Notes under the pieces: model-generated
The model's database searches: none
What the model was told of the DNA's origin: nothing
Seen by the model: the letters and a program-made list of their open reading frames with translations, nothing else
Shown: piece after piece, positions 1-64,000 of the stretch
Position numbering within the stretch: the first letter of the stretch is position 1
Layout of the letters: each line of letters begins with the position of its first letter
Made by a program: the position numbers and the translations under genes
Assembly (NCBI RefSeq): GCF_038396755.1
Contig: NZ_CP149822.1
Location: 3,038,001 to 3,102,000 of the forward strand
DNA: 64,000 bases
Source of the DNA: Chitinophaga pollutisoli
GTDB taxonomy: Bacteria; Bacteroidota; Bacteroidia; Chitinophagales; Chitinophagaceae
Direction of reading: 5' to 3'

Positions 1-2065
1 GATGCCAAAATCCTTCGACTGCGCCTCGGCGCATTCCCGTATGCATCCGGACACGGCGGATTTCATTTTATGCGGCGCCCGCAGCCCGCGGTATCTTTCT
101 TCAACCCGGATGGCGTAGCTCACGCTGTCGTGCAGCCCAAACCGGCACCAGGTGGACCCTACGCAACTTTTCACCGTGCGCAGGGCCTTCCCGTATGCGT
201 GGCCGCTTTCGAACCCTTCTTCGATGAGCTCTTCCCAGATCAGCGGCAGGTCGCCGACGTGCGCGCCGAACATATCGATGCGCTGGCCGCCAGTAATTTT
301 GGTGTATAGATTGTATTTCTCCGCGATGCGGCCGATGGCCATGAGCTTCTGCGGAGTGATTTCCCCCGGGAATGCGGGGCACCACGGAATAGGTGCCTCC
401 TTTCTGAATATTGGCAAGGTATCGGTCGTTGGAATCCTGCGCGGTGTCGTTGCCTTTCGCGAGGATCATATCCCCCCACAAACTGGCCAGGATAGAAGAC
501 ACGGCGGGTTTACAAACCTCGCACCCGTCGCCCTTCCCGATGTGGTCGAGCACGTCGTCGTAGGTGTGGAGGTTGCGGATTTTGATGAGGTCGAACAGCT
601 CCTGGCGCGAATAGCCGAAGTGTTCGCACAACACGTTGCGCACATATTTCCCCTGCGATTTCAGGGTGTAGGTGATGAGATCCTTTACCATGGGCGCACA
701 GCCGCCGCAGGAGGTGGAGGCGCCGGTACATTTTTTCACGGCGTTGAAGGTTTCGTGCCCTTCTTCCACCGCCTGGCAGATTTGCTGCTTGGTTACGCTT
801 TCGCAGGAACAGATCATGGCGTCGGGTGGCAGACCCAGTACGCCGGCCGCGGCTTCGCCGGTAGAGCGGGAACCGAGGAGCTCGTCTTCCGGCTTGCCGG
901 TGATCTTCATTTTATTCTTCGTTTTCTGCAGCAGCATGTTGTAGGCAGACGCGTCGCCGATGAGGATGCCGCCGAGCAGGTACTGGCCGTCGTCGGTCAT
1001 ATTGATGCGTTTGTATACCCCGGCCACCTGGTCTTCGAACACGATCACACGGCAGGTGTCCGGCGGCGGGAAGGGATCGCCGAAGCTGGCCACGTCAACG
1101 CCCACGAGTTTCAGTTTGGTGCTCATGTCGAACCCGCCGAAGGTGCGTTCGCCGCCGAGGATGTTGTCGATGGCGATGTCGGCCATTTCGTATCCGGGCG
1201 CTACGAGCCCGTAAATGGTATGCTGGTATAGCGCGCATTCGCCGATGGCGTAAATGTTGGGATGGGAAGCCTGCATTTTGTCGTTCACCACGATCCCGCC
1301 GCGGGAGCCAGTTTCGAGCCCCGCGGAAGCGGCGATCTCGTCGCGGGGGCGGATGCCGGCGGAGATGACGATCATATCCGCGGGGATGGAAGATCCGTCT
1401 TCGAAACCGATGCCGGTGGCTACGCCGTCGCCGAGGATGGAGGTGGTGTAAGCGTTGGTGCGGATTTTCAGGCCGATGGATTCGAGTTGTTTGCGGAGGA
1501 TGTCGGAGCCGTTCTGGTCGATTTGCCGGGGCATGAGCCGGGGGGCGTATTCGACGATGGTGGTGTCTGCGATACCGAGGTCCATGCAGGATTTGGCGGC
1601 TTCGAGGCCGAGGAGGCCACCGCCGATGACGGCGGCGCGGCGTGCTTTGCGTGCGGCTGTTTTCATGAGGTCGAGGTCGTCGAGGGTGCGGTAGACGAAC
1701 ACGCCTTTTTGGTCGGTGCCGGGCATGGGTGGCACGAAGGCGGAGGAACCGGTGGCGAATACGAGATAATCGTATGATTCGGTGATACCGGATTTGGAGG
1801 TGACGGTCTGGAGGCCTGGGGAGATGTGGTGGACGGGGTCTCCGAGATGGAGGGCCACGTTGTTTTCGGCGTACCAGGATTGGGGCGCGAGCAGGAGGTC
1901 GGCGGTGGATTTGCCGTCGAAGTAGCTGCTGAGGTGGACGCGGTCGTATGCCGGGACGCGTTCTTCGCCGAATACGACGAGCTGGAGCCCGGGGATTTTT
2001 CTTTCGACGAGTTTGCGGCAGCATTTGAATCCGACCATGCCGTTACCGATGACGACGATTTTCAT
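1..2065 (-). CDS. nirB: Nitrite reductase (NADH) large subunit NirB, partial and frameshifted
   Basis: Cytoplasmic assimilatory/respiratory nitrite reductase subunit: NADH electrons pass through FAD and Fe-S centres to siroheme, where nitrite becomes ammonia. The N-terminus has the FAD-binding pyridine-nucleotide oxidoreductase fold (VVIGNGMVGFKC near residue 5; second nucleotide motif AAVIGGGLLGLEAA). A BFD-type [2Fe-2S] Cys cluster follows at about residues 419-460 (CSCE and SCGGC). The frame breaks near residue 566 at a C5 run on the plus strand (363-367). In the next frame the nitrite/sulfite reductase domain continues to the window edge, with CVGSTWC (C-x5-C) and CIREC (C-x3-C), the siroheme/4Fe-4S ligands. 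Restoring the frame needs one G fewer or two more. The 3' end lies outside the window. Divergent from cobA, which makes the siroheme precursor. Confidence 0.9.
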
Positions 2066-2181
2066 GGAAAAGAATTTGATGATAAACGAATAAACTCACA
2101 TTACAATTAATTCTATGTAGATGTTTTCCTGACCAAATGCTAATTTCTCACTGAATCTTCTCGATTTTTTCAAATTAAATT

Positions 2182-2195
2182 ATGATTCATATCAT
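2182..2195. promoter_or_regulatory. FNR/CRP-like operator between nirB and cobA
   Basis: A perfect 14-bp inverted repeat, ATGAT-TCAT-ATCAT, matches the TGAT-N4-ATCA core of the FNR consensus TTGATnnnnATCAA. It sits in the 210-bp AT-rich divergent promoter region, about 117 bp upstream of nirB and 80 bp upstream of cobA. A Crp/Fnr-family regulator is encoded two genes away, which makes local control plausible. The box is seen directly; its use by that regulator is inferred. Confidence 0.6.
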
Positions 2196-2275
2196 GAATT
2201 TACGATCCTCTTGCTTATTTTTATAGTGATTTCTTAAATTTAGGTCAGATATTTTATTTATTAATTTGTTTTACT

Positions 2276-3049
2276 ATGTTACAGCCGATGCTTAGCCTGG
2301 TGGGCGCCGGGCCCGGAGATCCGGACCTGATCACCCTCAAAGCCATCAAAACCCTCCGCGCGGCAGATGTCATATTATATGACGCACTCGCCTGCGAAGA
2401 TCTCCTCCAGTACACCCGCCCAGGCGCCCTTTGCCTCTCCGTCGGCAAAAGAGCCGGCCGCCACGCTGTCCCGCAGGACGAAATCAACCGCCTTATCGTC
2501 CATTACGCCACCACCCACGGGCACGTTGTCCGCCTCAAGGGCGGAGATCCCTTTCTCTTCGGCCGCGCCGAAGAAGAAATCCGCGCCGCCCGCGAAGCCG
2601 GTATCCCCGTCAACACCATCCCCGGTATCACCAGCGCCATCGCCGCACCTTCCTCCCAGGGTATCCCGCTCACGGCGCGCGGCCTCCACGAATCCTGCTG
2701 GATCACCACCGGCACCACCCGCTCCGGCACCATTTCAGCAGACATCGCCCTCGCCGCCCAATCCACCGCCACCGTCGTGATTCTCATGGGCATGTGCCAC
2801 ATCCGCGAAATCATGGACATCTTCCGCGCAAACGGTAAAGCCGCCATACCCGCCGCCATCATCCAATCCGCCACCACCACGGGAGAGCGCTGTGTCACCG
2901 GTTGCGTCAACGATATCGCCGACGCCGCCGAAGCGGCAGGGCTCGGCACTCCCGCCGTCATCATTATCGGCGAAACCGTCCGCTTACACCCTTCATTATG
3001 GAAAGAATATTATAACTTGACGGTCCACACCAACGAGCCGCCTGCATGA
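2276..3049 (+). CDS. cobA: Uroporphyrinogen-III C-methyltransferase (SUMT)
   Basis: Transfers two methyl groups from S-adenosylmethionine to uroporphyrinogen III, giving precorrin-2, the entry to siroheme. At 257 aa it has the length of the single-domain enzyme, not the CysG fusion. Visible motifs are GAGPGDPDLITLKA (about 10-23), the Gly-rich SAM loop in LKGGDPFLFGRAEEE (about 87-101) and PGITS (116-120). It faces away from nirB across a shared promoter region, which fits siroheme supply for nitrite reductase. Its stop overlaps the next gene's start by 4 nt (ATGA), so the two are probably co-transcribed. Confidence 0.95.
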   Translation: MLQPMLSLVGAGPGDPDLITLKAIKTLRAADVILYDALACEDLLQYTRPGALCLSVGKRAGRHAVPQDEINRLIVHYATTHGHVVRLKGGDPFLFGRAEEEIRAAREAGIPVNTIPGITSAIAAPSSQGIPLTARGLHESCWITTGTTRSGTISADIALAAQSTATVVILMGMCHIREIMDIFRANGKAAIPAAIIQSATTTGERCVTGCVNDIADAAEAAGLGTPAVIIIGETVRLHPSLWKEYYNLTVHTNEPPA

Positions 3050-3744
3050 AGCCTTCTAAACAACCCTGCGATATGACCGCCTGCCTGCTGTGCCGCCTGT
3101 GCCAGCCCGCCTGGAAACCGGCCATCATCGCGCATAAAAAGCATTTCGTCCTCAAGAAAGGCGAGTTGCTCTTTGCCGAAGGCGAAACTGTAACAGGCAT
3201 CTATTTTATCGATCATGGCCGGATGAAAGTGCACAAGCACTGGGGTAACGAAAAAGAACTCATCCTCCGCTTCGCGGGCAACGGCGATATCGTAGGCCAC
3301 CGCGGCATCGGCACCGAGCACATCTATCCCGTTTCCGCCACCGCCCTGGAACCCACCACGGTGTGCTACTTCGACCTCGAATTCTTCCAAAACAGCCTCC
3401 AGGTAAATACCGACGTACTATACGAACTGATGATGTTTTACGCCCGTGAGCTCCACGACTCCGAGCGCCGCATGCGTAACCTGGCGCACATGTCCGTCAA
3501 AGGCCGCATTGCATCCGCATTATTGCATCTCGAGCATAAATTCGGCACCGAAAACGGATTTATCAACTTCCCGCTTTCCCGGCAAGATATTGCCTCCTAC
3601 ACCGGCACCACTTACGAAACCGCCTGGCGTATGCTCCAGGATCTCGCGAAAGAAGGCATGATTTCGCTGGAAGACAAGCGTTACGCCGTGCTTCAACACG
3701 AAACGCTCCGCCATCTCATCCGATCGGAGGAAACCGGCAAATGA
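3046..3744 (+). CDS. Crp/Fnr-family transcriptional regulator with N-terminal Cys cluster
   Basis: A 232-aa DNA-binding regulator. The N-terminus carries Cys8, Cys13, Cys16 and Cys19 (C-x4-C-x2-C-x2-C), and a further Cys107 lies in the effector domain. FNR uses three N-terminal Cys plus one internal Cys to bind an oxygen-sensitive [4Fe-4S] cluster, so redox sensing is a reasonable inference, not proof. A cyclic-nucleotide-binding-like beta roll covers about 32-115, a long dimer helix follows, and a winged HTH spans about 177-206 with an E-T-x-x-R recognition-helix pattern. It overlaps cobA by 4 nt. The likely target is the FNR-like box at 2182-2195. Confidence 0.85.
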   Translation: MKPSKQPCDMTACLLCRLCQPAWKPAIIAHKKHFVLKKGELLFAEGETVTGIYFIDHGRMKVHKHWGNEKELILRFAGNGDIVGHRGIGTEHIYPVSATALEPTTVCYFDLEFFQNSLQVNTDVLYELMMFYARELHDSERRMRNLAHMSVKGRIASALLHLEHKFGTENGFINFPLSRQDIASYTGTTYETAWRMLQDLAKEGMISLEDKRYAVLQHETLRHLIRSEETGK

Positions 3745-3747
3745 AAA

Positions 3748-3772
3748 AAGGCGCCTCCTGCTGAAGCGCCTT
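3748..3772. terminator. Bidirectional rho-independent terminator
   Basis: A perfect 7-bp stem, AAGGCGC / GCGCCTT, with an 11-nt loop lies 3 nt after the stop of the Crp/Fnr gene, with an A-rich left flank and a T-rich right flank. It separates the convergent regulator gene and the kinase-like gene and could act on both strands. Confidence 0.7.
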
Positions 3773-3803
3773 CTTATTAAACTCAAACTAATAAACAATT
3801 GAA

Positions 3804-4439
3804 TTAAACCGGGATTTTTACCGCCAGCAAGCCCTCCTGCTCGTTCAGCTCAAATCCGCCACCCTGTAATTCCGCAAGGTAACCAATAAGCCGGCACATT
3901 CGCTGGTCGAGCGATGCGTGGACCGGAGCGGGCAACACACCCGTCATTTCAAAATGATCTTCCTGCACTGCGAAACGGATTTCGGGCGCTGCGCCCGGCG
4001 CGGCATTACGGTTCAGACACCAGGCCACGTTCAAGACCGTGTGGCGAAGCAATTGCTCGTCGGCGAAAGCCATCTCGCGCTCGTCGTTCATGTCGAATGT
4101 GACGCGGGACGGGAAGATGTGCGTGTAGCGTTCATCTGCCACCAACTGCTCCAGCATGTGCACAATATTGAAATGCCCACGATGGGTTACCTGCGAAGCA
4201 TTCAGCATGTCCTGGATCACTTTTACATTCTGCAACTGGAATTCCAGCTCCATTACCTGCAACTTGATGGAACCCGCCTGACGGCTGATACGGCCGCCGG
4301 AATCGGGTTTGACGGCGTACATCTCAATCAGTTCCACACTGCTCAAAATCGCAGACAGCATACTCCGCAGTTCATGAAACACATCGTTGATTAACCATTT
4401 ATCGGCCGGGAGGTCGCGTACTCCTGTGGAAGATTTCAT
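3804..4439 (-). CDS. Histidine-kinase-like protein lacking a recognisable ATP-binding domain
   Basis: A 211-aa soluble protein. Near its N-terminus it has a HisKA-like helix, FHELRSMLSAILSSVELIE, with a possible phospho-acceptor His at residue 22. The C-terminal half resembles a worn-down HATPase fold: a weak N-box-like stretch (LLRHTVLNVAWCLNRNA) is present, but no D-x-G-x-G or G-x-G-x-G boxes are seen. It therefore looks like a pseudokinase or a dimerising phosphotransfer/scaffold protein. The start was placed at the internal ATG because AAGGGG precedes it by about 6 nt; an upstream ATG at 4508 would add 23 residues and has no such signal. It lies just after the exopolysaccharide operon in the same direction. 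Confidence 0.65.
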   Translation of the reverse strand: MKSSTGVRDLPADKWLINDVFHELRSMLSAILSSVELIEMYAVKPDSGGRISRQAGSIKLQVMELEFQLQNVKVIQDMLNASQVTHRGHFNIVHMLEQLVADERYTHIFPSRVTFDMNDEREMAFADEQLLRHTVLNVAWCLNRNAAPGAAPEIRFAVQEDHFEMTGVLPAPVHASLDQRMCRLIGYLAELQGGGFELNEQEGLLAVKIPV

Positions 4440-4563
4440 TGTTAGCCCCTTGGTTTTTGTAGTCAGTTTCAAAATATGGATACTGTCCGCCGCTGCGGTT
4501 ATACGCATGACATTTACAAAATAGTATTTTTCCTGAAAAGAAAACGGTCAGCGTCTTTTAACC

Positions 4564-5265
4564 TTATAACAAAGCATTTCTTAAATTGTTGACAGCCAGC
4601 ATTTTCCCTAACAATTTCCGGAAATCAAATTGCGTCAGCGCTTGCATATGCCGTTGGTGGTGCAAATCAGTTCCCGTGAAATCCAGCAATCCTTCTTCCG
4701 CCATCTGCACGGCCGCTGCCTGTACGCGGCTGCCGTAATATCCGGTAAAAGACAGGAGATTCGCCTGCAAACGCACGCCTGTCGCATGAATCTCCCGGTA
4801 TACGTCAAAATCCTTATGCAGGTAATGATAGCGTTCGGGATGCGCGAGTATCGGTTCATATCCCGCCATCTTCATGTTGAAAAAAGTACTCCGGAAACCA
4901 GCCGGCAATCCTACCCATGAAAATTCAACCAATACATGATTCCCCGCGATGGTCAGCAACGGCTTGCGGTCTTCCAGCAGGGATTCGAAGTAATCGTCCA
5001 TCAGGTATTCCGCGCCGGCGTTCAGTTCCACGGCTATTTCAGCATGGCGTACCGCTTCGCGGACCTGGTCGAGCTTAGGCATAATTGTGTCCGCCCCGTT
5101 ATTGTATACGCCGCACATGATATGTGGCGTGGTGGTGAGATGCGTGTACCCTAATTCCGACAGTTGGCGGATGAACGCCAATGCGGTCTCCATATCCTGA
5201 ACGCCATCGTCGAGCCCGGGGAGCAAATGGGAGTGGATATCATGTTTCAATACGTCAAAATGCAT
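4564..5265 (-). CDS. CpsB/YwqE-type PHP-domain protein-tyrosine phosphatase
   Basis: A 233-aa metal-dependent phosphatase of the PHP superfamily, of the type that dephosphorylates bacterial tyrosine kinases of polysaccharide export. Metal ligands are visible in order: DIHSHLLPGLDDG (9-21), PHIM with His48, the AHPERY block (His142), and GTDLHH (198-203). These match the CpsB/CapC/YwqE family, and the length is typical. It is the last clear gene of the operon that starts with wza and wzc, so the Wzc-like kinase is the expected substrate. Its start overlaps the frame-restored end of the sugar transferase by 11 nt. Confidence 0.85.
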   Translation of the reverse strand: MHFDVLKHDIHSHLLPGLDDGVQDMETALAFIRQLSELGYTHLTTTPHIMCGVYNNGADTIMPKLDQVREAVRHAEIAVELNAGAEYLMDDYFESLLEDRKPLLTIAGNHVLVEFSWVGLPAGFRSTFFNMKMAGYEPILAHPERYHYLHKDFDVYREIHATGVRLQANLLSFTGYYGSRVQAAAVQMAEEGLLDFTGTDLHHQRHMQALTQFDFRKLLGKMLAVNNLRNALL

Positions 5266-6639
5266 TCTTTTCTCCTTTCAATGTGTTCGCCACGGTTAAA
5301 AATATGATGCGAAGATCCAGGTAAACGGACCAGTTCTCCATATACCAAATATCGTGCTCCACACGCTTGCGCAAATGGGTATCTTCCGTAATCTCCCCCT
5401 GAAACCATTGACCTGCGCCCATCCGGTGATGCCTGGTTTCAGGAAGTGCCGCACCATGTACTGTTTGATGATCGAAGAATATTCCTCGGTGTGCTTCAGC
5501 ATATGGGGGCGCGGGCCCACTACAGACATATCCCCCAGCAGCACGTTGAAGAACTGCGGCATCTCGTCGAGATTCGTTTTGCGGAGGATGCGGCCGATGC
5601 GGGTAAACCGCTTGTCGTTGCGCGTGGCCTGCTTGGAATTGGCGTCGTTGTTCACGTACATGCTCCGCATCTTCAGACAGCGGAACGTCCGGTTATTGCG
5701 GCCGGTACGGTGTTGCACGAAAAACACCGGTCCTTTCGACTCCAGCCGGATCAGCAGCGCCAGCAGGGGAATAAGCCAGCTAAGCAGGAAAATGCAGACT
5801 AGCGAACTGAAGACCAGGTCGAAGATGCGCTTGCGGATGCGGTTGGCGATATCGTCGAGCGGTTCGGAACGCAGGCTGATGATGGGAATATTGTTGAAAT
5901 AATCCACATGGATTTGCCGGTTCACGAACATTTTAAAATCCGGAACAAATCTGAAATGAATGAAATGCTGTTCCGCCTCATACGCCAGCGTGTAGAGATA
6001 CGGGAACTGTTCGGGGGAAAGCGTGGAATATATTTCGCGGATGTTGTTGTCGCGCGCGTAGGGCACACAATCCTGCAAATTCCCGATCACCGGGTAATAC
6101 GACAGTTCCTGCACTTTGCTGTATTCTTCGAAATATCCTTCAAATCGCAAATTGCTTTTTTCAGACAGCAGGTTATCGGCCAGTCGTTTCGACATTTCAT
6201 TGTACCCGAGTATCACCATTTTCCGTTCAATCCCTTTCCTGCGGCGGATATGATCAGTGATCCAATAAAACAACAACCGGTTGACGACCACCGCAGCGAT
6301 AAACAGCGAACAATACATCAGCACAAAAAACCGGCTGTACAGATGCTGGTAGAGAAACAGGAACCCCAGCAAAATAAGCAGGAACATCAGCACCGATTTC
6401 GCGGTCTTGCGTGCCATCCGCTCGTACGACAGCTGGCTGCTAACGGAATGCAGGCCCGAAGTATAGAGCGCAACGGCCCACGCGATGTTGGACATCAACA
6501 GGAACGCATCGGCGCCCTGGTGCGATTGCAGGTCGTATTGCCGCAGGCCCATGCCTGCGAGGAAAAAGAGGCCGTTTAGGCAGATGAAATCCAGGACAAA
6601 AATCTGGAGGAGAAATATTTTCAGATACCGGTTCAGCAT
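5255..6639 (-). CDS. Undecaprenyl-phosphate sugar phosphotransferase (WcaJ-like), frameshifted
   Basis: Membrane enzyme that starts the repeat unit by moving a sugar-1-phosphate onto undecaprenyl phosphate. Hydrophobic segments lie at about 5-30, 45-62, 82-100 and 103-127, followed by a CoA-binding-like nucleotide domain and a last membrane helix at about 272-297. The catalytic bacterial sugar transferase domain follows, with KGPVFFVQHRTG, FRCLKMRSM and DEMPQFFNVLLGDMSVVGPRP. After GWAQVNGFRG the frame is lost at a C5 run (5395-5399 on the plus strand), and the raw frame stops at 5296. Adding one G restores the family ending (DIWYMENWSVYLDLRIIF) and a stop at 5255, giving 461 aa. Probably a homopolymer miscall. 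Confidence 0.88.
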
Positions 6640-6641
6640 GA

Positions 6642-7877
6642 CTAAATTTTTAAAACGTTCGCTTCAAATCGGCCCATCACTTTATCGATGGACAAATATT
6701 CCACGGCATACGAGCGCGCATTTCCGCGCATGCCGGCATGGTCGTCGGTCACCGCTTTACGGATCCCCGCGTTGAGGGCATCCTGGTTTTCCGCCGGCAC
6801 CACGATGCCCAGCTGGTAGCCTGAAATTAGGTCGTGCAGGCTGGAGCCGGGATTGGCCGTTACCAGCGACAGCCCGCCCACCGCCAGGATCGCCGTGAGT
6901 TTGGAGGGCATCACCAGGTCGGAGGCGCCGGACTTCTGGATCACCAGGTGGAGGTCGGCCATGTTCAGGAAACGGTTGAACTGCTCGATGGGCTGGAGCG
7001 GCAAAAAATGGACGCGGCGCAACCCCATCGCGAGGGCTTTCTCTTGCAGCTTTTCACGGTACGGGCCGGAGCCGCAGATCACGAATTGCACATCCTCGCG
7101 GTCGCCCAGGGAAGCGGCGGCGAGCAGGATCGATTCCAGTCCCTGCTTCTCGCCGATGGCGCCGGAATACAACACCACTTTATGATCGGGCTGGAAACCG
7201 AAAGCCTCCTTCAGCGCCATTCTTCCCGGCAAGGGATGGAACTTGTCCACATCCGCCCAGTTAGGGAACAGCTCGATGCGGCGGTCGAGCTTGCCGCTGA
7301 TCTGGCGGACCATCCCGTCGGAAATGCTGCTCACGCAGTCCGATTTCCGGAGGATGTATTTTTCCAGTTTCAACATGGCGCTGATCATTTTGCCGCTGTG
7401 GATCATATTGAGGTCGCGGGCCGCGTCGATCTGGAGGTCCTGGATATGATAGAGCACTTCGGCGCCGCGGAACCTTTTGTAAAGCAGGGCGAGCAACCCG
7501 AGATGAAAGCTCGGCACCACGCTCATCACGTAATCATATTTTTTCGACGGGAGGATGCGCATCAGCTGCGCAAAAGCCGCCATGGCGAAGGAGACGTCCA
7601 TCATCATCCGCTTTTTCCCGCTCGGATGTGCGGGTACGTATTGCGGGCAGCGGTAAACTTTCAGGCGGCCGTCGTGCGATACTTCTTTCCGGAACCAGCG
7701 GGCTTTGCGGGAGTAGGGCTCCTGCACTTTCCACTGCGGGTAATACGGATAGGTGGTGATTACGGTGCATTCATACCCGTTGTTCACCAGCCAGCCGATC
7801 ATCTCGCCGTTGAACTTCCCGATGCCGGTGGGCTCGGGCGCGTAATTTCCTCCTATCAGCAACAATCTCTTGGGCAT
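6642..7877 (-). CDS. Glycosyltransferase family 4, colanic acid WcaI-like
   Basis: A 411-aa GT-B retaining glycosyltransferase. The N-terminal acceptor domain begins RLLLIGGNYAPEPTGIGKFN, the signature start of WcaI-type enzymes. The C-terminal domain has VVLYSGAIGEKQGLE and the sugar-nucleotide site around KSGASDLVMPSKL. It probably adds a sugar to the lipid-linked repeat at the inner face of the membrane. It sits 2 nt from the priming transferase and 5 nt from the acetyltransferase, so it is within the operon. Donor and acceptor cannot be told from sequence. Confidence 0.82.
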   Translation of the reverse strand: MPKRLLLIGGNYAPEPTGIGKFNGEMIGWLVNNGYECTVITTYPYYPQWKVQEPYSRKARWFRKEVSHDGRLKVYRCPQYVPAHPSGKKRMMMDVSFAMAAFAQLMRILPSKKYDYVMSVVPSFHLGLLALLYKRFRGAEVLYHIQDLQIDAARDLNMIHSGKMISAMLKLEKYILRKSDCVSSISDGMVRQISGKLDRRIELFPNWADVDKFHPLPGRMALKEAFGFQPDHKVVLYSGAIGEKQGLESILLAAASLGDREDVQFVICGSGPYREKLQEKALAMGLRRVHFLPLQPIEQFNRFLNMADLHLVIQKSGASDLVMPSKLTAILAVGGLSLVTANPGSSLHDLISGYQLGIVVPAENQDALNAGIRKAVTDDHAGMRGNARSYAVEYLSIDKVMGRFEANVLKI

Positions 7878-7882
7878 GGTTT

Positions 7883-8458
7883 CTATTTTTTCATGACGCG
7901 ATCGCGGACGTAAGCCGCCGGGTTACCGGAATGAATCTCCCAGGGCGCAATGCTCCGGGTGGCTACGGAATTCACCGTCAGGATGGCGTGGGAGCCCAGG
8001 CGCACGCCGGGGCAAACTACCGACTTCGCGCCCACCCAGGCGCCTTCTTCCACATCGATGCGGCCGAGGCGGTAAGGGAAATCGGAGGCGGTGTAGTCGT
8101 GGTTGCCCGTCAGCAACAGCGCGCCCTGTGAAATGCAGGCGTTGCTGCCGACCGAAACATCCTCCAGGTTATCGATCCACACATCTTCTCCAATCCAGAC
8201 GTTATCGCCGAGCGAAAGGCGCCAGGGATTTTTGATCCTGACTTTCGCCTTAATCACCAATCCGTTGCCCACCTTTGCACCGAACATCCGCAGCAGCTTC
8301 ACTTTCAGACCGTAAGGCCAGGGGAGCGCGCTATTGAAGATCCAGTAGTTCACGAAATACCAGCTCAGCACTTTCCATTTCGGCCCGGCTACGTAATTGC
8401 CCGTCGAGAATTTGGACAAGTCGGTTTGCAGCAGCTCAGATCGCGATGTTGTAATCAT
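7883..8458 (-). CDS. Colanic acid acetyltransferase WcaF-like (left-handed beta-helix)
   Basis: A 191-aa hexapeptide-repeat acyltransferase expected to O-acetylate a sugar of the polysaccharide using acetyl-CoA. Imperfect hexapeptide repeats run from about residue 70 to 180 (GNGLVIKAKVRI, VWIGEDVWID, SVGSNACISQGA). TGNHDYT holds the usual catalytic His, and the C-terminus has the PGVRLGSHAILTVNSVATRSI pattern common to WcaF/NodL proteins. The N-terminal part, with YFVNYWIFNSALPWPYGLKVKLLRMFGAKVG in outline, is typical of WcaF. Its start overlaps the end of the upstream GT2 gene by 23 nt. Confidence 0.82.
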   Translation of the reverse strand: MITTSRSELLQTDLSKFSTGNYVAGPKWKVLSWYFVNYWIFNSALPWPYGLKVKLLRMFGAKVGNGLVIKAKVRIKNPWRLSLGDNVWIGEDVWIDNLEDVSVGSNACISQGALLLTGNHDYTASDFPYRLGRIDVEEGAWVGAKSVVCPGVRLGSHAILTVNSVATRSIAPWEIHSGNPAAYVRDRVMKK

Positions 8459-9341
8459 TTTTCAAAATTTCTTTCAGTTTCGCCGCGCTGGTGTCGCCCG
8501 CCAGCTTGGCTTCAAATTCCTTCACGTTCACATCCACCAGCAACCGGTACCAATACCCCTGCATGAAGTGGAAGACAAACCCGCGATACCCGTCCAGGAA
8601 TCCGAACCGCAGGAAATAGCGGTAGCAGAAATACAGCAGGGCGCGGCCGCCGGGCGGAATGGCGGAATAGACTTTCTCCTTGAGGAGACGCTTGCGCCGG
8701 GCCTGCACATTGGTAGACCCCAGCAGGCGCTGATCCAATTCCATAAAGCGGTACTTGATATTCAGCAGGTCGATCATCTCGCGGATGGCGTAATTATTAT
8801 GCTTGTTCACCCACCAGTGAATCGAATTCAGGTTATGGTCAACGAGGTGTTCTTTCAACATCCGGGTTTCCCCGCTACTTACTACGATGTGCTCATCCAT
8901 CCAGCGTTGCTCCACGTTTGCCTTGCCGTTGCGCCAGATGCGGAGCAGGGTATGCGGATAGAAGCCGCCGTAACGGATCCATTTTTCCTTGAATAACACC
9001 TTCCGGCGGATGTACAGCCCGGTGACACTTTCGGGAAAGGTATGCAGCTGCTGGTTGATTTCCTGCACCAGCGCGGGTTCCAGGTATTCGTCGGCATCCA
9101 TTCGCATGACCCAGGGCGTGTTGATGCCGCAATGATCCATTCCCCACTGGAACTGGTCGGCGTAGCTCTTCCATTTCCGCTGGTGCACCTTTGCGCCGTA
9201 GCGCTCCCCAATAGCCACGGTATCGTCGGTGGAAAAGCAGTCCACGATATGGATTTCCGACGCCACCTGCCGGATGCTTTCGAGGCACCTGGCGAGGTGG
9301 AGTGATTCGTTATAGGTTAATATGATGACGGCGAGGCTCAT
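8436..9341 (-). CDS. Glycosyltransferase family 2 (WaaE/KdtX-like)
   Basis: A 301-aa inverting GT-A enzyme. The nucleotide-binding start is LAVIILTYNESLHLARCLES, and the metal-binding motif appears as MRMDADEYLEP (about residues 79-89). The long, basic, aromatic C-terminal part (LLYFCYRYFLRFGFLDGYRG) is typical of WaaE/KdtX-like transferases that associate with the membrane. It overlaps the following acetyltransferase gene by 23 nt and the preceding GT4 gene by 4 nt, so coupling of translation is likely. The transferred sugar is unknown. Confidence 0.82.
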   Translation of the reverse strand: MSLAVIILTYNESLHLARCLESIRQVASEIHIVDCFSTDDTVAIGERYGAKVHQRKWKSYADQFQWGMDHCGINTPWVMRMDADEYLEPALVQEINQQLHTFPESVTGLYIRRKVLFKEKWIRYGGFYPHTLLRIWRNGKANVEQRWMDEHIVVSSGETRMLKEHLVDHNLNSIHWWVNKHNNYAIREMIDLLNIKYRFMELDQRLLGSTNVQARRKRLLKEKVYSAIPPGGRALLYFCYRYFLRFGFLDGYRGFVFHFMQGYWYRLLVDVNVKEFEAKLAGDTSAAKLKEILKNDYNIAI

Positions 9342-10495
9342 ACGGCTGTTCGTTTTAAAGGGAAATTGTTGACGTTGCGGTACATCTCGGCATAGTCCGC
9401 GGCCAGTTTTTCTTCATTGAAATCCGCGCGGATGATCGGCGCCGCCTCCTGCCGGATGCGCTGGCGCTCCTGCTTTGCGCGGTAAGCTTCGGTGAGGCGG
9501 TTGCGCACTTCAGTGATCCCGAGGGTGGTCACCCAGCCCAGGCTCTTCTCCTTCACATAGCGCGACAACCCCACGTTTTCGCTCACCAGCACCGGCGTGC
9601 CCACCGACAGCGACTCGATCACCACCACCGCGAAATTTTCGTTGTGGGACGTCAGCGCAAAGAGGTCCACATCCGCCAGGAACTCGAATTTCTCTCCGCC
9701 TTTCTTCCATCCCGCCCATTCCACACGCCCTTCCAGTCCTTCGGCCGCAATCAGCGCGCGCAGTTCGGCCATATATGCCTCTTCTCCCGCGCCCGCGATC
9801 TTCAGCACAAAAGGAAAATCCACGTCCGCCAGCGCTTTGATGAGAATATCCAGGCCTTTTTTAGGGTCCACCCGCGAAAGGAAACCAATGGTAAATGCAC
9901 CGTTATCCACAGGCACGCGTTCCCGCGTATGCGGCAAGTCCACGATATTGTAGATCAGGCCGCCGCGCCAGTTGTTATTGAGCTTCAGGCAATCGTTCCA
10001 CTCAACGTCGGAGGTTACGTGCAAATAGGTTCTCGACAGCAGGTGCTTGCCAACCGCATGGTGCAGCAGCTTCTTTTTGAGCTGGTTCTTATTCGTGAAA
10101 ATGTAATCGCAAAGCATCCCGCGCGGGCTCAGCACGGGTTTCACGCCTTTCATCGTACAAATGAGCGATACGCCCATGATCAGGAAGTTCCACCACGAAT
10201 GGATGTGCACGGCGTCAAATTCCCTCACCGTTTTCCACGCCGCTTTCCACAACGCGGGCGAAACATGCGTGTGGTCTTTGGTGATGCGGCGGAAAAATTG
10301 CACGCGTACCCCGTCCATCATCACGGGCTGGTCGAGCGGCATGTCCAGCTCGCCCGGGCCGTTGGCGGTGGTAGTGTATACGGTCACCGTGTGCCCGATC
10401 TGCACGAGGCTTTCGGCCAGCCGCGCAACCGACACGATGGGACCGCCATAGATATAAGCGGGTTTGTAACTCGGTACGATAAACAAAATGTTCAT
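9338..10495 (-). CDS. Glycosyltransferase family 4
   Basis: A 385-aa GT-B enzyme. The N-terminus reads MNILFIVPSYKPAYIYGGPI, with the glycine loop of the acceptor domain. The C-terminal domain has FLSRVDPKKGLDILIKAL and the donor-site E-x7-E-like segment ALTSHNENFAVVVIESLSVG (about residues 285-304). The WWN-containing stretch near residue 100 resembles exopolysaccharide GT4 proteins of other Bacteroidota. It lies within the operon, 9 nt after the preceding GT2 and overlapping the next GT2 by 4 nt. Donor and linkage cannot be assigned. Confidence 0.82.
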   Translation of the reverse strand: MNILFIVPSYKPAYIYGGPIVSVARLAESLVQIGHTVTVYTTTANGPGELDMPLDQPVMMDGVRVQFFRRITKDHTHVSPALWKAAWKTVREFDAVHIHSWWNFLIMGVSLICTMKGVKPVLSPRGMLCDYIFTNKNQLKKKLLHHAVGKHLLSRTYLHVTSDVEWNDCLKLNNNWRGGLIYNIVDLPHTRERVPVDNGAFTIGFLSRVDPKKGLDILIKALADVDFPFVLKIAGAGEEAYMAELRALIAAEGLEGRVEWAGWKKGGEKFEFLADVDLFALTSHNENFAVVVIESLSVGTPVLVSENVGLSRYVKEKSLGWVTTLGITEVRNRLTEAYRAKQERQRIRQEAAPIIRADFNEEKLAADYAEMYRNVNNFPLKRTAV

Positions 10496-10504
10496 GTCAG
10501 TCCT

Positions 10505-11293
10505 TTAGAATTTCGTGCCTTTGTAGGTCATCTTTTTATAAATACCGCGGGCGTTCACCACCTTGGTGATCATTTCATAGAAATACCGCCGCAGTTTGTC
10601 ATGCTTCAGGGGAAGGCTGCTCGCCATCCGTTGGTGCTCCGCGATCATCTTATCGGTTACCGACACCGAAAAAGAATCCCCGTGCATGCGGTATTCGCCA
10701 AGCACGGCAGGGATATATCCTTTCCGGGTGAGCGGGTCGAGACAAAGCGTGAGGAGGAATTTGGAATCGGCGGAATACTTCATCGATTTGTCAAACCCGC
10801 CGGCTTTCCGGTAGGCGTCGCGTGTCCAGAAGGCGCTTTGCTGCGCAAATGGTACCCGCTGTAAATAGCTGATCGCCTTCCAGCCCAGATTGATGCCTTT
10901 GTAGGAATAGGCGATTTCGCCGGTTTCGGAGATGAAGTTGTGGTCGCCGAATACGAGATCGTATTGCCCGTGCTCGAACTTGCGGACTACCATTTCCAAT
11001 GCATGCGGCAGCAGCCGGTCGTCGGCGTTGATGTAACAGAGATACTTCCCCGTAGCGGCCTCCATACCTTTCCGGAGGGCGTCGTACATGCCTTCGTCTT
11101 TCTCGGAGATGATCAAATCCACCGCCTGCGGATGTTCCATTACCAGCTGCACCGTGCGGTCGGTGGAATTACCGTCCACTACGATCAGCTCAAATCCCCG
11201 CCAGGTCTGGCGAAGCAGGCTATCGAGCGTGTCGGTGATATATTTTTCGCCGTTGTAGACGGGCACAACCACCGTTATGAGTTTTTCGATCAT
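10505..11293 (-). CDS. Glycosyltransferase family 2 (WcaE-like)
   Basis: A 262-aa GT-A enzyme starting with [30 protein letters not shown] follows, and the DxD-type metal site is [11 protein letters not shown] (about residues 89-99). The spacing and the conserved [16 protein letters not shown] block match WcaE-like transferases of colanic-acid-type loci. It is expected to act in the cytoplasm on the lipid-linked repeat. The gene overlaps the upstream acyltransferase by 4 nt (11290-11293) and is followed after 9 nt by a GT4 gene. Confidence 0.82.
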
Positions 11294-11913
11294 TTTCTGA
11301 ATTTTTTGATGACGGCCGGGTTGCCGGCCACAATAGCGTATTCGGGAACGTCTTTCGTCACCACCGATCCCGCGCCGATAATGCTATGCGAACCGATGGT
11401 GATGCCGGGTAGGATGATGACGCGCGTCCCGATCCAGACATCGTCGCCGATCACAACGGGCTTGCGGTGCGTGGCGCCCTGCTCGCGCATGGGAATGTCG
11501 GTCCGTTCGAAATTGTGGCTGCCGGAAAGGATCACCACTTCCGGCCCGAACATCACGTCGTTGCCGATGATCGTATCATTGCCGATCCATCCGCCGGTAT
11601 TCAACCCCGAAAAATCTCCGATCTGCACGTTGATGCCGCTGCCGAAGCGGGTATTTCTTCCCACTTTGATATTTCTTCCCGCTTTGAGGAAAATCCTCGA
11701 AGCCAGCCAGGTACGGAACGACAGGCAAAGCCCTCCGATGGGCCGCGGCGGATCGGGCAGCCACACGGCCACGCTGTAATAGAGATACAGCAGGATACTT
11801 TTCTTCAGCGAGATGTTGGAACGTCGCATGAAATACAGCGGGTTATCGCGGTACATCTTCACCTTCCCGGTGCGCGCGTCGGTTTTTTCTTCAAATAATG
11901 GATCTGTCGCCAT
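11290..11913 (-). CDS. Acyltransferase of the left-handed beta-helix family (CysE/LacA/LpxA/NodL)
   Basis: A 207-aa hexapeptide-repeat acyltransferase, the second in the operon. The N-terminal segment includes a hydrophobic stretch ([14 protein letters not shown], about 39-54). The beta-helix runs from about 78 to 200, with [31 protein letters not shown] holding the catalytic His, and [20 protein letters not shown]. It probably O-acetylates a second position of the repeat unit. It overlaps the downstream GT2 gene by 4 nt and the upstream pyruvyltransferase gene by 23 nt. Confidence 0.8.
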
Positions 11914-12817
11914 GATGAACGGTGTTTAACTCCGCTTTGAGGGCGGCGATTTCTTCAAAAAATCGGTTGTCGATATCGTCTATGACCTTGTCGGTTGACA
12001 GGTGGAAATTCCGGATGTTCGCCAGTTGCTTCACGAGATCTTCCCGCACGGCGCTTTTCACGAGAAACTCCGTGTTGAGGATATTCCCGGACGCCTTTTT
12101 CAGCCAGCCATGCAGAAAAGATTTGCGGTATAGTTTGACATGCGCGGTATCTGTCCCGGTTTGACCGATGGAAAACAGCCAGTCCATCCATTTGAACTCC
12201 GACACGCCGCTACCTTCCGTAAAAGGCGTGCTCAGCACGAAGCGGCTCCAGGGCACGCGGAGGATATCGGCGATGATGGCGCCATGCATCGCTTCGGCAA
12301 TCACCGTTTCGGAAGCCGCGATTTCTTCGAGGGTGTGCACGATGCCGTTTTCGGCGGTGGGTGAGATGAAATGATAACCCAGTTCTGCACATATTTTTTC
12401 CCAGTCGAAAAACGGCAGCGACCGGAAGTAAGGGATGACGCTCACTTTATGCTTCTTAGGTGTAGCGGCGATGCGCTCATAATCGGCGGAAAGCCCCAGC
12501 GCATAGGCCGCATCCGCGATAAAGGAGTGCGCATGGCCGAAGTAGCCGGCCGAAAGCGGCCCCCGCAAAAAACGGACATCCCAGTTGCCGTCGAAAGCGA
12601 AAGAACGGTACGCCGGCCGTACGCCCGTGCCGAACACGATCTTGCGGCGGTGATCCAGGTGGCGGAAGAGCGGGGAATCGTGGCAGAGGATGGACCCGAT
12701 GCCCACAAAAGCATTGGGGGACGAGGGGTCGTGCGGACCGAAAAACTGCGGCCACAGCCAGGCATTGAGATCGTCGCCGAAATTACCCTTTGCGTCTTTA
12801 TAATAAATGTATTCCAT
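11891..12817 (-). CDS. Polysaccharide pyruvyl transferase family protein
   Basis: A 308-aa enzyme expected to add a ketal-linked pyruvate from phosphoenolpyruvate to a sugar of the repeat. The start [18 protein letters not shown] carries the N-F-GDDLN motif of the family, and [18 protein letters not shown] holds the conserved H-G block. This start is 4 nt after the stop of the wzy-like gene; an upstream ATG at 12886 would add 23 residues inside that gene and is unlikely. Pyruvate and acetate are the classic non-sugar groups of colanic-acid-like polymers, which fits the two acetyltransferases nearby. Confidence 0.8.
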
Positions 12818-12821
12818 TCGT

Positions 12822-14051
12822 CTAACTGGTATAAAGGAGTTCAGAAAAATCCGGTTCTTCCGCGTACACGAAATCGTAATACGCACTCATGATGATGGCT
12901 CCCGTGGCCGGCACGCTGAACCGGAGGTGCTGGAACGGCGAAAACGCGAAGGTCCAGACCAGGCCAATGGTCATCAGCACAATCACGGGATACAGCGCCA
13001 GCGACTGCCCGTTTTTGATGAGGTACAATCCCATCTTCATCAAAAAGAAAAACACCAGCAACACCGAGAAGAACCCGCCGATCCCGCAGTTGATCCACGC
13101 ACCCATGAGGATCGAGTGGCTGGGGATAAGCTGCTCCTTGGAATAGGCTTTCTCGATATTGAAATCCTCGTCATGGAACATGAGGAGGATCTGGTAGTAT
13201 TTCAGCGTGTGGTCTTTGGCCCAGGAGCCGTGCCCGAACACGGGTGCGTCGCCGATGGCGGTAACGGCGGCGAAGGTTTCGCCGCGGCCGGTCATGAGCA
13301 ATTCGAGCGGGTTGTAAGGATTATCGAGCCGTTCGATCTGCCCGCGGGCGTGGTCGCCGCCGAATTCACCGGCTTTGACCGCGTCCACGTAGAAGATGTA
13401 GGCAACCTGGAATATGATCAGGGCGATGACGGAGAAAGCGATGATCTTGGCTTTCGTGAGTTTCAACCCCGAATTGAAAAAATAGATGATAATGGCAGAC
13501 AGGAAGAAAACCACGGCCGTTGAGCGGCTGTCGAACGAAACGCAGGTGATCGAATACCCGAAAAGCACCGCCATCACCGCCTTAATATTCCCCCGGCGGT
13601 AGAAATACGCGCTGAGGAGGTATACGGCGGACGACAGGATGGGCACCATCTTGAACTTGAAATAACTCATGTCGGACGTCACGATGTCGTCCGTATAAAA
13701 GATATTCTTGAGCATAATGAAGAACAGGTAAATCATGATGCCTTCGTAGCTGTTGAAGAGTTTAAACAGCACAAGGAAAGACAGCATCGACATGATGATG
13801 GACGCCCATCCGCGGAAGTAATTCTGCGGCGTGGTGCCTACCACCATATCTGTCAATATCTGGAAGAAGAGCAGAAGCGCCAGCGCCAGGATGATTTTCC
13901 GCAGGTAAGGATACCTGGAGAAATCGTCCTTTTTGATGGTGGTTGGCGCGAGGCCAAGCAGCAGGATCTCGCTCAGCCTCATGGAACCGATGAGGTTGAC
14001 GTTAACCGTGCTGAGCAGGGCGTAGAGCGCTATTTTTATTTTATTGATCAT
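12822..14051 (-). CDS. Wzy-like polysaccharide polymerase / O-antigen ligase family protein
   Basis: A 409-aa integral membrane protein with about ten hydrophobic segments and one large hydrophilic loop at about residues 230-310 (FYVDAVKAGEFGGDHARGQ through EQLIPSHSILMGAW). That is the topology of Wzy/WaaL-type proteins, which join lipid-linked repeat units in the periplasm. The PSHSILMGAWINCGIGG motif is common in this superfamily. It is the only polymerase candidate in the locus. It overlaps the GT4 start by 11 nt. Sequence divergence of Wzy proteins is high, so the call rests on topology and context. Confidence 0.78.
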   Translation of the reverse strand: MINKIKIALYALLSTVNVNLIGSMRLSEILLLGLAPTTIKKDDFSRYPYLRKIILALALLLFFQILTDMVVGTTPQNYFRGWASIIMSMLSFLVLFKLFNSYEGIMIYLFFIMLKNIFYTDDIVTSDMSYFKFKMVPILSSAVYLLSAYFYRRGNIKAVMAVLFGYSITCVSFDSRSTAVVFFLSAIIIYFFNSGLKLTKAKIIAFSVIALIIFQVAYIFYVDAVKAGEFGGDHARGQIERLDNPYNPLELLMTGRGETFAAVTAIGDAPVFGHGSWAKDHTLKYYQILLMFHDEDFNIEKAYSKEQLIPSHSILMGAWINCGIGGFFSVLLVFFFLMKMGLYLIKNGQSLALYPVIVLMTIGLVWTFAFSPFQHLRFSVPATGAIIMSAYYDFVYAEEPDFSELLYTS

Positions 14052-15183
14052 GACGTGCGAAATGAATGGCTTCCTCCAGGCGGCGGCGGTTCACCGACGC
14101 GCTGTATTCCTTCATGAAATCGGCCCGCAGGGCGTCTCCCCGCTGGGGCGAACCTTCGAACCGCAATAATGCTTCCCTGAATTCCGCGGCAGTGTCCGCC
14201 AAAATGAAGTGATGGCTCAGCACACCTTCCACGCCTCGCGGAGTGGCGATGATGGGGGTGTTGAGGGCCATGGCTTCGAGGCATTTGAGGCGGGTGCCGC
14301 TGCCGTGGAGCAGGGGGATCACGACGCCTTCGGCGCTGGCGATGTATTGCTTGACGTCATCGACGCGCCCGAGGGCTACGATATTCTCCCATTCCGTGGC
14401 GCCCGTGATCTGCTGCAGGGCTTCCCGGGAACCGCGGCCTACCAGTTGGAGCCGGAATTTCCCGGCGAGTTGCGGGTTCCAGACTTCGTTAACGAACCAG
14501 CGCAGGCCTTCGAGGTTTTGGTACACGGAGAAGTTGGCCGTCATGACCAGGAGGCGCTGCTGCCGGGGAGCTTTCACCGCGTATTCCGTTTCGTCGAGGA
14601 AATTGGGAACGAGGAAAAGCTTCTTCTGGTCGATGAAACGGCGATGATAGTCGAGGTCGTGGTGGCTGACCACCAGCACCGCGTCCGCCCGGGAGAAGTA
14701 GCTGCGCTCGTGCCACTGTTCCAGCGTTACCAGCTGCAGCTTGCGGATCTTCTGAAGAAGGCTGCGAGCCGGCAGCTGCCTGGAGATTTCGGGCTGGGCG
14801 TTGTGCGTGCCCAGCACCACCCGGATGCCGCGCCGGCGGAAAAACCCGATGTAATGGCCCACGTATCCGTAGTCCAGCACGGCCGCGTCGATCTTGTGCT
14901 CCCGGCAAATCTGTTCGAACAATGCCAGTACGGCGGCCGATTTGGTGAAATAGTGGCTGCCCGTGAGTCTTTCCGTGACGGCGAGCGGCTTTTTCGGGTG
15001 GATATGGAAAGCGACGTTTGGCAGCGGGTAACGGGTGAGATCGGCCTCTTCTTCGTTGCGAATCACGGCATGGACCGTGTGCCCCAGGTCGGAGAGGGCT
15101 TTCAGCAGGTAATAACTCCGCAGCTTCTCGCCTCCGTTGTACGGAAAGGTGCTAATGTTGGTAAAGAATATAATGTTCATCAC
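14041..15183 (-). CDS. Glycosyltransferase family 4
   Basis: A 380-aa GT-B enzyme. The N-terminus MMNIIFFTNISTFPYNGGEK has the acceptor-domain glycine loop. HNAQPEISRQLP and VLVVSHHDLDYHRR lie in the middle, and the C-terminal donor site contains VIPLLHGSGTRLKCLEAMAL (about residues 291-310), where G-S-G-x-R-x-K is the family pattern. The start could be Met1 or Met2. It overlaps the flippase start region by 4 nt at 15180-15183 and the wzy-like gene by 11 nt. The sugar is unknown. Confidence 0.82.
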   Translation of the reverse strand: MMNIIFFTNISTFPYNGGEKLRSYYLLKALSDLGHTVHAVIRNEEEADLTRYPLPNVAFHIHPKKPLAVTERLTGSHYFTKSAAVLALFEQICREHKIDAAVLDYGYVGHYIGFFRRRGIRVVLGTHNAQPEISRQLPARSLLQKIRKLQLVTLEQWHERSYFSRADAVLVVSHHDLDYHRRFIDQKKLFLVPNFLDETEYAVKAPRQQRLLVMTANFSVYQNLEGLRWFVNEVWNPQLAGKFRLQLVGRGSREALQQITGATEWENIVALGRVDDVKQYIASAEGVVIPLLHGSGTRLKCLEAMALNTPIIATPRGVEGVLSHHFILADTAAEFREALLRFEGSPQRGDALRADFMKEYSASVNRRRLEEAIHFARHDQ

Positions 15184-16735
15184 GCAGCTTTTTTAATCAC
15201 GGCGAGCCGCGGATGTATCCGCGTCAGCGCCTTCGTCATCACATCCCGGATTTTCCCGGATTCATAAGCGGAAAGGCCCAGCCAGTGCAGCGTTCCCGCC
15301 AGCGCGGCGGAGCTCACCAGGCAAGTCACGATCAGCCGTGCCCAGCCTTCTTCCATAGCCCTGTACGGCAGCAGTGCGATGCAGAAAGCCAGCAGCACGC
15401 TGCCCACGGCCCTGGCCGCCACGCTCCCTAAAAACTCCCGGACGGGCAGGCCGATCAACCGTTCGGCCGCCACGATCCGGTATGTACAAGTCACGAATTC
15501 GATCATTAATGCCGATGCCAATACCGACCATGCCGGCATGCCCATCCGCAGCAAGACGTAAGCCACCGGCAGATTCAGCATCAGCAGCGAGCTCACGGCG
15601 ATCTGGTACTTCCGTATCTTCCCCACCGACTGCACCCCCACCTGGATCCCCACCGAAAGCTGGTTCACCATCGTACAGAGTAAAATCAGCCGGCAAAAAA
15701 CGACCGTGTATTCCGGCACTTCCTTCAGCCACAAACCCAACACAAACGGCATTTCCAGCAGCAGCGGGATGGCGAAGAACGCCAGCAGGGAAAACGAAAA
15801 TTTGCTGGCGATCATGGCCAGTTTCAACATCCGTTCCCGGTTGCCTTGTCCTTCGCTTTTCATAATCTGCGGATTGAGGGCCTGCATCAGCGTCACCGAA
15901 AAGAAGCTCAGCTGGGCGTTCACCTGGTTGGCTATGCCATAGGCCGCATTCACGATCGTTCCAAAAAAACGTTCAGGATCATGGCGGTGCCCTGGTTCCG
16001 TGTTACCACGCTCACCGCACCAAACATGTTCCATCCGCCGTAGGCGAACATTTCCTTCAGCAACGCCATGTCTTTATACTTCCCGATCCGGATGCGGCTT
16101 TCCGGGTATTTCACCGAGCAATAAATCCGTTTGAACAGCATCAGCGCGATGGCCGTGGCAGCCGAAAGCCCGGCGAAAAGTATGAGCCTGTCGGAACCGG
16201 CGTTCTGCAACAGCAAAGCCACGGCGAGTTTCATCACCGCTTCCGCGATGCCGGTGAGCGCCACCAGCAGCATGTTTTCGCGTGCGTTAATAGTAGCATC
16301 GTAAGGCACGGAAATGATGGTGAAAAATGCGCTCACCACCATGAAATGATAAATCAGCTTCGCGGCGGATAACCGTTCGGGCGGGATGTTCAGCACATGA
16401 CCGAACAGGAAATACCCCGCCACCTCGAACACCACCACCAGCCCGATCCCCAGCAGCAGGTGCAGGAGAATGCTGGCGTTGAAGACCTTCTTCAACCGCT
16501 CCATATCCCCGCCTCCCAAATTATAGGACATATACCGCTGGGTGGAAAGCGTCAGGGCCATATTGAGAAAAGACAACATGGCGATCACGCCCGCAATGAG
16601 ATTGAAAATCCCGTAGTCGCGGGCGCCCAGTGCGCTCAGCACAAGCCGGGTGGAGTACAGGGAGATGAAGATGGTGACCAGCATTTTCCCGTACAGCAAA
16701 CCCGTATTCATTACGACTCTGTTCGCTGCCTGCAT
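15180..16735 (-). CDS. Wzx-type polysaccharide flippase (MOP superfamily), frameshifted
   Basis: Membrane translocase that flips the lipid-linked repeat unit to the periplasmic face. The N-terminal half (from 16735) has the hydrophobic segments VVMNTGLLYGKMLVTIFISL and VAGYFLFGHVLN, and the central GGWNMFGAVSVVTRNQGTAM block typical of the family. The frame breaks after AMILNVF at an A7 run on the plus strand (15963-15969). One added base gives FFGTIVNAAYGIANQVNAQL, the conserved continuation, through to 15180: 518 aa, a normal length with about 12-14 helices. Neither half alone would work. Homopolymer miscall is the simplest explanation; phase variation at T7 is an alternative. Confidence 0.87.
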
Positions 16736-16747
16736 GCTTTCTTATTT

Positions 16748-17845
16748 TTATCCGATCAGATGTTCGAGTTGCGCCACGTCCTTTTTCCGGAAAAGCTCCA
16801 CATCCGCGGCCATCATTTCCTTCACCAGCGCGGGCAGATCGTATGCCGGCTCCCAGTTCAGTTTGGTTTTCGCTTTCGTGGGATCGCCGATGAGGAGGTC
16901 CACTTCGGTAGGACGGAAATATTTCGCGTCCACCGCTACTACTTCCTTGCCGATGGGCAGGATGAATTCTTTGTTGCGGCAAGCCGTCACCACCGCCGTT
17001 TCGTTGACGCCGGTACCAATGAAAGCCAGCTCCACGCCCACTTCTTCAAACGCCATCCGCACAAAATCGCGGACCGTGGTCGTAATGCCGGTGGCGATCA
17101 CGAAATCCTCAGGCGTATCCTGCTGGAGGATGCGCCACATCGCGTCCACGTAATCTTTGGCGTGGCCCCAGTCGCGCTTGGCGTCGAGGTTGCCGAGGAA
17201 GAGTTTGTCCTGCAGGCCAAGTACGATGGCGGCGGCGGCGCGGGTGATCTTGCGGGTCACGAAGGTTTCGCCGCGCAGGGGCGATTCGTGGTTGAAAAGA
17301 ATGCCGTTGCAGGCGAACATGCCGTATGCTTCGCGGTAATTCACCGTGATCCAGTAGGCGTACATTTTTGCAACGGCATATGGAGAACGTGGATAGAAAG
17401 GCGTTGTCTCGCGCTGGGGCACTTCCTGCACGAGGCCGTACAGTTCGGAAGTGGACGCCTGGTACACGCGGGTTTTCTGCTCCAGCTTCAGGATGCGCAG
17501 GGCTTCCAGGATGCGGAGGGTGCCGATGCCGTCGGCATTGGCGGTATATTCCGGCGTATCGAAGCTCACGCGCACGTGGCTCATGGCCGCCAGGTTGTAG
17601 ATCTCGTCGGGCTGCGTTTCCTGGATGATGCGGATCAGGTTGGTGGAATCCGTCATATCCCCGTAATGGAGTTTGAAGCGGACGTTCTTCTCGTGAGGGT
17701 CCTGGTAAAGGTGGTCGATCCGCTCGGTATTGATGAGCGATGCGCGGCGTTTGATGCCGTGCACCATGTATCCTTTTTCAAGTAAAAGCTCGGCGAGGTA
17801 TGCGCCGTCCTGGCCGTTTACGCCGGTAATCAATGCGACTTTCAT
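16748..17845 (-). CDS. gmd: GDP-mannose 4,6-dehydratase
   Basis: Converts GDP-D-mannose to GDP-4-keto-6-deoxy-D-mannose, the first step to GDP-L-fucose. The 365-aa protein is an extended short-chain dehydrogenase: [20 protein letters not shown] (about 4-23) binds [12 protein letters not shown] has the catalytic Thr/Ser-Glu, and [12 protein letters not shown] holds the Y-x3-K pair. [15 protein letters not shown] is specific to GMD. It overlaps ugd by 4 nt. The GDP-fucose synthase and the GDP-mannose pyrophosphorylase lie upstream in the same operon. Confidence 0.95.
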
Positions 17846-19176
17846 ATGGTTATCATTTTTTGGATGGAGGGTTGAATGGTTCCGATGCCGTAATAGGTGA
17901 TGCCGTTTTTATGCAGCGTCACGTCGTCGTAGATGTTTCTGCCGTCGAACAGCACGCGTGCGCCGATCCGTTTCCAGTCGGGCAGGCGGAATTCGTTCCA
18001 TTCCGTTACCAGCGCCACGGCATCGGCGCCTTCGGCGGCATGGTAGAGGTCGGAGCACCATTCCACGGCGTCTCCCAGGGCTTTCTGCGCTTCATGCATG
18101 GCCACGGGGTCAAAAACCCGTACGCTGGCGCCGGCTTCCAGGAGGGAAGCAACGAGCACCAGCGACGGGGCCTCACGCATGTCGTCGGTGTTCGGTTTGA
18201 AGGAAAGCCCCCAGAGGGCGATTGTTTTGTTTTTTAGCTGGCCGTCGAAATGACGGAATATTTTGTCGAACATGACTTTCTTCTGATCGTCGTTCACGGC
18301 TTCCACCGCTTCGAGGATGCGAAGCCTGCGGTCGTATTCGAGGCCTGTTCGGATGAGGGCTTTCACGTCTTTCGGAAAACATGATCCCCCGTACCCGATG
18401 CCCGGATAAATAAACCGCGACCCTATGCGCGGGTCGCTGCCGATGCCTTTGCGGACTTTATTCACATCCGCGCCTACCAGTTCGCAAAGCCCGGCGATGT
18501 CGTTCATGAACGATATCTTGGTGGCCAGCATGGCGTTGGCGGCGTACTTCGTCATTTCCGCGGAGGCCACGTCCATGAACAAAATGGGATGCCCGTTCAG
18601 GAGGAACGGCGCGTACAGCGCTTCCAGCACTTTGGCGGCGCGATCATTGTTGACGCCTACCACGATGCGGTCGGGCTTCATGAAATCAGCCACGGCGGCG
18701 CCTTCCTTCAGGAATTCAGGATTGGAGGCCACGTCGTAATCGATGGAGGCGCTCCGGTCCTGGAGTGCTTCCTTTACCGCGCGGTTCACTTTCACGGCGG
18801 TGCCCACCGGCACGGTGCTCTTCGTAACGATCACCAGCGGCGCCGTCATGTGGTGGCCGATTTCTCTGGCTACCTGGAGCACGTACCGCAGGTCCGCGGA
18901 GCCGTCTTCACCGGGGGGCGTTCCCACAGCGATAAAGGCCACGGCCGCGTCAGGGATGCTGAATTCAAGACTGGTACTGAATTTCAACCGGCCGTTTTTG
19001 AAATTGCGCGTCACAATCTCTTCCAGCCCCGGTTCGTAAATGGGCAGGATGCCTTCTTCCAGCCGCGAAATTTTGGCGGCGTCCACATCCACGCACACCA
19101 CGTCGGTCCCCACTTCCGCGAGGCAGGCGCCGGTCACCAATCCCACATATCCTGTTCCTACTACAACTACTTTCAT
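17842..19176 (-). CDS. ugd: UDP-glucose 6-dehydrogenase
   Basis: Oxidises UDP-glucose to UDP-glucuronate with two NAD+. The 444-aa length is typical. The start [20 protein letters not shown] is the NAD-binding motif, [15 protein letters not shown] marks the substrate site, and [14 protein letters not shown] holds the catalytic Cys (about residue 261). The C-terminal domain has [15 protein letters not shown]. It lies between gmd and fcl in the operon, so it supplies glucuronic acid to a fucose-containing polymer, as in colanic acid. Confidence 0.95.
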
Positions 19177-19188
19177 GTCAAATATTTT

Positions 19189-20142
19189 TTATTGATGCAT
19201 GGCATTCAAATGATGATATTGTTTCCGGAGAAAATCGCCGTAGGCCTGCGCTATACCCTGGCGAAGCTCCGTGCTGTGCTTCCATCCCAGTTTATGCAGC
19301 CGCGAAACATCCATGAGCTTGCGGGGCGTACCGTCCGGTTTGGTGGCGTCGAAAATGATATCTCCTTCGTAGCACACCACGTCGCGCACCGTTTCCGCCA
19401 GCTCCCGGATGCTCATATCCTCACCCGCGCCGATGTTCACCAGCTCGCGGCCGTCGTAATTTTCCATGAGGAAGACGCAGGCCTCGGCGAGATCATCGGC
19501 ATACAGGAACTCGCGCTTCGGCGTACCTGTCCCCCAAACCGTTACCGAAGGCTTATTCGCCTGCTTGGCTTCGTGGAACCGGCGGATGAGCGCCGGCAGC
19601 ACATGCGAGTTTTCAGGATGGTAATTATCCCCGATGCCATACAGGTTCGTAGGCATCACGCTGATGAAATTGCAACCGTACTGATCGTGGTAAGCCTCAC
19701 ACAACTTGATCCCCGTGATCTTCGCAATGGCGTAAGGCTCGTTGGTGGCTTCGAGCGGGCCGGTCAGCAGACTGTCTTCCACAATCGGTTGCGGCGCCAT
19801 GCGCGGGTAAATGCAGGAGCTGCCGAGGAACATCAGCTTCCGGACATTTTGCGTATACGCCGCGTGGATGATGTTGGCGGCGATCATCAGGTTATCGTAC
19901 AAAAACTCGGCGCGGTAAGTGTTGTTGGCATGAATGCCGCCCACTTTCGCCGCAGCGAGAAATACGTAATCGGGTTGCTCTTCTTCAAAGAATGCCTGCA
20001 CCTGGTCTTGCCGGCGCAGGTCCAGCTCGCCAGACGTGCGGGTGATAACTCGTTGAAACCCGTCTTTTTCGAGTTTCCTTTTGATAGCGCCGCCCACCAT
20101 TCCGCGGTGCCCGGCGATATATATTTTAGCGTTCTTTTCCAT
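19189..20142 (-). CDS. fcl: GDP-L-fucose synthase
   Basis: Epimerises and reduces GDP-4-keto-6-deoxymannose to GDP-L-fucose with NADPH. The start at [20 protein letters not shown] is chosen because the cofactor motif G-H-R-G-M-V-G begins at once; the longer open frame to 20337 is antisense-like padding inside manC. The product is 317 aa, with SSCIYP and [12 protein letters not shown] (Y-x3-K), the standard catalytic residues of the family. It follows manC by 13 nt and precedes ugd, completing the GDP-fucose pathway encoded here. Confidence 0.94.
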
Positions 20143-20155
20143 GTAGGTTAGCGGG

Positions 20156-21172
20156 TTACAGCAGTTCGGGGCGATTCTCGGCGACCCAGTTGTGCAATTG
20201 TTTAATGACTTGTCCTTTTCCTTTCTGCATGATGAGCAATGCGCCCGGCGTGTCGACCACCACCATGTTATCCACGCCCACCAGGGCCACCAGCTTGTTT
20301 TTCCCGATAACGGTACTGTTGCCGGGATCGCTGTCAATGAAAACAGCCTGGTCGTTGGAGTATTGGAATTGCTGGGTGAGCGCCTGGGTGAGGGCTTCGT
20401 AGCTGCCTACATCGCTCCATTCCATATCGCTGGGCACCACTTTCACGCGGTCGCTTTTTTCCATCACGGCATAGTCGATACTGTCGGACGGAATGGCGAT
20501 CATGGCTTCGCGGGAAATGCTGCCCGTGCGCACCAGTTCGGCGGCGGCGCGGGAAGCGGCGTGGTAGATGGCGGGAGAATGTTGGAGCAATTCGTCGAGG
20601 AAGACGGAAGCCCGCGCGCAGAAAATCCCGCTGTTCCACAAATAATCGCCGTTATCGAGCATGAATGAAGCCGTAGCGGCATCGGGCTTTTCGACGAAGC
20701 GTAGCACCTCGTTTCCCTGGTGGTGGATATATCCGAACCCGGTTTCCGGGTAGGTGGGCTTCAAGCCGAACGTCACCACAAAATCCGCTTCCGCCAGCCG
20801 TTTCGCTTCGTCCAATGCCGCGGCGTAGCGGTCAGGCGTACCGATCAGGTGGTCGGAGGGGGTGATGAGCAGGATATCGGCCGGGGCGGACACGAAGGCC
20901 GCAATGGCGATGGCGGCCGCTGTATTCCGGCCCACGGGCTCGGCGATGCAACGGACCTGCGCGCCTTCATCGATGAGCTGGCTGGCGATAAGCTCCGCCT
21001 GCGCGGCCCCTGCGATGGCGAGCACGCCTTTACAGGCGGGACGGTTGCGGAGGTAAGTCAACTGCAGGAGGCTTTTGTCTTCGAAAAGCGGGAGCAGCTG
21101 CTTGGGGGTCTGCCGGTTCGAAAGCGGCCAGAGCCGGGTGCCGGAGCCACCGCATAAAATCACATGCTGCAT
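20156..21172 (-). CDS. manC: Mannose-1-phosphate guanylyltransferase (GDP-mannose pyrophosphorylase)
   Basis: Joins GTP and mannose-1-phosphate to make GDP-mannose for gmd. The start [19 protein letters not shown] carries the pyrophosphorylase signature. TPSDHLIG and [21 protein letters not shown] follow, with EKP as the metal/product site. At about 338 aa it is the short form without the C-terminal isomerase domain, so mannose-6-phosphate isomerase must come from elsewhere. An in-frame ATG at 21196 would add 8 residues and overlap the antiterminator gene by 8 nt; the family start favours 21172. Confidence 0.92.
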
Positions 21173-21188
21173 GCGCGTATTGTCTGGT

Positions 21189-21710
21189 TTATGCATAGAT
21201 GTAATCAGCTTTGCGGACATTAAGATCATGAACAGGCGCCGCCGCCACCAGGGCATAGCCCAGGCTGGAGAGCACCGCTCTTACCTTGTTGCGGTTGGAT
21301 TCCGGCGTTCTGCCACGGTAATACAGCAGCGTCGAACCCTTCACCGGATCCGTATCCGCGATGCGCATGGGGATTTTTTCCAGCGAGGCGGTACGATGTT
21401 CGCGCATGAACCGGCGGATCATTTCAATGTCACCGTCGTGGATCACTGCGGGCTTGCCCAGCCAGTACACGAAATTGACAATCCCTTCCGTTTCACGTAC
21501 GGCGTCCAGCATCCCTTCCGGAATACGGACGAACACGTACGATGAAAACAGCGGTTCTTCGGACGATTTCCGCCTGTCAGCAGATGGTTTCCCAATAACA
21601 TTCATAGGGCAATAACTTTCCAGTTGCTTGCGGGCTAACAGATCAGCAACTTTTCTTTCCATTTTTGCCTTGGTATAGACAGCATACCAGGCGTGCAATT
21701 CCTGTTTCAT
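21189..21710 (-). CDS. UpxY-family transcription antiterminator (NusG paralogue)
   Basis: A 173-aa NusG-like protein. The N-terminal NGN domain starts WYAVYTKAKMERKVADLL and has PLFSSYVFVRI and IVNFVYWLGKPAVI, and a shorter C-terminal part follows. In Bacteroides such proteins let RNA polymerase read through long capsule operons, each acting on its own locus. Here it is the third gene of the operon, between wzc and manC, the expected place for a locus-specific elongation factor. No ops/JUMPstart-like element was seen upstream of wza. Confidence 0.85.
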   Translation of the reverse strand: MKQELHAWYAVYTKAKMERKVADLLARKQLESYCPMNVIGKPSADRRKSSEEPLFSSYVFVRIPEGMLDAVRETEGIVNFVYWLGKPAVIHDGDIEMIRRFMREHRTASLEKIPMRIADTDPVKGSTLLYYRGRTPESNRNKVRAVLSSLGYALVAAAPVHDLNVRKADYIYA

Positions 21711-21861
21711 AGTCTAGCATTTTACGGTGAACGAATCGCAATCAGTTTTCATAGCGGAGAATTTACAAAGGCGGGAAGAAGCATGGCTTCGCTCCTCATT
21801 CACATGATGAAGCCGGGTTTTCAATAAAGGCTATCGTGTAAGCGGCCGGGCCGCGTGAATA

Positions 21862-24210
21862 CTATTTGAACATGTTTTTCAATTTCTTGCTGGTCCCATT
21901 TTTCTGATCTTCCATATAACCATACCCGTAACCGTAGGTGTGATTGGCGACGCCGCGTGGCTTCACGCCGTTGTACACCAGGCTCAGGCGCCCCATTTCG
22001 CCGGTGCGGTACAGCTCGTCGATCTGCTTCAGGTACTGCCGTGGCGTAACCTGGTGGCGCATGACGTACAGGCATGCGTCCGACAAAGGAGCGAGCAGCC
22101 GGGCGTCGGTCACGAGTCCCACCGGCGCGGAGTCGATGATGATGTAATCGAACATCTCGCGCAGCTCCTGGATCAGTTCTTCCAGGCGCCCGTTCAATAT
22201 CAGCTCGGTTGGGTTCGGCGGGATCACGCCGGCGGGGATGAGGAACAGATGCTCGTTCCCCGGCACCGGGCGCACCAGGTCGCTGATCTGCGCCTTGCCC
22301 ACCAGGTAATTCGTAATGCCAGGTTCTCGGTTGATATCCAGCATATTGCTCAGCATCGGCTTGCGGAGGTCAAACTCCATCAGCACTACTTTCTTCCGCA
22401 ACAGCGATAGGCTGGATGCGAGGTTCAGCGACACGAAGCTTTTTCCTTCCCCGGAAATCGAACTGGTCACCAGCAGCGTTTTGTTACCGCCGTTCAGCCC
22501 GATGTAGGAAAGCGATGTCCGCAGATTGCGGAACTGCTCCGCCACGAGGCTCCGGCGGCCGTCGGTGATCACGAGCGGCTCCTTGCTGTCGTCGTGCAGC
22601 AGTTCCGCCACGATGGGGGCCGACGTTTCTTTCTCTATTTCCGCGCGGGAAGTGATTTCGCGTTTCAGCATATCTTTCAGCGTGATCCAGATGGCCACCA
22701 CCGCAATGCCCCCCAGCACCGCGATGGCATAGACCATCATCTTGCGGGGACTTACCGGCACGCCGGCCGTTTCGGCCCCGTCAACGATCCTGCTGTCGGA
22801 AATGGCGGCGGCATACGCCAGCGCCGTTTCTTCCCGTTTCTGCAAAAGGAATGTGTAAATGTTGTTCTTGATGGCTTGCTGACGGCTTACTTCCAGCAAA
22901 GCTCTTTCCTTGCCGGGAACGCTGCGCAGCATGCCCATGAAGCGGTCGTTGGCCGACAGCAGTTTCGCTTTGCCCGCTTCCAGGTTGGAGCGCTGGCTCT
23001 GGATGTTCTCCAGGATGCCGGGTTTCAGCATTTCGGCCTGCCGGTTGAGTGCGGTGAGGGAAGGGCTGTTGGCGCCGGTGGTTTTCTTCAACCGTTCCTT
23101 CTCCAGTTCCGTTTCATATAATTTATTAACAAGCTCCAGCAGCACGGGGTCGCTCAGGCCCAGCGTAGCCGGCACCATGTTCACCCCTTCCGTTTTCCCA
23201 TTCACGTATTTTTCAATGGATGCGAGGACAGACAGCTGCAAATTGGCTTCATTCAGCTTCGAGTCATTTTCCTGCACACTTCCCAGGAACATTTTGCTCT
23301 GCTCGCTGATATCCACGATCCCTTCATCCGTCTTGAATCTCGCCACTTCTTTTTCAACTTCGCTCAGTTCGCGCGTTACGATGCGCAGGCGCTCTTCCAC
23401 GAACGACATGGTGCTGGCGGCCATCCGGTTTTTATCCGTTACGGCTGCTTCATTATATACACGGATCAGGTCGTTCACGATGGCTTCGCCGCGGGCAGGG
23501 AGCACGTCGAGGTATTCGAGATTGATGACAGTAGCCATTTTGGACACCGGCATGATTTTCATTCTCGCGAGGATCTGCTGCGTGAGGTTGCGCTCGCCGG
23601 TAAGTTTCAGGAAGTATTGCCCTTCCGCCACAGGCTGAGAAACATCGCGCACGCGGATCACCATCCGGCCCCAGGGCGTGCCCGTGGTATCGTTGATGGA
23701 ATATGGTTTGCTGTTAAGCAACACTTGTTTTTTCCGGTGATCGAAACCTACGCTCACGAATTCGGAGGGGCCGTCTTTAATAGCCCAGGGCTCGATGAAA
23801 TGGAAGGTCACCGGTGAAGATTCGCCGTACACGGCCACGTTTTTCAGGCGCCCTTTCACGAAAAGTTCCCCGTACAGGTCGAGTTTCCGGATCACGTCGC
23901 GGATGAGGGTGCGGGAAGTGAGTATCTGGATTTCGTTTTCGATATTCTTTTTGGAACCGAACAGGTCCAGTGAATTGAGGATGTTCGATTCGTTGAGGTC
24001 TTTGGCTTCGTCCTTCACGAGGAGGGAGGCGGAAACCTTATAGACCGGGGTGGCGTAGCGCAGGTAGGCCCAGGCTCCTCCCGCCGCGATGAGTGCCGCC
24101 AGCACAAACAGCGGCCAGTAGCTCAGGTATCGGAACCGGAGCATGGCCAGCAGGTCGGCGGACGACTCTTGCGGTTCCACACGTTTATGGGCATTCGTCT
24201 GCTGCTTCAT
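21862..24210 (-). CDS. wzc: Polysaccharide co-polymerase / tyrosine autokinase (Wzc-like)
   Basis: Inner-membrane protein of 782 aa that controls chain length and export. A Wzz-type N-terminal domain has membrane helix 1 at about 32-52, coiled coils and a GNVR-like region at about 280-450, and membrane helix 2 at about 490-515 (PRKMMVYAIAVLGGIAVVAI). The cytoplasmic BY-kinase domain has Walker A ISGEGKS (about residue 585), Walker A' VVLMEFDLRKP and Walker B YIIIDSAPVG. The C-terminus carries a Tyr cluster, HTYGYGYGYMED, the usual autophosphorylation site. The PHP phosphatase at 4564-5265 is its probable partner. A 151-nt gap separates it from the antiterminator gene. Confidence 0.93.
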   Translation of the reverse strand: MKQQTNAHKRVEPQESSADLLAMLRFRYLSYWPLFVLAALIAAGGAWAYLRYATPVYKVSASLLVKDEAKDLNESNILNSLDLFGSKKNIENEIQILTSRTLIRDVIRKLDLYGELFVKGRLKNVAVYGESSPVTFHFIEPWAIKDGPSEFVSVGFDHRKKQVLLNSKPYSINDTTGTPWGRMVIRVRDVSQPVAEGQYFLKLTGERNLTQQILARMKIMPVSKMATVINLEYLDVLPARGEAIVNDLIRVYNEAAVTDKNRMAASTMSFVEERLRIVTRELSEVEKEVARFKTDEGIVDISEQSKMFLGSVQENDSKLNEANLQLSVLASIEKYVNGKTEGVNMVPATLGLSDPVLLELVNKLYETELEKERLKKTTGANSPSLTALNRQAEMLKPGILENIQSQRSNLEAGKAKLLSANDRFMGMLRSVPGKERALLEVSRQQAIKNNIYTFLLQKREETALAYAAAISDSRIVDGAETAGVPVSPRKMMVYAIAVLGGIAVVAIWITLKDMLKREITSRAEIEKETSAPIVAELLHDDSKEPLVITDGRRSLVAEQFRNLRTSLSYIGLNGGNKTLLVTSSISGEGKSFVSLNLASSLSLLRKKVVLMEFDLRKPMLSNMLDINREPGITNYLVGKAQISDLVRPVPGNEHLFLIPAGVIPPNPTELILNGRLEELIQELREMFDYIIIDSAPVGLVTDARLLAPLSDACLYVMRHQVTPRQYLKQIDELYRTGEMGRLSLVYNGVKPRGVANHTYGYGYGYMEDQKNGTSKKLKNMFK

Positions 24211-24289
24211 GGTTTTTCAATTCAATATGGTTATCAACTATGGTCTGTCTCTCGTTGCGGCAGTTCCGCGGGTTTTCAGGAACGGTTGT

Positions 24290-25102
24290 TTACTTGATCA
24301 CGAGCCTGTCGAGGATGATGACGAGGAGGCTGAGTCCGCTGAGCACCACGGGCAGTATTTGCCGGGAGCGGTCGGCCTGGGCCACTTTCGACTTGGTCGG
24401 TTCCACGTAAACGATATCGTTGGGTTGTAAATAGTAATAAGGGGAAGAGAGGATGCTGGCATCGTTGAGGTTGAGCCTTTTAACGGTGCGGGCGCCTTCC
24501 TTGTCGCGGATCAGCATAACGTTATCGCGTTTGCCGTACACGGTGATGTCGCCCGCCATGCCGAGGGCTTCCATGATGGAGATCTTTTCGCTGGTGACGG
24601 TGATCACGGCGGGTTTGGATACTTCGCCGAGCAGGGTAACGCGGAAGTTCAGGAAACGGACGTTTACCACGGGGTCCACGAGGAGCTGGCGGTCCACGAA
24701 GCGGCGGCGGATGGTGTCTGCCAGCGACTGTGTGGAGAGGCCGGCGGCGCGGATGGATCCGAATACAGGGTATTGGATGTTACCGGCCGCGTCCACGAGG
24801 AAACCTGCCCCGGGGGCGGCGCCGGATACGGCTGTGGCTCCGCTGCTGGCGGAATTGGGCACGTTGTACAGCATGGCTTCCTGCGGGTTCAGGCTGCTGA
24901 CGGTGATCTGCAGAATGTCGTTCTGCTGGATCGCCGGTTCGAAAGTTCCGGCGATGCGTTGCACCGCCGTATCGTTGTTCACGTTATTGAAATACGTTGC
25001 ATTCTTCGTGCTCACGCAGGAGGCAAATAGCGCACAAGCCGCTACCAGCAAGGTGTTCAATAAAGCATTCCGGTTCTTCAACTCTTGGGTCATAAAGCAC
25101 AA
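24290..25102 (-). CDS. wza: Polysaccharide export outer-membrane lipoprotein (Wza-like)
   Basis: A 270-aa lipoprotein with a signal peptide ending in the lipobox LFASC at about residues 26-30. The polysaccharide export domain has NDILQITVSSLNPQEA and GFLVDAAGNIQYPVFGSIRAAGLS. SLBB-type repeats follow (VTLLGEVSKPAVITV; EALGMAGDITVYGKRDNVMLIR), and a short C-terminal hydrophobic helix is seen (VVLSGLSLLVIILDRLVI). It forms the outer-membrane channel and is the first gene of the operon. A start at Met4 (25093) is also possible. Confidence 0.9.
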   Translation of the reverse strand: MCFMTQELKNRNALLNTLLVAACALFASCVSTKNATYFNNVNNDTAVQRIAGTFEPAIQQNDILQITVSSLNPQEAMLYNVPNSASSGATAVSGAAPGAGFLVDAAGNIQYPVFGSIRAAGLSTQSLADTIRRRFVDRQLLVDPVVNVRFLNFRVTLLGEVSKPAVITVTSEKISIMEALGMAGDITVYGKRDNVMLIRDKEGARTVKRLNLNDASILSSPYYYLQPNDIVYVEPTKSKVAQADRSRQILPVVLSGLSLLVIILDRLVIK

Positions 25103-25248
25103 TTGATATGGTCTGGGTTCACTGCTTAAGCACAGTTACAATATTAGAGCATACCGCGCGCCATAAATATTACTAAGTAGAGTATAAAACCAGAGAGCAG
25201 CCGAAAGCGTATTACTCAAAACAGTAAGCGGCCGGCTGAACAGATATT

Positions 25249-25881
25249 TCAGAAAAGATTATTCGACCAGATTTTGGAAATCAGCTCAGATTTTGAAGCG
25301 ACGTTGAGCTTGGAATAAATTTTTTTCAGATGTTGGTTAATCGTGTGAACGGTCACGTAGAGCCGCTCGGCCATTTCTTTATAGGAATGTCCGTCTTTCA
25401 AAAGCCCCAGCAGTTCGTACTCCCGTTTGGTGAGCCGGTCGCGGATGCTTTCGAGCGGGTCTTTGGAAATGTGGTTGATGAGCAGATGGGCGGCCTTGGG
25501 CGAAAGGGTGCCGCCTTGTGTGACGGCGTCGAGGATCGAATGATAGATTTCCATGAGGCGGCTGGTTTTGATGATATAGCCGCTGGCCCCATGCATGATG
25601 GATTCGATGACGTACTGCTGGCCGTCGTGGCCCGACAGCACGATGATCTTCGCATCCGGGTAATGCTGTTTTAATTCTTCCATCCCCTCGATCCCTGAAT
25701 CTCCCGGAAGGGAAATATCCAGCAGGATGGCTTTAACGTCCGGGGCCTTATAAGGCAGCGCCCTGAACTCTTCCATGGACCGGCAGGCGAATACAACCTT
25801 ACATTCCTGAAAATCTTCTAAAAACTCTCTATAGTTATTGAGTTGAAAATGGTTGTCTTCAATGATGCCAATAGTTATCAT
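25249..25881 (-). CDS. LuxR/NarL-family response regulator
   Basis: A 210-aa two-domain regulator. The receiver domain begins MITIGIIEDNHFQLNNYREF, with the acidic pocket at ED and the phospho-acceptor Asp55 in AILLDISLPGDSG; K in IIKTSRL completes the site. The C-terminal GerE-type HTH reads LTKREYELLGLLKDGHSYKE and VHTINQHLKKIYSKL. The start was placed at the receiver's first Met; the longer frame to 25974 would translate the promoter region. It lies 146 bp upstream of wza in the same direction and divergent from a histidine kinase, so control of the polysaccharide operon is likely. Confidence 0.88.
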   Translation of the reverse strand: MITIGIIEDNHFQLNNYREFLEDFQECKVVFACRSMEEFRALPYKAPDVKAILLDISLPGDSGIEGMEELKQHYPDAKIIVLSGHDGQQYVIESIMHGASGYIIKTSRLMEIYHSILDAVTQGGTLSPKAAHLLINHISKDPLESIRDRLTKREYELLGLLKDGHSYKEMAERLYVTVHTINQHLKKIYSKLNVASKSELISKIWSNNLF

Positions 25882-26251
25882 ATTACGGTTAACGTTGATA
25901 TGGTTTTCGCAATAAAGATGCAGCTGCACCTCGAATAATGAAATAGGATAGTATACTATCAAAGATAAGTCCAAATTTTAAAAAAATATTAGCAGATGCA
26001 TTAATTTATTGATAGCTATTCAAAACGGAACGGGAATTGCTGTATTATTATTTCAAGTAACAAATTAACAATAATCATATTCGAGTAAAACGTATGTAAG
26101 CTTTGTAACAACGTGTAATGCGAAAACTGCAAAAAGTGCGCTGATTATGCGGTGTAAATTAACTATCTTTCTCGTGTGAAACCCGGCCGGATATTTCCGG
26201 AAAACTGAAGAACCTTTTACGACGAAGAACCATATCAGACAGTATTAAGAC
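25882..26251. other. Divergent intergenic region between response regulator and kinase genes
   Basis: This 370-bp AT-rich stretch holds no credible reading frame or RNA gene. It must contain the promoters for the response regulator (leftward) and the kinase/receiver pair (rightward). The left part carries a 14-bp palindrome and a TAnnTTTG element. On the right, TATCTTTC near 26167 is only a near match to the Bacteroidota -7 box. Confidence 0.5.
25947..25967 (-). promoter_or_regulatory. Promoter -7 element with overlapping 14-bp palindrome
   Basis: On the minus strand TATCTTTG (25967-25960) matches the Bacteroidota -7 consensus TAnnTTTG exactly. Immediately downstream, GATAGTATACTATC (25947-25960) is a perfect 14-bp palindrome covering the expected transcription start, about 70 nt before the response regulator ATG. 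No good TTTG -33 box was found at the usual spacing. A palindrome over the start site is a typical repressor operator position. Confidence 0.5.
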
Positions 26252-27328
26252 ATGAAGCCTAACCAATCTATCAGGGTAAGCCACATGCTGCGCGGCATTG
26301 AGGACCCTGTATTGATCATCAGCTCAGACAAGCTAATCGTCCTGAACGCCAACAGAAAGGCTATAGACACACTGACCAACGGCAAAGCCTCGCAGCTCAG
26401 GGGTCTTCCCCTTCAATCCGCCTACGGTGGCGAACGCCTGGAAGCGTTCCCCAAACCTTTACCCGCAGCTTTCCTGTTGCCGGTTTCACAGAACGGCAAT
26501 ATCGCGCTGATCAATTTCCGCGTCAGCCCGCTTAAAATCGAAGGAAAAAAATACTGGCTGGCCATCGGCCGGAAAGTAGAACAGGCGGAAGAACTGCAGA
26601 AACGCCTGCAGGATCTCGAACAGGAAAAATCCTTGCAGCAGATGAAAGTTCAGTTCATGTCCATGACGTCGCACGAGTTCAGAACGCCGCTCACCGCCAT
26701 CTCCTCCGCGATGGACCTCCTGGAGGCGCGCCTGGAACTCGATGGGCAACTGTCCTCCTTCCACCGACTGCAACTCCGCAAAATGGCGGACGAAATCTTC
26801 CAGCTCAATTCCATGCTCGACGAAGTGCTGGCCCTCAGCCGGATGGCGGGCAACAACTGGGAGCCCGACCGCAAAGCCGTGGCGCCGGAACAGATCATCG
26901 AAGCCCTGCGGTATCAGTATTTTTCGCAGCGAAAAGACGAGCGCTCGCTGCTCCTAAGCGTCGAAGGCGAGCCCAGGCCCATCCTGGCAGACCGCGACCA
27001 GCTGGCCAAAGTCTTTACCAACCTTATCAGCAATGCCTTTAAATATTCCACGCAAAAGAATCCGTCCGTTAAACTGTCGTACAAAAAGAAAAAACTGGTC
27101 ATCACTTTCCGTGATCACGGCATCGGCATCCCGGAAAGCGACCTTCCGTACCTGTTTACCTCTTTTTACCGTGGCAGCAATGTGGACGGTATAGAGGGCA
27201 CCGGTCTCGGTCTTTCTATTGTCAAAACTTTCGTGGAATCCAATCGCGGCACGATTTCAGTAAGTAGCGGGGTGAACGAGGGAACTACCTTTACATTGGT
27301 TTTCGAAGACTTCGCAGACGCCATCTAA
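26252..27328 (+). CDS. Cytoplasmic PAS-like sensor histidine kinase
   Basis: A 358-aa soluble kinase. The N-terminal PAS-like domain spans about 8-110 (GIEDPVLIISSDKLIVLNAN), a short coiled coil spans 110-132, HisKA has the phospho-acceptor His141 in SMTSHEFRTPLTAIS, and the HATPase carries FTNLISNAFKYST (N box), FRDHGIGIP (G1) and GTGLGLSIV (G2). No membrane segment is seen, so it senses an internal signal or partner. A lone receiver gene follows after 34 nt, and a LuxR-type response regulator is divergent; either may be its partner. Confidence 0.88.
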   Translation: MKPNQSIRVSHMLRGIEDPVLIISSDKLIVLNANRKAIDTLTNGKASQLRGLPLQSAYGGERLEAFPKPLPAAFLLPVSQNGNIALINFRVSPLKIEGKKYWLAIGRKVEQAEELQKRLQDLEQEKSLQQMKVQFMSMTSHEFRTPLTAISSAMDLLEARLELDGQLSSFHRLQLRKMADEIFQLNSMLDEVLALSRMAGNNWEPDRKAVAPEQIIEALRYQYFSQRKDERSLLLSVEGEPRPILADRDQLAKVFTNLISNAFKYSTQKNPSVKLSYKKKKLVITFRDHGIGIPESDLPYLFTSFYRGSNVDGIEGTGLGLSIVKTFVESNRGTISVSSGVNEGTTFTLVFEDFADAI

Positions 27329-27362
27329 ATCGATTTTGTGCCAGGTACAAAGCTGAACAGTA

Positions 27363-27737
27363 ATGAACAACACCATCCTGCTTATTGAGGATAAGCCCGG
27401 CTTGTCCGAAGCGCTCAGATCGCTGCTGGAATTGCATCAGTACACCGTTGCCGTTGCGTCCAACGGGGAAGAAGGCATCCGTACCGCACGCGCCTTGCTG
27501 CCCGACCTCGTGATCAGCGATATTTACATGCCGGTGCTCAATGGCCTCGACCTGCTCGACACATTCCGCAATGATCCTACGTTGCACGACATTCCCGTGG
27601 TGATGCTCACCGCGCGGTCGGAGTACGACGATGTGCGTATGGCCATGGAAAAAGGAGCGGCCGGGTATGTGACCAAGCCATTCCTTTTCAAGAATCTTCA
27701 TGCCGTTATCCAGGGTATTTTCGAGAAACAGCTTTAG
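27363..27737 (+). CDS. Single-domain response regulator (receiver only)
   Basis: A 124-aa CheY-like receiver: NTILLIEDKPGLSEALRSLL gives the acidic pocket, Asp53 in LVISDIYMPVLNGLDLL is the phospho-acceptor, and VVMLTARSEYD (Thr) and VTKPFLFKN (Lys104) complete the active site. No output domain is present, so it probably acts by protein contact or as a relay step. It follows the kinase gene by 34 nt. Its stop overlaps the convergent wzi stop by 3 nt. Confidence 0.88.
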   Translation: MNNTILLIEDKPGLSEALRSLLELHQYTVAVASNGEEGIRTARALLPDLVISDIYMPVLNGLDLLDTFRNDPTLHDIPVVMLTARSEYDDVRMAMEKGAAGYVTKPFLFKNLHAVIQGIFEKQL

Positions 27738-29179
27738 CGCCTGGCGGGCCTGAAGAGCCACTCCACGCCCAGCATGAAGCCGGCCGTCTTGCTCATGTCG
27801 CCGCCATCGAGGCCCACGGCTCCCGTAAGGGTGAGGCCGGGTACCGGCGCGTTGTAACGCACCTGCTGCATGGCGTACCACTGGCTGAGCGGGCCATCAA
27901 TTGGTCCGGGATCGTAGGTGCCGAAGTTTTTGGTATACGTCAGCATGGTTTTACCTTCCAGGGTGCTGCCGATACGGTACAACGCCCCGAGATGCACGCC
28001 GCTCACGCGGTTATTAACGATGTTCCAACCTTTATTCCGGATAACGTTCCAGCGCTCGCTGTAGTCGAACGGCTGCGTGTCGTCGAAATAATATTGGCCG
28101 CGGCTGCGGTTGACGAACAATGGTGTTCCGATGATATGGTTTTCATATTCCCAGCCGGTCAGGTACACGCCATTGTTGTAATAGCTTTCCCGCACCTGCC
28201 TGGGGTGCCAGTCGTTCATTTTTTTCGTATTGATGAGTTCCAGCGTGGCTTTCAGCAACACGGCGCCTTCCCGTTTGTCGCGGAAGCTGATGCCCATGAG
28301 GGCGTCGGTATTCCGAAAATCGACGTTTTGGCCGGTTTCGAAGGGCGTTTGCCGGTAAGCACGGAAAGCGACATTTTCGTTTTCCCATTCCAGGCCGCCT
28401 TCCAGTACGCCGCGGTGATCGCCCGGGCGGTTGGGGCGGATTTCGTCGGAGATCACGGTACCGTCGTCTGCTTCCTTCACCAGCACTACGTCGAGGTAAT
28501 CTTTAAAACTATTCTTGATTTTTGGTAGATCTTTCCGGTTGCCGCCCCAAACGGCGTAATGCTGGATGCCACCGTAGACGCGTAGTTTCTTCTTACCGAT
28601 CCGGAGGTAGAAATTCTTTTCGTGGAGGAATGCGTAGGGGATGAATTGATTGCGGCCCATCCATCCGTGGCTGAACTGCCCTTTTACCTGGAGCCATCCG
28701 TTGGTGAAGGGGACATCAGCGTATTCCTTCAGTCCGATGCTCACTTTGGGGATCGGCAGCGAATTGCCGCTGACGCCGAGGGATCCGGAGGAGAGGTCGG
28801 GGTCCACGTCTCCGATGATTTCTTCGTATCGTCCTGCCCGGAGTTCCAGTTTCCGGAACGCGAATTTCACATAGGCTTCTTCGAAGAAATTTCGGCGAAA
28901 GTGGTTGTTATTGTATAGACTGACGCCGTATTGCAGCCGCCAGTCGCCTGCCCGCCCGAAAGTATGGGCGTTGGTAGCGCGGATGTAGGTAGAAACGTCG
29001 GATTTGCGATCGGAGATCGTCCCGAATTTATTGGCCGTGAGCCAGAAAGGTTGGTAGTCCCTGGTGGCGATGGTGGCGCGTGTCCCAATCCGCACTTCGA
29101 GCGAGTCTGCAAACTGCGCGCGGATGGCGGAAAAGGGCAGGAGTAAAGATATGGTGAGTGCGATGCCTGCCGGTTTCAT
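27734..29179 (-). CDS. Capsule assembly Wzi family outer-membrane protein
   Basis: A 481-aa outer-membrane beta-barrel with a signal peptide (MKPAGIALTISLLLPFSAIRAQ). Alternating hydrophobic/aromatic strands run throughout, as in WRLQYGVSLYNNNHF and KLELRAGRYEEIIGDVD. The central GGIQHYAVWGG and WHPRQVRESYYNNGVYLTGW segments are common in Wzi-like proteins of Bacteroidota. It ends in an aromatic residue-rich strand (GFMLGVEWLFRPARR). Wzi helps anchor exported capsule to the cell surface; its place beside the export locus agrees. Confidence 0.82.
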   Translation of the reverse strand: MKPAGIALTISLLLPFSAIRAQFADSLEVRIGTRATIATRDYQPFWLTANKFGTISDRKSDVSTYIRATNAHTFGRAGDWRLQYGVSLYNNNHFRRNFFEEAYVKFAFRKLELRAGRYEEIIGDVDPDLSSGSLGVSGNSLPIPKVSIGLKEYADVPFTNGWLQVKGQFSHGWMGRNQFIPYAFLHEKNFYLRIGKKKLRVYGGIQHYAVWGGNRKDLPKIKNSFKDYLDVVLVKEADDGTVISDEIRPNRPGDHRGVLEGGLEWENENVAFRAYRQTPFETGQNVDFRNTDALMGISFRDKREGAVLLKATLELINTKKMNDWHPRQVRESYYNNGVYLTGWEYENHIIGTPLFVNRSRGQYYFDDTQPFDYSERWNVIRNKGWNIVNNRVSGVHLGALYRIGSTLEGKTMLTYTKNFGTYDPGPIDGPLSQWYAMQQVRYNAPVPGLTLTGAVGLDGGDMSKTAGFMLGVEWLFRPARR

Positions 29180-29419
29180 AAAAATATAATATCTGTCTTC
29201 GGCAATTTAGCGCGGAAGCGGTTGGCACGAGGCTACTTAAATCAGTATAATACCGCGTCAACAGCGGTAAAAGGGTACTTATGGGAGGTAGATTCATGCA
29301 CTGCGGCAAAGCGGAGGCAGCGGCCCTTCCCAGGAATCACGTTCCTTCCAAAGCGGCTCATCGGCTATTCCCATTATTCAAAGCGGCTTTGCTCCGGCCT
29401 CTTTGCGGATTATCCGTCC

Positions 29420-29548
29420 GGATAAGATATGCATATCCTACAGATATCTTACCCATATCTTACCTATGTCTTACCTTTTAGCTATCCTGATAGAGGTAAG
29501 ATATGGGTAAGATATGGGTGGCTTATGGGTGGGATATAGGTAGGATAT
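29420..29548. repeat. Inverted tandem array of 11-bp repeats (consensus GGGTAAGATAT)
   Basis: From left to right there is one plus-orientation unit (GGATAAGATAT, 29420-29430), then four minus-orientation units in tandem (29433-29476), a 17-bp spacer (29477-29493), then five plus-orientation units in tandem (29494-29548). Units differ at one to four positions. Two units on each side form a perfect 22-bp inverted repeat (29444-29465 with 29494-29515) around a 28-nt loop, so transcripts or single strands could fold into a long hairpin. GATATGCATATC (29426-29437) and TTATCCG-TC-CGGATAA (29410-29425) add further palindromes. The 11-bp period is close to one helical turn. Function unknown. Confidence 0.85.
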
Positions 29549-29586
29549 CTATATAGTTCAGTGCAGGAAATGACCGTTTAAGGTTA

Positions 29587-29661
29587 CTATGCCCCGAATT
29601 TGCGGGAAGCTTTATAGTAGGGGGCGGGGGCACAATTCCGGAGGTTGTAATGATATGCAGC
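29587..29661 (-). pseudogene. Remnant of a second short-chain dehydrogenase 3' end
   Basis: Read on the minus strand, this segment encodes about 24 codons ending YNLRNCAPAPYYKASRKFGA and a stop. This is close to the C-terminus of the neighbouring intact gene, WWLRKWAPALYYHASRKLGR and stop. Upstream the similarity ends at an in-frame TAA. It looks like a decayed partial duplication of the end of the dehydrogenase gene at 29686-30486, or what remains of a paralogue deleted from this spot. Confidence 0.6.
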
Positions 29662-29685
29662 CGGTTAACGTGTTATTGCATGGTT

Positions 29686-30486
29686 TTATCTTCCCAACTT
29701 GCGGGAAGCGTGGTAATAGAGGGCGGGCGCCCATTTCCGGAGCCACCATAACCATTTTTCGGCGCGGGCGATCACGACATGGCGTTGTTTGCGTTCAATG
29801 GCGCGGATGATCTTCCTGGCACAAACAGCTGCCGGAATGCCTTTCTCCTGGGCTTTGTCCATTTGACCGTGGGGCTCGCCAGCACCGCGGAGAGCGTTCA
29901 GGGAAAATTGGGTCCGTATCCGGCCGGGGCTTACAATCGTGATATAAAACCCCGCTATCCCATGTTCCACTTGTAAGGACTCGAAATACCCCATCACGGC
30001 ATGTTTGGCGGCTGCGTACGCCGTGCGGCGCGGCACCCCCATGAGCCCCGCCATGCTTCCCGTCACCACTACATGCCCGCCATGCCGCCGGAAATATGGC
30101 AACAGGGCCTGCGTCAACAATACGGGTGCGAAAAAATCCAGCTCCATGATCTGGCGTAAGACATGCTCCGAAGTCTCCTCCGCGGTGGCGCGCTGGCCGA
30201 TTCCCGCGTTGTTGACCAGCATATCGATTTTCCCGTGAATAGCCAACGCTGCAGCCGCCAATGCAGCGATGCTTCCACCGGTGAGCTCCGCCGGCAGAAT
30301 AACCACCTGCCCGCTGCAACGGCCCTTCACTTTCGCTAATTCGCTTTCATTCCGGGAAGTCAGGATCAGCAAGGCGCCCATAGCAGACAATTGAACTGCC
30401 AAAGCCGCTCCGATGCCGGACGAAGCCCCCGTAATCCAGATAACTTTTTCACAGAAACTGGTCCTATTTTCACCCAAAGGGATCAT
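29686..30486 (-). CDS. Short-chain dehydrogenase/reductase
   Basis: A 266-aa classical SDR. The Rossmann motif is IWITGASSGIGAALAVQL (TGxxxGIG), followed by DMLVNNAGIG (NNAG), VTGSMAGLMG with the catalytic Ser, and Y-A-A-A-K in RRTAYAAAKHAVMGY; PGRIRTQF follows. The C-terminus is basic and Trp-rich (AEKWLWWLRKWAPALYYHAS), as in membrane-associated SDRs acting on lipid-like substrates. The substrate is unknown. It is divergent from the fucosidase gene across 47 bp. Confidence 0.85.
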   Translation of the reverse strand: MIPLGENRTSFCEKVIWITGASSGIGAALAVQLSAMGALLILTSRNESELAKVKGRCSGQVVILPAELTGGSIAALAAAALAIHGKIDMLVNNAGIGQRATAEETSEHVLRQIMELDFFAPVLLTQALLPYFRRHGGHVVVTGSMAGLMGVPRRTAYAAAKHAVMGYFESLQVEHGIAGFYITIVSPGRIRTQFSLNALRGAGEPHGQMDKAQEKGIPAAVCARKIIRAIERKQRHVVIARAEKWLWWLRKWAPALYYHASRKLGR

Positions 30487-30533
30487 ATGATGAAAGGTAT
30501 ACTTTTTTAAGTTCCTTTTCCTACTTTGGACAC

Positions 30534-32680
30534 ATGAAACGTCTTTTTTGTATCATAATGGGCTGTATCGGTTTATGGCAAACCGCATCAGCCCAGATAG
30601 AACCAACCGCACTTCAACAATGGCGCGACCGCAAATACTCCATGTTCATCCACTTCGGTGTTTATAGCAAACTGGGCGGCGTGTGGGAGAACAAGAAGAT
30701 CAGCCGCGGCCTCAGTGAACAGATCCGCGCGCATGCCGCCGGATTATATAACGACGCCTACGAAGAAGTGGCCCAGGGATTCAATCCCGACAAATGGAAC
30801 CCCGACAGCATCGCCACACTCGCCAAACGCGCGGGCATGGGCTCGGTGGTGATCACTTCCAAACACCACGATGGGTTCGCCCTGTGGGATTGCGCCTACA
30901 CGACGTTCAATATCATGGATGCCACACCCTACAAAAGAGATATCCTGAAAGAGCTGTCGGAAGCCTGCCGCCGCCAGGGCATCGCATTTGGACTGTACTT
31001 TTCACTGATCGACTGGCACTTCCCTCCGGCGATGCCTATTTCCGGCAGCAACTCCGACTCTATTCCTCCCGCACACCATACTTACAACCTGCAGCAGATC
31101 ACCGAACTGCTCACGAAATACGGTCCGGTTTCCGAGCTTTGGTTCGACATGGGCCAGATGACCCGGCAGCAAAGCGAGGAAATGCGGGCGTTGGTGCATA
31201 AGCTCCAACCCAATTGCATGATCGGCAGCCGTATCGGCAACAACCAGGGCGACTTCACCGTGATGGGCGACAACCAGGAACCCGACTACATCATCGGCGT
31301 ACCCTGGCAAAGCCCGGCATCTTTTTCCACGAAACCTGGGGATACCGTTCCTGGCAGGAGCGCGGCGATATCAACGCCAAGATCCGCGAAAAACTGACGA
31401 GCCTCGTGAAAGTGGCCTCCCGCGGCGGGAACTTCCTGCTGAACATCGGGCCCAAAGGCGACGGCTCCGTTGTTGCATTCGAACGCGACGTACTGCTCTC
31501 GATCGGCCAGTGGCTGGATGCACACCGCGAAGCTATTTACGGCACACAACCCGATCCCTTCCACGTCCCCTTTGCCTGGGGCAGCATCACCAGCCGGCCG
31601 GACAAATTGTACCTGCATCTCATGAACCGCCCGGCGGATAACACCATCTTCCTACCCGGCCTGAAAGGCAAAGTAACCTCCGCCCGTATCATGAATGCAC
31701 CCACTTCCGTCAAATACACCACTGGAAAAGACGGCCTACGCATCCAGCTACCGGCCGGCCTCGACATGAGCGGCCTCTTCCCGGTTGTGGAGATCACACT
31801 GTCCGGCGGCTACACGGTGCCCCCGGCCAACATCCGCCCCCTGGCAAAAGGGCTCATCCTGGATAACGCCAACGCGTTTCCCTACTTCAGCAACGCCACC
31901 ATCGATTATAACACCAGCTTCACCAGTACGATCAGAAACGCCTGGGCGCTGGAGCCCCAACGCAGCGGTGCCTTCCGCCCCATACTGACCTTCACCGAAG
32001 AGGAAAAAGGCCGTACGATCAACCTGCAACTGGGCAACCGCACCACGCCCGTCCGGCTCGAAGGCGGCACTTCCTTCCAACTGCAGAACGATGTTGCCAC
32101 ATTGCAACGTGGCCCCATCCACATCCTGGGCCCCCTATTCTCCGGCCCCGGCGGAACACACGGCTCCCTCGCGCAGGTAGAACTCTCCCAACCCTGGCCT
32201 AACAAAGACGGCAAGGTATGGACCGCGCACCCCGAATGGAAGAACGGAACAACATACTACATCGACACCAAACGCCCAGCCGGCGCCATGACCGCCCATT
32301 ACCTCCTCCAGGAGATCACCGCTCCATCCACACAGCAAGTGCTGGTGAAGTTCACAAGCGGCGACGGCATCATGGTTTTCCTCAATGGCAAACAGCTCCT
32401 CATCCAAAATAATCCTTATCGCAAGGAAAGTCTGGATCACTATGTATTATTGCCTTTGGAGGCCGGTAAAAACCAACTGACGGTGAAACTGTTCAACTAT
32501 TTCCTGAACACCGTTCCTTTCAATATCGATTTCAATATCCCCCAGATCGGATATCGCCTCAATCTGCCGGAAACCCGCATGCAGAAAGGCGCCTACTTCC
32601 CCGTTACCTGGCAACTGCATCGCCCCTCCACTCCGCATGATGAGATGGGACTTCCCAATCTGAAACTGTCCTTCGAATAA
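30534..32680 (+). CDS. Alpha-L-fucosidase, glycoside hydrolase family 29, frameshifted
   Basis: Secreted glycosidase releasing alpha-linked L-fucose. It has a signal peptide (MKRLFCIIMGCIGLWQTASA). The (beta/alpha)8 catalytic domain has SMFIHFGVYS, KHHDGFALWD (110-119) and ELWFDMGQ, in which Asp205 is the expected nucleophile. The frame breaks at a T5 run (31322-31326). One added T gives SFFHETWGYRSWQERGDINA, then the family's GGNFLLNIGPKGDG, and the frame runs on to 32680: 715 aa in all, with beta-sandwich-like C-terminal domains. Probably a homopolymer miscall. The gene lies near a locus that makes GDP-fucose. Confidence 0.88.
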
Positions 32681-32704
32681 CGTGAACCTGACGCTCAAAT
32701 AACC

Positions 32705-32737
32705 AAGGCCGGCGCTATGAATGCCCGGCCTTTTTCT
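32705..32737. terminator. Rho-independent terminator after the fucosidase gene
   Basis: An 8-bp perfect stem, AAGGCCGG / CCGGCCTT (32705-32712 with 32725-32732), with a 12-nt loop, is followed by a T-rich tract on the plus strand. It lies 25 nt after the fucosidase stop and covers the 3' end of the convergent HTH gene. Confidence 0.75.
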
Positions 32738-33098
32738 TTACACCCCAGGCCCTCACGCCGATTGCATTCCGAACAGATACCCGCGCCACTTCCTCCAGGT
32801 AACCTTCCCGTATAAAACGCATCCGCTTCCGGCCGAAGATCGTCCTGTTCCATTGCTCCGCCGGAATCAGTGCGTTGGAATGCAATTCCAGCTTATAAAA
32901 GATGCCATTCTCCGGTAATATTTCGTTTTTCATCAAGGCTTCCAGCAACGCAACCGGCTCATCGATCTCCGACGCGATCTGTTGCACCGGCCTGTCCATA
33001 CGCTCCATGTACTCCTTCAGAAAATGGCCGAACGTCAGCTGCTGCCGGAAAACGTTGTTACGGAGGTACTGGTCAATCTGCCAGCGGAGGTAGTTCAT
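32715..33098 (-). CDS. Helix-turn-helix protein, antitoxin-like
   Basis: A 127-aa protein with an XRE-like HTH: FGHFLKEYMERMDRPVQQIA, then EIDEPVALLEALMKN and YKLELHSNALIPAEQW. The order (helix, turn, second helix, then RLE-HS-like and P-x-W blocks) is that of HigA-like antitoxins and related Bacteroidota regulators. The start is set at the ATG preceded by GAGG five nt upstream; the frame stays open to 33278, but the extra 60 codons are AT-rich and unlike the neighbours' codon use. It follows the GNAT-like gene in the same direction. Role as antitoxin or autoregulator is inferred from order and fold only. Confidence 0.65.
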   Translation of the reverse strand: MNYLRWQIDQYLRNNVFRQQLTFGHFLKEYMERMDRPVQQIASEIDEPVALLEALMKNEILPENGIFYKLELHSNALIPAEQWNRTIFGRKRMRFIREGYLEEVARVSVRNAIGVRAWGVKKKAGHS

Positions 33099-33323
33099 TT
33101 TTACCTCGAGCAGTCTAGGACAGTTTTCCTTTTCCTTGTCATTTATTCTCCATTTCCAAATCATATCTGAACACTCATACTGCTCCTTTTTTGTCCGCCT
33201 TACAGGCACCACATGGTGTTCCCAATAGCGGCTTTCGGCTCTCTTCAATTTTTTTGATCTTTTAAGCTGCTTTCTCATAAATAAACAGATATTGGTTAAT
33301 CATTTCTTTTAGCGCATCTTCTT

Positions 33324-33746
33324 CTAACGCGAGAAACATACCTTCACCTTCATTCCATATTTGTCCATATAATGCTGACCCAGGACCGTTTTAGGTCTCA
33401 ACATCACCATCGCGTCTTTTCCATGTTCCAGGTAGCATTTATAACAGGCATAGGCCAATAAACAACCCGGAATCCGGTCATAGATTTTATTTCTCCCGAT
33501 GTTTTCCTTCGAGCTCGATAACAATTCTACTTCTATAATTTCTTCAGCTGGAAAATGCTTCAGCTTCATGGCGCCGAGGATATCATTATCCACTTCGAGG
33601 CGCAGCATATAGGCCTCCGCAGTGCGCTTGTACACACGCCGGTTGAAAGAATACCGGTGCTTCGTCAGCAGCCGGAAATCCTTGCTGCCAGCGATTTCTA
33701 TATAAGTTGGTTTTTCCTCGCCTGTTGAAATTTTCTGAACGATCAT
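33324..33746 (-). CDS. GNAT-fold-like small protein, possible toxin partner
   Basis: A 140-aa protein of unknown function. The C-terminal half (RIPGCLLAYACYKCYLEHGK, then MLRPKTVLGQHYMDKYGMKV) resembles the end of a GNAT acyltransferase fold, in which a strand-helix pair leads to a Y-x-x-x-YGM segment. The acetyl-CoA pyrophosphate loop (Q/R-x-x-G-x-G/A) is not clear, so catalysis is doubtful. It lies upstream of an HTH gene in a toxin-antitoxin-like layout, and its base composition is more AT-rich than its neighbours. Alternatives are an acyltransferase-like sensor or a mobile-element accessory gene. Confidence 0.6.
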   Translation of the reverse strand: MIVQKISTGEEKPTYIEIAGSKDFRLLTKHRYSFNRRVYKRTAEAYMLRLEVDNDILGAMKLKHFPAEEIIEVELLSSSKENIGRNKIYDRIPGCLLAYACYKCYLEHGKDAMVMLRPKTVLGQHYMDKYGMKVKVCFSR

Positions 33747-33781
33747 GCTCCCAATGTAGCGGAAAAAAGAGCACGAAAATG

Positions 33782-33802
33782 AAAATGGCGGCTTGCCATT
33801 TT
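33782..33802. terminator. Hairpin after the hflX-Rieske unit, probable terminator
   Basis: A perfect 8-bp stem, AAAATGGC / GCCATTTT, with a 5-nt loop is followed on both strands by T-rich sequence. On the minus strand it lies 55 nt after the Rieske stop and 36 nt before the GNAT-like start, so it separates the two transcription units. Confidence 0.55.
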
Positions 33803-33818
33803 ATTCATTTTTAGAGAG

Positions 33819-33830
33819 GGTATATATACC
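33819..33830. promoter_or_regulatory. 12-bp perfect palindrome GGTATATATACC
   Basis: The palindrome lies 73 bp upstream of the GNAT-like gene, which is followed by an HTH gene. Such positions are often bound by an autoregulating HTH protein. It also precedes the hairpin at 33782-33802, so it may not be in the functional promoter. Nothing else supports binding. Confidence 0.3.
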
Positions 33831-33856
33831 TGTTTGGGGTGAAAAACGTGGAAAAA

Positions 33857-34201
33857 TTACCAGCTGAGCCAGCTTTTTTCCATGCCGATATACAGGCCGT
33901 CGTCGCGGCGTTCAATAGGGTAAGTGCGGAGGTAAAAACCCTCGCCACTGGAATTATATCCGTTCCGTAACGCAAATTTGTAACGGTGAAGGGGGCACAC
34001 CACATTCCCACGGTCATCCAAAAAACCGTCGGACATAACGCCCCCCGCATGCGGACACTTATAAGCAAAAGCATACAACTCGCCCCCGTGGCGCGCCACG
34101 CAAATCTTTTTCCCGTTCACTTCCTGCACCGTAATGCGGGACTCCTCCGCCACCAGGTCATCCGCGCCGGCCATCCGGTACCAGTTGTATTGCTTCGCCA
34201 T
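33857..34201 (-). CDS. Rieske-type [2Fe-2S] ferredoxin
   Basis: A 114-aa soluble protein. The Rieske motifs C-P-H-A-G-G (Cys49, His51) and C-P-L-H-R (Cys69, His72) give the two-Cys, two-His ligand set. No signal peptide or membrane helix is seen, so this is a ferredoxin-like electron carrier of the dioxygenase type, not a cytochrome bc1 subunit. No oxygenase partner lies nearby. The start overlaps the hflX stop by 1 nt, so the two are co-transcribed. Confidence 0.88.
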   Translation of the reverse strand: MAKQYNWYRMAGADDLVAEESRITVQEVNGKKICVARHGGELYAFAYKCPHAGGVMSDGFLDDRGNVVCPLHRYKFALRNGYNSSGEGFYLRTYPIERRDDGLYIGMEKSWLSW

Positions 34202-35391
34202 TAATAGAAAAATTCGGATTTATAGGGATAACGCTCCCGGTATAATTGCATCACCTTATCCATAATCGTTTTACGCAGTTCCTCGATGTTCCGGCGCTCC
34301 GTCGCGGAAATGAATACGCAATTCCCGTTCGAACGATGCTGCCAGCTTTCTTTCAACTGGTTCAGGATGTCGTTTTTCACATCTTCCGTCAACCATTCGT
34401 CAAAAGTCTGCTTTTCGTACAAATCCATCTTGTTGAAGATGAGTATGGTCGGCTTGTCCAGCGATTTCAACTCGGTCAGCGTCCTGTTCACCACCTCGAT
34501 CTGGTCTTCGTACTGCGGATGGCTGATATCCACCACATGCATAAGGATATCGCTCTCCCGGACTTCGTCCAGCGTGGATTTGAAGCTCTCCACCAAATGG
34601 TGCGGCAACTTACGGATGAAACCTACCGTATCGCTCAGCAAAAAGGGCGTCTGCTCAAACACGACCTTTCGTGTGGTAGTGTCCAGTGTGGCGAAGAGCT
34701 TATTCTCCGCGAATACCTCGCTTTTGCTGAGGAGGTTCATGATCGTGCTCTTGCCCACATTCGTATAACCCACCAGGGCCACCCGGATGAGCTCCCCGCG
34801 GTCTTTCCGCTGGGTGAGGGCCTGCTTGTCGATTTCGGCAAGGCGCTTGCGGAGCAGGGAAATCTTGTCCTTCACGATACGGCGGTCCGTCTCGATCTCC
34901 GTTTCACCAGGCCCCCTCATCCCGATACCCCCTTTTTGCCTTTCCAGGTGCGTCCACATACCGCGGAGGCGGGGCAGGATATATTGATATTGCGCCAGCT
35001 CCACCTGCACCTTGGCCTGGGCCGTCCGGGCGCGCCGGGCGAATATGTCGAGGATCAGGTCGCTCCGGTCGATCACCTTCACCTTCAGCTCTTTCTGGAT
35101 ATTGGATATCTGGGAGCCGGTCAGCTCGTCGTCGAAGATCACCAGCTGGATGTCTTTCCCGGCCACATACTGCCGTACTTCCTCCAGCTTGCCCTTCCCG
35201 ATAAAAGTAGCCCTGTCGGGGTGCGGCAGCCGCTGGGTGAAGCGCTTCACCGCCGTGGCGCCGGCCGTTTCGGCCAGAAATGCCAGCTCGTCCAGGTACT
35301 CCTGTACCTGGGGCTCCGTTTGCTCCTTGTGGATCAGTCCAATCAGCACGGCACGTTCGTCCGCTGATACTACCTGTGTTTTCTCAATCAA
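34201..35391 (-). CDS. hflX: Ribosome-associated GTPase HflX
   Basis: A 396-aa GTPase that binds 50S subunits and helps split or rescue stalled ribosomes under stress. The N-terminal HflX domain has ATFIGKGKLEEV (61-72) and VIFDDELTGSQ. A coiled linker with RRARTAQAKVQVELAQYQYILPRL in outline follows, then GGIGMRGPGETEIETDRR (154-171). The G domain has GYTNVGKS (208-215), DTVGF (254-258) and NKMD. The length is typical. It precedes the Rieske gene and has a TAnnTTTG element 20 bp upstream. Confidence 0.95.
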   Translation of the reverse strand: MIEKTQVVSADERAVLIGLIHKEQTEPQVQEYLDELAFLAETAGATAVKRFTQRLPHPDRATFIGKGKLEEVRQYVAGKDIQLVIFDDELTGSQISNIQKELKVKVIDRSDLILDIFARRARTAQAKVQVELAQYQYILPRLRGMWTHLERQKGGIGMRGPGETEIETDRRIVKDKISLLRKRLAEIDKQALTQRKDRGELIRVALVGYTNVGKSTIMNLLSKSEVFAENKLFATLDTTTRKVVFEQTPFLLSDTVGFIRKLPHHLVESFKSTLDEVRESDILMHVVDISHPQYEDQIEVVNRTLTELKSLDKPTILIFNKMDLYEKQTFDEWLTEDVKNDILNQLKESWQHRSNGNCVFISATERRNIEELRKTIMDKVMQLYRERYPYKSEFFY

Positions 35392-35410
35392 AATGCTTAC
35401 AGAATTTGTG

Positions 35411-35418
35411 CAAAGTTA
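35411..35418 (-). promoter_or_regulatory. Bacteroidota -7 promoter element for hflX
   Basis: On the minus strand TAACTTTG matches the TAnnTTTG -7 consensus exactly, 20 bp upstream of the hflX start. No clear TTTG lies at the usual -33 spacing. It is in a 101-bp divergent region shared with the S9 peptidase gene. Confidence 0.4.
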
Positions 35419-35492
35419 ATGAATTCGACCGGCGTCCGGCATGAGGCTAAATTTTCCTACATTTATGCCTCACCACAACAAAATCTGATCCA

Positions 35493-37502
35493 ATGCGTAA
35501 AACATTCCTGTTAGCAGGTATTTTATTCATTCAACAAGGCATGGCACAACAAACAATGACGCCCGAGCTGCTCTGGAAGCTCGGTAGGGTTGGCGGCGAA
35601 ACAGTGCTGGAGGATGGAACCGTCGTTTTTGGCGTTTCCCGGTACAACCTGGAAGAAAATAAAAGCGAACGGAACCTCTGGACCATCCCCCTCACCGGCG
35701 GCGCTCCCCGGCAGCTGACTTCCACTCCCGGCGGCGAATCTTTCGTTAAAGCCCTCCCCGGCGGTAAAATCCTCTACAGCCACAAAGGCCAGCTCTGGGA
35801 AATGGATAAAGACGGGGCTAACCCGGTACAAAAAACCAATGTCGAAGGCGGGCTCCAAAATATCCGCATCTCGCCCGACGGCAAGCATATCCTCTTCTCC
35901 CGCGAGGTGGAAATGGAAAAAGTGCTGGCGAAAGACAAATACGCAGATCTTCCCAAAGCCAACGCGCACATCTACACGAACCTGAATTACCGCCACTGGG
36001 ATACCTGGGAAGACGGAAAATACAACCACATCTTCTACGCCACTTTCGATGCCGCCACCGGCAACGTAGGCACCCCGACGGACATCATGCCCGGCGAGCC
36101 GTTCGATTGCCCACAGATGCCCTTCGGCGGCACGGAAGACTTCATCTGGAGCCCCGACGGCAGCCAGATCATCTATGTCTGCAAAAAGAAACACGGCAAG
36201 GAATACGCCGTAAGCACCAATACCGACATCTACCGCTACACCCTCGCCACCAAACAAACCGAAAACCTTTCCGAAGACATGAACGGCTACGACGTGGCGC
36301 CGCAATTCAGCGCCGACGGGAAGAAACTGCTCTGGCACAGCATGGCCAGCGACGGATTTGAGGCGGACAAAAACGATATTATCGTGCTGGAACTGGCTTC
36401 CGGCAAGAAAAACAACCTCACCGCGAAATGGGACGGCACCGTAGCCTCCGCCCGGTTCGCCGCGGATAACAAAACCATCCTCTTCCTGGCCGTTACCAAA
36501 GGCACCGAGCAGGTATTCACGATTCCGGTAGCCGGCGGCGCGGTAAAACAGCTGACCAAGGGCCAGTTCGACATCAACGGGATCGTTGGGCAGCACGGGC
36601 AAACGCTCGTGGTAAGCCGGACGGACATGAACCATGCCGCCGAATTGTTCACCGTTAGCCTGAAAGACGGCGCTGTGGCGCCCATTACACAGGTGAACAA
36701 TGATATTTACAGCAGCCTGAAAATGAGTAAAGTGTCCGAGCGCTGGATCAAAACCACCGACGGCAAAGACATGCTCGCCTGGGTGATTTACCCGCCCGAC
36801 TTCGACCCGAACAAAAAATACCCGACGCTGCTCTATTGCCAGGGCGGGCCGCAAAGCGCGCTGAGCCAGTTTTACTCCTTCCGCTGGAACTTCCAGCTGA
36901 TGGCGGCGCAGGGCTACATCGTGGTCGCGCCAAACCGCCGCGGGATGCCCGGCCATGGCGTGAAATGGAATGCCGATATCAGCAAAGACTGGGGCGGCCA
37001 ACCCATCCGCGACTATCTTTCCGCCATCGACGACCTGGCGAAAGAACCGTATGTGGACAAATCCCGCCTCGGCGCGGTGGGCGCCAGCTACGGCGGATAT
37101 TCGGTGTTCATGCTGGCGGGCGTACACGAAAAAAGGTTCAAATCCTTCATCGCGCACGACGGTCTTTTCGACCTGCGCAGCTGGTACGGTACCACCGAAG
37201 AGCTGTGGTTCGCCAACTGGGACATCGGCGCGTATTGGGATAATGCCAACGCCAAATCCTACGAGCAGTTTAATCCTTCCAGCCTCGTGAACAAGTGGGA
37301 CACGCCGATCATGATCGTACAGGGCGGCATCGACTTCCGCGTAGGGATCGAGCAGGGGCTGCAGGCCTTCCAGGCAGCGCAGCTGAAGGGTATAAAAAGC
37401 AAGCTGGTATATTTCCCGGAAGAAAACCACTGGGTGCTGGGCGCGCAGAACGCTATCACCTGGCAGCGTGAATTTTTCGGCTGGCTGAAGGAAACATTAT
37501 AA
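35493..37502 (+). CDS. Prolyl-oligopeptidase-family S9 peptidase
   Basis: A 669-aa secreted or periplasmic serine peptidase. A signal peptide (MRKTFLLAGILFIQQGMA) is followed by a beta-propeller of WD40-like PD40 repeats (about 30-420; for example IRISPDGKHILFS and IWSPDGSQIIYVC). The C-terminal alpha/beta-hydrolase domain has the nucleophile Ser532 in GASYGGYS, Asp614 in GGIDFRVG and His646 in EENHWV. It is a DPP/acylaminoacyl-peptidase-like enzyme that cuts short peptides; specificity cannot be told. A strong terminator follows. Confidence 0.92.
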   Translation: MRKTFLLAGILFIQQGMAQQTMTPELLWKLGRVGGETVLEDGTVVFGVSRYNLEENKSERNLWTIPLTGGAPRQLTSTPGGESFVKALPGGKILYSHKGQLWEMDKDGANPVQKTNVEGGLQNIRISPDGKHILFSREVEMEKVLAKDKYADLPKANAHIYTNLNYRHWDTWEDGKYNHIFYATFDAATGNVGTPTDIMPGEPFDCPQMPFGGTEDFIWSPDGSQIIYVCKKKHGKEYAVSTNTDIYRYTLATKQTENLSEDMNGYDVAPQFSADGKKLLWHSMASDGFEADKNDIIVLELASGKKNNLTAKWDGTVASARFAADNKTILFLAVTKGTEQVFTIPVAGGAVKQLTKGQFDINGIVGQHGQTLVVSRTDMNHAAELFTVSLKDGAVAPITQVNNDIYSSLKMSKVSERWIKTTDGKDMLAWVIYPPDFDPNKKYPTLLYCQGGPQSALSQFYSFRWNFQLMAAQGYIVVAPNRRGMPGHGVKWNADISKDWGGQPIRDYLSAIDDLAKEPYVDKSRLGAVGASYGGYSVFMLAGVHEKRFKSFIAHDGLFDLRSWYGTTEELWFANWDIGAYWDNANAKSYEQFNPSSLVNKWDTPIMIVQGGIDFRVGIEQGLQAFQAAQLKGIKSKLVYFPEENHWVLGAQNAITWQREFFGWLKETL

Positions 37503-37516
37503 GATCTTTTAAATAG

Positions 37517-37545
37517 ACAGCGGCCCCCGTGGCCGCTGTTTTCAT
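37517..37545 (+). terminator. Rho-independent terminator after the S9 peptidase gene
   Basis: A perfect 9-bp stem, ACAGCGGCC / GGCCGCTGT (37517-37525 with 37531-37539), with a 5-nt loop is followed by TTTTCATTTT. It lies 14 nt after the stop and 22 nt before the next ATG, so the hydratase gene needs its own promoter or read-through. Confidence 0.8.
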
Positions 37546-37566
37546 TTTATCGCAAAAAACCATTCC

Positions 37567-38352
37567 ATGTTCAACTCCCTTCTTTACGAAGTTCACCAAA
37601 ACATCGCTACGATTACGCTTAACCGTCCGGACGTCTACAACGCCTTTAACGACGAGCTCAGTTACGAATTACAGGACGCCCTGAAGCAGGCGGACAAAGA
37701 CGCTTCCGTGCGCGCCGTGGTGTTGACGGGCGCGGGCAAGGCCTTTTGCAGCGGCCAGGATCTCAAAGCCGCGATGGGAGCCGACGGCAAGCCCCGCAAC
37801 CTGGGCGATTCCCTGCATAAACGGTACAATCCCATCATCCGCGCGTTGCGCAACATGCCCAAGCCGGTGATTTGTAAGCTGAACGGGGTGGCCGCCGGTG
37901 CGGGATGCTCGCTGGCGCTGGCCTGCGACGTGATCATCGCATCCGAACAGGCTTCCCTGATCGAAATTTTCATCAATATCGCGCTGGTGCTGGATTCCGG
38001 ATCGTCGTATTTCCTGCCGAGAGCCGTGGGGTACCATCGCGCCTTCGAGCTGGCGACGAAAGCCACGAAGCTGACGGCTACCGAGGCAAAGGAAATGGGA
38101 CTGCTGAACAAAGTAGTGCCCGCCGGCGAGCTGGAGGCCGCGGTGGCTGCGGAGGCGGAATTTTACGCCAACGCACCCACCAAAGCCATCGGGCTCATGA
38201 AAAAAATGCTGACCAAGGGCATGACCGAAAACCTGGACGCCGTGCTGGAATATGAGGCCTACTGCCAGGAGATCGCCGGGAATACGGCGGATAACAAGGA
38301 AGGGGTGACGGCTTTCCTGGAGAAGCGGAAGCCGGTGTTTACGGGAAAATAA
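37567..38352 (+). CDS. Enoyl-CoA hydratase/isomerase family protein (PaaG-like)
   Basis: A 261-aa crotonase-fold enzyme. TLNRPDVYNAFND, FCSGQDLKA (first oxyanion-hole segment) and KLNGVAAGAGCSLALACDVI (second) are in place. LVLDSGSSYFLPR matches the PaaG branch, in which the Asp of this segment serves as acid/base for the ring epoxide-oxepin isomerisation in phenylacetate breakdown. No other paa genes lie nearby, so a general beta-oxidation role cannot be excluded. A 24-bp palindromic terminator follows. Confidence 0.85.
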   Translation: MFNSLLYEVHQNIATITLNRPDVYNAFNDELSYELQDALKQADKDASVRAVVLTGAGKAFCSGQDLKAAMGADGKPRNLGDSLHKRYNPIIRALRNMPKPVICKLNGVAAGAGCSLALACDVIIASEQASLIEIFINIALVLDSGSSYFLPRAVGYHRAFELATKATKLTATEAKEMGLLNKVVPAGELEAAVAAEAEFYANAPTKAIGLMKKMLTKGMTENLDAVLEYEAYCQEIAGNTADNKEGVTAFLEKRKPVFTGK

Positions 38353-38382
38353 ACCTGGTCTGAAAAACTTGCGGCATAAAAG

Positions 38383-38408
38383 AGGGCCCCTCCGCGGAGG
38401 GGCCCTTT
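38383..38408. terminator. Bidirectional terminator, 24-bp perfect palindrome
   Basis: AGGGCCCCTCCG / CGGAGGGGCCCT (38383-38406) forms a perfect palindrome with a T tract on the right and A-rich sequence on the left. It lies between the convergent hydratase and outer-membrane protein genes and can serve both. Confidence 0.85.
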
Positions 38409-38430
38409 GCATATGTTGGTCCGTCGGGGA

Positions 38431-39123
38431 TTATAGGCCGCTGAGGGCGATACCGATGGAGTAAGGTCTTACGTCGAGGTTGGTAACATCTTTGAACAGG
38501 GGGTTCAGGTTCATGGTACCGAACAGGGCGAAGTTGCCGTAACCGATGCGCGCAGTGCCCGCAAAGCGCCAGGGGTTGAAGAAGCGGCGGTTCTGCTCCT
38601 TAATGATATTCTTTTCGCCGCCCAGTGTGTTCTTACCCTTGGTGTGCGCGTTTACCAGCATGCCCGCGCGGATGCCGATGGCTGCCTTGATCCCGGTATT
38701 GGCGTTCTCGGAATTCTGGCGGTAGCGGAATTCGACGGGAATTTCCAGGTAATTGGTGGCGATCTTGTACTTTTTGAATTTATCCGAATCCACGAAGTTC
38801 ACCGCGGTGGAGTTGCCGTTGCTCATGTCCATGATCTGCTTGTCCAGGAAAATGCTGCTGGCAGTGAACCCGATACCCGGCGCAATGCTGAAATGCTCCT
38901 TTGTAATGGGAATATCGTACATCAATGCGATATTAAAGCCGCGGGACAATCCTTTCGTCTTCAAATTGTCCGGCGCGGATGCCCAGCCGTCATACGAAAT
39001 ACCGATCACCAGGAAGTCCCTGCTCTGCCGAACCTTGCTCATCGCCGCTCCGGCCACTTTATCCTGCGCAAACGTAGTTGCGGAGAAGCCGAGAATACCC
39101 AGCGCTAAAAGTAATTTTTTCAT
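38431..39123 (-). CDS. Outer-membrane beta-barrel (porin-family) protein
   Basis: A 230-aa protein with a clear signal peptide (MKKLLLALGILGFSATTFAQ). The mature part is rich in amphipathic strands (FLVIGISYDGWASAP, FNIALMYDIPI, IPVEFRYRQNSENANTGIKA in outline) and ends RPYSIGIALSGL, as in small 8-stranded OmpA/OmpX-like barrels (PorT family) of Bacteroidota. The start at 39123 is set by the signal peptide; the longer frame to 39240 covers the promoter. Function unknown. Confidence 0.8.
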   Translation of the reverse strand: MKKLLLALGILGFSATTFAQDKVAGAAMSKVRQSRDFLVIGISYDGWASAPDNLKTKGLSRGFNIALMYDIPITKEHFSIAPGIGFTASSIFLDKQIMDMSNGNSTAVNFVDSDKFKKYKIATNYLEIPVEFRYRQNSENANTGIKAAIGIRAGMLVNAHTKGKNTLGGEKNIIKEQNRRFFNPWRFAGTARIGYGNFALFGTMNLNPLFKDVTNLDVRPYSIGIALSGL

Positions 39124-39151
39124 AATATGTTTAAATGCTTGGCAAAAAGAA

Positions 39152-39187
39152 TATCTAGCAAATTTAATAGAATGCAAATAAACCAAA
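39152..39187 (-). promoter_or_regulatory. Bacteroidota-type promoter for the outer-membrane protein gene
   Basis: On the minus strand TTTG (39187-39184), 17 nt, then TAAATTTG (39166-39159) match the TTTG-N17-23-TAnnTTTG consensus of the primary sigma factor in Bacteroidota. Transcription should begin near 39152, giving a leader of about 29 nt. This is the best promoter match in the window. Confidence 0.65.
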
Positions 39188-39358
39188 TGGTTAAAATATT
39201 GCAAAAAAATACATAGCTCTCCCGGAGCCACCTTTTCCATTAATTTTAGTAAATTGTAAAGATCGACGGCCTTCTTGCACCGATCGATATGTCGACCCCA
39301 TGTACGCCCAATTTAATGCCGCAGATTGAAAACCTTTCGCCAACGCGTAAGAAAAGAG

Positions 39359-42321
<2,963 letters not shown>

Positions 42322-42325
<4 letters not shown>

Positions 42326-44013
42326 GCTTTGGGTAGCCGGAACCAAAAGTAGCTTCCTTTCCCCGGCTCGCTTTCCACGCCGATGCTACCGCCCTGCGCT
42401 TCGATGAATTCCCGCGCGATGGCGAGCCCCAGCCCGGTTCCCTTGCCGCCTTCCGCTTCCGGCACACGGAAAAACCGCTCGAAGATTTTCTCCCGGAACC
42501 CTGCATCGATGCCTTTTCCGCGGTCGCGGACGCCGAAGCGCCACATTTTTTCTTCCTCTTCAACCGTCAGTTCCACTTCGCTTTTGGGAGGGGAGTAACG
42601 GATGGCGTTCGTCAGCAAATTGACGAGCACCCAGGCGCTTTTCTCCGCATCGGCCAGCACGGGCGTTGTAGTTCCGGGGATCTCCGTCCGGATGTCCACT
42701 TCCTTTCCGGCAGCCTGCCTGGCAACGGTTTGCAGGGCATATTGCAGGATGTCGGCCGGCGGAACGGCTTGCACCTGCAGTCCGATATTTCCGCTTTCCA
42801 CCCGGGAAAAATCCAGTAGTTCGCTCACCATGCGGATCATACGGCGATTGTCTTCCCGGATGCTGTCGAGCAGTTCGTGCTGCCCGCTGGAAAGCGGGCC
42901 GGTGCGCTCGTCGCCGAGGAGCTTCAGGCTGAGGTCGGTGGCGGCGAGCGGGGTTTTCAGTTCGTGGGAAATGGTGGCGATGAAATGGGTTTTGGCGAGA
43001 TCCTGCTCTTTGAACGCGGTGATGTTGCGTAATACGATGATATGGCCAATTACCACATGGTTGTGGATGATATTGGTGGATTCGCGGAGGAAGAAGTTTT
43101 CCTTTCCTTCCGAAACAATTTTAACCGGAGCGGGATTTTGGTCGTGCAGCAGGTAGCGAAGCAGGTCGTTATGCCGGGCTGCTTCATCGGCGGGTTTGCC
43201 GACGAGCCCGTTTTCTGGGATGTTCAGCAGCTGCAGGGCTCCGGCGTTGGCGAACAGGATGATATTCTTGTTATCGAGGCCGATAGTGGCGTCTTTCAGG
43301 CTGCCGATCACCGCTTCCGCGCGTTGTTTTTCGAACAGTATGCGCGCCAGGTTGCTATGTTCGTATTCGTCGAGCTTGCGGGCCATCGTATTGAAAGCTT
43401 CGGCCAGTTCGCCGAACTCGTCGCCGGAGCGGAAATGCAGTCTTTGCTCATACTTCTTATCCGCGATCTGCCGGATGCCTTCCGTGAGCTCGCGGATGGG
43501 GTTGGCAATATAGCCGGGGAAATTGTAAACGAAAACGATCCCGATCAGGAAACATAAGCCGCTGACCAATGCAATATAGAGCAGGGCTTTTTCGGCCGTT
43601 TTGCGCGTTTTTTCCTGTTTTGATACGATGGCTTTGAGGTTTACGTCCATGATCCCGGAAATGTGTTCCCTGATGGCGGGCAACCGCGCCGCGTCTCCGG
43701 CCGCAAACGCTTCGTAATCGGCCCGCAGCACTTTGGTGAATGCGGCTTCGCCGGGCTCCGTGACATTCTTCTCCTGCTTTTCCAGCGCCGAAACAAACTG
43801 CCGCCGCACAGAATCGCTGCCATTCCAGTGCTCTGCCGCGCGTAGCATCGTGCCCGCATATTCCACGGATTCGTAGTTGTCTTCCAGGATGGCGGCGGCC
43901 GCGCGGTTCACCTTGTCCAGGTAAATATATCCCATCAAACCCACCAGCAGCAACATGGCGAACAAGAAAAGAACGCCCGCGGAAATCTTGGTTTTAAGCC
44001 TGATCCTGGTCAT
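42322..44013 (-). CDS. Sensor histidine kinase linked to kdp (HAMP-PAS-HisKA-HATPase)
   Basis: A 563-aa membrane kinase. A first helix (ISAGVLFLFAMLLLVGLMGYI, about 10-30) and a second (LLYIALVSGLCFLIGIVFVY, about 144-163) enclose a periplasmic helical sensor. HAMP (NPIRELTEGIRQIADKKYEQ), a PAS domain with IGLDNKNIILFANAGALQLL, HisKA with His near 350 in ATISHELKTPLAATD, and a HATPase with LLTNAIRYSP and GKGTGLGLAI follow. It overlaps the KdpD-like sensor gene by 4 nt and ends the kdp operon. In this split arrangement it supplies the catalytic half that KdpD carries itself in E. coli. Confidence 0.87.
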
Positions 44014-45113
44014 GAGAGGATGACGATATCGGTTTGGTGAGCGGATAATGTTTTCAACAATTGATTAAAGATATTGGTTCTTAGCAAGATACCGAAAAGG
44101 GAGATGTGGGGTTTGCCGATACATACGGTCGTGATGTCTTTTTCCTGCGCCTTTTCCATAATGGCGGCGGCGATATTGGCATGTTGTACCTGCAATACCT
44201 CGGCGCCCAGCTCCGTCGCCAGTTTGAAATTACTGATGAGGTGGCGTTGCACGGCCAGGTCGATGCGGCCTGTGCTTTCCTCCGGCGTTTGCACATAAAG
44301 CACAAACCATTCGCCGTGGTAATAAGCCGCGAGGCGCGCGGTTTTGCGGATCACTTTCCGCGCCACTTCGTCGTTGGACGAAATGCAGGCCAGGAAACGC
44401 TCATGCCGCATTTGCCGGTCCTTCGGCACTTCGGTCACCACTTTTCTTTCTACCTGCGAAGCTACTTCTTTCAGCGCGAGTTCGCGGAGCTGGAGTATTT
44501 TTTCGGACTGGAAGAAGTTCCGCAGGGCCGTTTCCACTTTGGCGCGGTCGTAGATCTTGCCTTCTTTGAGGCGGGTGATGAGCTCGTCGGCCGTGAGGTC
44601 GATGTTCACGACTTCATCCGCCAGCTGGAGCATGCTGTCGGGCACCCGTTCATGCACTTCCACGCCGGTGATGGTTTTCACCTGGGCGTTGATGCTTTCC
44701 ATGTGCTGGATGTTGATGGCGGAGATGACGTTGATCCCCGCGCGGAGGAGCTCCTGAACGTCCTGCCAGCGCTTTTCGTTCCGCGAGCCGGGGATGTTGG
44801 AATGGGCAAGCTCGTCCACCACCACCCATTCCGGCGCGAGGAGCAGGATGGCGCCCAGGTCCATTTCCTCCATGAGCTTCCCTTTGTAGAAAGCCTGCCG
44901 CCGTGGGATCACGGGGAGCCCGGCCACGAGGGCTTCCGTTTCTTTCCGCCCATGCGTTTCGATAAACCCGATCTGGATATTGACGCCGCTGCGCAACAGG
45001 GCATGCGCTTCCTGCAGCATGCGGTACGACTTCCCCACGCCGGCGCTCATGCCGATGTAGATCTTGAATTTTCCCCTTCCCGGCTGGCCGGGATGTTGAA
45101 TTTGTGAAGCCAT
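44010..45113 (-). CDS. kdpD: KdpD-type osmosensitive K+ sensor, N-terminal module only
   Basis: A 367-aa cytoplasmic protein with the KdpD domain, starting KIYIGMSAGVGKSYRMLQEA with Walker A GMSAGVGKS (21-29). VVDELAHSNIPGSRNEKRWQ and INIQHMESINAQVKTITGV follow, then a universal-stress-protein domain from about 230 (FLACISSNDEVARKVIRKTA). No membrane helices or kinase domain are present; these are encoded by the next gene, which overlaps by 4 nt. Split KdpD systems of this kind are common in Bacteroidota, so this is not a truncation. USP domains of KdpD homologues can bind c-di-AMP in some bacteria. Confidence 0.9.
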   Translation of the reverse strand: MASQIQHPGQPGRGKFKIYIGMSAGVGKSYRMLQEAHALLRSGVNIQIGFIETHGRKETEALVAGLPVIPRRQAFYKGKLMEEMDLGAILLLAPEWVVVDELAHSNIPGSRNEKRWQDVQELLRAGINVISAINIQHMESINAQVKTITGVEVHERVPDSMLQLADEVVNIDLTADELITRLKEGKIYDRAKVETALRNFFQSEKILQLRELALKEVASQVERKVVTEVPKDRQMRHERFLACISSNDEVARKVIRKTARLAAYYHGEWFVLYVQTPEESTGRIDLAVQRHLISNFKLATELGAEVLQVQHANIAAAIMEKAQEKDITTVCIGKPHISLFGILLRTNIFNQLLKTLSAHQTDIVILS

Positions 45114-45114
45114 G

Positions 45115-45147
45115 AAAACAAAAGCGCGGAGCCCCGAAAGGCCCCGC
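45115..45147 (-). terminator. Hairpin with T tract between the porin gene and kdpD
   Basis: On the minus strand GCGGGGCC and GGCTCCGC (45126-45147, one G-U pair) form an 8-bp stem with a 6-nt loop, followed by GCTTTTGTTTTC running up to the kdpD start codon. It would end or reduce transcription after the porin gene and so set a lower level for the sensor genes. Confidence 0.6.
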
Positions 45148-45154
45148 CTGAATT

Positions 45155-46240
45155 TTAAAATGAAAACGCCAGTGATGTGGCGATGGAAAAATTCTCTTTC
45201 CGGGGCACTTCGCCTTTCGTGAAAATCTCGTCCTTGCTGTTGTATAATTTCCCTTCCAGCCGGAACATCACCTGGCTCACGGGCGACACGTCGAGGTTCA
45301 GCGAATAGCCGCTGGTGCGGAAGCCGTTCGGTGTTCCGGTGGCGATGATCACGCCGTCTTTATCGTTATAATATTCGTACCGCCCCGCCATGGCGATATT
45401 CTCGCTGAAGGTGTACCGCGCGATGAGGATCGGGCTGAACCAGGCATTCATATCGTTGTTGCCTTTCGAAGGTTGTTCCACCCCGATGTCGCAACCTGCG
45501 ATGAGGCTCAGCTTGCCAGTGAGGGCAAACGTTCCGTAAAGGTCGTTGAAATAACGCATCTGCCGGACGGAATCGGGCTTGTCGTTCCCAACGAAAGTGC
45601 TCCAGTTGAGGGTAACTTTCGATGTGGGTTTGAAGGTGATCTGGGTACCGAAGCCGGGCGTCTGGTTGGCATCGGGGCGTTTGATCCGCTGCCAGCCGTT
45701 GAGGTACATGGCGGAGAAGAGCCATTTGTTGTTCGGCGTCCAGGTGATTTTGGCGCCGGCTTCGTAGTACGGCGTATTTTCCGCCATGAGGCTCCTCGTC
45801 AGCGTAAAATTATCTTTCCCGATGGCGCTTTCGAACCCGATGTGCGAGGGCATGATGCCCGCATCCACCCATAATCCCTCCCCGATCCGTACCCCCACAT
45901 TTGCCTCATAAATGTGCCGTACCAGTTCCTGCTCCGCCGCGAGGTTGTAATGGGCGTAGGTGCCGGCCATTACGGCCACGTTCCCCCGGATCCTGTCTGC
46001 CGCATAGTTCGCTTTCAGGAAGGCGAGGTTGACGTTCAGCTCATTGTGACGGGTATGGTTGTACAGGAACCCGGGCCTGGTGTGATCGGCGGGCTTATTG
46101 AAATCAAATACATAATACGCTTCGGCATAACCGGAGATCGTCAGTTTCGGTTCCGTTTTTTCCGGCGCTTCCTGCGCCATGGTGGCCATCGTACCTGTCA
46201 GGGCAATGGCGGTAAGGATGTGTTTTTTCATTTTCTGCAT
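45155..46240 (-). CDS. Outer-membrane beta-barrel porin of the kdp operon (BBP2/OmpL-like)
   Basis: A 361-aa outer-membrane porin with a signal peptide (KKHILTAIALTGTMATMAQ). The mature protein begins LTISGYAEAYYVFDFNKP and consists of alternating strands (KVTLNWSTFVGND, NIAMAGRYEYYND, SIATSLAFSF at the end). Beta-barrel porin genes of this kind accompany kdpFABC in many Bacteroidota and probably let K+ cross the outer membrane. The start is set by the signal peptide; the longer frame to 46333 would add 31 basic residues. It follows kdpC by 116 bp. Confidence 0.8.
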   Translation of the reverse strand: MQKMKKHILTAIALTGTMATMAQEAPEKTEPKLTISGYAEAYYVFDFNKPADHTRPGFLYNHTRHNELNVNLAFLKANYAADRIRGNVAVMAGTYAHYNLAAEQELVRHIYEANVGVRIGEGLWVDAGIMPSHIGFESAIGKDNFTLTRSLMAENTPYYEAGAKITWTPNNKWLFSAMYLNGWQRIKRPDANQTPGFGTQITFKPTSKVTLNWSTFVGNDKPDSVRQMRYFNDLYGTFALTGKLSLIAGCDIGVEQPSKGNNDMNAWFSPILIARYTFSENIAMAGRYEYYNDKDGVIIATGTPNGFRTSGYSLNLDVSPVSQVMFRLEGKLYNSKDEIFTKGEVPRKENFSIATSLAFSF

Positions 46241-46356
46241 GCGCTGTCTTTTTGAGCTGTTGATGTGTACCGCTCGCGCCGGCCGGGCAGCTCCCGGTCG
46301 CGCGGCGGGTACCTCTTTTCTTCGGGTTTTCATAGGTTGGGTTGAGACTAAAAAGG

Positions 46357-46920
46357 CTAGTGTATTTCGTCTAAAGCCAGATTGAGTTGAAGGACGTGCA
46401 CCGTAGCCGGGCCAAACATGCCCGCCAAAGGCCCTTTGGTATGGGCGTCCACCAGATCGCGGAGCCGCTGTTCGGATATCCCTCTCAGCTTCGCGATACG
46501 CGACACCTGTACCAGCGCGCCTTCCGGGGAAAGATGCGGATCCAGCCCGCTGCCGGAAGCCGTTACCAGCTCGGCCGGAATATCTGACCGCTGTATGCCC
46601 GGGTTATGCACCAGGAAAGTATCGATCCGGTCCTTCACTGCCTGGAGGTAATCCGGGTTGGAAGGCCCCTTGTTTGATCCGCCGGATCCCGCGGCATTGT
46701 ACGCCACCGCGCTGGGCCGCGTCTGGAAATATTCGTCGCCGGTGAATTGCTGGCCTACGTTGGCGTATCCTACTACCAGCCCGCTTTTCTTTACGGTGAC
46801 CCCGTCGCCCTTGCCGGGCGCCATTTTTGCCAGTCCGGCGATGAAGAGGGGATAAATGCCGGCGGTGAGGAGCACCAGCACGAGGGTCAGTTTCAGCGCC
46901 GGGAAAAAATATCGTTTCAT
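46357..46920 (-). CDS. kdpC: Potassium-transporting ATPase KdpC subunit
   Basis: A 187-aa subunit with one N-terminal membrane helix (LTLVLVLLTAGIYPLFIAGL). The periplasmic part has VGQQFTGDEYFQTRPSA, GGSNKGPSNPDYL and LDPHLSPEGALVQVSRIAKL, all family hallmarks. It stabilises the KdpFABC complex and raises K+ affinity. It lies 12 nt after kdpB and ends 116 bp before the porin gene. Confidence 0.95.
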   Translation of the reverse strand: MKRYFFPALKLTLVLVLLTAGIYPLFIAGLAKMAPGKGDGVTVKKSGLVVGYANVGQQFTGDEYFQTRPSAVAYNAAGSGGSNKGPSNPDYLQAVKDRIDTFLVHNPGIQRSDIPAELVTASGSGLDPHLSPEGALVQVSRIAKLRGISEQRLRDLVDAHTKGPLAGMFGPATVHVLQLNLALDEIH

Positions 46921-46932
46921 GATTTGTTGAGT

Positions 46933-48999
46933 TTAAAAGAATAAAGCCAATACCATATCGATGAGCTTGATGCCGATGAAAGGCACCACCACGCCACCGA
47001 GCCCGTAAATGAAAAGATTTCTACGCAGCAGCGCGCTCGCTCCGATGGGCTTATACGCCACACCCCGTAATGCCAGCGGGATCAGCAGGGGAATGATGAT
47101 GGCGTTGAAAATCACCGCGCTGAGGATCGCCGTTTCCGGGCTGTGCAGCCGCATGATATTGATCCCCTGCAATGCCGGCACCGACAGGATAAACAATGCT
47201 GGCACGATGGCGAAATATTTAGCCACGTCGTTGGCGATGGAAAAAGTCGTGAGCGTTCCGCGCGTCATGAGCAGCTGCTTGCCGATCTCCACGATCTCGA
47301 TGAGCTTCGTAGGGTCGTTGTCGAGATCCACCATGTTGCCGGCTTCCTTGGCGGCCTGCGTTCCGCTGTTCATGGCCACGCCCACGTCTGCCTGCGCCAG
47401 GGCGGGCGCGTCGTTGGTCCCATCTCCCATCATCGCCACCAGCCGGCCTTCCTGTTGCTCCTTGCGGATGTACGACATCTTGTCCTCGGGCCGGGCTTCG
47501 GCGATGAAATCATCCACACCGGCTTTGTCTGCGATGTATTTGGCTGTGAGCGGGTTGTCGCCCGTCACCATCACCGTTTTCACCCCCATCCGGCGGAGCC
47601 GTTCAAAACGCTCGCTGATGCCGGGTTTGATGATATCCTGCAGTTCGATCACGCCGGTGATTCTCTCATTGACGGCCACCACCAGCGGTGTTCCCCCGTT
47701 CCCGGAAATCTGTTTCACCATGTCGGCCGTATCGGCTGGAAAATCGTTTCCGGCCTTTGCACCCAGGTTGCGGATGGCGTCGTACGCGCCTTTACGAATC
47801 CGCGTGCCGTCGCTCATATTGATACCGCTGCTGCGGGTTTCGGCGGTAAAGGGCACGAGTTGCGCACCGTTCATACTCAGCTGCGCGGATACTTCGCGCC
47901 CGGCCAGCTCTACGATGGATTTGCCTTCGGGCGTTTCGTCGGCCAGGGAGCCCAGCACGCTGTACCGGATGAATTCGTTGCGGTCGTAACCGTTGGCGGG
48001 ATGGAAGTGCGTGGCTTTACGATTGCCGATGGTGATGGTGCCGGTTTTATCGAGCAGCAGCACATCCACGTCGCCGGCGGTTTCCACGGCCTTTCCGGAT
48101 TTGGTGATCACATTAGCGCGCAGGGCGCGGTCCATCCCCGCGATGCCGATGGCGGAGAGCAATCCGCCGATGGTGGTGGGAATGAGGCAAACAAACAGGG
48201 AGATGAAGGCCGCGATGGTAATGGGCGTTTGCGCGTAATCGGCGAAAGGCTTCAGCGTTACGCAGACGATGATGAACACAAGCGTGAAGCTGGCCAGGAG
48301 GATGGTGAGCGCGATTTCGTTGGGGGTTTTCTGCCGCGAGGCGCCTTCCACGAGTGCGATCATTTTGTCGAGGAACGATTCCCCCACGCCCGCGCTCACC
48401 CGCACCACGATGCGGTCGCTCAGCACTTTGGTGCCGCCTACCACGGAGCTTTTGTCGCCGCCGGCTTCGCGGATCACGGGGGCGCTTTCGCCGGTGATGG
48501 CGGATTCGTCGATGCTCGCCAGGCCTTGCACGATCTCACCGTCGGCGGGGATTACGTCGCCGGCTTCGCAAACGAACAGGTCACCTTTTTGCAGCCGGGA
48601 GCTGGGTACCACTTTAATTTCGTCGGTGAAGATTTCTCCAACCGTGAGGATTCTCTTTGCCGGGGTGTCTTCCCGCGTTCTGCGGAGGCTTTCGGCCTGT
48701 GCCTTTCCGCGTGCTTCTGCGATGGCTTCCGCGAAGTTGCCGAATAGTACCGTCAACAGTAATACAATGAACACGGTGAAGTTATAGCCGAAAGAGCCCT
48801 GGGAGGCATCGTGGCTGATGCCGGCATAAACCGTTACGATCAGCATGACGATCGTTCCAAGCAAAACCGTGAACATGACGGGATTCCGGACGAGGAGGCG
48901 CGGGTTCAGCTTCACGAAGGATTGCGCGAGCGCTTCCCTCACCAGTGCCGCCGGAAACAGTGTATTGTCTTTCGTTTTCATTTTCTTTTGCGTTTGCAT
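46933..48999 (-). CDS. kdpB: Potassium-transporting ATPase KdpB subunit (P-type ATPase)
   Basis: A 688-aa P-type ATPase that powers high-affinity K+ uptake. Visible marks are the actuator [15 protein letters not shown] with the phosphorylated Asp near 317, the GKSIVELA nucleotide-binding region, [20 protein letters not shown] and [21 protein letters not shown]- and C-terminal hydrophobic helices are in place, and the length is typical. It starts 3 nt after kdpA. Met1 and Met7 are both possible starts. Confidence 0.97.
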
Positions 49000-49002
49000 G
49001 CG

Positions 49003-50718
49003 TTAGTACAGGGAGAAATATTCGGCGATGGGGCCCAGCGCCAGCGCGGGGAAGAAGGCCAACGCGGCGATGATCGCGATCACGGCGAATGTCATGATGC
49101 CGAAAGTGGCCGTGTCTGTCCGCAGTGTGCCGGCGGATTCGGGGACGTATTGCTTCGAAGCCAGGAGTCCCGCGATCGCTACCGGGCCGATAATAGGCAG
49201 GAAGCGCGACAGGATGAGTACAAAACCGGTGGTCACGTTCCAGAAAATGTTATTATCCGTCAGCCCTTCGAACCCCGAACCGTTGTTGGCCGCGGCGGAG
49301 GTGTATTCATACATCATTTCCGAAAAACCGTGGTGACCTGGGTTATTAAGCCATGCGCCCGGCTGCGTGGCCCAGCCCGCGCCCCATCCGTGCGCGATGG
49401 CATAGGACGACAGCGCCGTGCCCGCGAGGATCAGCAGCGGATGCAGTAAGGCTACGATCGCCGCGATCTTCATTTCCCGCGCTTCCACTTTATGCCCCAG
49501 GAATTCCGGCGTACGCCCTACCATGAGGCCCGATATGAACACGGCAATGATGATGAATACGAAGTAGTTGAGAATACCCACACCGCAGCCGCCATAGAAG
49601 CAGTTGGCCATCATGGCGATCAGCTCCATCATGCCGGTCATGGGCATGGTGCTGTCGTGGAAACCGTTCACCGATCCGGTGGAAACGATGGTGGTAATGG
49701 TGCTCCAGTAGGCGGTGGCCATCGGCCCGAAACGGACCTCCTTGCCTTCCATGGCGCCGGTGGCCTGCGTGATGCCCATCTGGGATATTGCGGGGTTGCC
49801 GCCGGTTTCGGACAGGATAGCAGGGATCATCAGCGCGAGCATCCCGACGGTCATCACCCCGAAAATGACATACGCGAATTTCCTCCGCCGGATAAAGAAA
49901 CCCAACGCAAACACCATCGCGATGGGGATGATCAGCTGTGCGATGGCCTCGGTCATATTGGTGAGGTAATCCGGATTTTCGAGCGGGTGGATGCTGTTGG
50001 CACCGAACCATCCGCCGCCGTTGGTTCCCAGGTGCTTAATGGCGATCATGCCGGCCGCTGGCCCGCGTGACACCTGCACGGTATCGCCCTGCACCGTCAC
50101 GATGGTATCTTTCCCGGCGAAGCTGGCGGGCGTACCGCGGAAAGCCAGGATGCCGGCGATCACGATGCAAAGGGGTAGCAATATGCGGGTGGTGGTTTTC
50201 AGCAGGTGGTCCCAAAAGTTGCCCAACTGGGTGGTGGTTTTCTCGCGAAGAGCTTTGAAAACCGCCACCAGCGCAGCGATCCCCGTTGCCGCGCTCACAA
50301 ACTGCAGGAATGTAACCACGAACAATTGCGTAAAATAAGTTAACCCGGATTCACCGGAGTAGTGTTGCAGGTTGCAGTTAACCAGGAAGCTGATGGCAGT
50401 GTTGAAAGCCAGGTCTGGCGTTTGCGCCGCGTTGTGGTCGGGGTTGAGGGGAAGCCTGTCCTGGAAGATCAGCAGGAAAAAGGCATATACGAACCATAGC
50501 ATATTGATGGTCAGCAGGGCTTTCAGGTGCTGCTTCCAGTTCATCTCCTCCTTCGGATCGATGCCGCAGAACCGGTAAATCCCCTGTTCCAGCGGTGCCA
50601 TGAACTCCAGCAGGGTCCGCTGTCCCGCGAAAACCTTCGCGATGTAACGGCCGAGCGGTATGGCGACCAGGAGCGTAATGGCATAAGTGGCGATAATGCC
50701 TGATAGTTCGGTGTTCAT
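49003..50718 (-). CDS. kdpA: Potassium-transporting ATPase KdpA subunit
   Basis: A 571-aa channel-like subunit with about ten membrane helices that selects and passes K+. Four selectivity-filter-like loops are seen, including FLVNCNLQHYSGESGLTYFT, GTNGGGWFGANSIHPLENPD and MANCFYGGCGVG. It belongs to the SKT superfamily. It follows kdpF by 20 nt and precedes kdpB by 3 nt. Confidence 0.96.
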   Translation of the reverse strand: MNTELSGIIATYAITLLVAIPLGRYIAKVFAGQRTLLEFMAPLEQGIYRFCGIDPKEEMNWKQHLKALLTINMLWFVYAFFLLIFQDRLPLNPDHNAAQTPDLAFNTAISFLVNCNLQHYSGESGLTYFTQLFVVTFLQFVSAATGIAALVAVFKALREKTTTQLGNFWDHLLKTTTRILLPLCIVIAGILAFRGTPASFAGKDTIVTVQGDTVQVSRGPAAGMIAIKHLGTNGGGWFGANSIHPLENPDYLTNMTEAIAQLIIPIAMVFALGFFIRRRKFAYVIFGVMTVGMLALMIPAILSETGGNPAISQMGITQATGAMEGKEVRFGPMATAYWSTITTIVSTGSVNGFHDSTMPMTGMMELIAMMANCFYGGCGVGILNYFVFIIIAVFISGLMVGRTPEFLGHKVEAREMKIAAIVALLHPLLILAGTALSSYAIAHGWGAGWATQPGAWLNNPGHHGFSEMMYEYTSAAANNGSGFEGLTDNNIFWNVTTGFVLILSRFLPIIGPVAIAGLLASKQYVPESAGTLRTDTATFGIMTFAVIAIIAALAFFPALALGPIAEYFSLY

Positions 50719-50738
50719 TGTCAGGTTTAATTGATAAC

Positions 50739-50816
50739 TCAGAATTTTTCAGGTTTCAGCAACACGTAAATCATGTAACCGAAAACCAACAGGGATAAAA
50801 TGAAAAGTGCGTTCAT
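50739..50816 (-). CDS. kdpF: KdpF, small potassium ATPase subunit
   Basis: A 25-aa single-helix membrane peptide, MNALFILSLLVFGYMIYVLL then KPEKF. The size, one hydrophobic helix and the C-terminal L-K-P-E pattern match KdpF, which sits in the KdpFABC complex as a lipid-like stabiliser. It lies directly before kdpA. A second ATG three nt upstream would add one Met. Confidence 0.85.
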   Translation of the reverse strand: MNALFILSLLVFGYMIYVLLKPEKF

Positions 50817-50829
50817 CATGGCTTGCGTT

Positions 50830-50913
50830 TTAAATCTTGTCGAAGAAGTCTACCGATGCGAAAAACAGCCAGAAACAAATAAGCCCGGCGAGCAGTAATA
50901 CGAGTGTCAGCAT
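50830..50913 (-). CDS. 27-aa single-helix membrane peptide upstream of kdpF
   Basis: The frame reads MLTLVLLLAGLICFWLFFAS then VDFFDKI and stops 13 nt before kdpF. One strong hydrophobic helix is followed by an acidic/basic amphipathic tail. Its place between a conserved small gene and kdpF, with short spacing and the 7-nt overlap with the upstream stop, suggests a translated gene and a possible extra small subunit or regulator of the pump. It is too short to place in a family from sequence. Confidence 0.6.
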   Translation of the reverse strand: MLTLVLLLAGLICFWLFFASVDFFDKI

Positions 50914-51236
50914 TGTGAATTGTTTAAGATGAATTGACGGCGGACGTTTTGCAGCGAAACCGGCAGCAACGATTTCACCGGCGCGTTCAGCAGCGGCGAC
51001 AATCCAAACAAAAACACCGATTCGATCGCGTCTTTCAATATGCGGCTGCCGTTTTTATACAGCACGCCTGCCAGGGAAAAGCACTTCCTGATCTCGGGGA
51101 GTTCGTCGTTGCGGATCATCCGCCGTGTATAAGCCGTAAAAGCCTGGATTACTTTCGCTGGCGCGCCGGTGCCTTCGTTGCGAAGTCCGGGGATTTGTTG
51201 CACCAGCAGGAGATGGATTTTAGCATCCGGTAACAT
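50907..51236 (-). CDS. Conserved hypothetical protein, first gene of the kdp operon
   Basis: A 109-aa soluble, helical protein that I do not recognise functionally. The stretches ELPEIRKCFSLAGVLYKNGS and KDAIESVFLFGLSPLL suggest paired helices. Similar small proteins are found before kdp genes in other Bacteroidota. It begins about 24 nt after a sigma-54-type promoter and its end overlaps the 27-aa peptide gene by 7 nt, so it is the leading gene of the operon. A regulatory role in K+ uptake is possible but unproved. Confidence 0.65.
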   Translation of the reverse strand: MLPDAKIHLLLVQQIPGLRNEGTGAPAKVIQAFTAYTRRMIRNDELPEIRKCFSLAGVLYKNGSRILKDAIESVFLFGLSPLLNAPVKSLLPVSLQNVRRQFILNNSQC

Positions 51237-51259
51237 GATATGAGGTTTTGCCCGGTGTA

Positions 51260-51276
51260 TGCCAGCGGAATGCCAA
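51260..51276 (-). promoter_or_regulatory. Sigma-54 (-24/-12) promoter of the kdp operon
   Basis: On the minus strand TTGGCAT-TCCGC-TGGCA (51276-51260) fits YTGGCACGrnnnTTGCW at the GG and GC dinucleotides with exact 10-nt spacing, and at 10 of the 14 specified positions. Transcription would begin near 51250, 14 nt before the first kdp-operon gene. The next gene upstream encodes a sigma-54-dependent activator, which strongly supports the call. Confidence 0.65.
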
Positions 51277-51394
51277 CAACGCCAGAACCACCATAATCAC
51301 ATCATTATCAATAAAATAAGAAGCCGGCATACCTTTTCAGGCGTGTCGGCACCATGCAAAAACGGAAGGGTTGTTTGCAAAAATCGAAATTTCG

Positions 51395-52735
51395 TCAGCG
51401 GATATTGTACTCTTTGATCTTGTTATATAAAGTGGTGAGCCCGATCTGCAGCATTTCCGCCGCGCGGGTCTTATTCCCGTTCACGGCATGCAACACCCGG
51501 GCGATGTGCTTCCTCTCCATATCGGCGAGGCTCAGTGGGGCGGGACCGTCATTTTCAGGATGGGAGAATTCAAGTGGGAGCAGGTCAGTGCCGAGCTCGG
51601 GACCATCGGACAGAATCACGGCCCTTTCGATGACGTTCCTAAGTTCGCGGATATTGCCGCGCCAGTGGTGGTTTTCCAGCGCCTGGCGGAAGGCTCCCGA
51701 CATACCTGTGATACGTTTGTTGTTTTTGGGGCCGAGTTGGGAGAGGAAATATTGTGCGAGCAGGGGCACATCTTCCCTGCGTTCGTTGAGCGAAGGCAGG
51801 TGAATCTGGAAGGCGCAAAGACGGTAAAATAAATCCGCGCGGAATGTGCCTTTCTCGGATTCCTTCTCCAGGTCGCGGTTGGTGGCGGCGATGATGCGGA
51901 TATCCACTTTCATCGGTTTGGAGTCGCCGACTTTATAGAATTCGCGGGTCTCCAGTACGCGGAGCAGCTTGGCTTGCAGATCGAGCGCCATTTCACCGAT
52001 TTCGTCGAGGAAGATGGTGCCGTTGCTGGCTTCTTCCAGGAAACCTTTTTTGTCTTTAACGGCGCCGGTAAACGCACCGGCTTTATGGCCGAAAAGCTCG
52101 CTTTCGAGGATTTCCTTCCCGAAGGCGCTGCAATTCACCGCCACGAACGGCTGCGCGGTGCGCGCGCTGGCGCGGTGGATGGCCTGGGCGAAAACTTCCT
52201 TCCCGGAACCCGTTTCTCCGAGCAATAACACCGTGGCATCGGTGGCCGCAACTTTGCGGGAGAGGTTCACCGCGTCGAGGATACGCGGCGATTTGCCGAT
52301 CACCTGCGAGAAGTCGTGCTTGCCGCCCAGCCTCTCTTCCAGCGAACGCACCCTGAACTGGAGGCGCGCTTTGTCCATGGCTTTGCTCACCAGCGGCAGG
52401 ATGCGGTTGTTGTCATCGCCTTTGGTGAGATAATCGAACGCACCGTTTTTGATGGCCTGCACCCCGTCGGCAATGTTGCCGTAGGCGGTGAGCACGATGA
52501 TTTCGATATCAGGATGGGAGGATTTCAACTGGGCTGTCAGTTCCACGCCGTTTCCGTCCGGCAGTTTGACGTCGGAAAGGATGACATGGATGTCGGATTT
52601 GTCGAGGATTTTCCGGGCAGACCGTACGTCCTGCGCTTCGAGTATGGTGTACCCTTCCAGCGTGAGGAGGCGGGCGAGGAGTTTCCGCAATTGAGCTTCA
52701 TCGTCGATGATGAGGATCGTGCCTTGTTGGGTCAT
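51395..52735 (-). CDS. Sigma-54-dependent response regulator (NtrC family)
   Basis: A 446-aa activator. The receiver has Asp55 in VILSDVKLPDGNG. The AAA+ domain has Walker A GETGSGKE (173-180), GAFTGA (220-225, sigma-54 contact), Walker B GTIFLDEIGEM and the R-finger region. The C-terminal Fis-type HTH reads LHAVNGNKTRAAEMLQIGLT. It stands directly upstream of the kdp operon, replacing the OmpR-type KdpE of E. coli, and is probably phosphorylated by the kinase at 42322-44013. An exact TAnnTTTG (TACATTTG, 52748-52741) lies so close to the ATG that the transcript may be nearly leaderless. Confidence 0.93.
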   Translation of the reverse strand: MTQQGTILIIDDEAQLRKLLARLLTLEGYTILEAQDVRSARKILDKSDIHVILSDVKLPDGNGVELTAQLKSSHPDIEIIVLTAYGNIADGVQAIKNGAFDYLTKGDDNNRILPLVSKAMDKARLQFRVRSLEERLGGKHDFSQVIGKSPRILDAVNLSRKVAATDATVLLLGETGSGKEVFAQAIHRASARTAQPFVAVNCSAFGKEILESELFGHKAGAFTGAVKDKKGFLEEASNGTIFLDEIGEMALDLQAKLLRVLETREFYKVGDSKPMKVDIRIIAATNRDLEKESEKGTFRADLFYRLCAFQIHLPSLNERREDVPLLAQYFLSQLGPKNNKRITGMSGAFRQALENHHWRGNIRELRNVIERAVILSDGPELGTDLLPLEFSHPENDGPAPLSLADMERKHIARVLHAVNGNKTRAAEMLQIGLTTLYNKIKEYNIR

Positions 52736-52752
52736 GGGAGCAAATGTAGCGC

Positions 52753-52785
52753 AAAAAAACCGGGTCAGGCAATGCCCTTCCCGGT
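52753..52785 (-). terminator. Rho-independent terminator before the response regulator gene
   Basis: On the minus strand ACCGGG and CCCGGT (52785-52759) close a stem-loop containing a small inner GGC-GCC hairpin, followed by seven T (52759-52753). It ends the transcript of the membrane-protein gene at 52814-53311. Confidence 0.7.
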
Positions 52786-52813
52786 CCGTTCCCGTTGATG
52801 CTATTCTTTCCGC

Positions 52814-53311
52814 CTAACCGGCGTCTTCTGTTTTCTGGTTCCGTTTAACGGAGATGGCACCGATCACCGTGCCCAATACACCCAGTGTAAAATTCGCGAA
52901 CACGATATTCGTGACCATAAAGATCCAGAAGCCCTGCCTCGTTTGTACACTGTATTCGTTGATGCGCGCTTCTTCCATCGTTGTATTCAACGTCGCCGGA
53001 TCGGTGGGCACCGTGATGAGATGGAAAAGCAGGGTCACGCTCGCCACCATGATGGTGGCCAGCAAAGTCGTGATTAGGCCGGTCAGCCCGAGCTGATACA
53101 GCGAAGCCGCTCCGCCCAGCGTACTATTGGCGTGAATGACGGACAGCATGACCCCAAGAAAGATAATGCCGTTAATAATATAGCCCGTCCATAAGTCGGA
53201 GAACCAATGTGTCAGGTAAAAAATCCCGGCGAGTGCCACGCACACGGCCGTGATGATGAAGCTGTATACCCAAACCAGCCTGAGTATCGAGGATTGTTCG
53301 GCTCTAGCCAT
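52814..53311 (-). CDS. Four-helix membrane protein, DUF4199-like
   Basis: A 165-aa protein with four hydrophobic segments: VWVYSFIITAVCVALAGIFY, YIINGIIFLGVMLSVIH, LGLTGLITTLLATIMVASVT and FWIFMVTNIVFANFTLGVLG. A charged loop lies between helices 3 and 4. This topology resembles the DUF4199 proteins frequent in Bacteroidota; the function is unknown. The start at MARAEQSS is preferred to an ATG 13 codons upstream (53350), which adds a segment unlike the family. It is followed by a terminator. Confidence 0.6.
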   Translation of the reverse strand: MARAEQSSILRLVWVYSFIITAVCVALAGIFYLTHWFSDLWTGYIINGIIFLGVMLSVIHANSTLGGAASLYQLGLTGLITTLLATIMVASVTLLFHLITVPTDPATLNTTMEEARINEYSVQTRQGFWIFMVTNIVFANFTLGVLGTVIGAISVKRNQKTEDAG

Positions 53312-53438
53312 AGGATTGCGGATTTGGTGAAGAATCGCCGTTGCCGGCATTTACACGGTTACCAATTCAATTGGCATGCCATTGCACCGGATTCTTACCC
53401 CTATTTTTAACAAAATGCAATCCCACAGCCGTTTATCA

Positions 53439-55340
53439 TTACCCTTCCGTGACTTTCAGTATGGCCTTCAGATCGTTCTTGGCGGTGAGGATATTGGCCC
53501 ACAGGTCGCCCTTTTTGTCCAGTCTTTTCCCGATGTTGCCCATGTGGTAATCTTCCATTCGCAGTTTTTTCGTCACTTCCTTCCATTCCAGCGGCGCGGA
53601 AACGGTAGCGCCAGGCTTCGGGCGGACGGAATAGGGAGCTGCAACGGTTTGCCCCGACCGGTTCTGGAGGAAGTCGATGTATACCATCTCTTTCCGTTTG
53701 GATTTCGTGCGAATGATGCTCGTGGTTTCGGGCAGCCGTGCATTCACTTCCGTAGCCACGAACTCCGCAAACAGCTTGCAGGTATCGAACGGGTGTTTGG
53801 CGCCGGTGGGAATATAGATGTGCATCCCCCGCGAGCCGGAAGTCTTTACAAAAGAATCAATTCCCCGGGACTCCAGCACCTTCCGCACTTCGATCGCCGT
53901 TGTTATCACATGTTCGAAAGCGATATCGTTAGGATCGAGGTCGATGACGATGAAATCAGGATACTCGGGCTTCCGGAACCGCGACAGCCAGGGATTGATT
54001 TCTATGCAACCGAGGTTCACCATCCAGGCGAGCGTGGCTTCGTTGTTGCAAACGAGGTAATCGATCGTGCGGTTAGAAGATTCCGACCATACCTGGGCGG
54101 TCTTCAGCCACGAAGGGACTGATTCCAGGTCAAGGTCCTTCTGGAAAAAATTCGGCCCGGCGATGCCGTTCGGGAAGCGGTTCAGGCTGAGGGCACGGTC
54201 TTTCAGATGCGGGAGGATCACTTCCGCCACCGACAGGTAATAATCCACCAGCGCGCCCTTCGTGATCTTTTCGTTGGGCCAGTAAATTTTCTGCTGATTG
54301 GTAAGCGTAACGCTCTTCCCGTTCAATTTGAGCACCCTTTCCTTTTCGGCCGGCGCGGCGGTTTCTTTTTTGGCGGATCCTTTCATATCTACAGGTTTTG
54401 ACGCCGGCGCGTGGCGCGGCTTTTCACGGATAACGGATTTGGCGGGCTTATCGTCGCGCAGGGCGATGAAGATCGGTTGGCGCAGGTGGCCGTTGTTGGT
54501 CCATTCGGAGAATTTCACTTCACACACCAGTTGTGGTTTCAACCAGGTAACGGGCATGTTCGTTTTGATTTTTCCCTTGAAAGGAGACGTGTTCGTCACC
54601 AGCGGCTGGAGTTTGGTGTGAAGATCTTTGAGCCCTGTTTCGTTGAAGCCACCTCCGCAATGACCGATGTACCGCATCGCGCCGTTTTCATAGACGCCGA
54701 GAATGAGTGCGCCGATATTCTTGCGGCTGCCGCGCGGCGCCGTGAACCCGCAGATGACGGCTTCCTGGCGGTTGAGTACTTTCACTTTGAGCCAGTTGAG
54801 AGAACGGCCCCCCTCTGCATAGGTGCTTCCGCCATTCTTGGCGATCACTCCTTCCCAGCCGGCTTTCCGTGCTTTTTCAAACTGCTGTATCCCTTTCCCT
54901 TCCACATGCCCGGAAAACTTCACCGCAGGATCGCCCAGCTGATCAACGATCTGCTTCAACAAGGTTTTCCTTTCCAGCAGGGTGAGGTCTTCCAGCGAAT
55001 GCCCGTCGAGGTATAGCAGGTCGAAAACTACGTACGTGAGCTTGCCTTTGCGGGTGGTTTTGAAGTTCTGCAGCGCCTGGAAATCGGATTTTCCACCTTT
55101 CCCGGGGATGATTACCTCTCCATCGAGCACAACGTTGTGGGGAATCCTCTCTACAGCGGCAACGACCGGCGCATATATTTCATTGAAAGACAACTTATTG
55201 CGCGAATATAATGCAGCCTCCCCGTCTTCTACCTGGGCAATGGCGCGGTATCCGTCCCACTTCGTCTCGAAAATCCAGCCGGGGCGGTCGAAAGGCGCGT
55301 CTACGAGCGTAGCGAGCATCGGCTTGTAGAATTCCTTCAT
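53439..55340 (-). CDS. ligD: DNA ligase D, ligase and polymerase domains
   Basis: A 633-aa NHEJ enzyme. The ATP-dependent ligase domain begins MKEFYKPMLATL, with the adenylated Lys27 in ETKWDGYRA. DGEVIIPGKGG, VFDLLYLDG and WEGVIAKNGGS follow, and the OB domain ends near residue 300. The polymerase/primase domain (about 345-633) has YWPNEKITKGALVDYYLSVA, VIDLDPND with catalytic Asp residues and TSGSRGMHIYIP. The gene overlaps the phosphoesterase-domain gene by 4 nt. Adding one base to a homopolymer would fuse both into an 877-aa PE-Lig-Pol LigD. Confidence 0.92.
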   Translation of the reverse strand: MKEFYKPMLATLVDAPFDRPGWIFETKWDGYRAIAQVEDGEAALYSRNKLSFNEIYAPVVAAVERIPHNVVLDGEVIIPGKGGKSDFQALQNFKTTRKGKLTYVVFDLLYLDGHSLEDLTLLERKTLLKQIVDQLGDPAVKFSGHVEGKGIQQFEKARKAGWEGVIAKNGGSTYAEGGRSLNWLKVKVLNRQEAVICGFTAPRGSRKNIGALILGVYENGAMRYIGHCGGGFNETGLKDLHTKLQPLVTNTSPFKGKIKTNMPVTWLKPQLVCEVKFSEWTNNGHLRQPIFIALRDDKPAKSVIREKPRHAPASKPVDMKGSAKKETAAPAEKERVLKLNGKSVTLTNQQKIYWPNEKITKGALVDYYLSVAEVILPHLKDRALSLNRFPNGIAGPNFFQKDLDLESVPSWLKTAQVWSESSNRTIDYLVCNNEATLAWMVNLGCIEINPWLSRFRKPEYPDFIVIDLDPNDIAFEHVITTAIEVRKVLESRGIDSFVKTSGSRGMHIYIPTGAKHPFDTCKLFAEFVATEVNARLPETTSIIRTKSKRKEMVYIDFLQNRSGQTVAAPYSVRPKPGATVSAPLEWKEVTKKLRMEDYHMGNIGKRLDKKGDLWANILTAKNDLKAILKVTEG

Positions 55341-56071
55341 CGGTTCACCTTCCTGGGCTTTTTTTTACCGGTTGATGCGGCGGCTTTTTTCGGTACGGCT
55401 TTTTTTGCAGCTGCCTTTTTCGGAGAAGCCGCTTTTTTTGTCGCTGCCTTTTTCGGTGCAGCAGCCTTCTTAGCCCCGGCTTTGGCCTCAGGCTTCGTAT
55501 TCTGCGGACCTTTTAGCTTGTTGATAACCGATTTGGGTGTATGATCCTCGCTGTCGTAGGGATCGTGTACGGCGTATTTATCGTTGTGCTTGATGAGCAG
55601 CCAGGCATTCTCGTCCCGGCCGTTCTGCATCTTTACCAGCGCGAATTCTCCTTTCAACTTTTTACCGTGCAGCACCACTTTCAGGCTGCCGGATTTCCAT
55701 TCGCGCAGCGCCTCCTTGTCAAATGGTTTGCCGTTGGATTCGAGCAGCTCGTATGTTCCCTTATCCCAGATATACACATAGCCGGCGCCATAGTTCCCCG
55801 GCGGAATTTCGCCCTGGAAGTCTTTATAATCGTAGGGATGATCCTCCACTTCCATGGCCAGCCGCTTATCCGAAGGGTTGAGCGACGGCCCCTTCGGCAC
55901 CGCCCAGCTTTTCAGGACGCCGTCCATTTCCAGGCGGAAGTCGTAATGGAGGCGCGTGGCGTGATGCCGCTGTATCACGAAAATGTGCTTTTCGTCCTTC
56001 GCGGCTTTGCCGGCTGCGGGCTCGCGCGTTTGTTTAAAATCCCTTTTCTGCTTGTATTTCGCTAAGCTCAT
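55337..56071 (-). CDS. ligD: LigD 3'-phosphoesterase domain protein with lysine/alanine-rich tail
   Basis: A 244-aa protein. The phosphoesterase domain (about 25-160) has FVIQRHHATRLHYDFRLEMD, WAVPKGPSLNP, EDHPYDYKDFQGEIPPGNYG and a WLLIKHNDKYA end, the metal and active-site segments of bacterial LigD PE domains, which trim 3' ends in end joining. The tail (about 195-244) consists of K/A/P repeats like eukaryotic H1 histones. The frame ends just after an A8 run (T8 at 55359-55366 on plus). With nine A the frame would run through the next ATG into the ligase domain, so it may be the N-terminus of one LigD protein. Confidence 0.88.
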   Translation of the reverse strand: MSLAKYKQKRDFKQTREPAAGKAAKDEKHIFVIQRHHATRLHYDFRLEMDGVLKSWAVPKGPSLNPSDKRLAMEVEDHPYDYKDFQGEIPPGNYGAGYVYIWDKGTYELLESNGKPFDKEALREWKSGSLKVVLHGKKLKGEFALVKMQNGRDENAWLLIKHNDKYAVHDPYDSEDHTPKSVINKLKGPQNTKPEAKAGAKKAAAPKKAATKKAASPKKAAAKKAVPKKAAASTGKKKPRKVNR

Positions 56072-56841
56072 GATACGCGTTTTTTAGATCCCAGGCTGGC
56101 TTTCAGCTGTTCGAAAAGATCGGTCCCTTTCGTACTTGTTACCTTCATCTTCTTCACCACGGCGCGCTTGCCGGAGGCTTTCGCTTTGATGATGCGCATC
56201 AGTTCTTCGTGGTAAGTATCCTTGTAAGCGGAAATGTCGAAGGTTTCGGTGTAGCTTTCTACCAGTTTCACGGCCATGTCCAGTTCCTTTTTGGGAATGG
56301 TTGCTTTATCCGGTAGTTTCAATTCATCGGGTGCTCTCACTTCTTCCCCGAAACGAAGCCGGTGCAGCATGAGATAATCGCCATTGGCCCGCACCACTGC
56401 GAGGTGTTCCTGCGTCCGCAGCACGAAAAGCGCCACTCCCACTTTCCGCGTCTTTTCCAACGTTTTCAACAACAATTGGTAGGCCTTCCCGCCGCCCTTA
56501 TCCGGTTCTATGAAATACGCCGTCTCGAAATACACGGCATCGATCTCATCCGTTCCGGTAAATGACGATATTTCGATGATCTTGCTCTTCTTCGGGCTCG
56601 CGTCCTCGTAATCATGCTCATCGAGTACAATATATTTGTCGTTGTAATTGTACGCTTTGACGATATTTTCCCACGCTACTTCCTTCCCCGTTTTCTCGTT
56701 AACGCGCTGGAACCGGATCCTGGAATGATCTTTCTTATCCAGCATATCCAGGTCCAGCCGGCTTTCCTGGATGGCGCTATACAATTTAACGGGAATGTTG
56801 ACAAGGCCGAAGCCGATACTGCCTGACCATATTGCTCTCAT
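56068..56841 (-). CDS. ku: Ku protein (non-homologous end joining)
   Basis: A 257-aa homodimeric ring protein that binds double-strand DNA ends and recruits LigD. The start MRAIWSGSIGFGLVNIPVKL is the family signature; GKEVAWENIVKAYNY, VYFETAYFIEPDKGGGKAYQ and LRFGEEVRAPDELKLP follow. The C-terminus is lysine-rich (KASGKRAVVKKMKVTSTKGT), typical of extended bacterial Ku tails. It overlaps the phosphoesterase gene by 4 nt, forming a ku-ligD operon. Confidence 0.95.
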   Translation of the reverse strand: MRAIWSGSIGFGLVNIPVKLYSAIQESRLDLDMLDKKDHSRIRFQRVNEKTGKEVAWENIVKAYNYNDKYIVLDEHDYEDASPKKSKIIEISSFTGTDEIDAVYFETAYFIEPDKGGGKAYQLLLKTLEKTRKVGVALFVLRTQEHLAVVRANGDYLMLHRLRFGEEVRAPDELKLPDKATIPKKELDMAVKLVESYTETFDISAYKDTYHEELMRIIKAKASGKRAVVKKMKVTSTKGTDLFEQLKASLGSKKRVS

Positions 56842-56896
56842 AACGGAATGGGTTTAGTCTTACTGTACAACAATCATTATACCACCTGTGTTGCAT

Positions 56897-56923
56897 AAAA
56901 AAACCGTCCCGGGAACGGGACGG
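56897..56923 (-). terminator. Minus-strand terminator upstream of ku
   Basis: CCGTCCCG and CGGGACGG (56904-56911 with 56916-56923) make a perfect 8-bp stem with a 4-nt loop. On the minus strand it is followed by seven T. It lies 55 bp before the ku start, on the ku-coding strand, where no recognised gene ends. A minus-strand frame ending at 56946 (NGLIVGRIGLAIKFLQSKFP) stops 22 nt before it, hinting at a small gene or leader transcript. Confidence 0.6.
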
Positions 56924-57066
56924 CCTTGTTTCTTCATATGCATAACTATCGGGGGAATTTGCTTTGTAAGAATTTGATCGCTAATCCTATTCTGCCAACA
57001 ATCAGGCCATTTTTTGCAGCAGTGGCATGTGATTTGGATTTTGAATAGTAACTAAAAACGACTTTT

Positions 57067-57435
57067 ATGGAAAACCTGAGATCAGATAAACCCACTGAGA
57101 TGAATACCCTCTCGCAAGTAATGGCGAAGCTCCATTCGAAAGGATACGACAATGAATTCAAGATGAGTGATCACGGCAGGATGCAGCCTGTAGAAGGCGA
57201 TGAGATCTACAATCCCGGCGATCTGCTGATCATTAAAACGTACCGTTTCGAGGGCGAGTCTGACCCTTCCGACAACTCGGTATTATACCTGTTGGAAGAC
57301 AAAAACGGCAAAAAGGGCTATGTATTGGATGCTTACGGCGCGTATTCCTCGCACGACGAGGCGGGTTTTGACGAATTCCTGCAAAAGATACCGGTCGAGG
57401 ATCGTGAAGAACAATTGATCTTCGGCGGACTGTGA
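57067..57435 (+). CDS. Conserved hypothetical protein of Bacteroidota
   Basis: A 122-aa acidic soluble protein. The core reads MNTLSQVMAKLHSKGYDNEF, then YRFEGESDPSDNSVLYLLED and KKGYVLDAYGAYSS. Relatives with the same RFEGESDP-D-S-LY pattern occur widely in Bacteroidota and are sometimes labelled as phosphoribosylpyrophosphate synthetase, without the PRPP-binding motif; that name is not supported here. An internal start at Met12 is also possible. It is a single gene ending in a strong terminator, between ku and topoisomerase IB. Confidence 0.72.
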   Translation: MENLRSDKPTEMNTLSQVMAKLHSKGYDNEFKMSDHGRMQPVEGDEIYNPGDLLIIKTYRFEGESDPSDNSVLYLLEDKNGKKGYVLDAYGAYSSHDEAGFDEFLQKIPVEDREEQLIFGGL

Positions 57436-57457
57436 TGCATGAAATGCACATGAAAAG

Positions 57458-57490
57458 AACGGCGGCGCCTGCTAAAGGCGCCGCCGTTTT
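57458..57490. terminator. Bidirectional terminator between convergent genes
   Basis: AACGGCGGCGCC / GGCGCCGCCGTT (57458-57469 with 57477-57488) forms a perfect 12-bp stem with a 7-nt loop, followed by TT on plus and preceded by AAAAG. It serves the hypothetical gene ending at 57435 and overlaps the 3' end of the topoisomerase gene. Confidence 0.8.
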
Positions 57491-58509
57491 GGTGTATGAT
57501 GATCTTTAAGGATTTTCAACAGTAGTTTTTCGTCCACATTTTGCCCTGAGTATTTCCCCAATGCGCCGCTTTCGTAGAGTTCCGTGAGCGCGGGGTGGAC
57601 GTAGTATTTTTTACACACCGCGCGGGTATTCCCCAGTTTCCGGGCTACCTGGTCCAGTACTTCCACGATTTTGCGCTTGCATTCGGCCTGGGACGCGGCC
57701 GCCTCACAGGCGGAAAGGAGGTGCAGGGCTTCGAGGGTTCCCGCCCAGGTGCGGAGGTCTTTACAGGTAAAATCTTCGCCGGTGATGTTTTTCAGGTAAT
57801 CATTGAGCGCGCCGGAATCGAGGCTTTTCACTTCCTTGTTTTCGTAGTATTGAAAAAGTTCCTGGCCGGGGATGTCGCGCACCTTGCGCAGGAGCCGCGA
57901 CAAGGCGGCGTGGCGCAATTCAATCTTGTGTTCCACGCCTTTTTTCCCTTTGAAGCGGAACAGCGCGGCGTTGCCGTTGAATTGCACGTGTTTATTACGC
58001 AAGGTGGTGAGGCCGTAGGAATTGTACTTTTTTTCATATTCCGCGTTGCCCACGCGCATGAGGGTTTCTTCCATCACGCGCATCGCGATGGCGCACACGC
58101 GCGGCAGATCGAGCTCGCGGCGGCGGAGATCCTTCGTTACCTGGCGTCGGATTTTCGGCAGCACTTTCCCGAAGGCGAGCAGGCGGTAGAACTTGGTTTC
58201 GTTACGGACTTCCGCCCATCGGGTATGGTAGCGGTATTGCCGTCGCCCGAGTGCATCGGTGCCCGTAGCCTGCAGATGCCCGTTGGCATGGGGGCAGATC
58301 CAAACATCTTCCCAGGCGGGCGGGAGCACGAGGCCCCTGATGCGGCGGAGCGTTTCCTCATCCGAAATCCGCTTTCCCTGGGCGTCGGTGTAATAAAAAC
58401 CGCCGCGCATGCGATGCCTCGCAATGCCCGGCGATGCGGGGTTCACATACCGTAAGCGGGCGGCCTGTGCCACGGCGGGCGCGTCAGCCGTTAACAATTT
58501 CTCCACCAT
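57472..58509 (-). CDS. DNA topoisomerase IB (poxvirus/bacterial type)
   Basis: A 345-aa enzyme that relaxes supercoils by cutting one strand through a 3'-phosphotyrosine. The N-terminal domain has YVNPASPGIARHRMRGGFYY and IRGLVLPPAWEDVWICPHAN. The catalytic domain has YNSYGLTTLRNKHVQF, DLRTWAGTLEAL with the catalytic Arg, and GNTRAVCKKYYVHP with the active-site Tyr. The start at MVEKLLTADAP is chosen over 58566 because the longer form lies inside the preceding gene; it overlaps that gene's end by 26 nt. Confidence 0.9.
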   Translation of the reverse strand: MVEKLLTADAPAVAQAARLRYVNPASPGIARHRMRGGFYYTDAQGKRISDEETLRRIRGLVLPPAWEDVWICPHANGHLQATGTDALGRRQYRYHTRWAEVRNETKFYRLLAFGKVLPKIRRQVTKDLRRRELDLPRVCAIAMRVMEETLMRVGNAEYEKKYNSYGLTTLRNKHVQFNGNAALFRFKGKKGVEHKIELRHAALSRLLRKVRDIPGQELFQYYENKEVKSLDSGALNDYLKNITGEDFTCKDLRTWAGTLEALHLLSACEAAASQAECKRKIVEVLDQVARKLGNTRAVCKKYYVHPALTELYESGALGKYSGQNVDEKLLLKILKDHHTPKRRRL

Positions 58510-59350
58510 TGGGGTGCAGGATTTGACCAGTGATATAATTCGCTTCCGCGGAAGCCAGGAAAACATAACAGCCCGCTACTTCGGCGGGCTCGCCAGCGCG
58601 CTTGAGCGGTACATCGGACCCAAAGTTGGCCACATGATCCGCCGGGAATGTGGCCGGAATGAGGGGCGTCCAGATGGGCCCGGGGGCCACGCCATTCACC
58701 CGGATGCCCTTATCGGCAAGCATCGACGACAATGAACGCGTAAACGACACGATAGCGCCTTTGGTGGCGGCATAATCGACCAGGTGCGCGCTGCCGCGGT
58801 AGGCGGTAACCGAAGTGGTGTTGATGATGCTGCCGCCGCGGGGAATGTGGGGCAAAGCGAAGCGCGTAAGGTAGAAATGGGAGAATATGTTGACGGAAAA
58901 TGTCCGTAAAAGCTGTTCTGCCGTAATATCCCCGAACTTTTTCTGTGGGAACTGCACCGCGGCGTTATTCACCAGGATATCGATCTTCCCGAATTTCCTC
59001 ACCGTTTGCTTCACGATTTTATCGCAATGCCGTTCCTTACTGATGTCTCCCGGGATGAGGAGCGCCTCGCGCCCCCGTTCCAGCACGCCTTGTGCGGTGG
59101 CATCGGCGTCCTCCGTTTCATTGAGGTAAGCGATAGCGACGTGGGCGCCTTGTTCGGCGAAAGCGAATGCGATGGCCCGTCCGATCCCGCTGTCGCCCCC
59201 GGTGATGAGCGCCACTTTATCCTGGAGCCTGCCGGCGGCAGGGGACCGGGGCTGCGCGTCGGGGAGCGGGGTCATTTTATGCTCTATCCCCGGTTGGCGG
59301 CGCTGCCGTTGTGGCGGACGGAGTGTTTTCTTCTTGTTCGACTTCTGCAT
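58484..59350 (-). CDS. Short-chain dehydrogenase, general-stress type (YghA/YdaD-like)
   Basis: A 288-aa SDR. A polar N-terminal extension (about 1-40) precedes the cofactor motif ALITGGDSGIGRAIAFAFAE (TGxxxGIG). IDILVNNAAVQFPQK, SIINTTSVTAYRG with the catalytic Ser, and YAATKGAIVSFTRSL (Y-x3-K) follow; NGVAPGPIWTPLIP and YITGQILHPNGGEIVNG end it. This is the family of glucose-dehydrogenase-like stress proteins such as YghA. The substrate is unknown. It lies between topoisomerase IB and the DUF892 gene. Confidence 0.88.
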   Translation of the reverse strand: MQKSNKKKTLRPPQRQRRQPGIEHKMTPLPDAQPRSPAAGRLQDKVALITGGDSGIGRAIAFAFAEQGAHVAIAYLNETEDADATAQGVLERGREALLIPGDISKERHCDKIVKQTVRKFGKIDILVNNAAVQFPQKKFGDITAEQLLRTFSVNIFSHFYLTRFALPHIPRGGSIINTTSVTAYRGSAHLVDYAATKGAIVSFTRSLSSMLADKGIRVNGVAPGPIWTPLIPATFPADHVANFGSDVPLKRAGEPAEVAGCYVFLASAEANYITGQILHPNGGEIVNG

Positions 59351-59390
59351 ACCAGATGTTTTTTACACGATCGATCGGGGTTCAACAATT

Positions 59391-59434
59391 AAAAGGGCCG
59401 TTTCCATGTTCCTTGCAAACATGAAAGCGGCCCT
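59391..59434 (-). terminator. Terminator after the DUF892 gene
   Basis: GGGCCG and CGGCCC (59395-59400 with 59428-59433) close a long stem extended by TTTC-CATGTT / AACATG-AAA with one bulge. On the minus strand the hairpin is followed by TTTTAATTG. It separates the DUF892 unit from the dehydrogenase gene. Confidence 0.65.
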
Positions 59435-59449
59435 CCAACCGTTGGCGCA

Positions 59450-60073
59450 TCAGTCTTCCGCCAACGCTTCCTCGTTCACCTTGGTCTCGGCGATTTGGGT
59501 GAGGAGGGAATCTGTTTCCTTTTCTTCGTCCAGCGTTTGTTCGAGTATGTTGGCGGCTTCGGTATGCCCCATTCTCGTGGCGAGGGTTCTGAGACTGCCG
59601 TAAGACGCGATTTCGTAGTGTTCCACTTTCTGCGCGGCGATGATAAGGCCGGCGTCGAGCACGGAGCCCGGATCTTCTTCACTGATTAGTTCCTGTGCTT
59701 CGGCTACGAGGCCTTCCATGGCATCGCATTTCTTGCCTATGGCCCGGGCGCCCATCAGGTCGAATATTTCTTCAAGACGGCTTACATGCCCTTTAGTAGC
59801 TTCCAGGTGCTCGGCGAACGCATCTACCAGCTCGGCCGTAGTAGCGGCTTTCTGCATTTTAGGAAGCGCTTTCACGAGGTGCTTTTCGGCCCAGTAAATG
59901 TCCTTCAGTTCGTCCATGAACAGCTGGTGGAATGGAGAAGATTCCATATCGCCATTGCGCGCAGCAGGTTTGCGGGTTGCAGCAGCTTTCTTCGCCGCGC
60001 CATTGCTGCGGCCGTTTGATTTTGCGGAAGCGCCGTTCCGGGAAGCGGTCGTCCTGGTGTTTTTTGTTGCCAT
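59450..60073 (-). CDS. Ferritin-like DUF892 protein (YciE/YciF type)
   Basis: A 207-aa protein. The first 45 residues are low-complexity and basic (ASRNGASAKSNGRSNGAAKK). The four-helix DUF892 core begins SPFHQLFMDELKDIYWAEKH and has the E-x-x-Y-W-AEK start, AFAEHLEATKGHVSRLEEIF, and the E-x6-Y-x-H-like pattern KVEHYEIASYGSLRTLATRM, which supply ferritin-like ligands. Such proteins are induced by osmotic and general stress in many bacteria. Its neighbours are a stress-type SDR and a disordered protein. Confidence 0.88.
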   Translation of the reverse strand: MATKNTRTTASRNGASAKSNGRSNGAAKKAAATRKPAARNGDMESSPFHQLFMDELKDIYWAEKHLVKALPKMQKAATTAELVDAFAEHLEATKGHVSRLEEIFDLMGARAIGKKCDAMEGLVAEAQELISEEDPGSVLDAGLIIAAQKVEHYEIASYGSLRTLATRMGHTEAANILEQTLDEEKETDSLLTQIAETKVNEEALAED

Positions 60074-60094
60074 AATGCTTGAGGTTTTTCGGGT

Positions 60095-60502
60095 TTATTT
60101 GTTAGGAAACGGGAAGCGGTCGCGTTTGTCGATGATGCTTTCATCTTCCATGCGTTGCTGTCCGACGATATCGGGGGATTTCTCCTGCACGTCGTTGTTT
60201 TCTTCGCTTTCCGGAATATCGGGTTTATGTACCTTGTCGCCTTTTTCAGGCCCGCCCTGCCGGGGACCTTTTTCGGGTTTGTCCTGGCGGGGGCCTTGCT
60301 CAGGCTCCGATTGCGGGTCGCTGGGTTTGCGGTCAATCTCCCGTTTGGGGATTTCCTGCGGGATGTCCGGGTTTTGCTTATCCGGTTCTTGTCCCAGGCC
60401 CGGTTTGGGTTGTCCGCCGCCCTGTCCGCGGTTTTCATCGGGTGGCTGCACGCCCGGCGCGGCCGGGTTCGGGCGGGGGTTCTTGTCGTTCTCGTTTTTC
60501 AT
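60095..60502 (-). CDS. Low-complexity, probably disordered protein
   Basis: A 135-aa protein without a recognisable domain. It is rich in P, E, K, D, G, N and Q, with near-repeats such as PEQGPRQDKPEKGPRQGGPE. It has no Cys, no Trp, no signal peptide and few hydrophobic residues, so it should be unfolded and highly soluble. It lies 21 bp upstream of the DUF892 gene in the same direction and is probably co-transcribed. A role as a hydrophilin-like stress protectant is possible from composition and context only. Confidence 0.6.
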   Translation of the reverse strand: MKNENDKNPRPNPAAPGVQPPDENRGQGGGQPKPGLGQEPDKQNPDIPQEIPKREIDRKPSDPQSEPEQGPRQDKPEKGPRQGGPEKGDKVHKPDIPESEENNDVQEKSPDIVGQQRMEDESIIDKRDRFPFPNK

Positions 60503-60786
60503 GCCGGATGATTTTAAGGTTTAACGTTCTTTCTTTTTTATGTCCAAACAGCATTCCAACACCGGGGCACATGTTTTGCGGATAGAGGAGCAACAACAAT
60601 ATCAGTAGCCACAGGAATGCGTTAGGATTATCGGCGCGCCTATTTGAATGCGGGGGTTTTCGTAATTTGGGGGAATGATCGGTGGGATTTCACACATCTT
60701 TGTACCGGTTTCCTGTAGAAGGGAGTTTTCAGTATGTAGAAAATCTTGCACATCCAAAACCGGCATCCATAAACAGTTTGAAGGAA

Positions 60787-62198
60787 ATGCACATCAGCAT
60801 ACATAAAAAGATCAGGGTGGGATTTTTTATCGCGTTTACCGCGATCATCGGCGCCAGCGTGGTGTCGTACCTCATCGCCAAAAACCTCATGCACAACGCT
60901 TCGCGCCTCCAGCATGCCGTGGAAGTCTCCAAACGCCTGGAGCTCATTTCCCGCCACCTGAAAGACGCCGAGGCCGCCATCCGCGGGTACAACATCACCC
61001 ATCAACAGGAATTCCTCCACCCCAGCATGTCCGAACGCAGTGTAAAGATCGAAAAGGAATACCGCAAGCTCCGGCAGGTCATCGATGATCCCCCCCAGCA
61101 AAAAAATCTCGACACCCTCAAACGCCTCCTCGACATCAAATACGGACAACTCCTCGCCGGCGCCCGCCCGTCCAGCGGCAGCATCTCGGTCAAGGAAGGC
61201 GAATTGTCGATGGACCAGATCGACCGCAAAATGCAGGACATGATCAACATCGAAGAAGCGCAGCTCACTGAAAAATCAAGGGCCTTTACCTTCTTCTCCA
61301 ACCTCTGGATCCCGGTGGTGTTCATCATTTCCCTGATCGCCATCATCATCGGCATCTATTCATATGTTACGCTCAACCGCGAGTTCCGTCTCCAGCTGCA
61401 CATCGAGTCCAGGATGCGCAGCTACCAGCGGGAGCTGCAGGAAAACATCAACCTGCTCAACAAATCCAACCAGGAGCTGGAACAATTCGCTTACGTTGCC
61501 TCCCACGACCTCCAGGAGCCCCTCCGCAAAATATCCACCTTCTCCGACCGGCTGTTGCTCAAATACCGCGACGAAATCCCCCCGAAGCGGGGCAACTGGT
61601 AGATCGCATGGTTTCCGCCGTAGGCCGCATGCGGGTGCTGATCAACGACCTCCTGATTTTCTCCCGCGCCGGCCGCATCACGCCCGACACCATCGCCGAA
61701 ATAAACCTCAACGAGCTGCTCCGCGACGTACTCGGCGACCTCGACGTGCCTCTCCAGGATAAGAAAGGCGCCGTCCAGACCGATCCGCTGCCCGTTATCG
61801 AAGGCTCTGACACCGGTTTGCACCAATTGTTCCAAAACATCCTTTCCAACAGCATTAAATTCGCCGCGCCGGAGCGCCCGCTGCTCATCCGCATTACCGG
61901 CGAAACCCTCACCGGCTACGAGGCCGGCGTACCCAGTGAGAAAAAAGCCGCGGAAAAATACCTGCGCATCCGGGTTCAGGACAACGGCATCGGGTTCGAT
62001 CCCGCGTACGCCGACCGCATTTTCCTCATCTTTCAGCGCCTGCATGGCGTCAGCGAATACAAAGGCACCGGCATCGGGCTGGCCATCTGCAAAAAAATCG
62101 TGGAAGCCCACCAGGGCTACATCTCCGCAGAAGGCTCTCCGGGCAATGGCGCTGCTTTTATTATCACCCTTCCACTGAAACAAATGCGGGAAGACTGA
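60787..62198 (+). CDS. Sensor histidine kinase with CHASE3-like sensor, frameshifted
   Basis: A membrane kinase, 470 aa when restored. A first helix (KIRVGFFIAFTAIIGASVVSY) and a second (WIPVVFIISLIAIIIGIYSYV) flank a periplasmic CHASE3-like domain with AAIRGYNITHQQEF. HisKA has YVASHDLQEPLRKI, the phytochrome-kinase-like H-D-L-Q-E-P motif. The frame is lost at a C6 run (61578-61583). One more C gives IPPEAGQLVDRMVSAVGRMR and the HATPase with LFQNILSNSIKFA, DNGIGFDPAY and KGTGIGLAIC, ending at 62198. The ATG at 60787 is preceded by GAAGG. It is 48 nt from a receiver-kinase gene and likely works with it. Confidence 0.87.
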
Positions 62199-62246
62199 TT
62201 TTTGAGCATGTTTCTTGCTCTGAAACTGGAATACCATTGACAGATT

Positions 62247-63683
62247 ATGAAAGAAAAACGTAAACGCATCCTGATGGTCGACGATGACGAAGATGATTTC
62301 TTCCTCGTCAGCACTGTTTTACAGGATGTGGCTGCAGATCAGTATGAGCTTACCTGGGCATCCACTTACGACAAAGCCCTTGAAGCCATCGGGAAGCGGG
62401 AACACGAACTGTACCTCGTGGATTACCGCCTGGGCATGCACACCGGTATCGATATTCTCCGACATTTCCAGGAAATCGGGTATGAAGCCCCCGTGATTAT
62501 GCTCACCGGCAAAGGCGATTACGCCATCGATAATGAAGCGATGATCGCCGGGGCCACCGACTATCTCGTGAAAGGAGACATCACCGGGCCCGAGCTGGAG
62601 CGCGCTATCCGTTATGGCATCACGGAATTCAAACACCTACGCGCCATCGCGGAAAACGAACGCAAATATTTCGGCATTTTCGAGAAAAGCCACGATATCA
62701 TCATCCTGGCCGACTGCGATATGAATATCATCGACGCCAATCCCAACGCCCGCAAGAAGCTCGCTCACTCCCGGGAAGATTTGCTGACGATGAACATGAG
62801 AGACCTGTTCTTCCTCGAATCGGAATGCAAGCGTTTCATGGATGAGATTTGTACCGAAGACGCCATCGTGCAGCAGGAGTTTACTTTCCGTGAAAAATCC
62901 GGCCGGAAGATTTCCGTGCTCGTCAACGCCAACAAGCTCGATGAACAGCTGGGCACTTTCCTGTGCGTAGCGGAGGATATTACCGACAAAAAACGGGAGG
63001 AACAGGAGAAAAGGCAACAGGAAAAGTTCGTGATTTCGGGGCGCATCGCCCGTGTGATCGCGCATGAGGTCCGCAATCCGCTCACCAATATCATCCTGGC
63101 CGTGGGGCAGTTCCGCGGAGAAGAATCCACCAGCCTGGAAGACACCACGCTCTATCTCGATATCATCGAACGCAATTGCACGCGCATCAACCAACTGGTG
63201 ACCGAACTGCTGCAATCCACCCGCATGATGGAGCTGCACCTCCTCGAACATGATCTCACTACCCTGATCCATAGCGCGCTTTCGCTGGCAATGGACCGGT
63301 TGAAACTCAACGGTATCAGGCTGGAGGAAGATTTCGCGCCGCAACAGGCGATGATTACGGCCGACGTGGAAAAGATGAACATCGCCCTGCTGAACATTTT
63401 CATTAACGCCATCGAAGCCATGACACCCGGCAAAGGCGTGCTTACGATCCACACGGCTGTAGAAGGGAAAACAGCCACCATCCGGATTACGGACAATGGC
63501 ATGGGCATCCCCGAAGAGAACAAAGCCCGCCTGTTCGATCCTTTCTTCACTTCTAAAACGAAAGGCACCGGGCTGGGGCTCACCTCTACCCAAAACATCA
63601 TTATCAATCACAAAGGCCACATCCAGGTGGAGAGCATCCTGGGCGAAGGCACTACATTTATTATTACGTTGCCCGCGAATTAG
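62247..63683 (+). CDS. Receiver-PAS-histidine kinase
   Basis: A 478-aa soluble hybrid. The N-terminal receiver has MVDDDEDDFFLVSTVLQD and Asp59 in LYLVDYRLGMHTG. A PAS domain (about 136-250) has YFGIFEKSHDIIILADCDMN. HisKA has the acceptor His273 in AHEVRNPLTNIILA, and the HATPase has NIFINAIEAMTPG, DNGMGIPEEN and TGLGLTSTQN. With the receiver in front, it is probably controlled by another kinase, most likely the membrane kinase encoded just upstream. The stop lies 3 nt from the convergent gene's stop. Confidence 0.9.
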   Translation: MKEKRKRILMVDDDEDDFFLVSTVLQDVAADQYELTWASTYDKALEAIGKREHELYLVDYRLGMHTGIDILRHFQEIGYEAPVIMLTGKGDYAIDNEAMIAGATDYLVKGDITGPELERAIRYGITEFKHLRAIAENERKYFGIFEKSHDIIILADCDMNIIDANPNARKKLAHSREDLLTMNMRDLFFLESECKRFMDEICTEDAIVQQEFTFREKSGRKISVLVNANKLDEQLGTFLCVAEDITDKKREEQEKRQQEKFVISGRIARVIAHEVRNPLTNIILAVGQFRGEESTSLEDTTLYLDIIERNCTRINQLVTELLQSTRMMELHLLEHDLTTLIHSALSLAMDRLKLNGIRLEEDFAPQQAMITADVEKMNIALLNIFINAIEAMTPGKGVLTIHTAVEGKTATIRITDNGMGIPEENKARLFDPFFTSKTKGTGLGLTSTQNIIINHKGHIQVESILGEGTTFIITLPAN

Positions 63684-63686
63684 GTT

Positions 63687-64000
63687 TTACCATTTTTTGA
63701 ACATCACCGTGTCCCCTTTTGCGTTGATCCTCGTTTCCATGTTTACGAAGCCCCGCAGCCAGCGGGCTTTGTAGATTTTCGCGCCGGGAAGCTTCAGGAG
63801 GACATTCCCTTGCTGGTCCTGCACTTCGTCGGTCCACCATTGCTCCTGGGGAACAGTGACGGTATTGGGCAAAATATTATCCGGGCTTTCGGAGAAGCTC
63901 TTGATATTGCGCTGGATTTTACCGGCAACGGCGTGGAAGGAATTGTCTTTCGTGTGGAATTCGAGTAACGTATCGACCATTGTGAGGTAGAAAACACCGT
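63687..64000 (-). CDS. Hypothetical protein, C-terminal part (runs off the window)
   Basis: The minus-strand frame is open to the window edge; a Met codon occurs at 63980, but open codons continue above it (GVFYLT precedes it), so the true start may lie outside. The visible part has VDTLLEFHTKDNSFHAVAGK, VPQEQWWTDEVQDQQGNVLL and a basic end (KARWLRGFVNMETRINAKGD). I do not recognise a family. It is convergent with the receiver-kinase gene. Confidence 0.55.
   Translation of the reverse strand, partial: GVFYLTMVDTLLEFHTKDNSFHAVAGKIQRNIKSFSESPDNILPNTVTVPQEQWWTDEVQDQQGNVLLKLPGAKIYKARWLRGFVNMETRINAKGDTVMFKKW

Follow-up and report, generated by a model that had tools for sequence, protein, structure and literature searches.

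The window, a stretch of 64,000 nucleotides from the genome of Chitinophaga pollutisoli, carries an array of ten 11-bp units at positions 29420 to 29548, between a wzi gene and an open frame that we take to encode a short-chain dehydrogenase (Table 1). The units follow the order 1 plus, 4 minus, and 5 plus around a 17-bp center; 9 of the 10 lie within 3 mismatches of GGGTAAGATAT, and the tenth, GGGTGGCTTAT at 29516, carries 4 mismatches by manual count. The longest exact inverted repeat spans 22 bp, and a lag of 11 gives the best self-identity, at 66%; neither value is matched by any of 2000 dinucleotide shuffles (0/2000 for each). The earlier note on this DNA had described ten units in this order and a perfect 22-bp inverted repeat, and both descriptions are borne out, the unit array at a level beyond chance. 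Both arms are also called by Tandem Repeats Finder, and folding of the plus strand gives an energy of -66 kcal/mol (z -7.8).

Table 1. Features of the array and its surroundings, in window coordinates
Feature	Position	Strand	Basis and remarks
wzi (PF14052, E 1.4e-17), neighbor	27734..29179	-	frame and Pfam
Block upstream of wzi, kept in 6/6 loci, outside the element	29180..29290	-	locus alignment
Complete element, R2 model positions 1-118 end to end	29422..29548	.	G000:C1:3067422-3067548; E 8.4e-17 on +, 2.6e-14 on -
Left outermost unit GGATAAGATAT, inverted relative to its own arm	29420..29430	+	sequence and unit scan
Left arm unit 4 CTGTAGGATAT	29433..29443	-	sequence and unit scan
Left arm unit 3 GGGTAAGATAT	29444..29454	-	sequence and unit scan
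Left arm unit 2 AGGTAAGATAT	29455..29465	-	sequence and unit scan
Left arm unit 1 AGGTAAGACAT	29466..29476	-	sequence and unit scan
Center, 17 bp; ~8 bp in most other arrays	29477..29493	.	sequence and array comparison
Right arm unit 1 AGGTAAGATAT	29494..29504	+	sequence and unit scan
Right arm unit 2 GGGTAAGATAT	29505..29515	+	sequence and unit scan
Right arm unit 3 GGGTGGCTTAT	29516..29526	+	sequence
Right arm unit 4 GGGTGGGATAT	29527..29537	+	sequence and unit scan
Right arm unit 5 AGGTAGGATAT	29538..29548	+	sequence and unit scan
Neighboring open frame, 3' end facing the element	29686..30486	-	open reading frame

To the right of the array, inspection by eye suggests a duplicated 3' end of the dehydrogenase frame (29598-29646 and 29700-29745). 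Between the present stop codon and the array lies what looks like a decayed copy of the last codons, as though an old gene body had given way to a new one.

The window array belongs to a family of palindromic DNA elements that lie dispersed in the intergenic DNA of Chitinophaga and its near kin. Across the whole C. pollutisoli genome (G000; a single contig of 6.08 Mb), a two-unit pattern allowing up to 3 mismatches gives 43 matches against 2 for a reversed control, while the 11-mer alone, with 1 mismatch allowed, gives 115 against 52. The 43 two-unit matches fall in the window array and ten further arrays, which form two sub-types, GGGTAAGATAT and AGGCAGGAYAW. The genome-wide recurrence of the 11-mer, proposed earlier as a check, is thus confirmed. 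Absence of the array from close relatives and from the rest of the genome had been put forward as a sign of chance expansion: the array is indeed absent at the wzi site of near relatives, but it is clearly recurrent elsewhere in the genome, which excludes chance expansion.

Two models were used to follow the family. R1 comprises 52 inner-core positions and was built from ten C. pollutisoli arrays; it finds 13 places in that genome at E <=1, and arrays in 12 of 59 genomes, C. pollutisoli included, all 12 within the genus. The better-scoring among the R1 matches listed in the other genomes (65 arrays) and the 13 from C. pollutisoli make up a set of 78 arrays from the 12 genomes. R2 comprises 118 positions and derives from 48 aligned arrays out of 76 listed, L123 and L124 having been left out of the 78. 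It finds 18 places in C. pollutisoli, 5 of which are matched by R2 only, and 14 and 21 places in two other complete genomes. Within the genus, R2 at E <=0.001 matches 45 of 79 genomes, C. pollutisoli included, and genomes showing 46 strand-matches in this search carry at least 46; the same search gives no match in the other 34 of 79, and an essential role is therefore unlikely. An order-wide search matches 6 of 198 genomes: 2 of the genus (C. pollutisoli and G100, the latter with weak matches) and 4 from two other genera of the same family. In a phylum sample at E <=0.0001, C. pollutisoli alone is matched (1/296), with no match in the other 295 genomes. Such absences are weak evidence, because R2 is tuned on known units and can miss others, and because few candidates were scored per genome (18 order-wide and 12 phylum-wide).

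A typical element is ~118 bp long: five 11-bp units, a center of ~8 bp, and five mirrored units. The window array departs from this plan in its flipped left outermost unit and in a center ~9 bp longer than in most copies. Across the 78 arrays the plan is constant and the unit sequence is lineage-specific (AGGTACTATAT, GGCGGGTTATA, ATGGGTTATAT, ACGTAGGATAA, and others); the period and the AT/GC phase are kept across lineages while the letters of the units change. The 11-8-11 core geometry is seen in most of the printed arrays. Since the 65 arrays from other genomes were selected by their inner 52 positions only, the outer part is a fair test of how far the plan extends. For units 1 to 9, the fractions recognizable per arm are 0.99, 0.97, 0.90, 0.81, 0.73, 0.26, 0.10, 0.11, and 0.11 in the 78 arrays (chance 0.05), and 0.99, 0.98, 0.88, 0.80, 0.74, 0.28, 0.09, 0.12, and 0.10 in the 65. 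GC content plotted against distance from the center, with the arms folded together, goes through five 11-bp cycles and fades beyond. A script set the centers of the 78 arrays, and at least L044, L123, and L128, which are off by some bases, were kept in these profiles. When consecutive units are counted, the longer arm comprises exactly five in 48/78 arrays, more in 24/78, and fewer in 6/78; both arms have five in 13/78. Arms usually stop at five units, but not without exception.

The period itself holds across lineages. Over the whole arm, lag 11 tops all other lags in 9 of 9 lineage groups; over the outer arm it does so in 8 of 9, the exception being G013, where lag 22 lies slightly above lag 11. 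The GC spectral peak falls at a period of 10.75-11.0. In 33 arrays outside the lineages on which R2 was trained, but picked by R2, lags 11, 22, and 33 reach 0.67, 0.63, and 0.61, compared with 0.24 for other lags and 0.34 past the edge; 25 of these arrays were analyzed first, and eight added later (contig ends, G089, and G100) were alike. L191 and L194 entered neither count, on account of a duplicate place and a flank that was too short. The suggestion that a period of about 11 bp reflects the helical turn gains support from its presence in many genomes with unrelated unit sequences.

Complementarity between the arms does not extend as far as the period. The left/right identity of units 1 to 5 is 9.8, 9.2, 7.4, 6.0, and 5.0 of 11 in the 78 arrays, with 5.9 for units of unlike index; in the 65 arrays the values are 9.8, 9.5, 7.5, 5.9, and 5.1, with 5.8 for unlike indices. 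In this manner, complementarity spans about three inner units, and phase and unit likeness reach five. Pairing is perfect across all 29 positions examined in some arrays, and the paired stretch covers at least 18 positions in most of the 78, the maximum being the 29 examined. Because phase outlasts pairing, we consider the outer units to be constrained by helical phase more probably than by a hairpin.

The elements lie between genes: 76 of 78 are intergenic according to a simple gene caller. The genes that flank them are convergent in 21, co-directed in 41, and divergent in 15 of 77 cases, with one array left unassigned; the occurrence of arrays in all gene orientations argues against an operator or a terminator as their common function. 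An intrinsic terminator was rejected on the 15 of 77 elements between divergent genes. A survey of the surroundings found 192 neighboring frames, 144 proteins from which were scanned against Pfam. These match 182 families, none of them represented by more than 4 proteins, and the idea of a shared neighbor gene was rejected on this count; the 25 commonest of the 182 families include no transposase or integrase. A scan of 15 sources (the window and 14 loci) against Rfam matched none of their arrays and gave one tRNA elsewhere.

These surroundings bear directly on the earlier proposal of a cooperative operator for wzi or the dehydrogenase gene. The relatives of this wzi likewise place the genome in Chitinophaga. 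All six aligned wzi loci share a conserved block upstream of the gene, and the array is present in the window only; R2 finds no match in the 13-kb wzi loci of the five relatives. In the more distant G012, an array does stand upstream of a wzi that is 66% identical, next to a different left neighbor. We take this placement as coincidence, yet it is the sole fact in favor of a link to wzi. With the array missing from 5 of 5 other aligned loci despite the conserved upstream block, a wzi operator was rejected; given also the position of 21 of 77 elements between convergent genes and the diversity of array neighbors across the 144 proteins, we consider a cooperative operator on either gene highly improbable. 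The suspected tie to wzi or other polysaccharide genes is accordingly not upheld.

A transcribed hairpin RNA, serving as an mRNA 3' stabilizer, a two-way terminator, or double-stranded RNA, would account for part of the pattern. Eleven base pairs make one turn of A-form RNA, and both strands fold strongly in all four elements folded (z -5.6 to -8.4). Mismatches between the arms comprise 80 G.U, 60 A.C, and 77 others and are clustered by array; the clustering by wobble type within arrays exceeds chance, with p values of 0.00015-0.014 depending on how much of the center is excluded. However, homogenization of units within an arm can by itself produce such clustering. The orthologous pair L087/L094 shows a compensatory change. 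Set against this are the 15 elements between divergent genes, the lack of an Rfam match at the arrays of the window and 14 loci, and the complementarity that stops after about three units while the period runs to five. On balance we regard a hairpin RNA as unlikely.

Nine pairs of orthologous arrays have matching flanks on both sides and show how the elements change. In L087/L094, both arms have changed jointly: of 27 pairs, 10 are changed, 17 unchanged, and none broken. The six other pairs that are in register have 0, 1, 0, 0, 0, and 3 changed pairs, and in 5, 4, 1, 0, 8, and 7 pairs one side has changed alone and pairing is broken; this tally does not include L041/L123 and L118/L128, which the misplaced centers put out of register. 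Coordinated change of the arms is therefore clear in one orthologous pair and is not general. Differences of whole 11-bp units are present in 4 of the 9 pairs: L041/L123 (manual parse), L047/L085, L068/L129, and L125/L083. At the orthologous place L118/L128, two species carry different unit dialects.

Changes of this kind are compatible with a non-autonomous palindromic repeat that has no host function. Slippage would generate the 11-bp units, template switching or gene conversion would keep the arms alike, and a transposase or conversion between copies would spread them. The whole-unit differences and the joint change in L087/L094 fit this account, as does the patchy distribution over 45 of 79 genus genomes. 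Core identity over +-55 bp ranges from 0.80 to 0.96 in 29 comparisons within genomes, and most outer flanks are near chance, with more of the flank shared by some pairs in G010, G012, G020, G026, G031, and G035. Further, in the sister genome G006 the places orthologous to L042, L043, L044, and L060 are without an R2 match. At these four places, though, the surrounding sequence or spacer has changed as well, and none is a clean insertion site with a target duplication. Slippage also leaves unexplained the period of 11 and the usual five-unit limit across lineages with unrelated units, as well as the phase without pairing in units 4 and 5. Nor does a partner transposase emerge: none is among the 25 commonest neighbor families, and a search for Y1/RAYT (PF01797) in the 12 genomes with R1 arrays gave a match in G035 and none in the other 11. 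PF01797 occurs in 6 of 40 genomes overall, including G015, which has R2 arrays and a match of only 23 bits. A Y1/RAYT transposase does not explain the spread in most array genomes. A repeat without host function is in our judgment possible, if doubtful; if it is correct, the 11-bp plan with usually five units per arm, lacking RAYT, requires another mechanism of spreading.

Some observations at the G006 places stand by themselves. L137, orthologous to L060, has short array-like stretches (TATCTTACC and GGTAGCTTAT) and no R2 match at E <=1; what stands there may be the remains of an array and not an empty site. Another dispersed repeat, ~24-33 bp long around CCTATTTTAGGACGTGACC, is found in the left flank of L039 and on contigs C226, C321, C245, C520, and C132 of G006, and it occupies one orthologous place (L134) where C. 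pollutisoli carries an 11-bp array.

The core also invites comparison with sites used by mobile elements. Inverted 11-bp half-sites around ~8 bp resemble the core of a tyrosine recombinase, and the elements could be targets or recombination sites of this type, or insertion hot spots. In addition to the 11-8-11 geometry, 4 of 7 copies of an IS-like end in G270 lie 42-64 bp from an element, and REPs are described as IS targets in PMC1525189. A recombinase core, however, is smaller than five tandem units per arm; the 25 commonest of the 182 families among the 144 neighbors include no integrase or transposase; and the association with IS may be a consequence. We hold such a site to be very unlikely.

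The IS-like ends of G270, with repeated CTTTACAGT boxes, are near elements on contigs C2, C7, C20, and C27 (L195, L198, L202, L204, and L211), close to contig ends. By eye, similar boxes sit beside arrays in G031 (~19 bp away), in C. pollutisoli (L039), and in G068 (L206).

The earlier remark that the array fits no known feature type is supported by comparison with described systems. MITEs are short, non-coding, dispersed units with inverted symmetry, and the present elements share these traits but vary in unit number by 11-bp steps; no target duplication was seen at the four G006 places, where the surrounding sequence has changed as well. Direct repeats of 11 bp (PMC9304148) serve as protein sites in operators of the CarH/CarA type. 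These are single operators, whereas the arrays belong to a scattered family whose arms are inverted and whose unit letters vary. REP and BIME sequences are closer: like our elements, they are dispersed, extragenic, multi-copy, and palindromic, with lineage-specific sequence classes; they attract IS elements, and some are gyrase sites. According to PMC3733652, REPs are 20-40 bp long, have stems of 5-13 bp, and carry a GTAG or CGTC tag, and GTAG families often accompany RAYT genes. The elements here, in contrast, are ~118 bp long and built of 11-bp units in two inverted arms; the consensus and the printed arrays, inspected by eye, share no unpaired GTAG or CGTC edge tag, GTAG being present inside the units of some lineages. 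The GTAG class differs further in its RAYT association, and identity with a RAYT/REP system was rejected on the 11 of 12 array genomes in which Y1 was not found. The elements thus depart from REPs in the tested defining features, except in being extragenic, dispersed, and palindromic. The open literature searched, outside which most subscription journals lie, yielded no description of the element, and the 11-mer occurred there only in a paper on an unrelated mitochondrial genome. In the main text of a hairpin survey (118,019 genomes) and of a REP survey, there is no word beginning Chitinophag.

Phase without pairing in units 4 and 5, the usual size, the symmetry, and the occurrence in all gene orientations point to bent or wrapped double-stranded DNA around a dyad. 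We tentatively favor the reading that the elements act as such DNA, at somewhat less than an even chance, with DNA gyrase as the leading candidate and another wrapping nucleoid protein as the alternative. The AT-rich part of every unit would lie on one face of the helix, and the ~118 bp would bend or wrap symmetrically around a protein seated on the center. Were gyrase to act there, an element could serve like a strong gyrase site or BIME-2, setting local supercoiling.

The gyrase motif of Escherichia coli is the best match in plan that we found. It is described in PMC6379681 as symmetric and 130 bp long, with 10.75-bp periodic GC on both flanks, a periodicity attributed to wrapping on the GyrA C-terminal domains; the same text presents BIME-2 repeats as transcription-independent gyrase sites. 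Like strong gyrase sites (Mu SGS, pSC101, and BIME-2) and this motif, the elements are symmetric (118 bp compared with 130), and like the motif they have helically phased GC on both arms (~11 bp compared with 10.75). The symmetric design of ~130 bp with helically phased GC that marks strong gyrase sites is thus present here, as far as the plan is compared. There are also differences: the E. coli motif is degenerate, whereas units here are alike and inner arms complementary; and its central 36 bp lie outside the periodic flanks, whereas the present elements are periodic almost to the center. Near-perfect complementarity of the inner arms and strong unit likeness are not needed for wrapping, and this counts against it. 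Bending as a source of 10-11 bp periodicity is, moreover, disputed in PMC7537859.

If wrapping is correct, the elements represent a natural and greatly strengthened form of the weak helical phase signal by which E. coli gyrase sites are defined, and their many lineage variants offer a ready-made test of which positions matter. On either reading, wrapped DNA or selfish repeat, more than half of the genus genomes sampled carry a family that can now be annotated.

The position of elements along the chromosome was compared in three one-contig genomes. The parS sites were taken to mark the origin side of the chromosome. The origin half holds 13/18 elements in C. pollutisoli, 8/14 in G014, and 16/21 in G007, or 37/53 when pooled (KS p 0.006). 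Because the skew was first noticed in C. pollutisoli, only the other two genomes constitute a test; together they have 24/35 elements in the origin half (p 0.04), with G014 showing no skew. A higher density toward the origin is suggestive only.

Constant spacing with changing letters suggests that bacteria use the geometry of DNA, perhaps through wrapping around a protein. Extended further, this idea becomes speculative and, to our minds, rather unlikely: the elements would represent a new class of chromosome architecture, in which selection acts on geometry over sequence. An element would usually have 5 + 5 turns of 11 bp around a dyad of ~8 bp, with the AT-rich face fixed; the letters would drift into lineage dialects, homogenized between copies; gyrase or a nucleoid protein would be the wrapping reader; and elements would perhaps be denser near the origin.

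Two arrays widen the range of forms observed. L206, in G068, is a long palindrome of ACGTAAGTTGA units beside an IS-like end (by eye) and represents another unit dialect. L187 (G100:C22), a weak R2 match, consists of direct 11-bp units, ACATGCTTTAA, with no obvious inversion, and is possibly a degenerate or precursor form.
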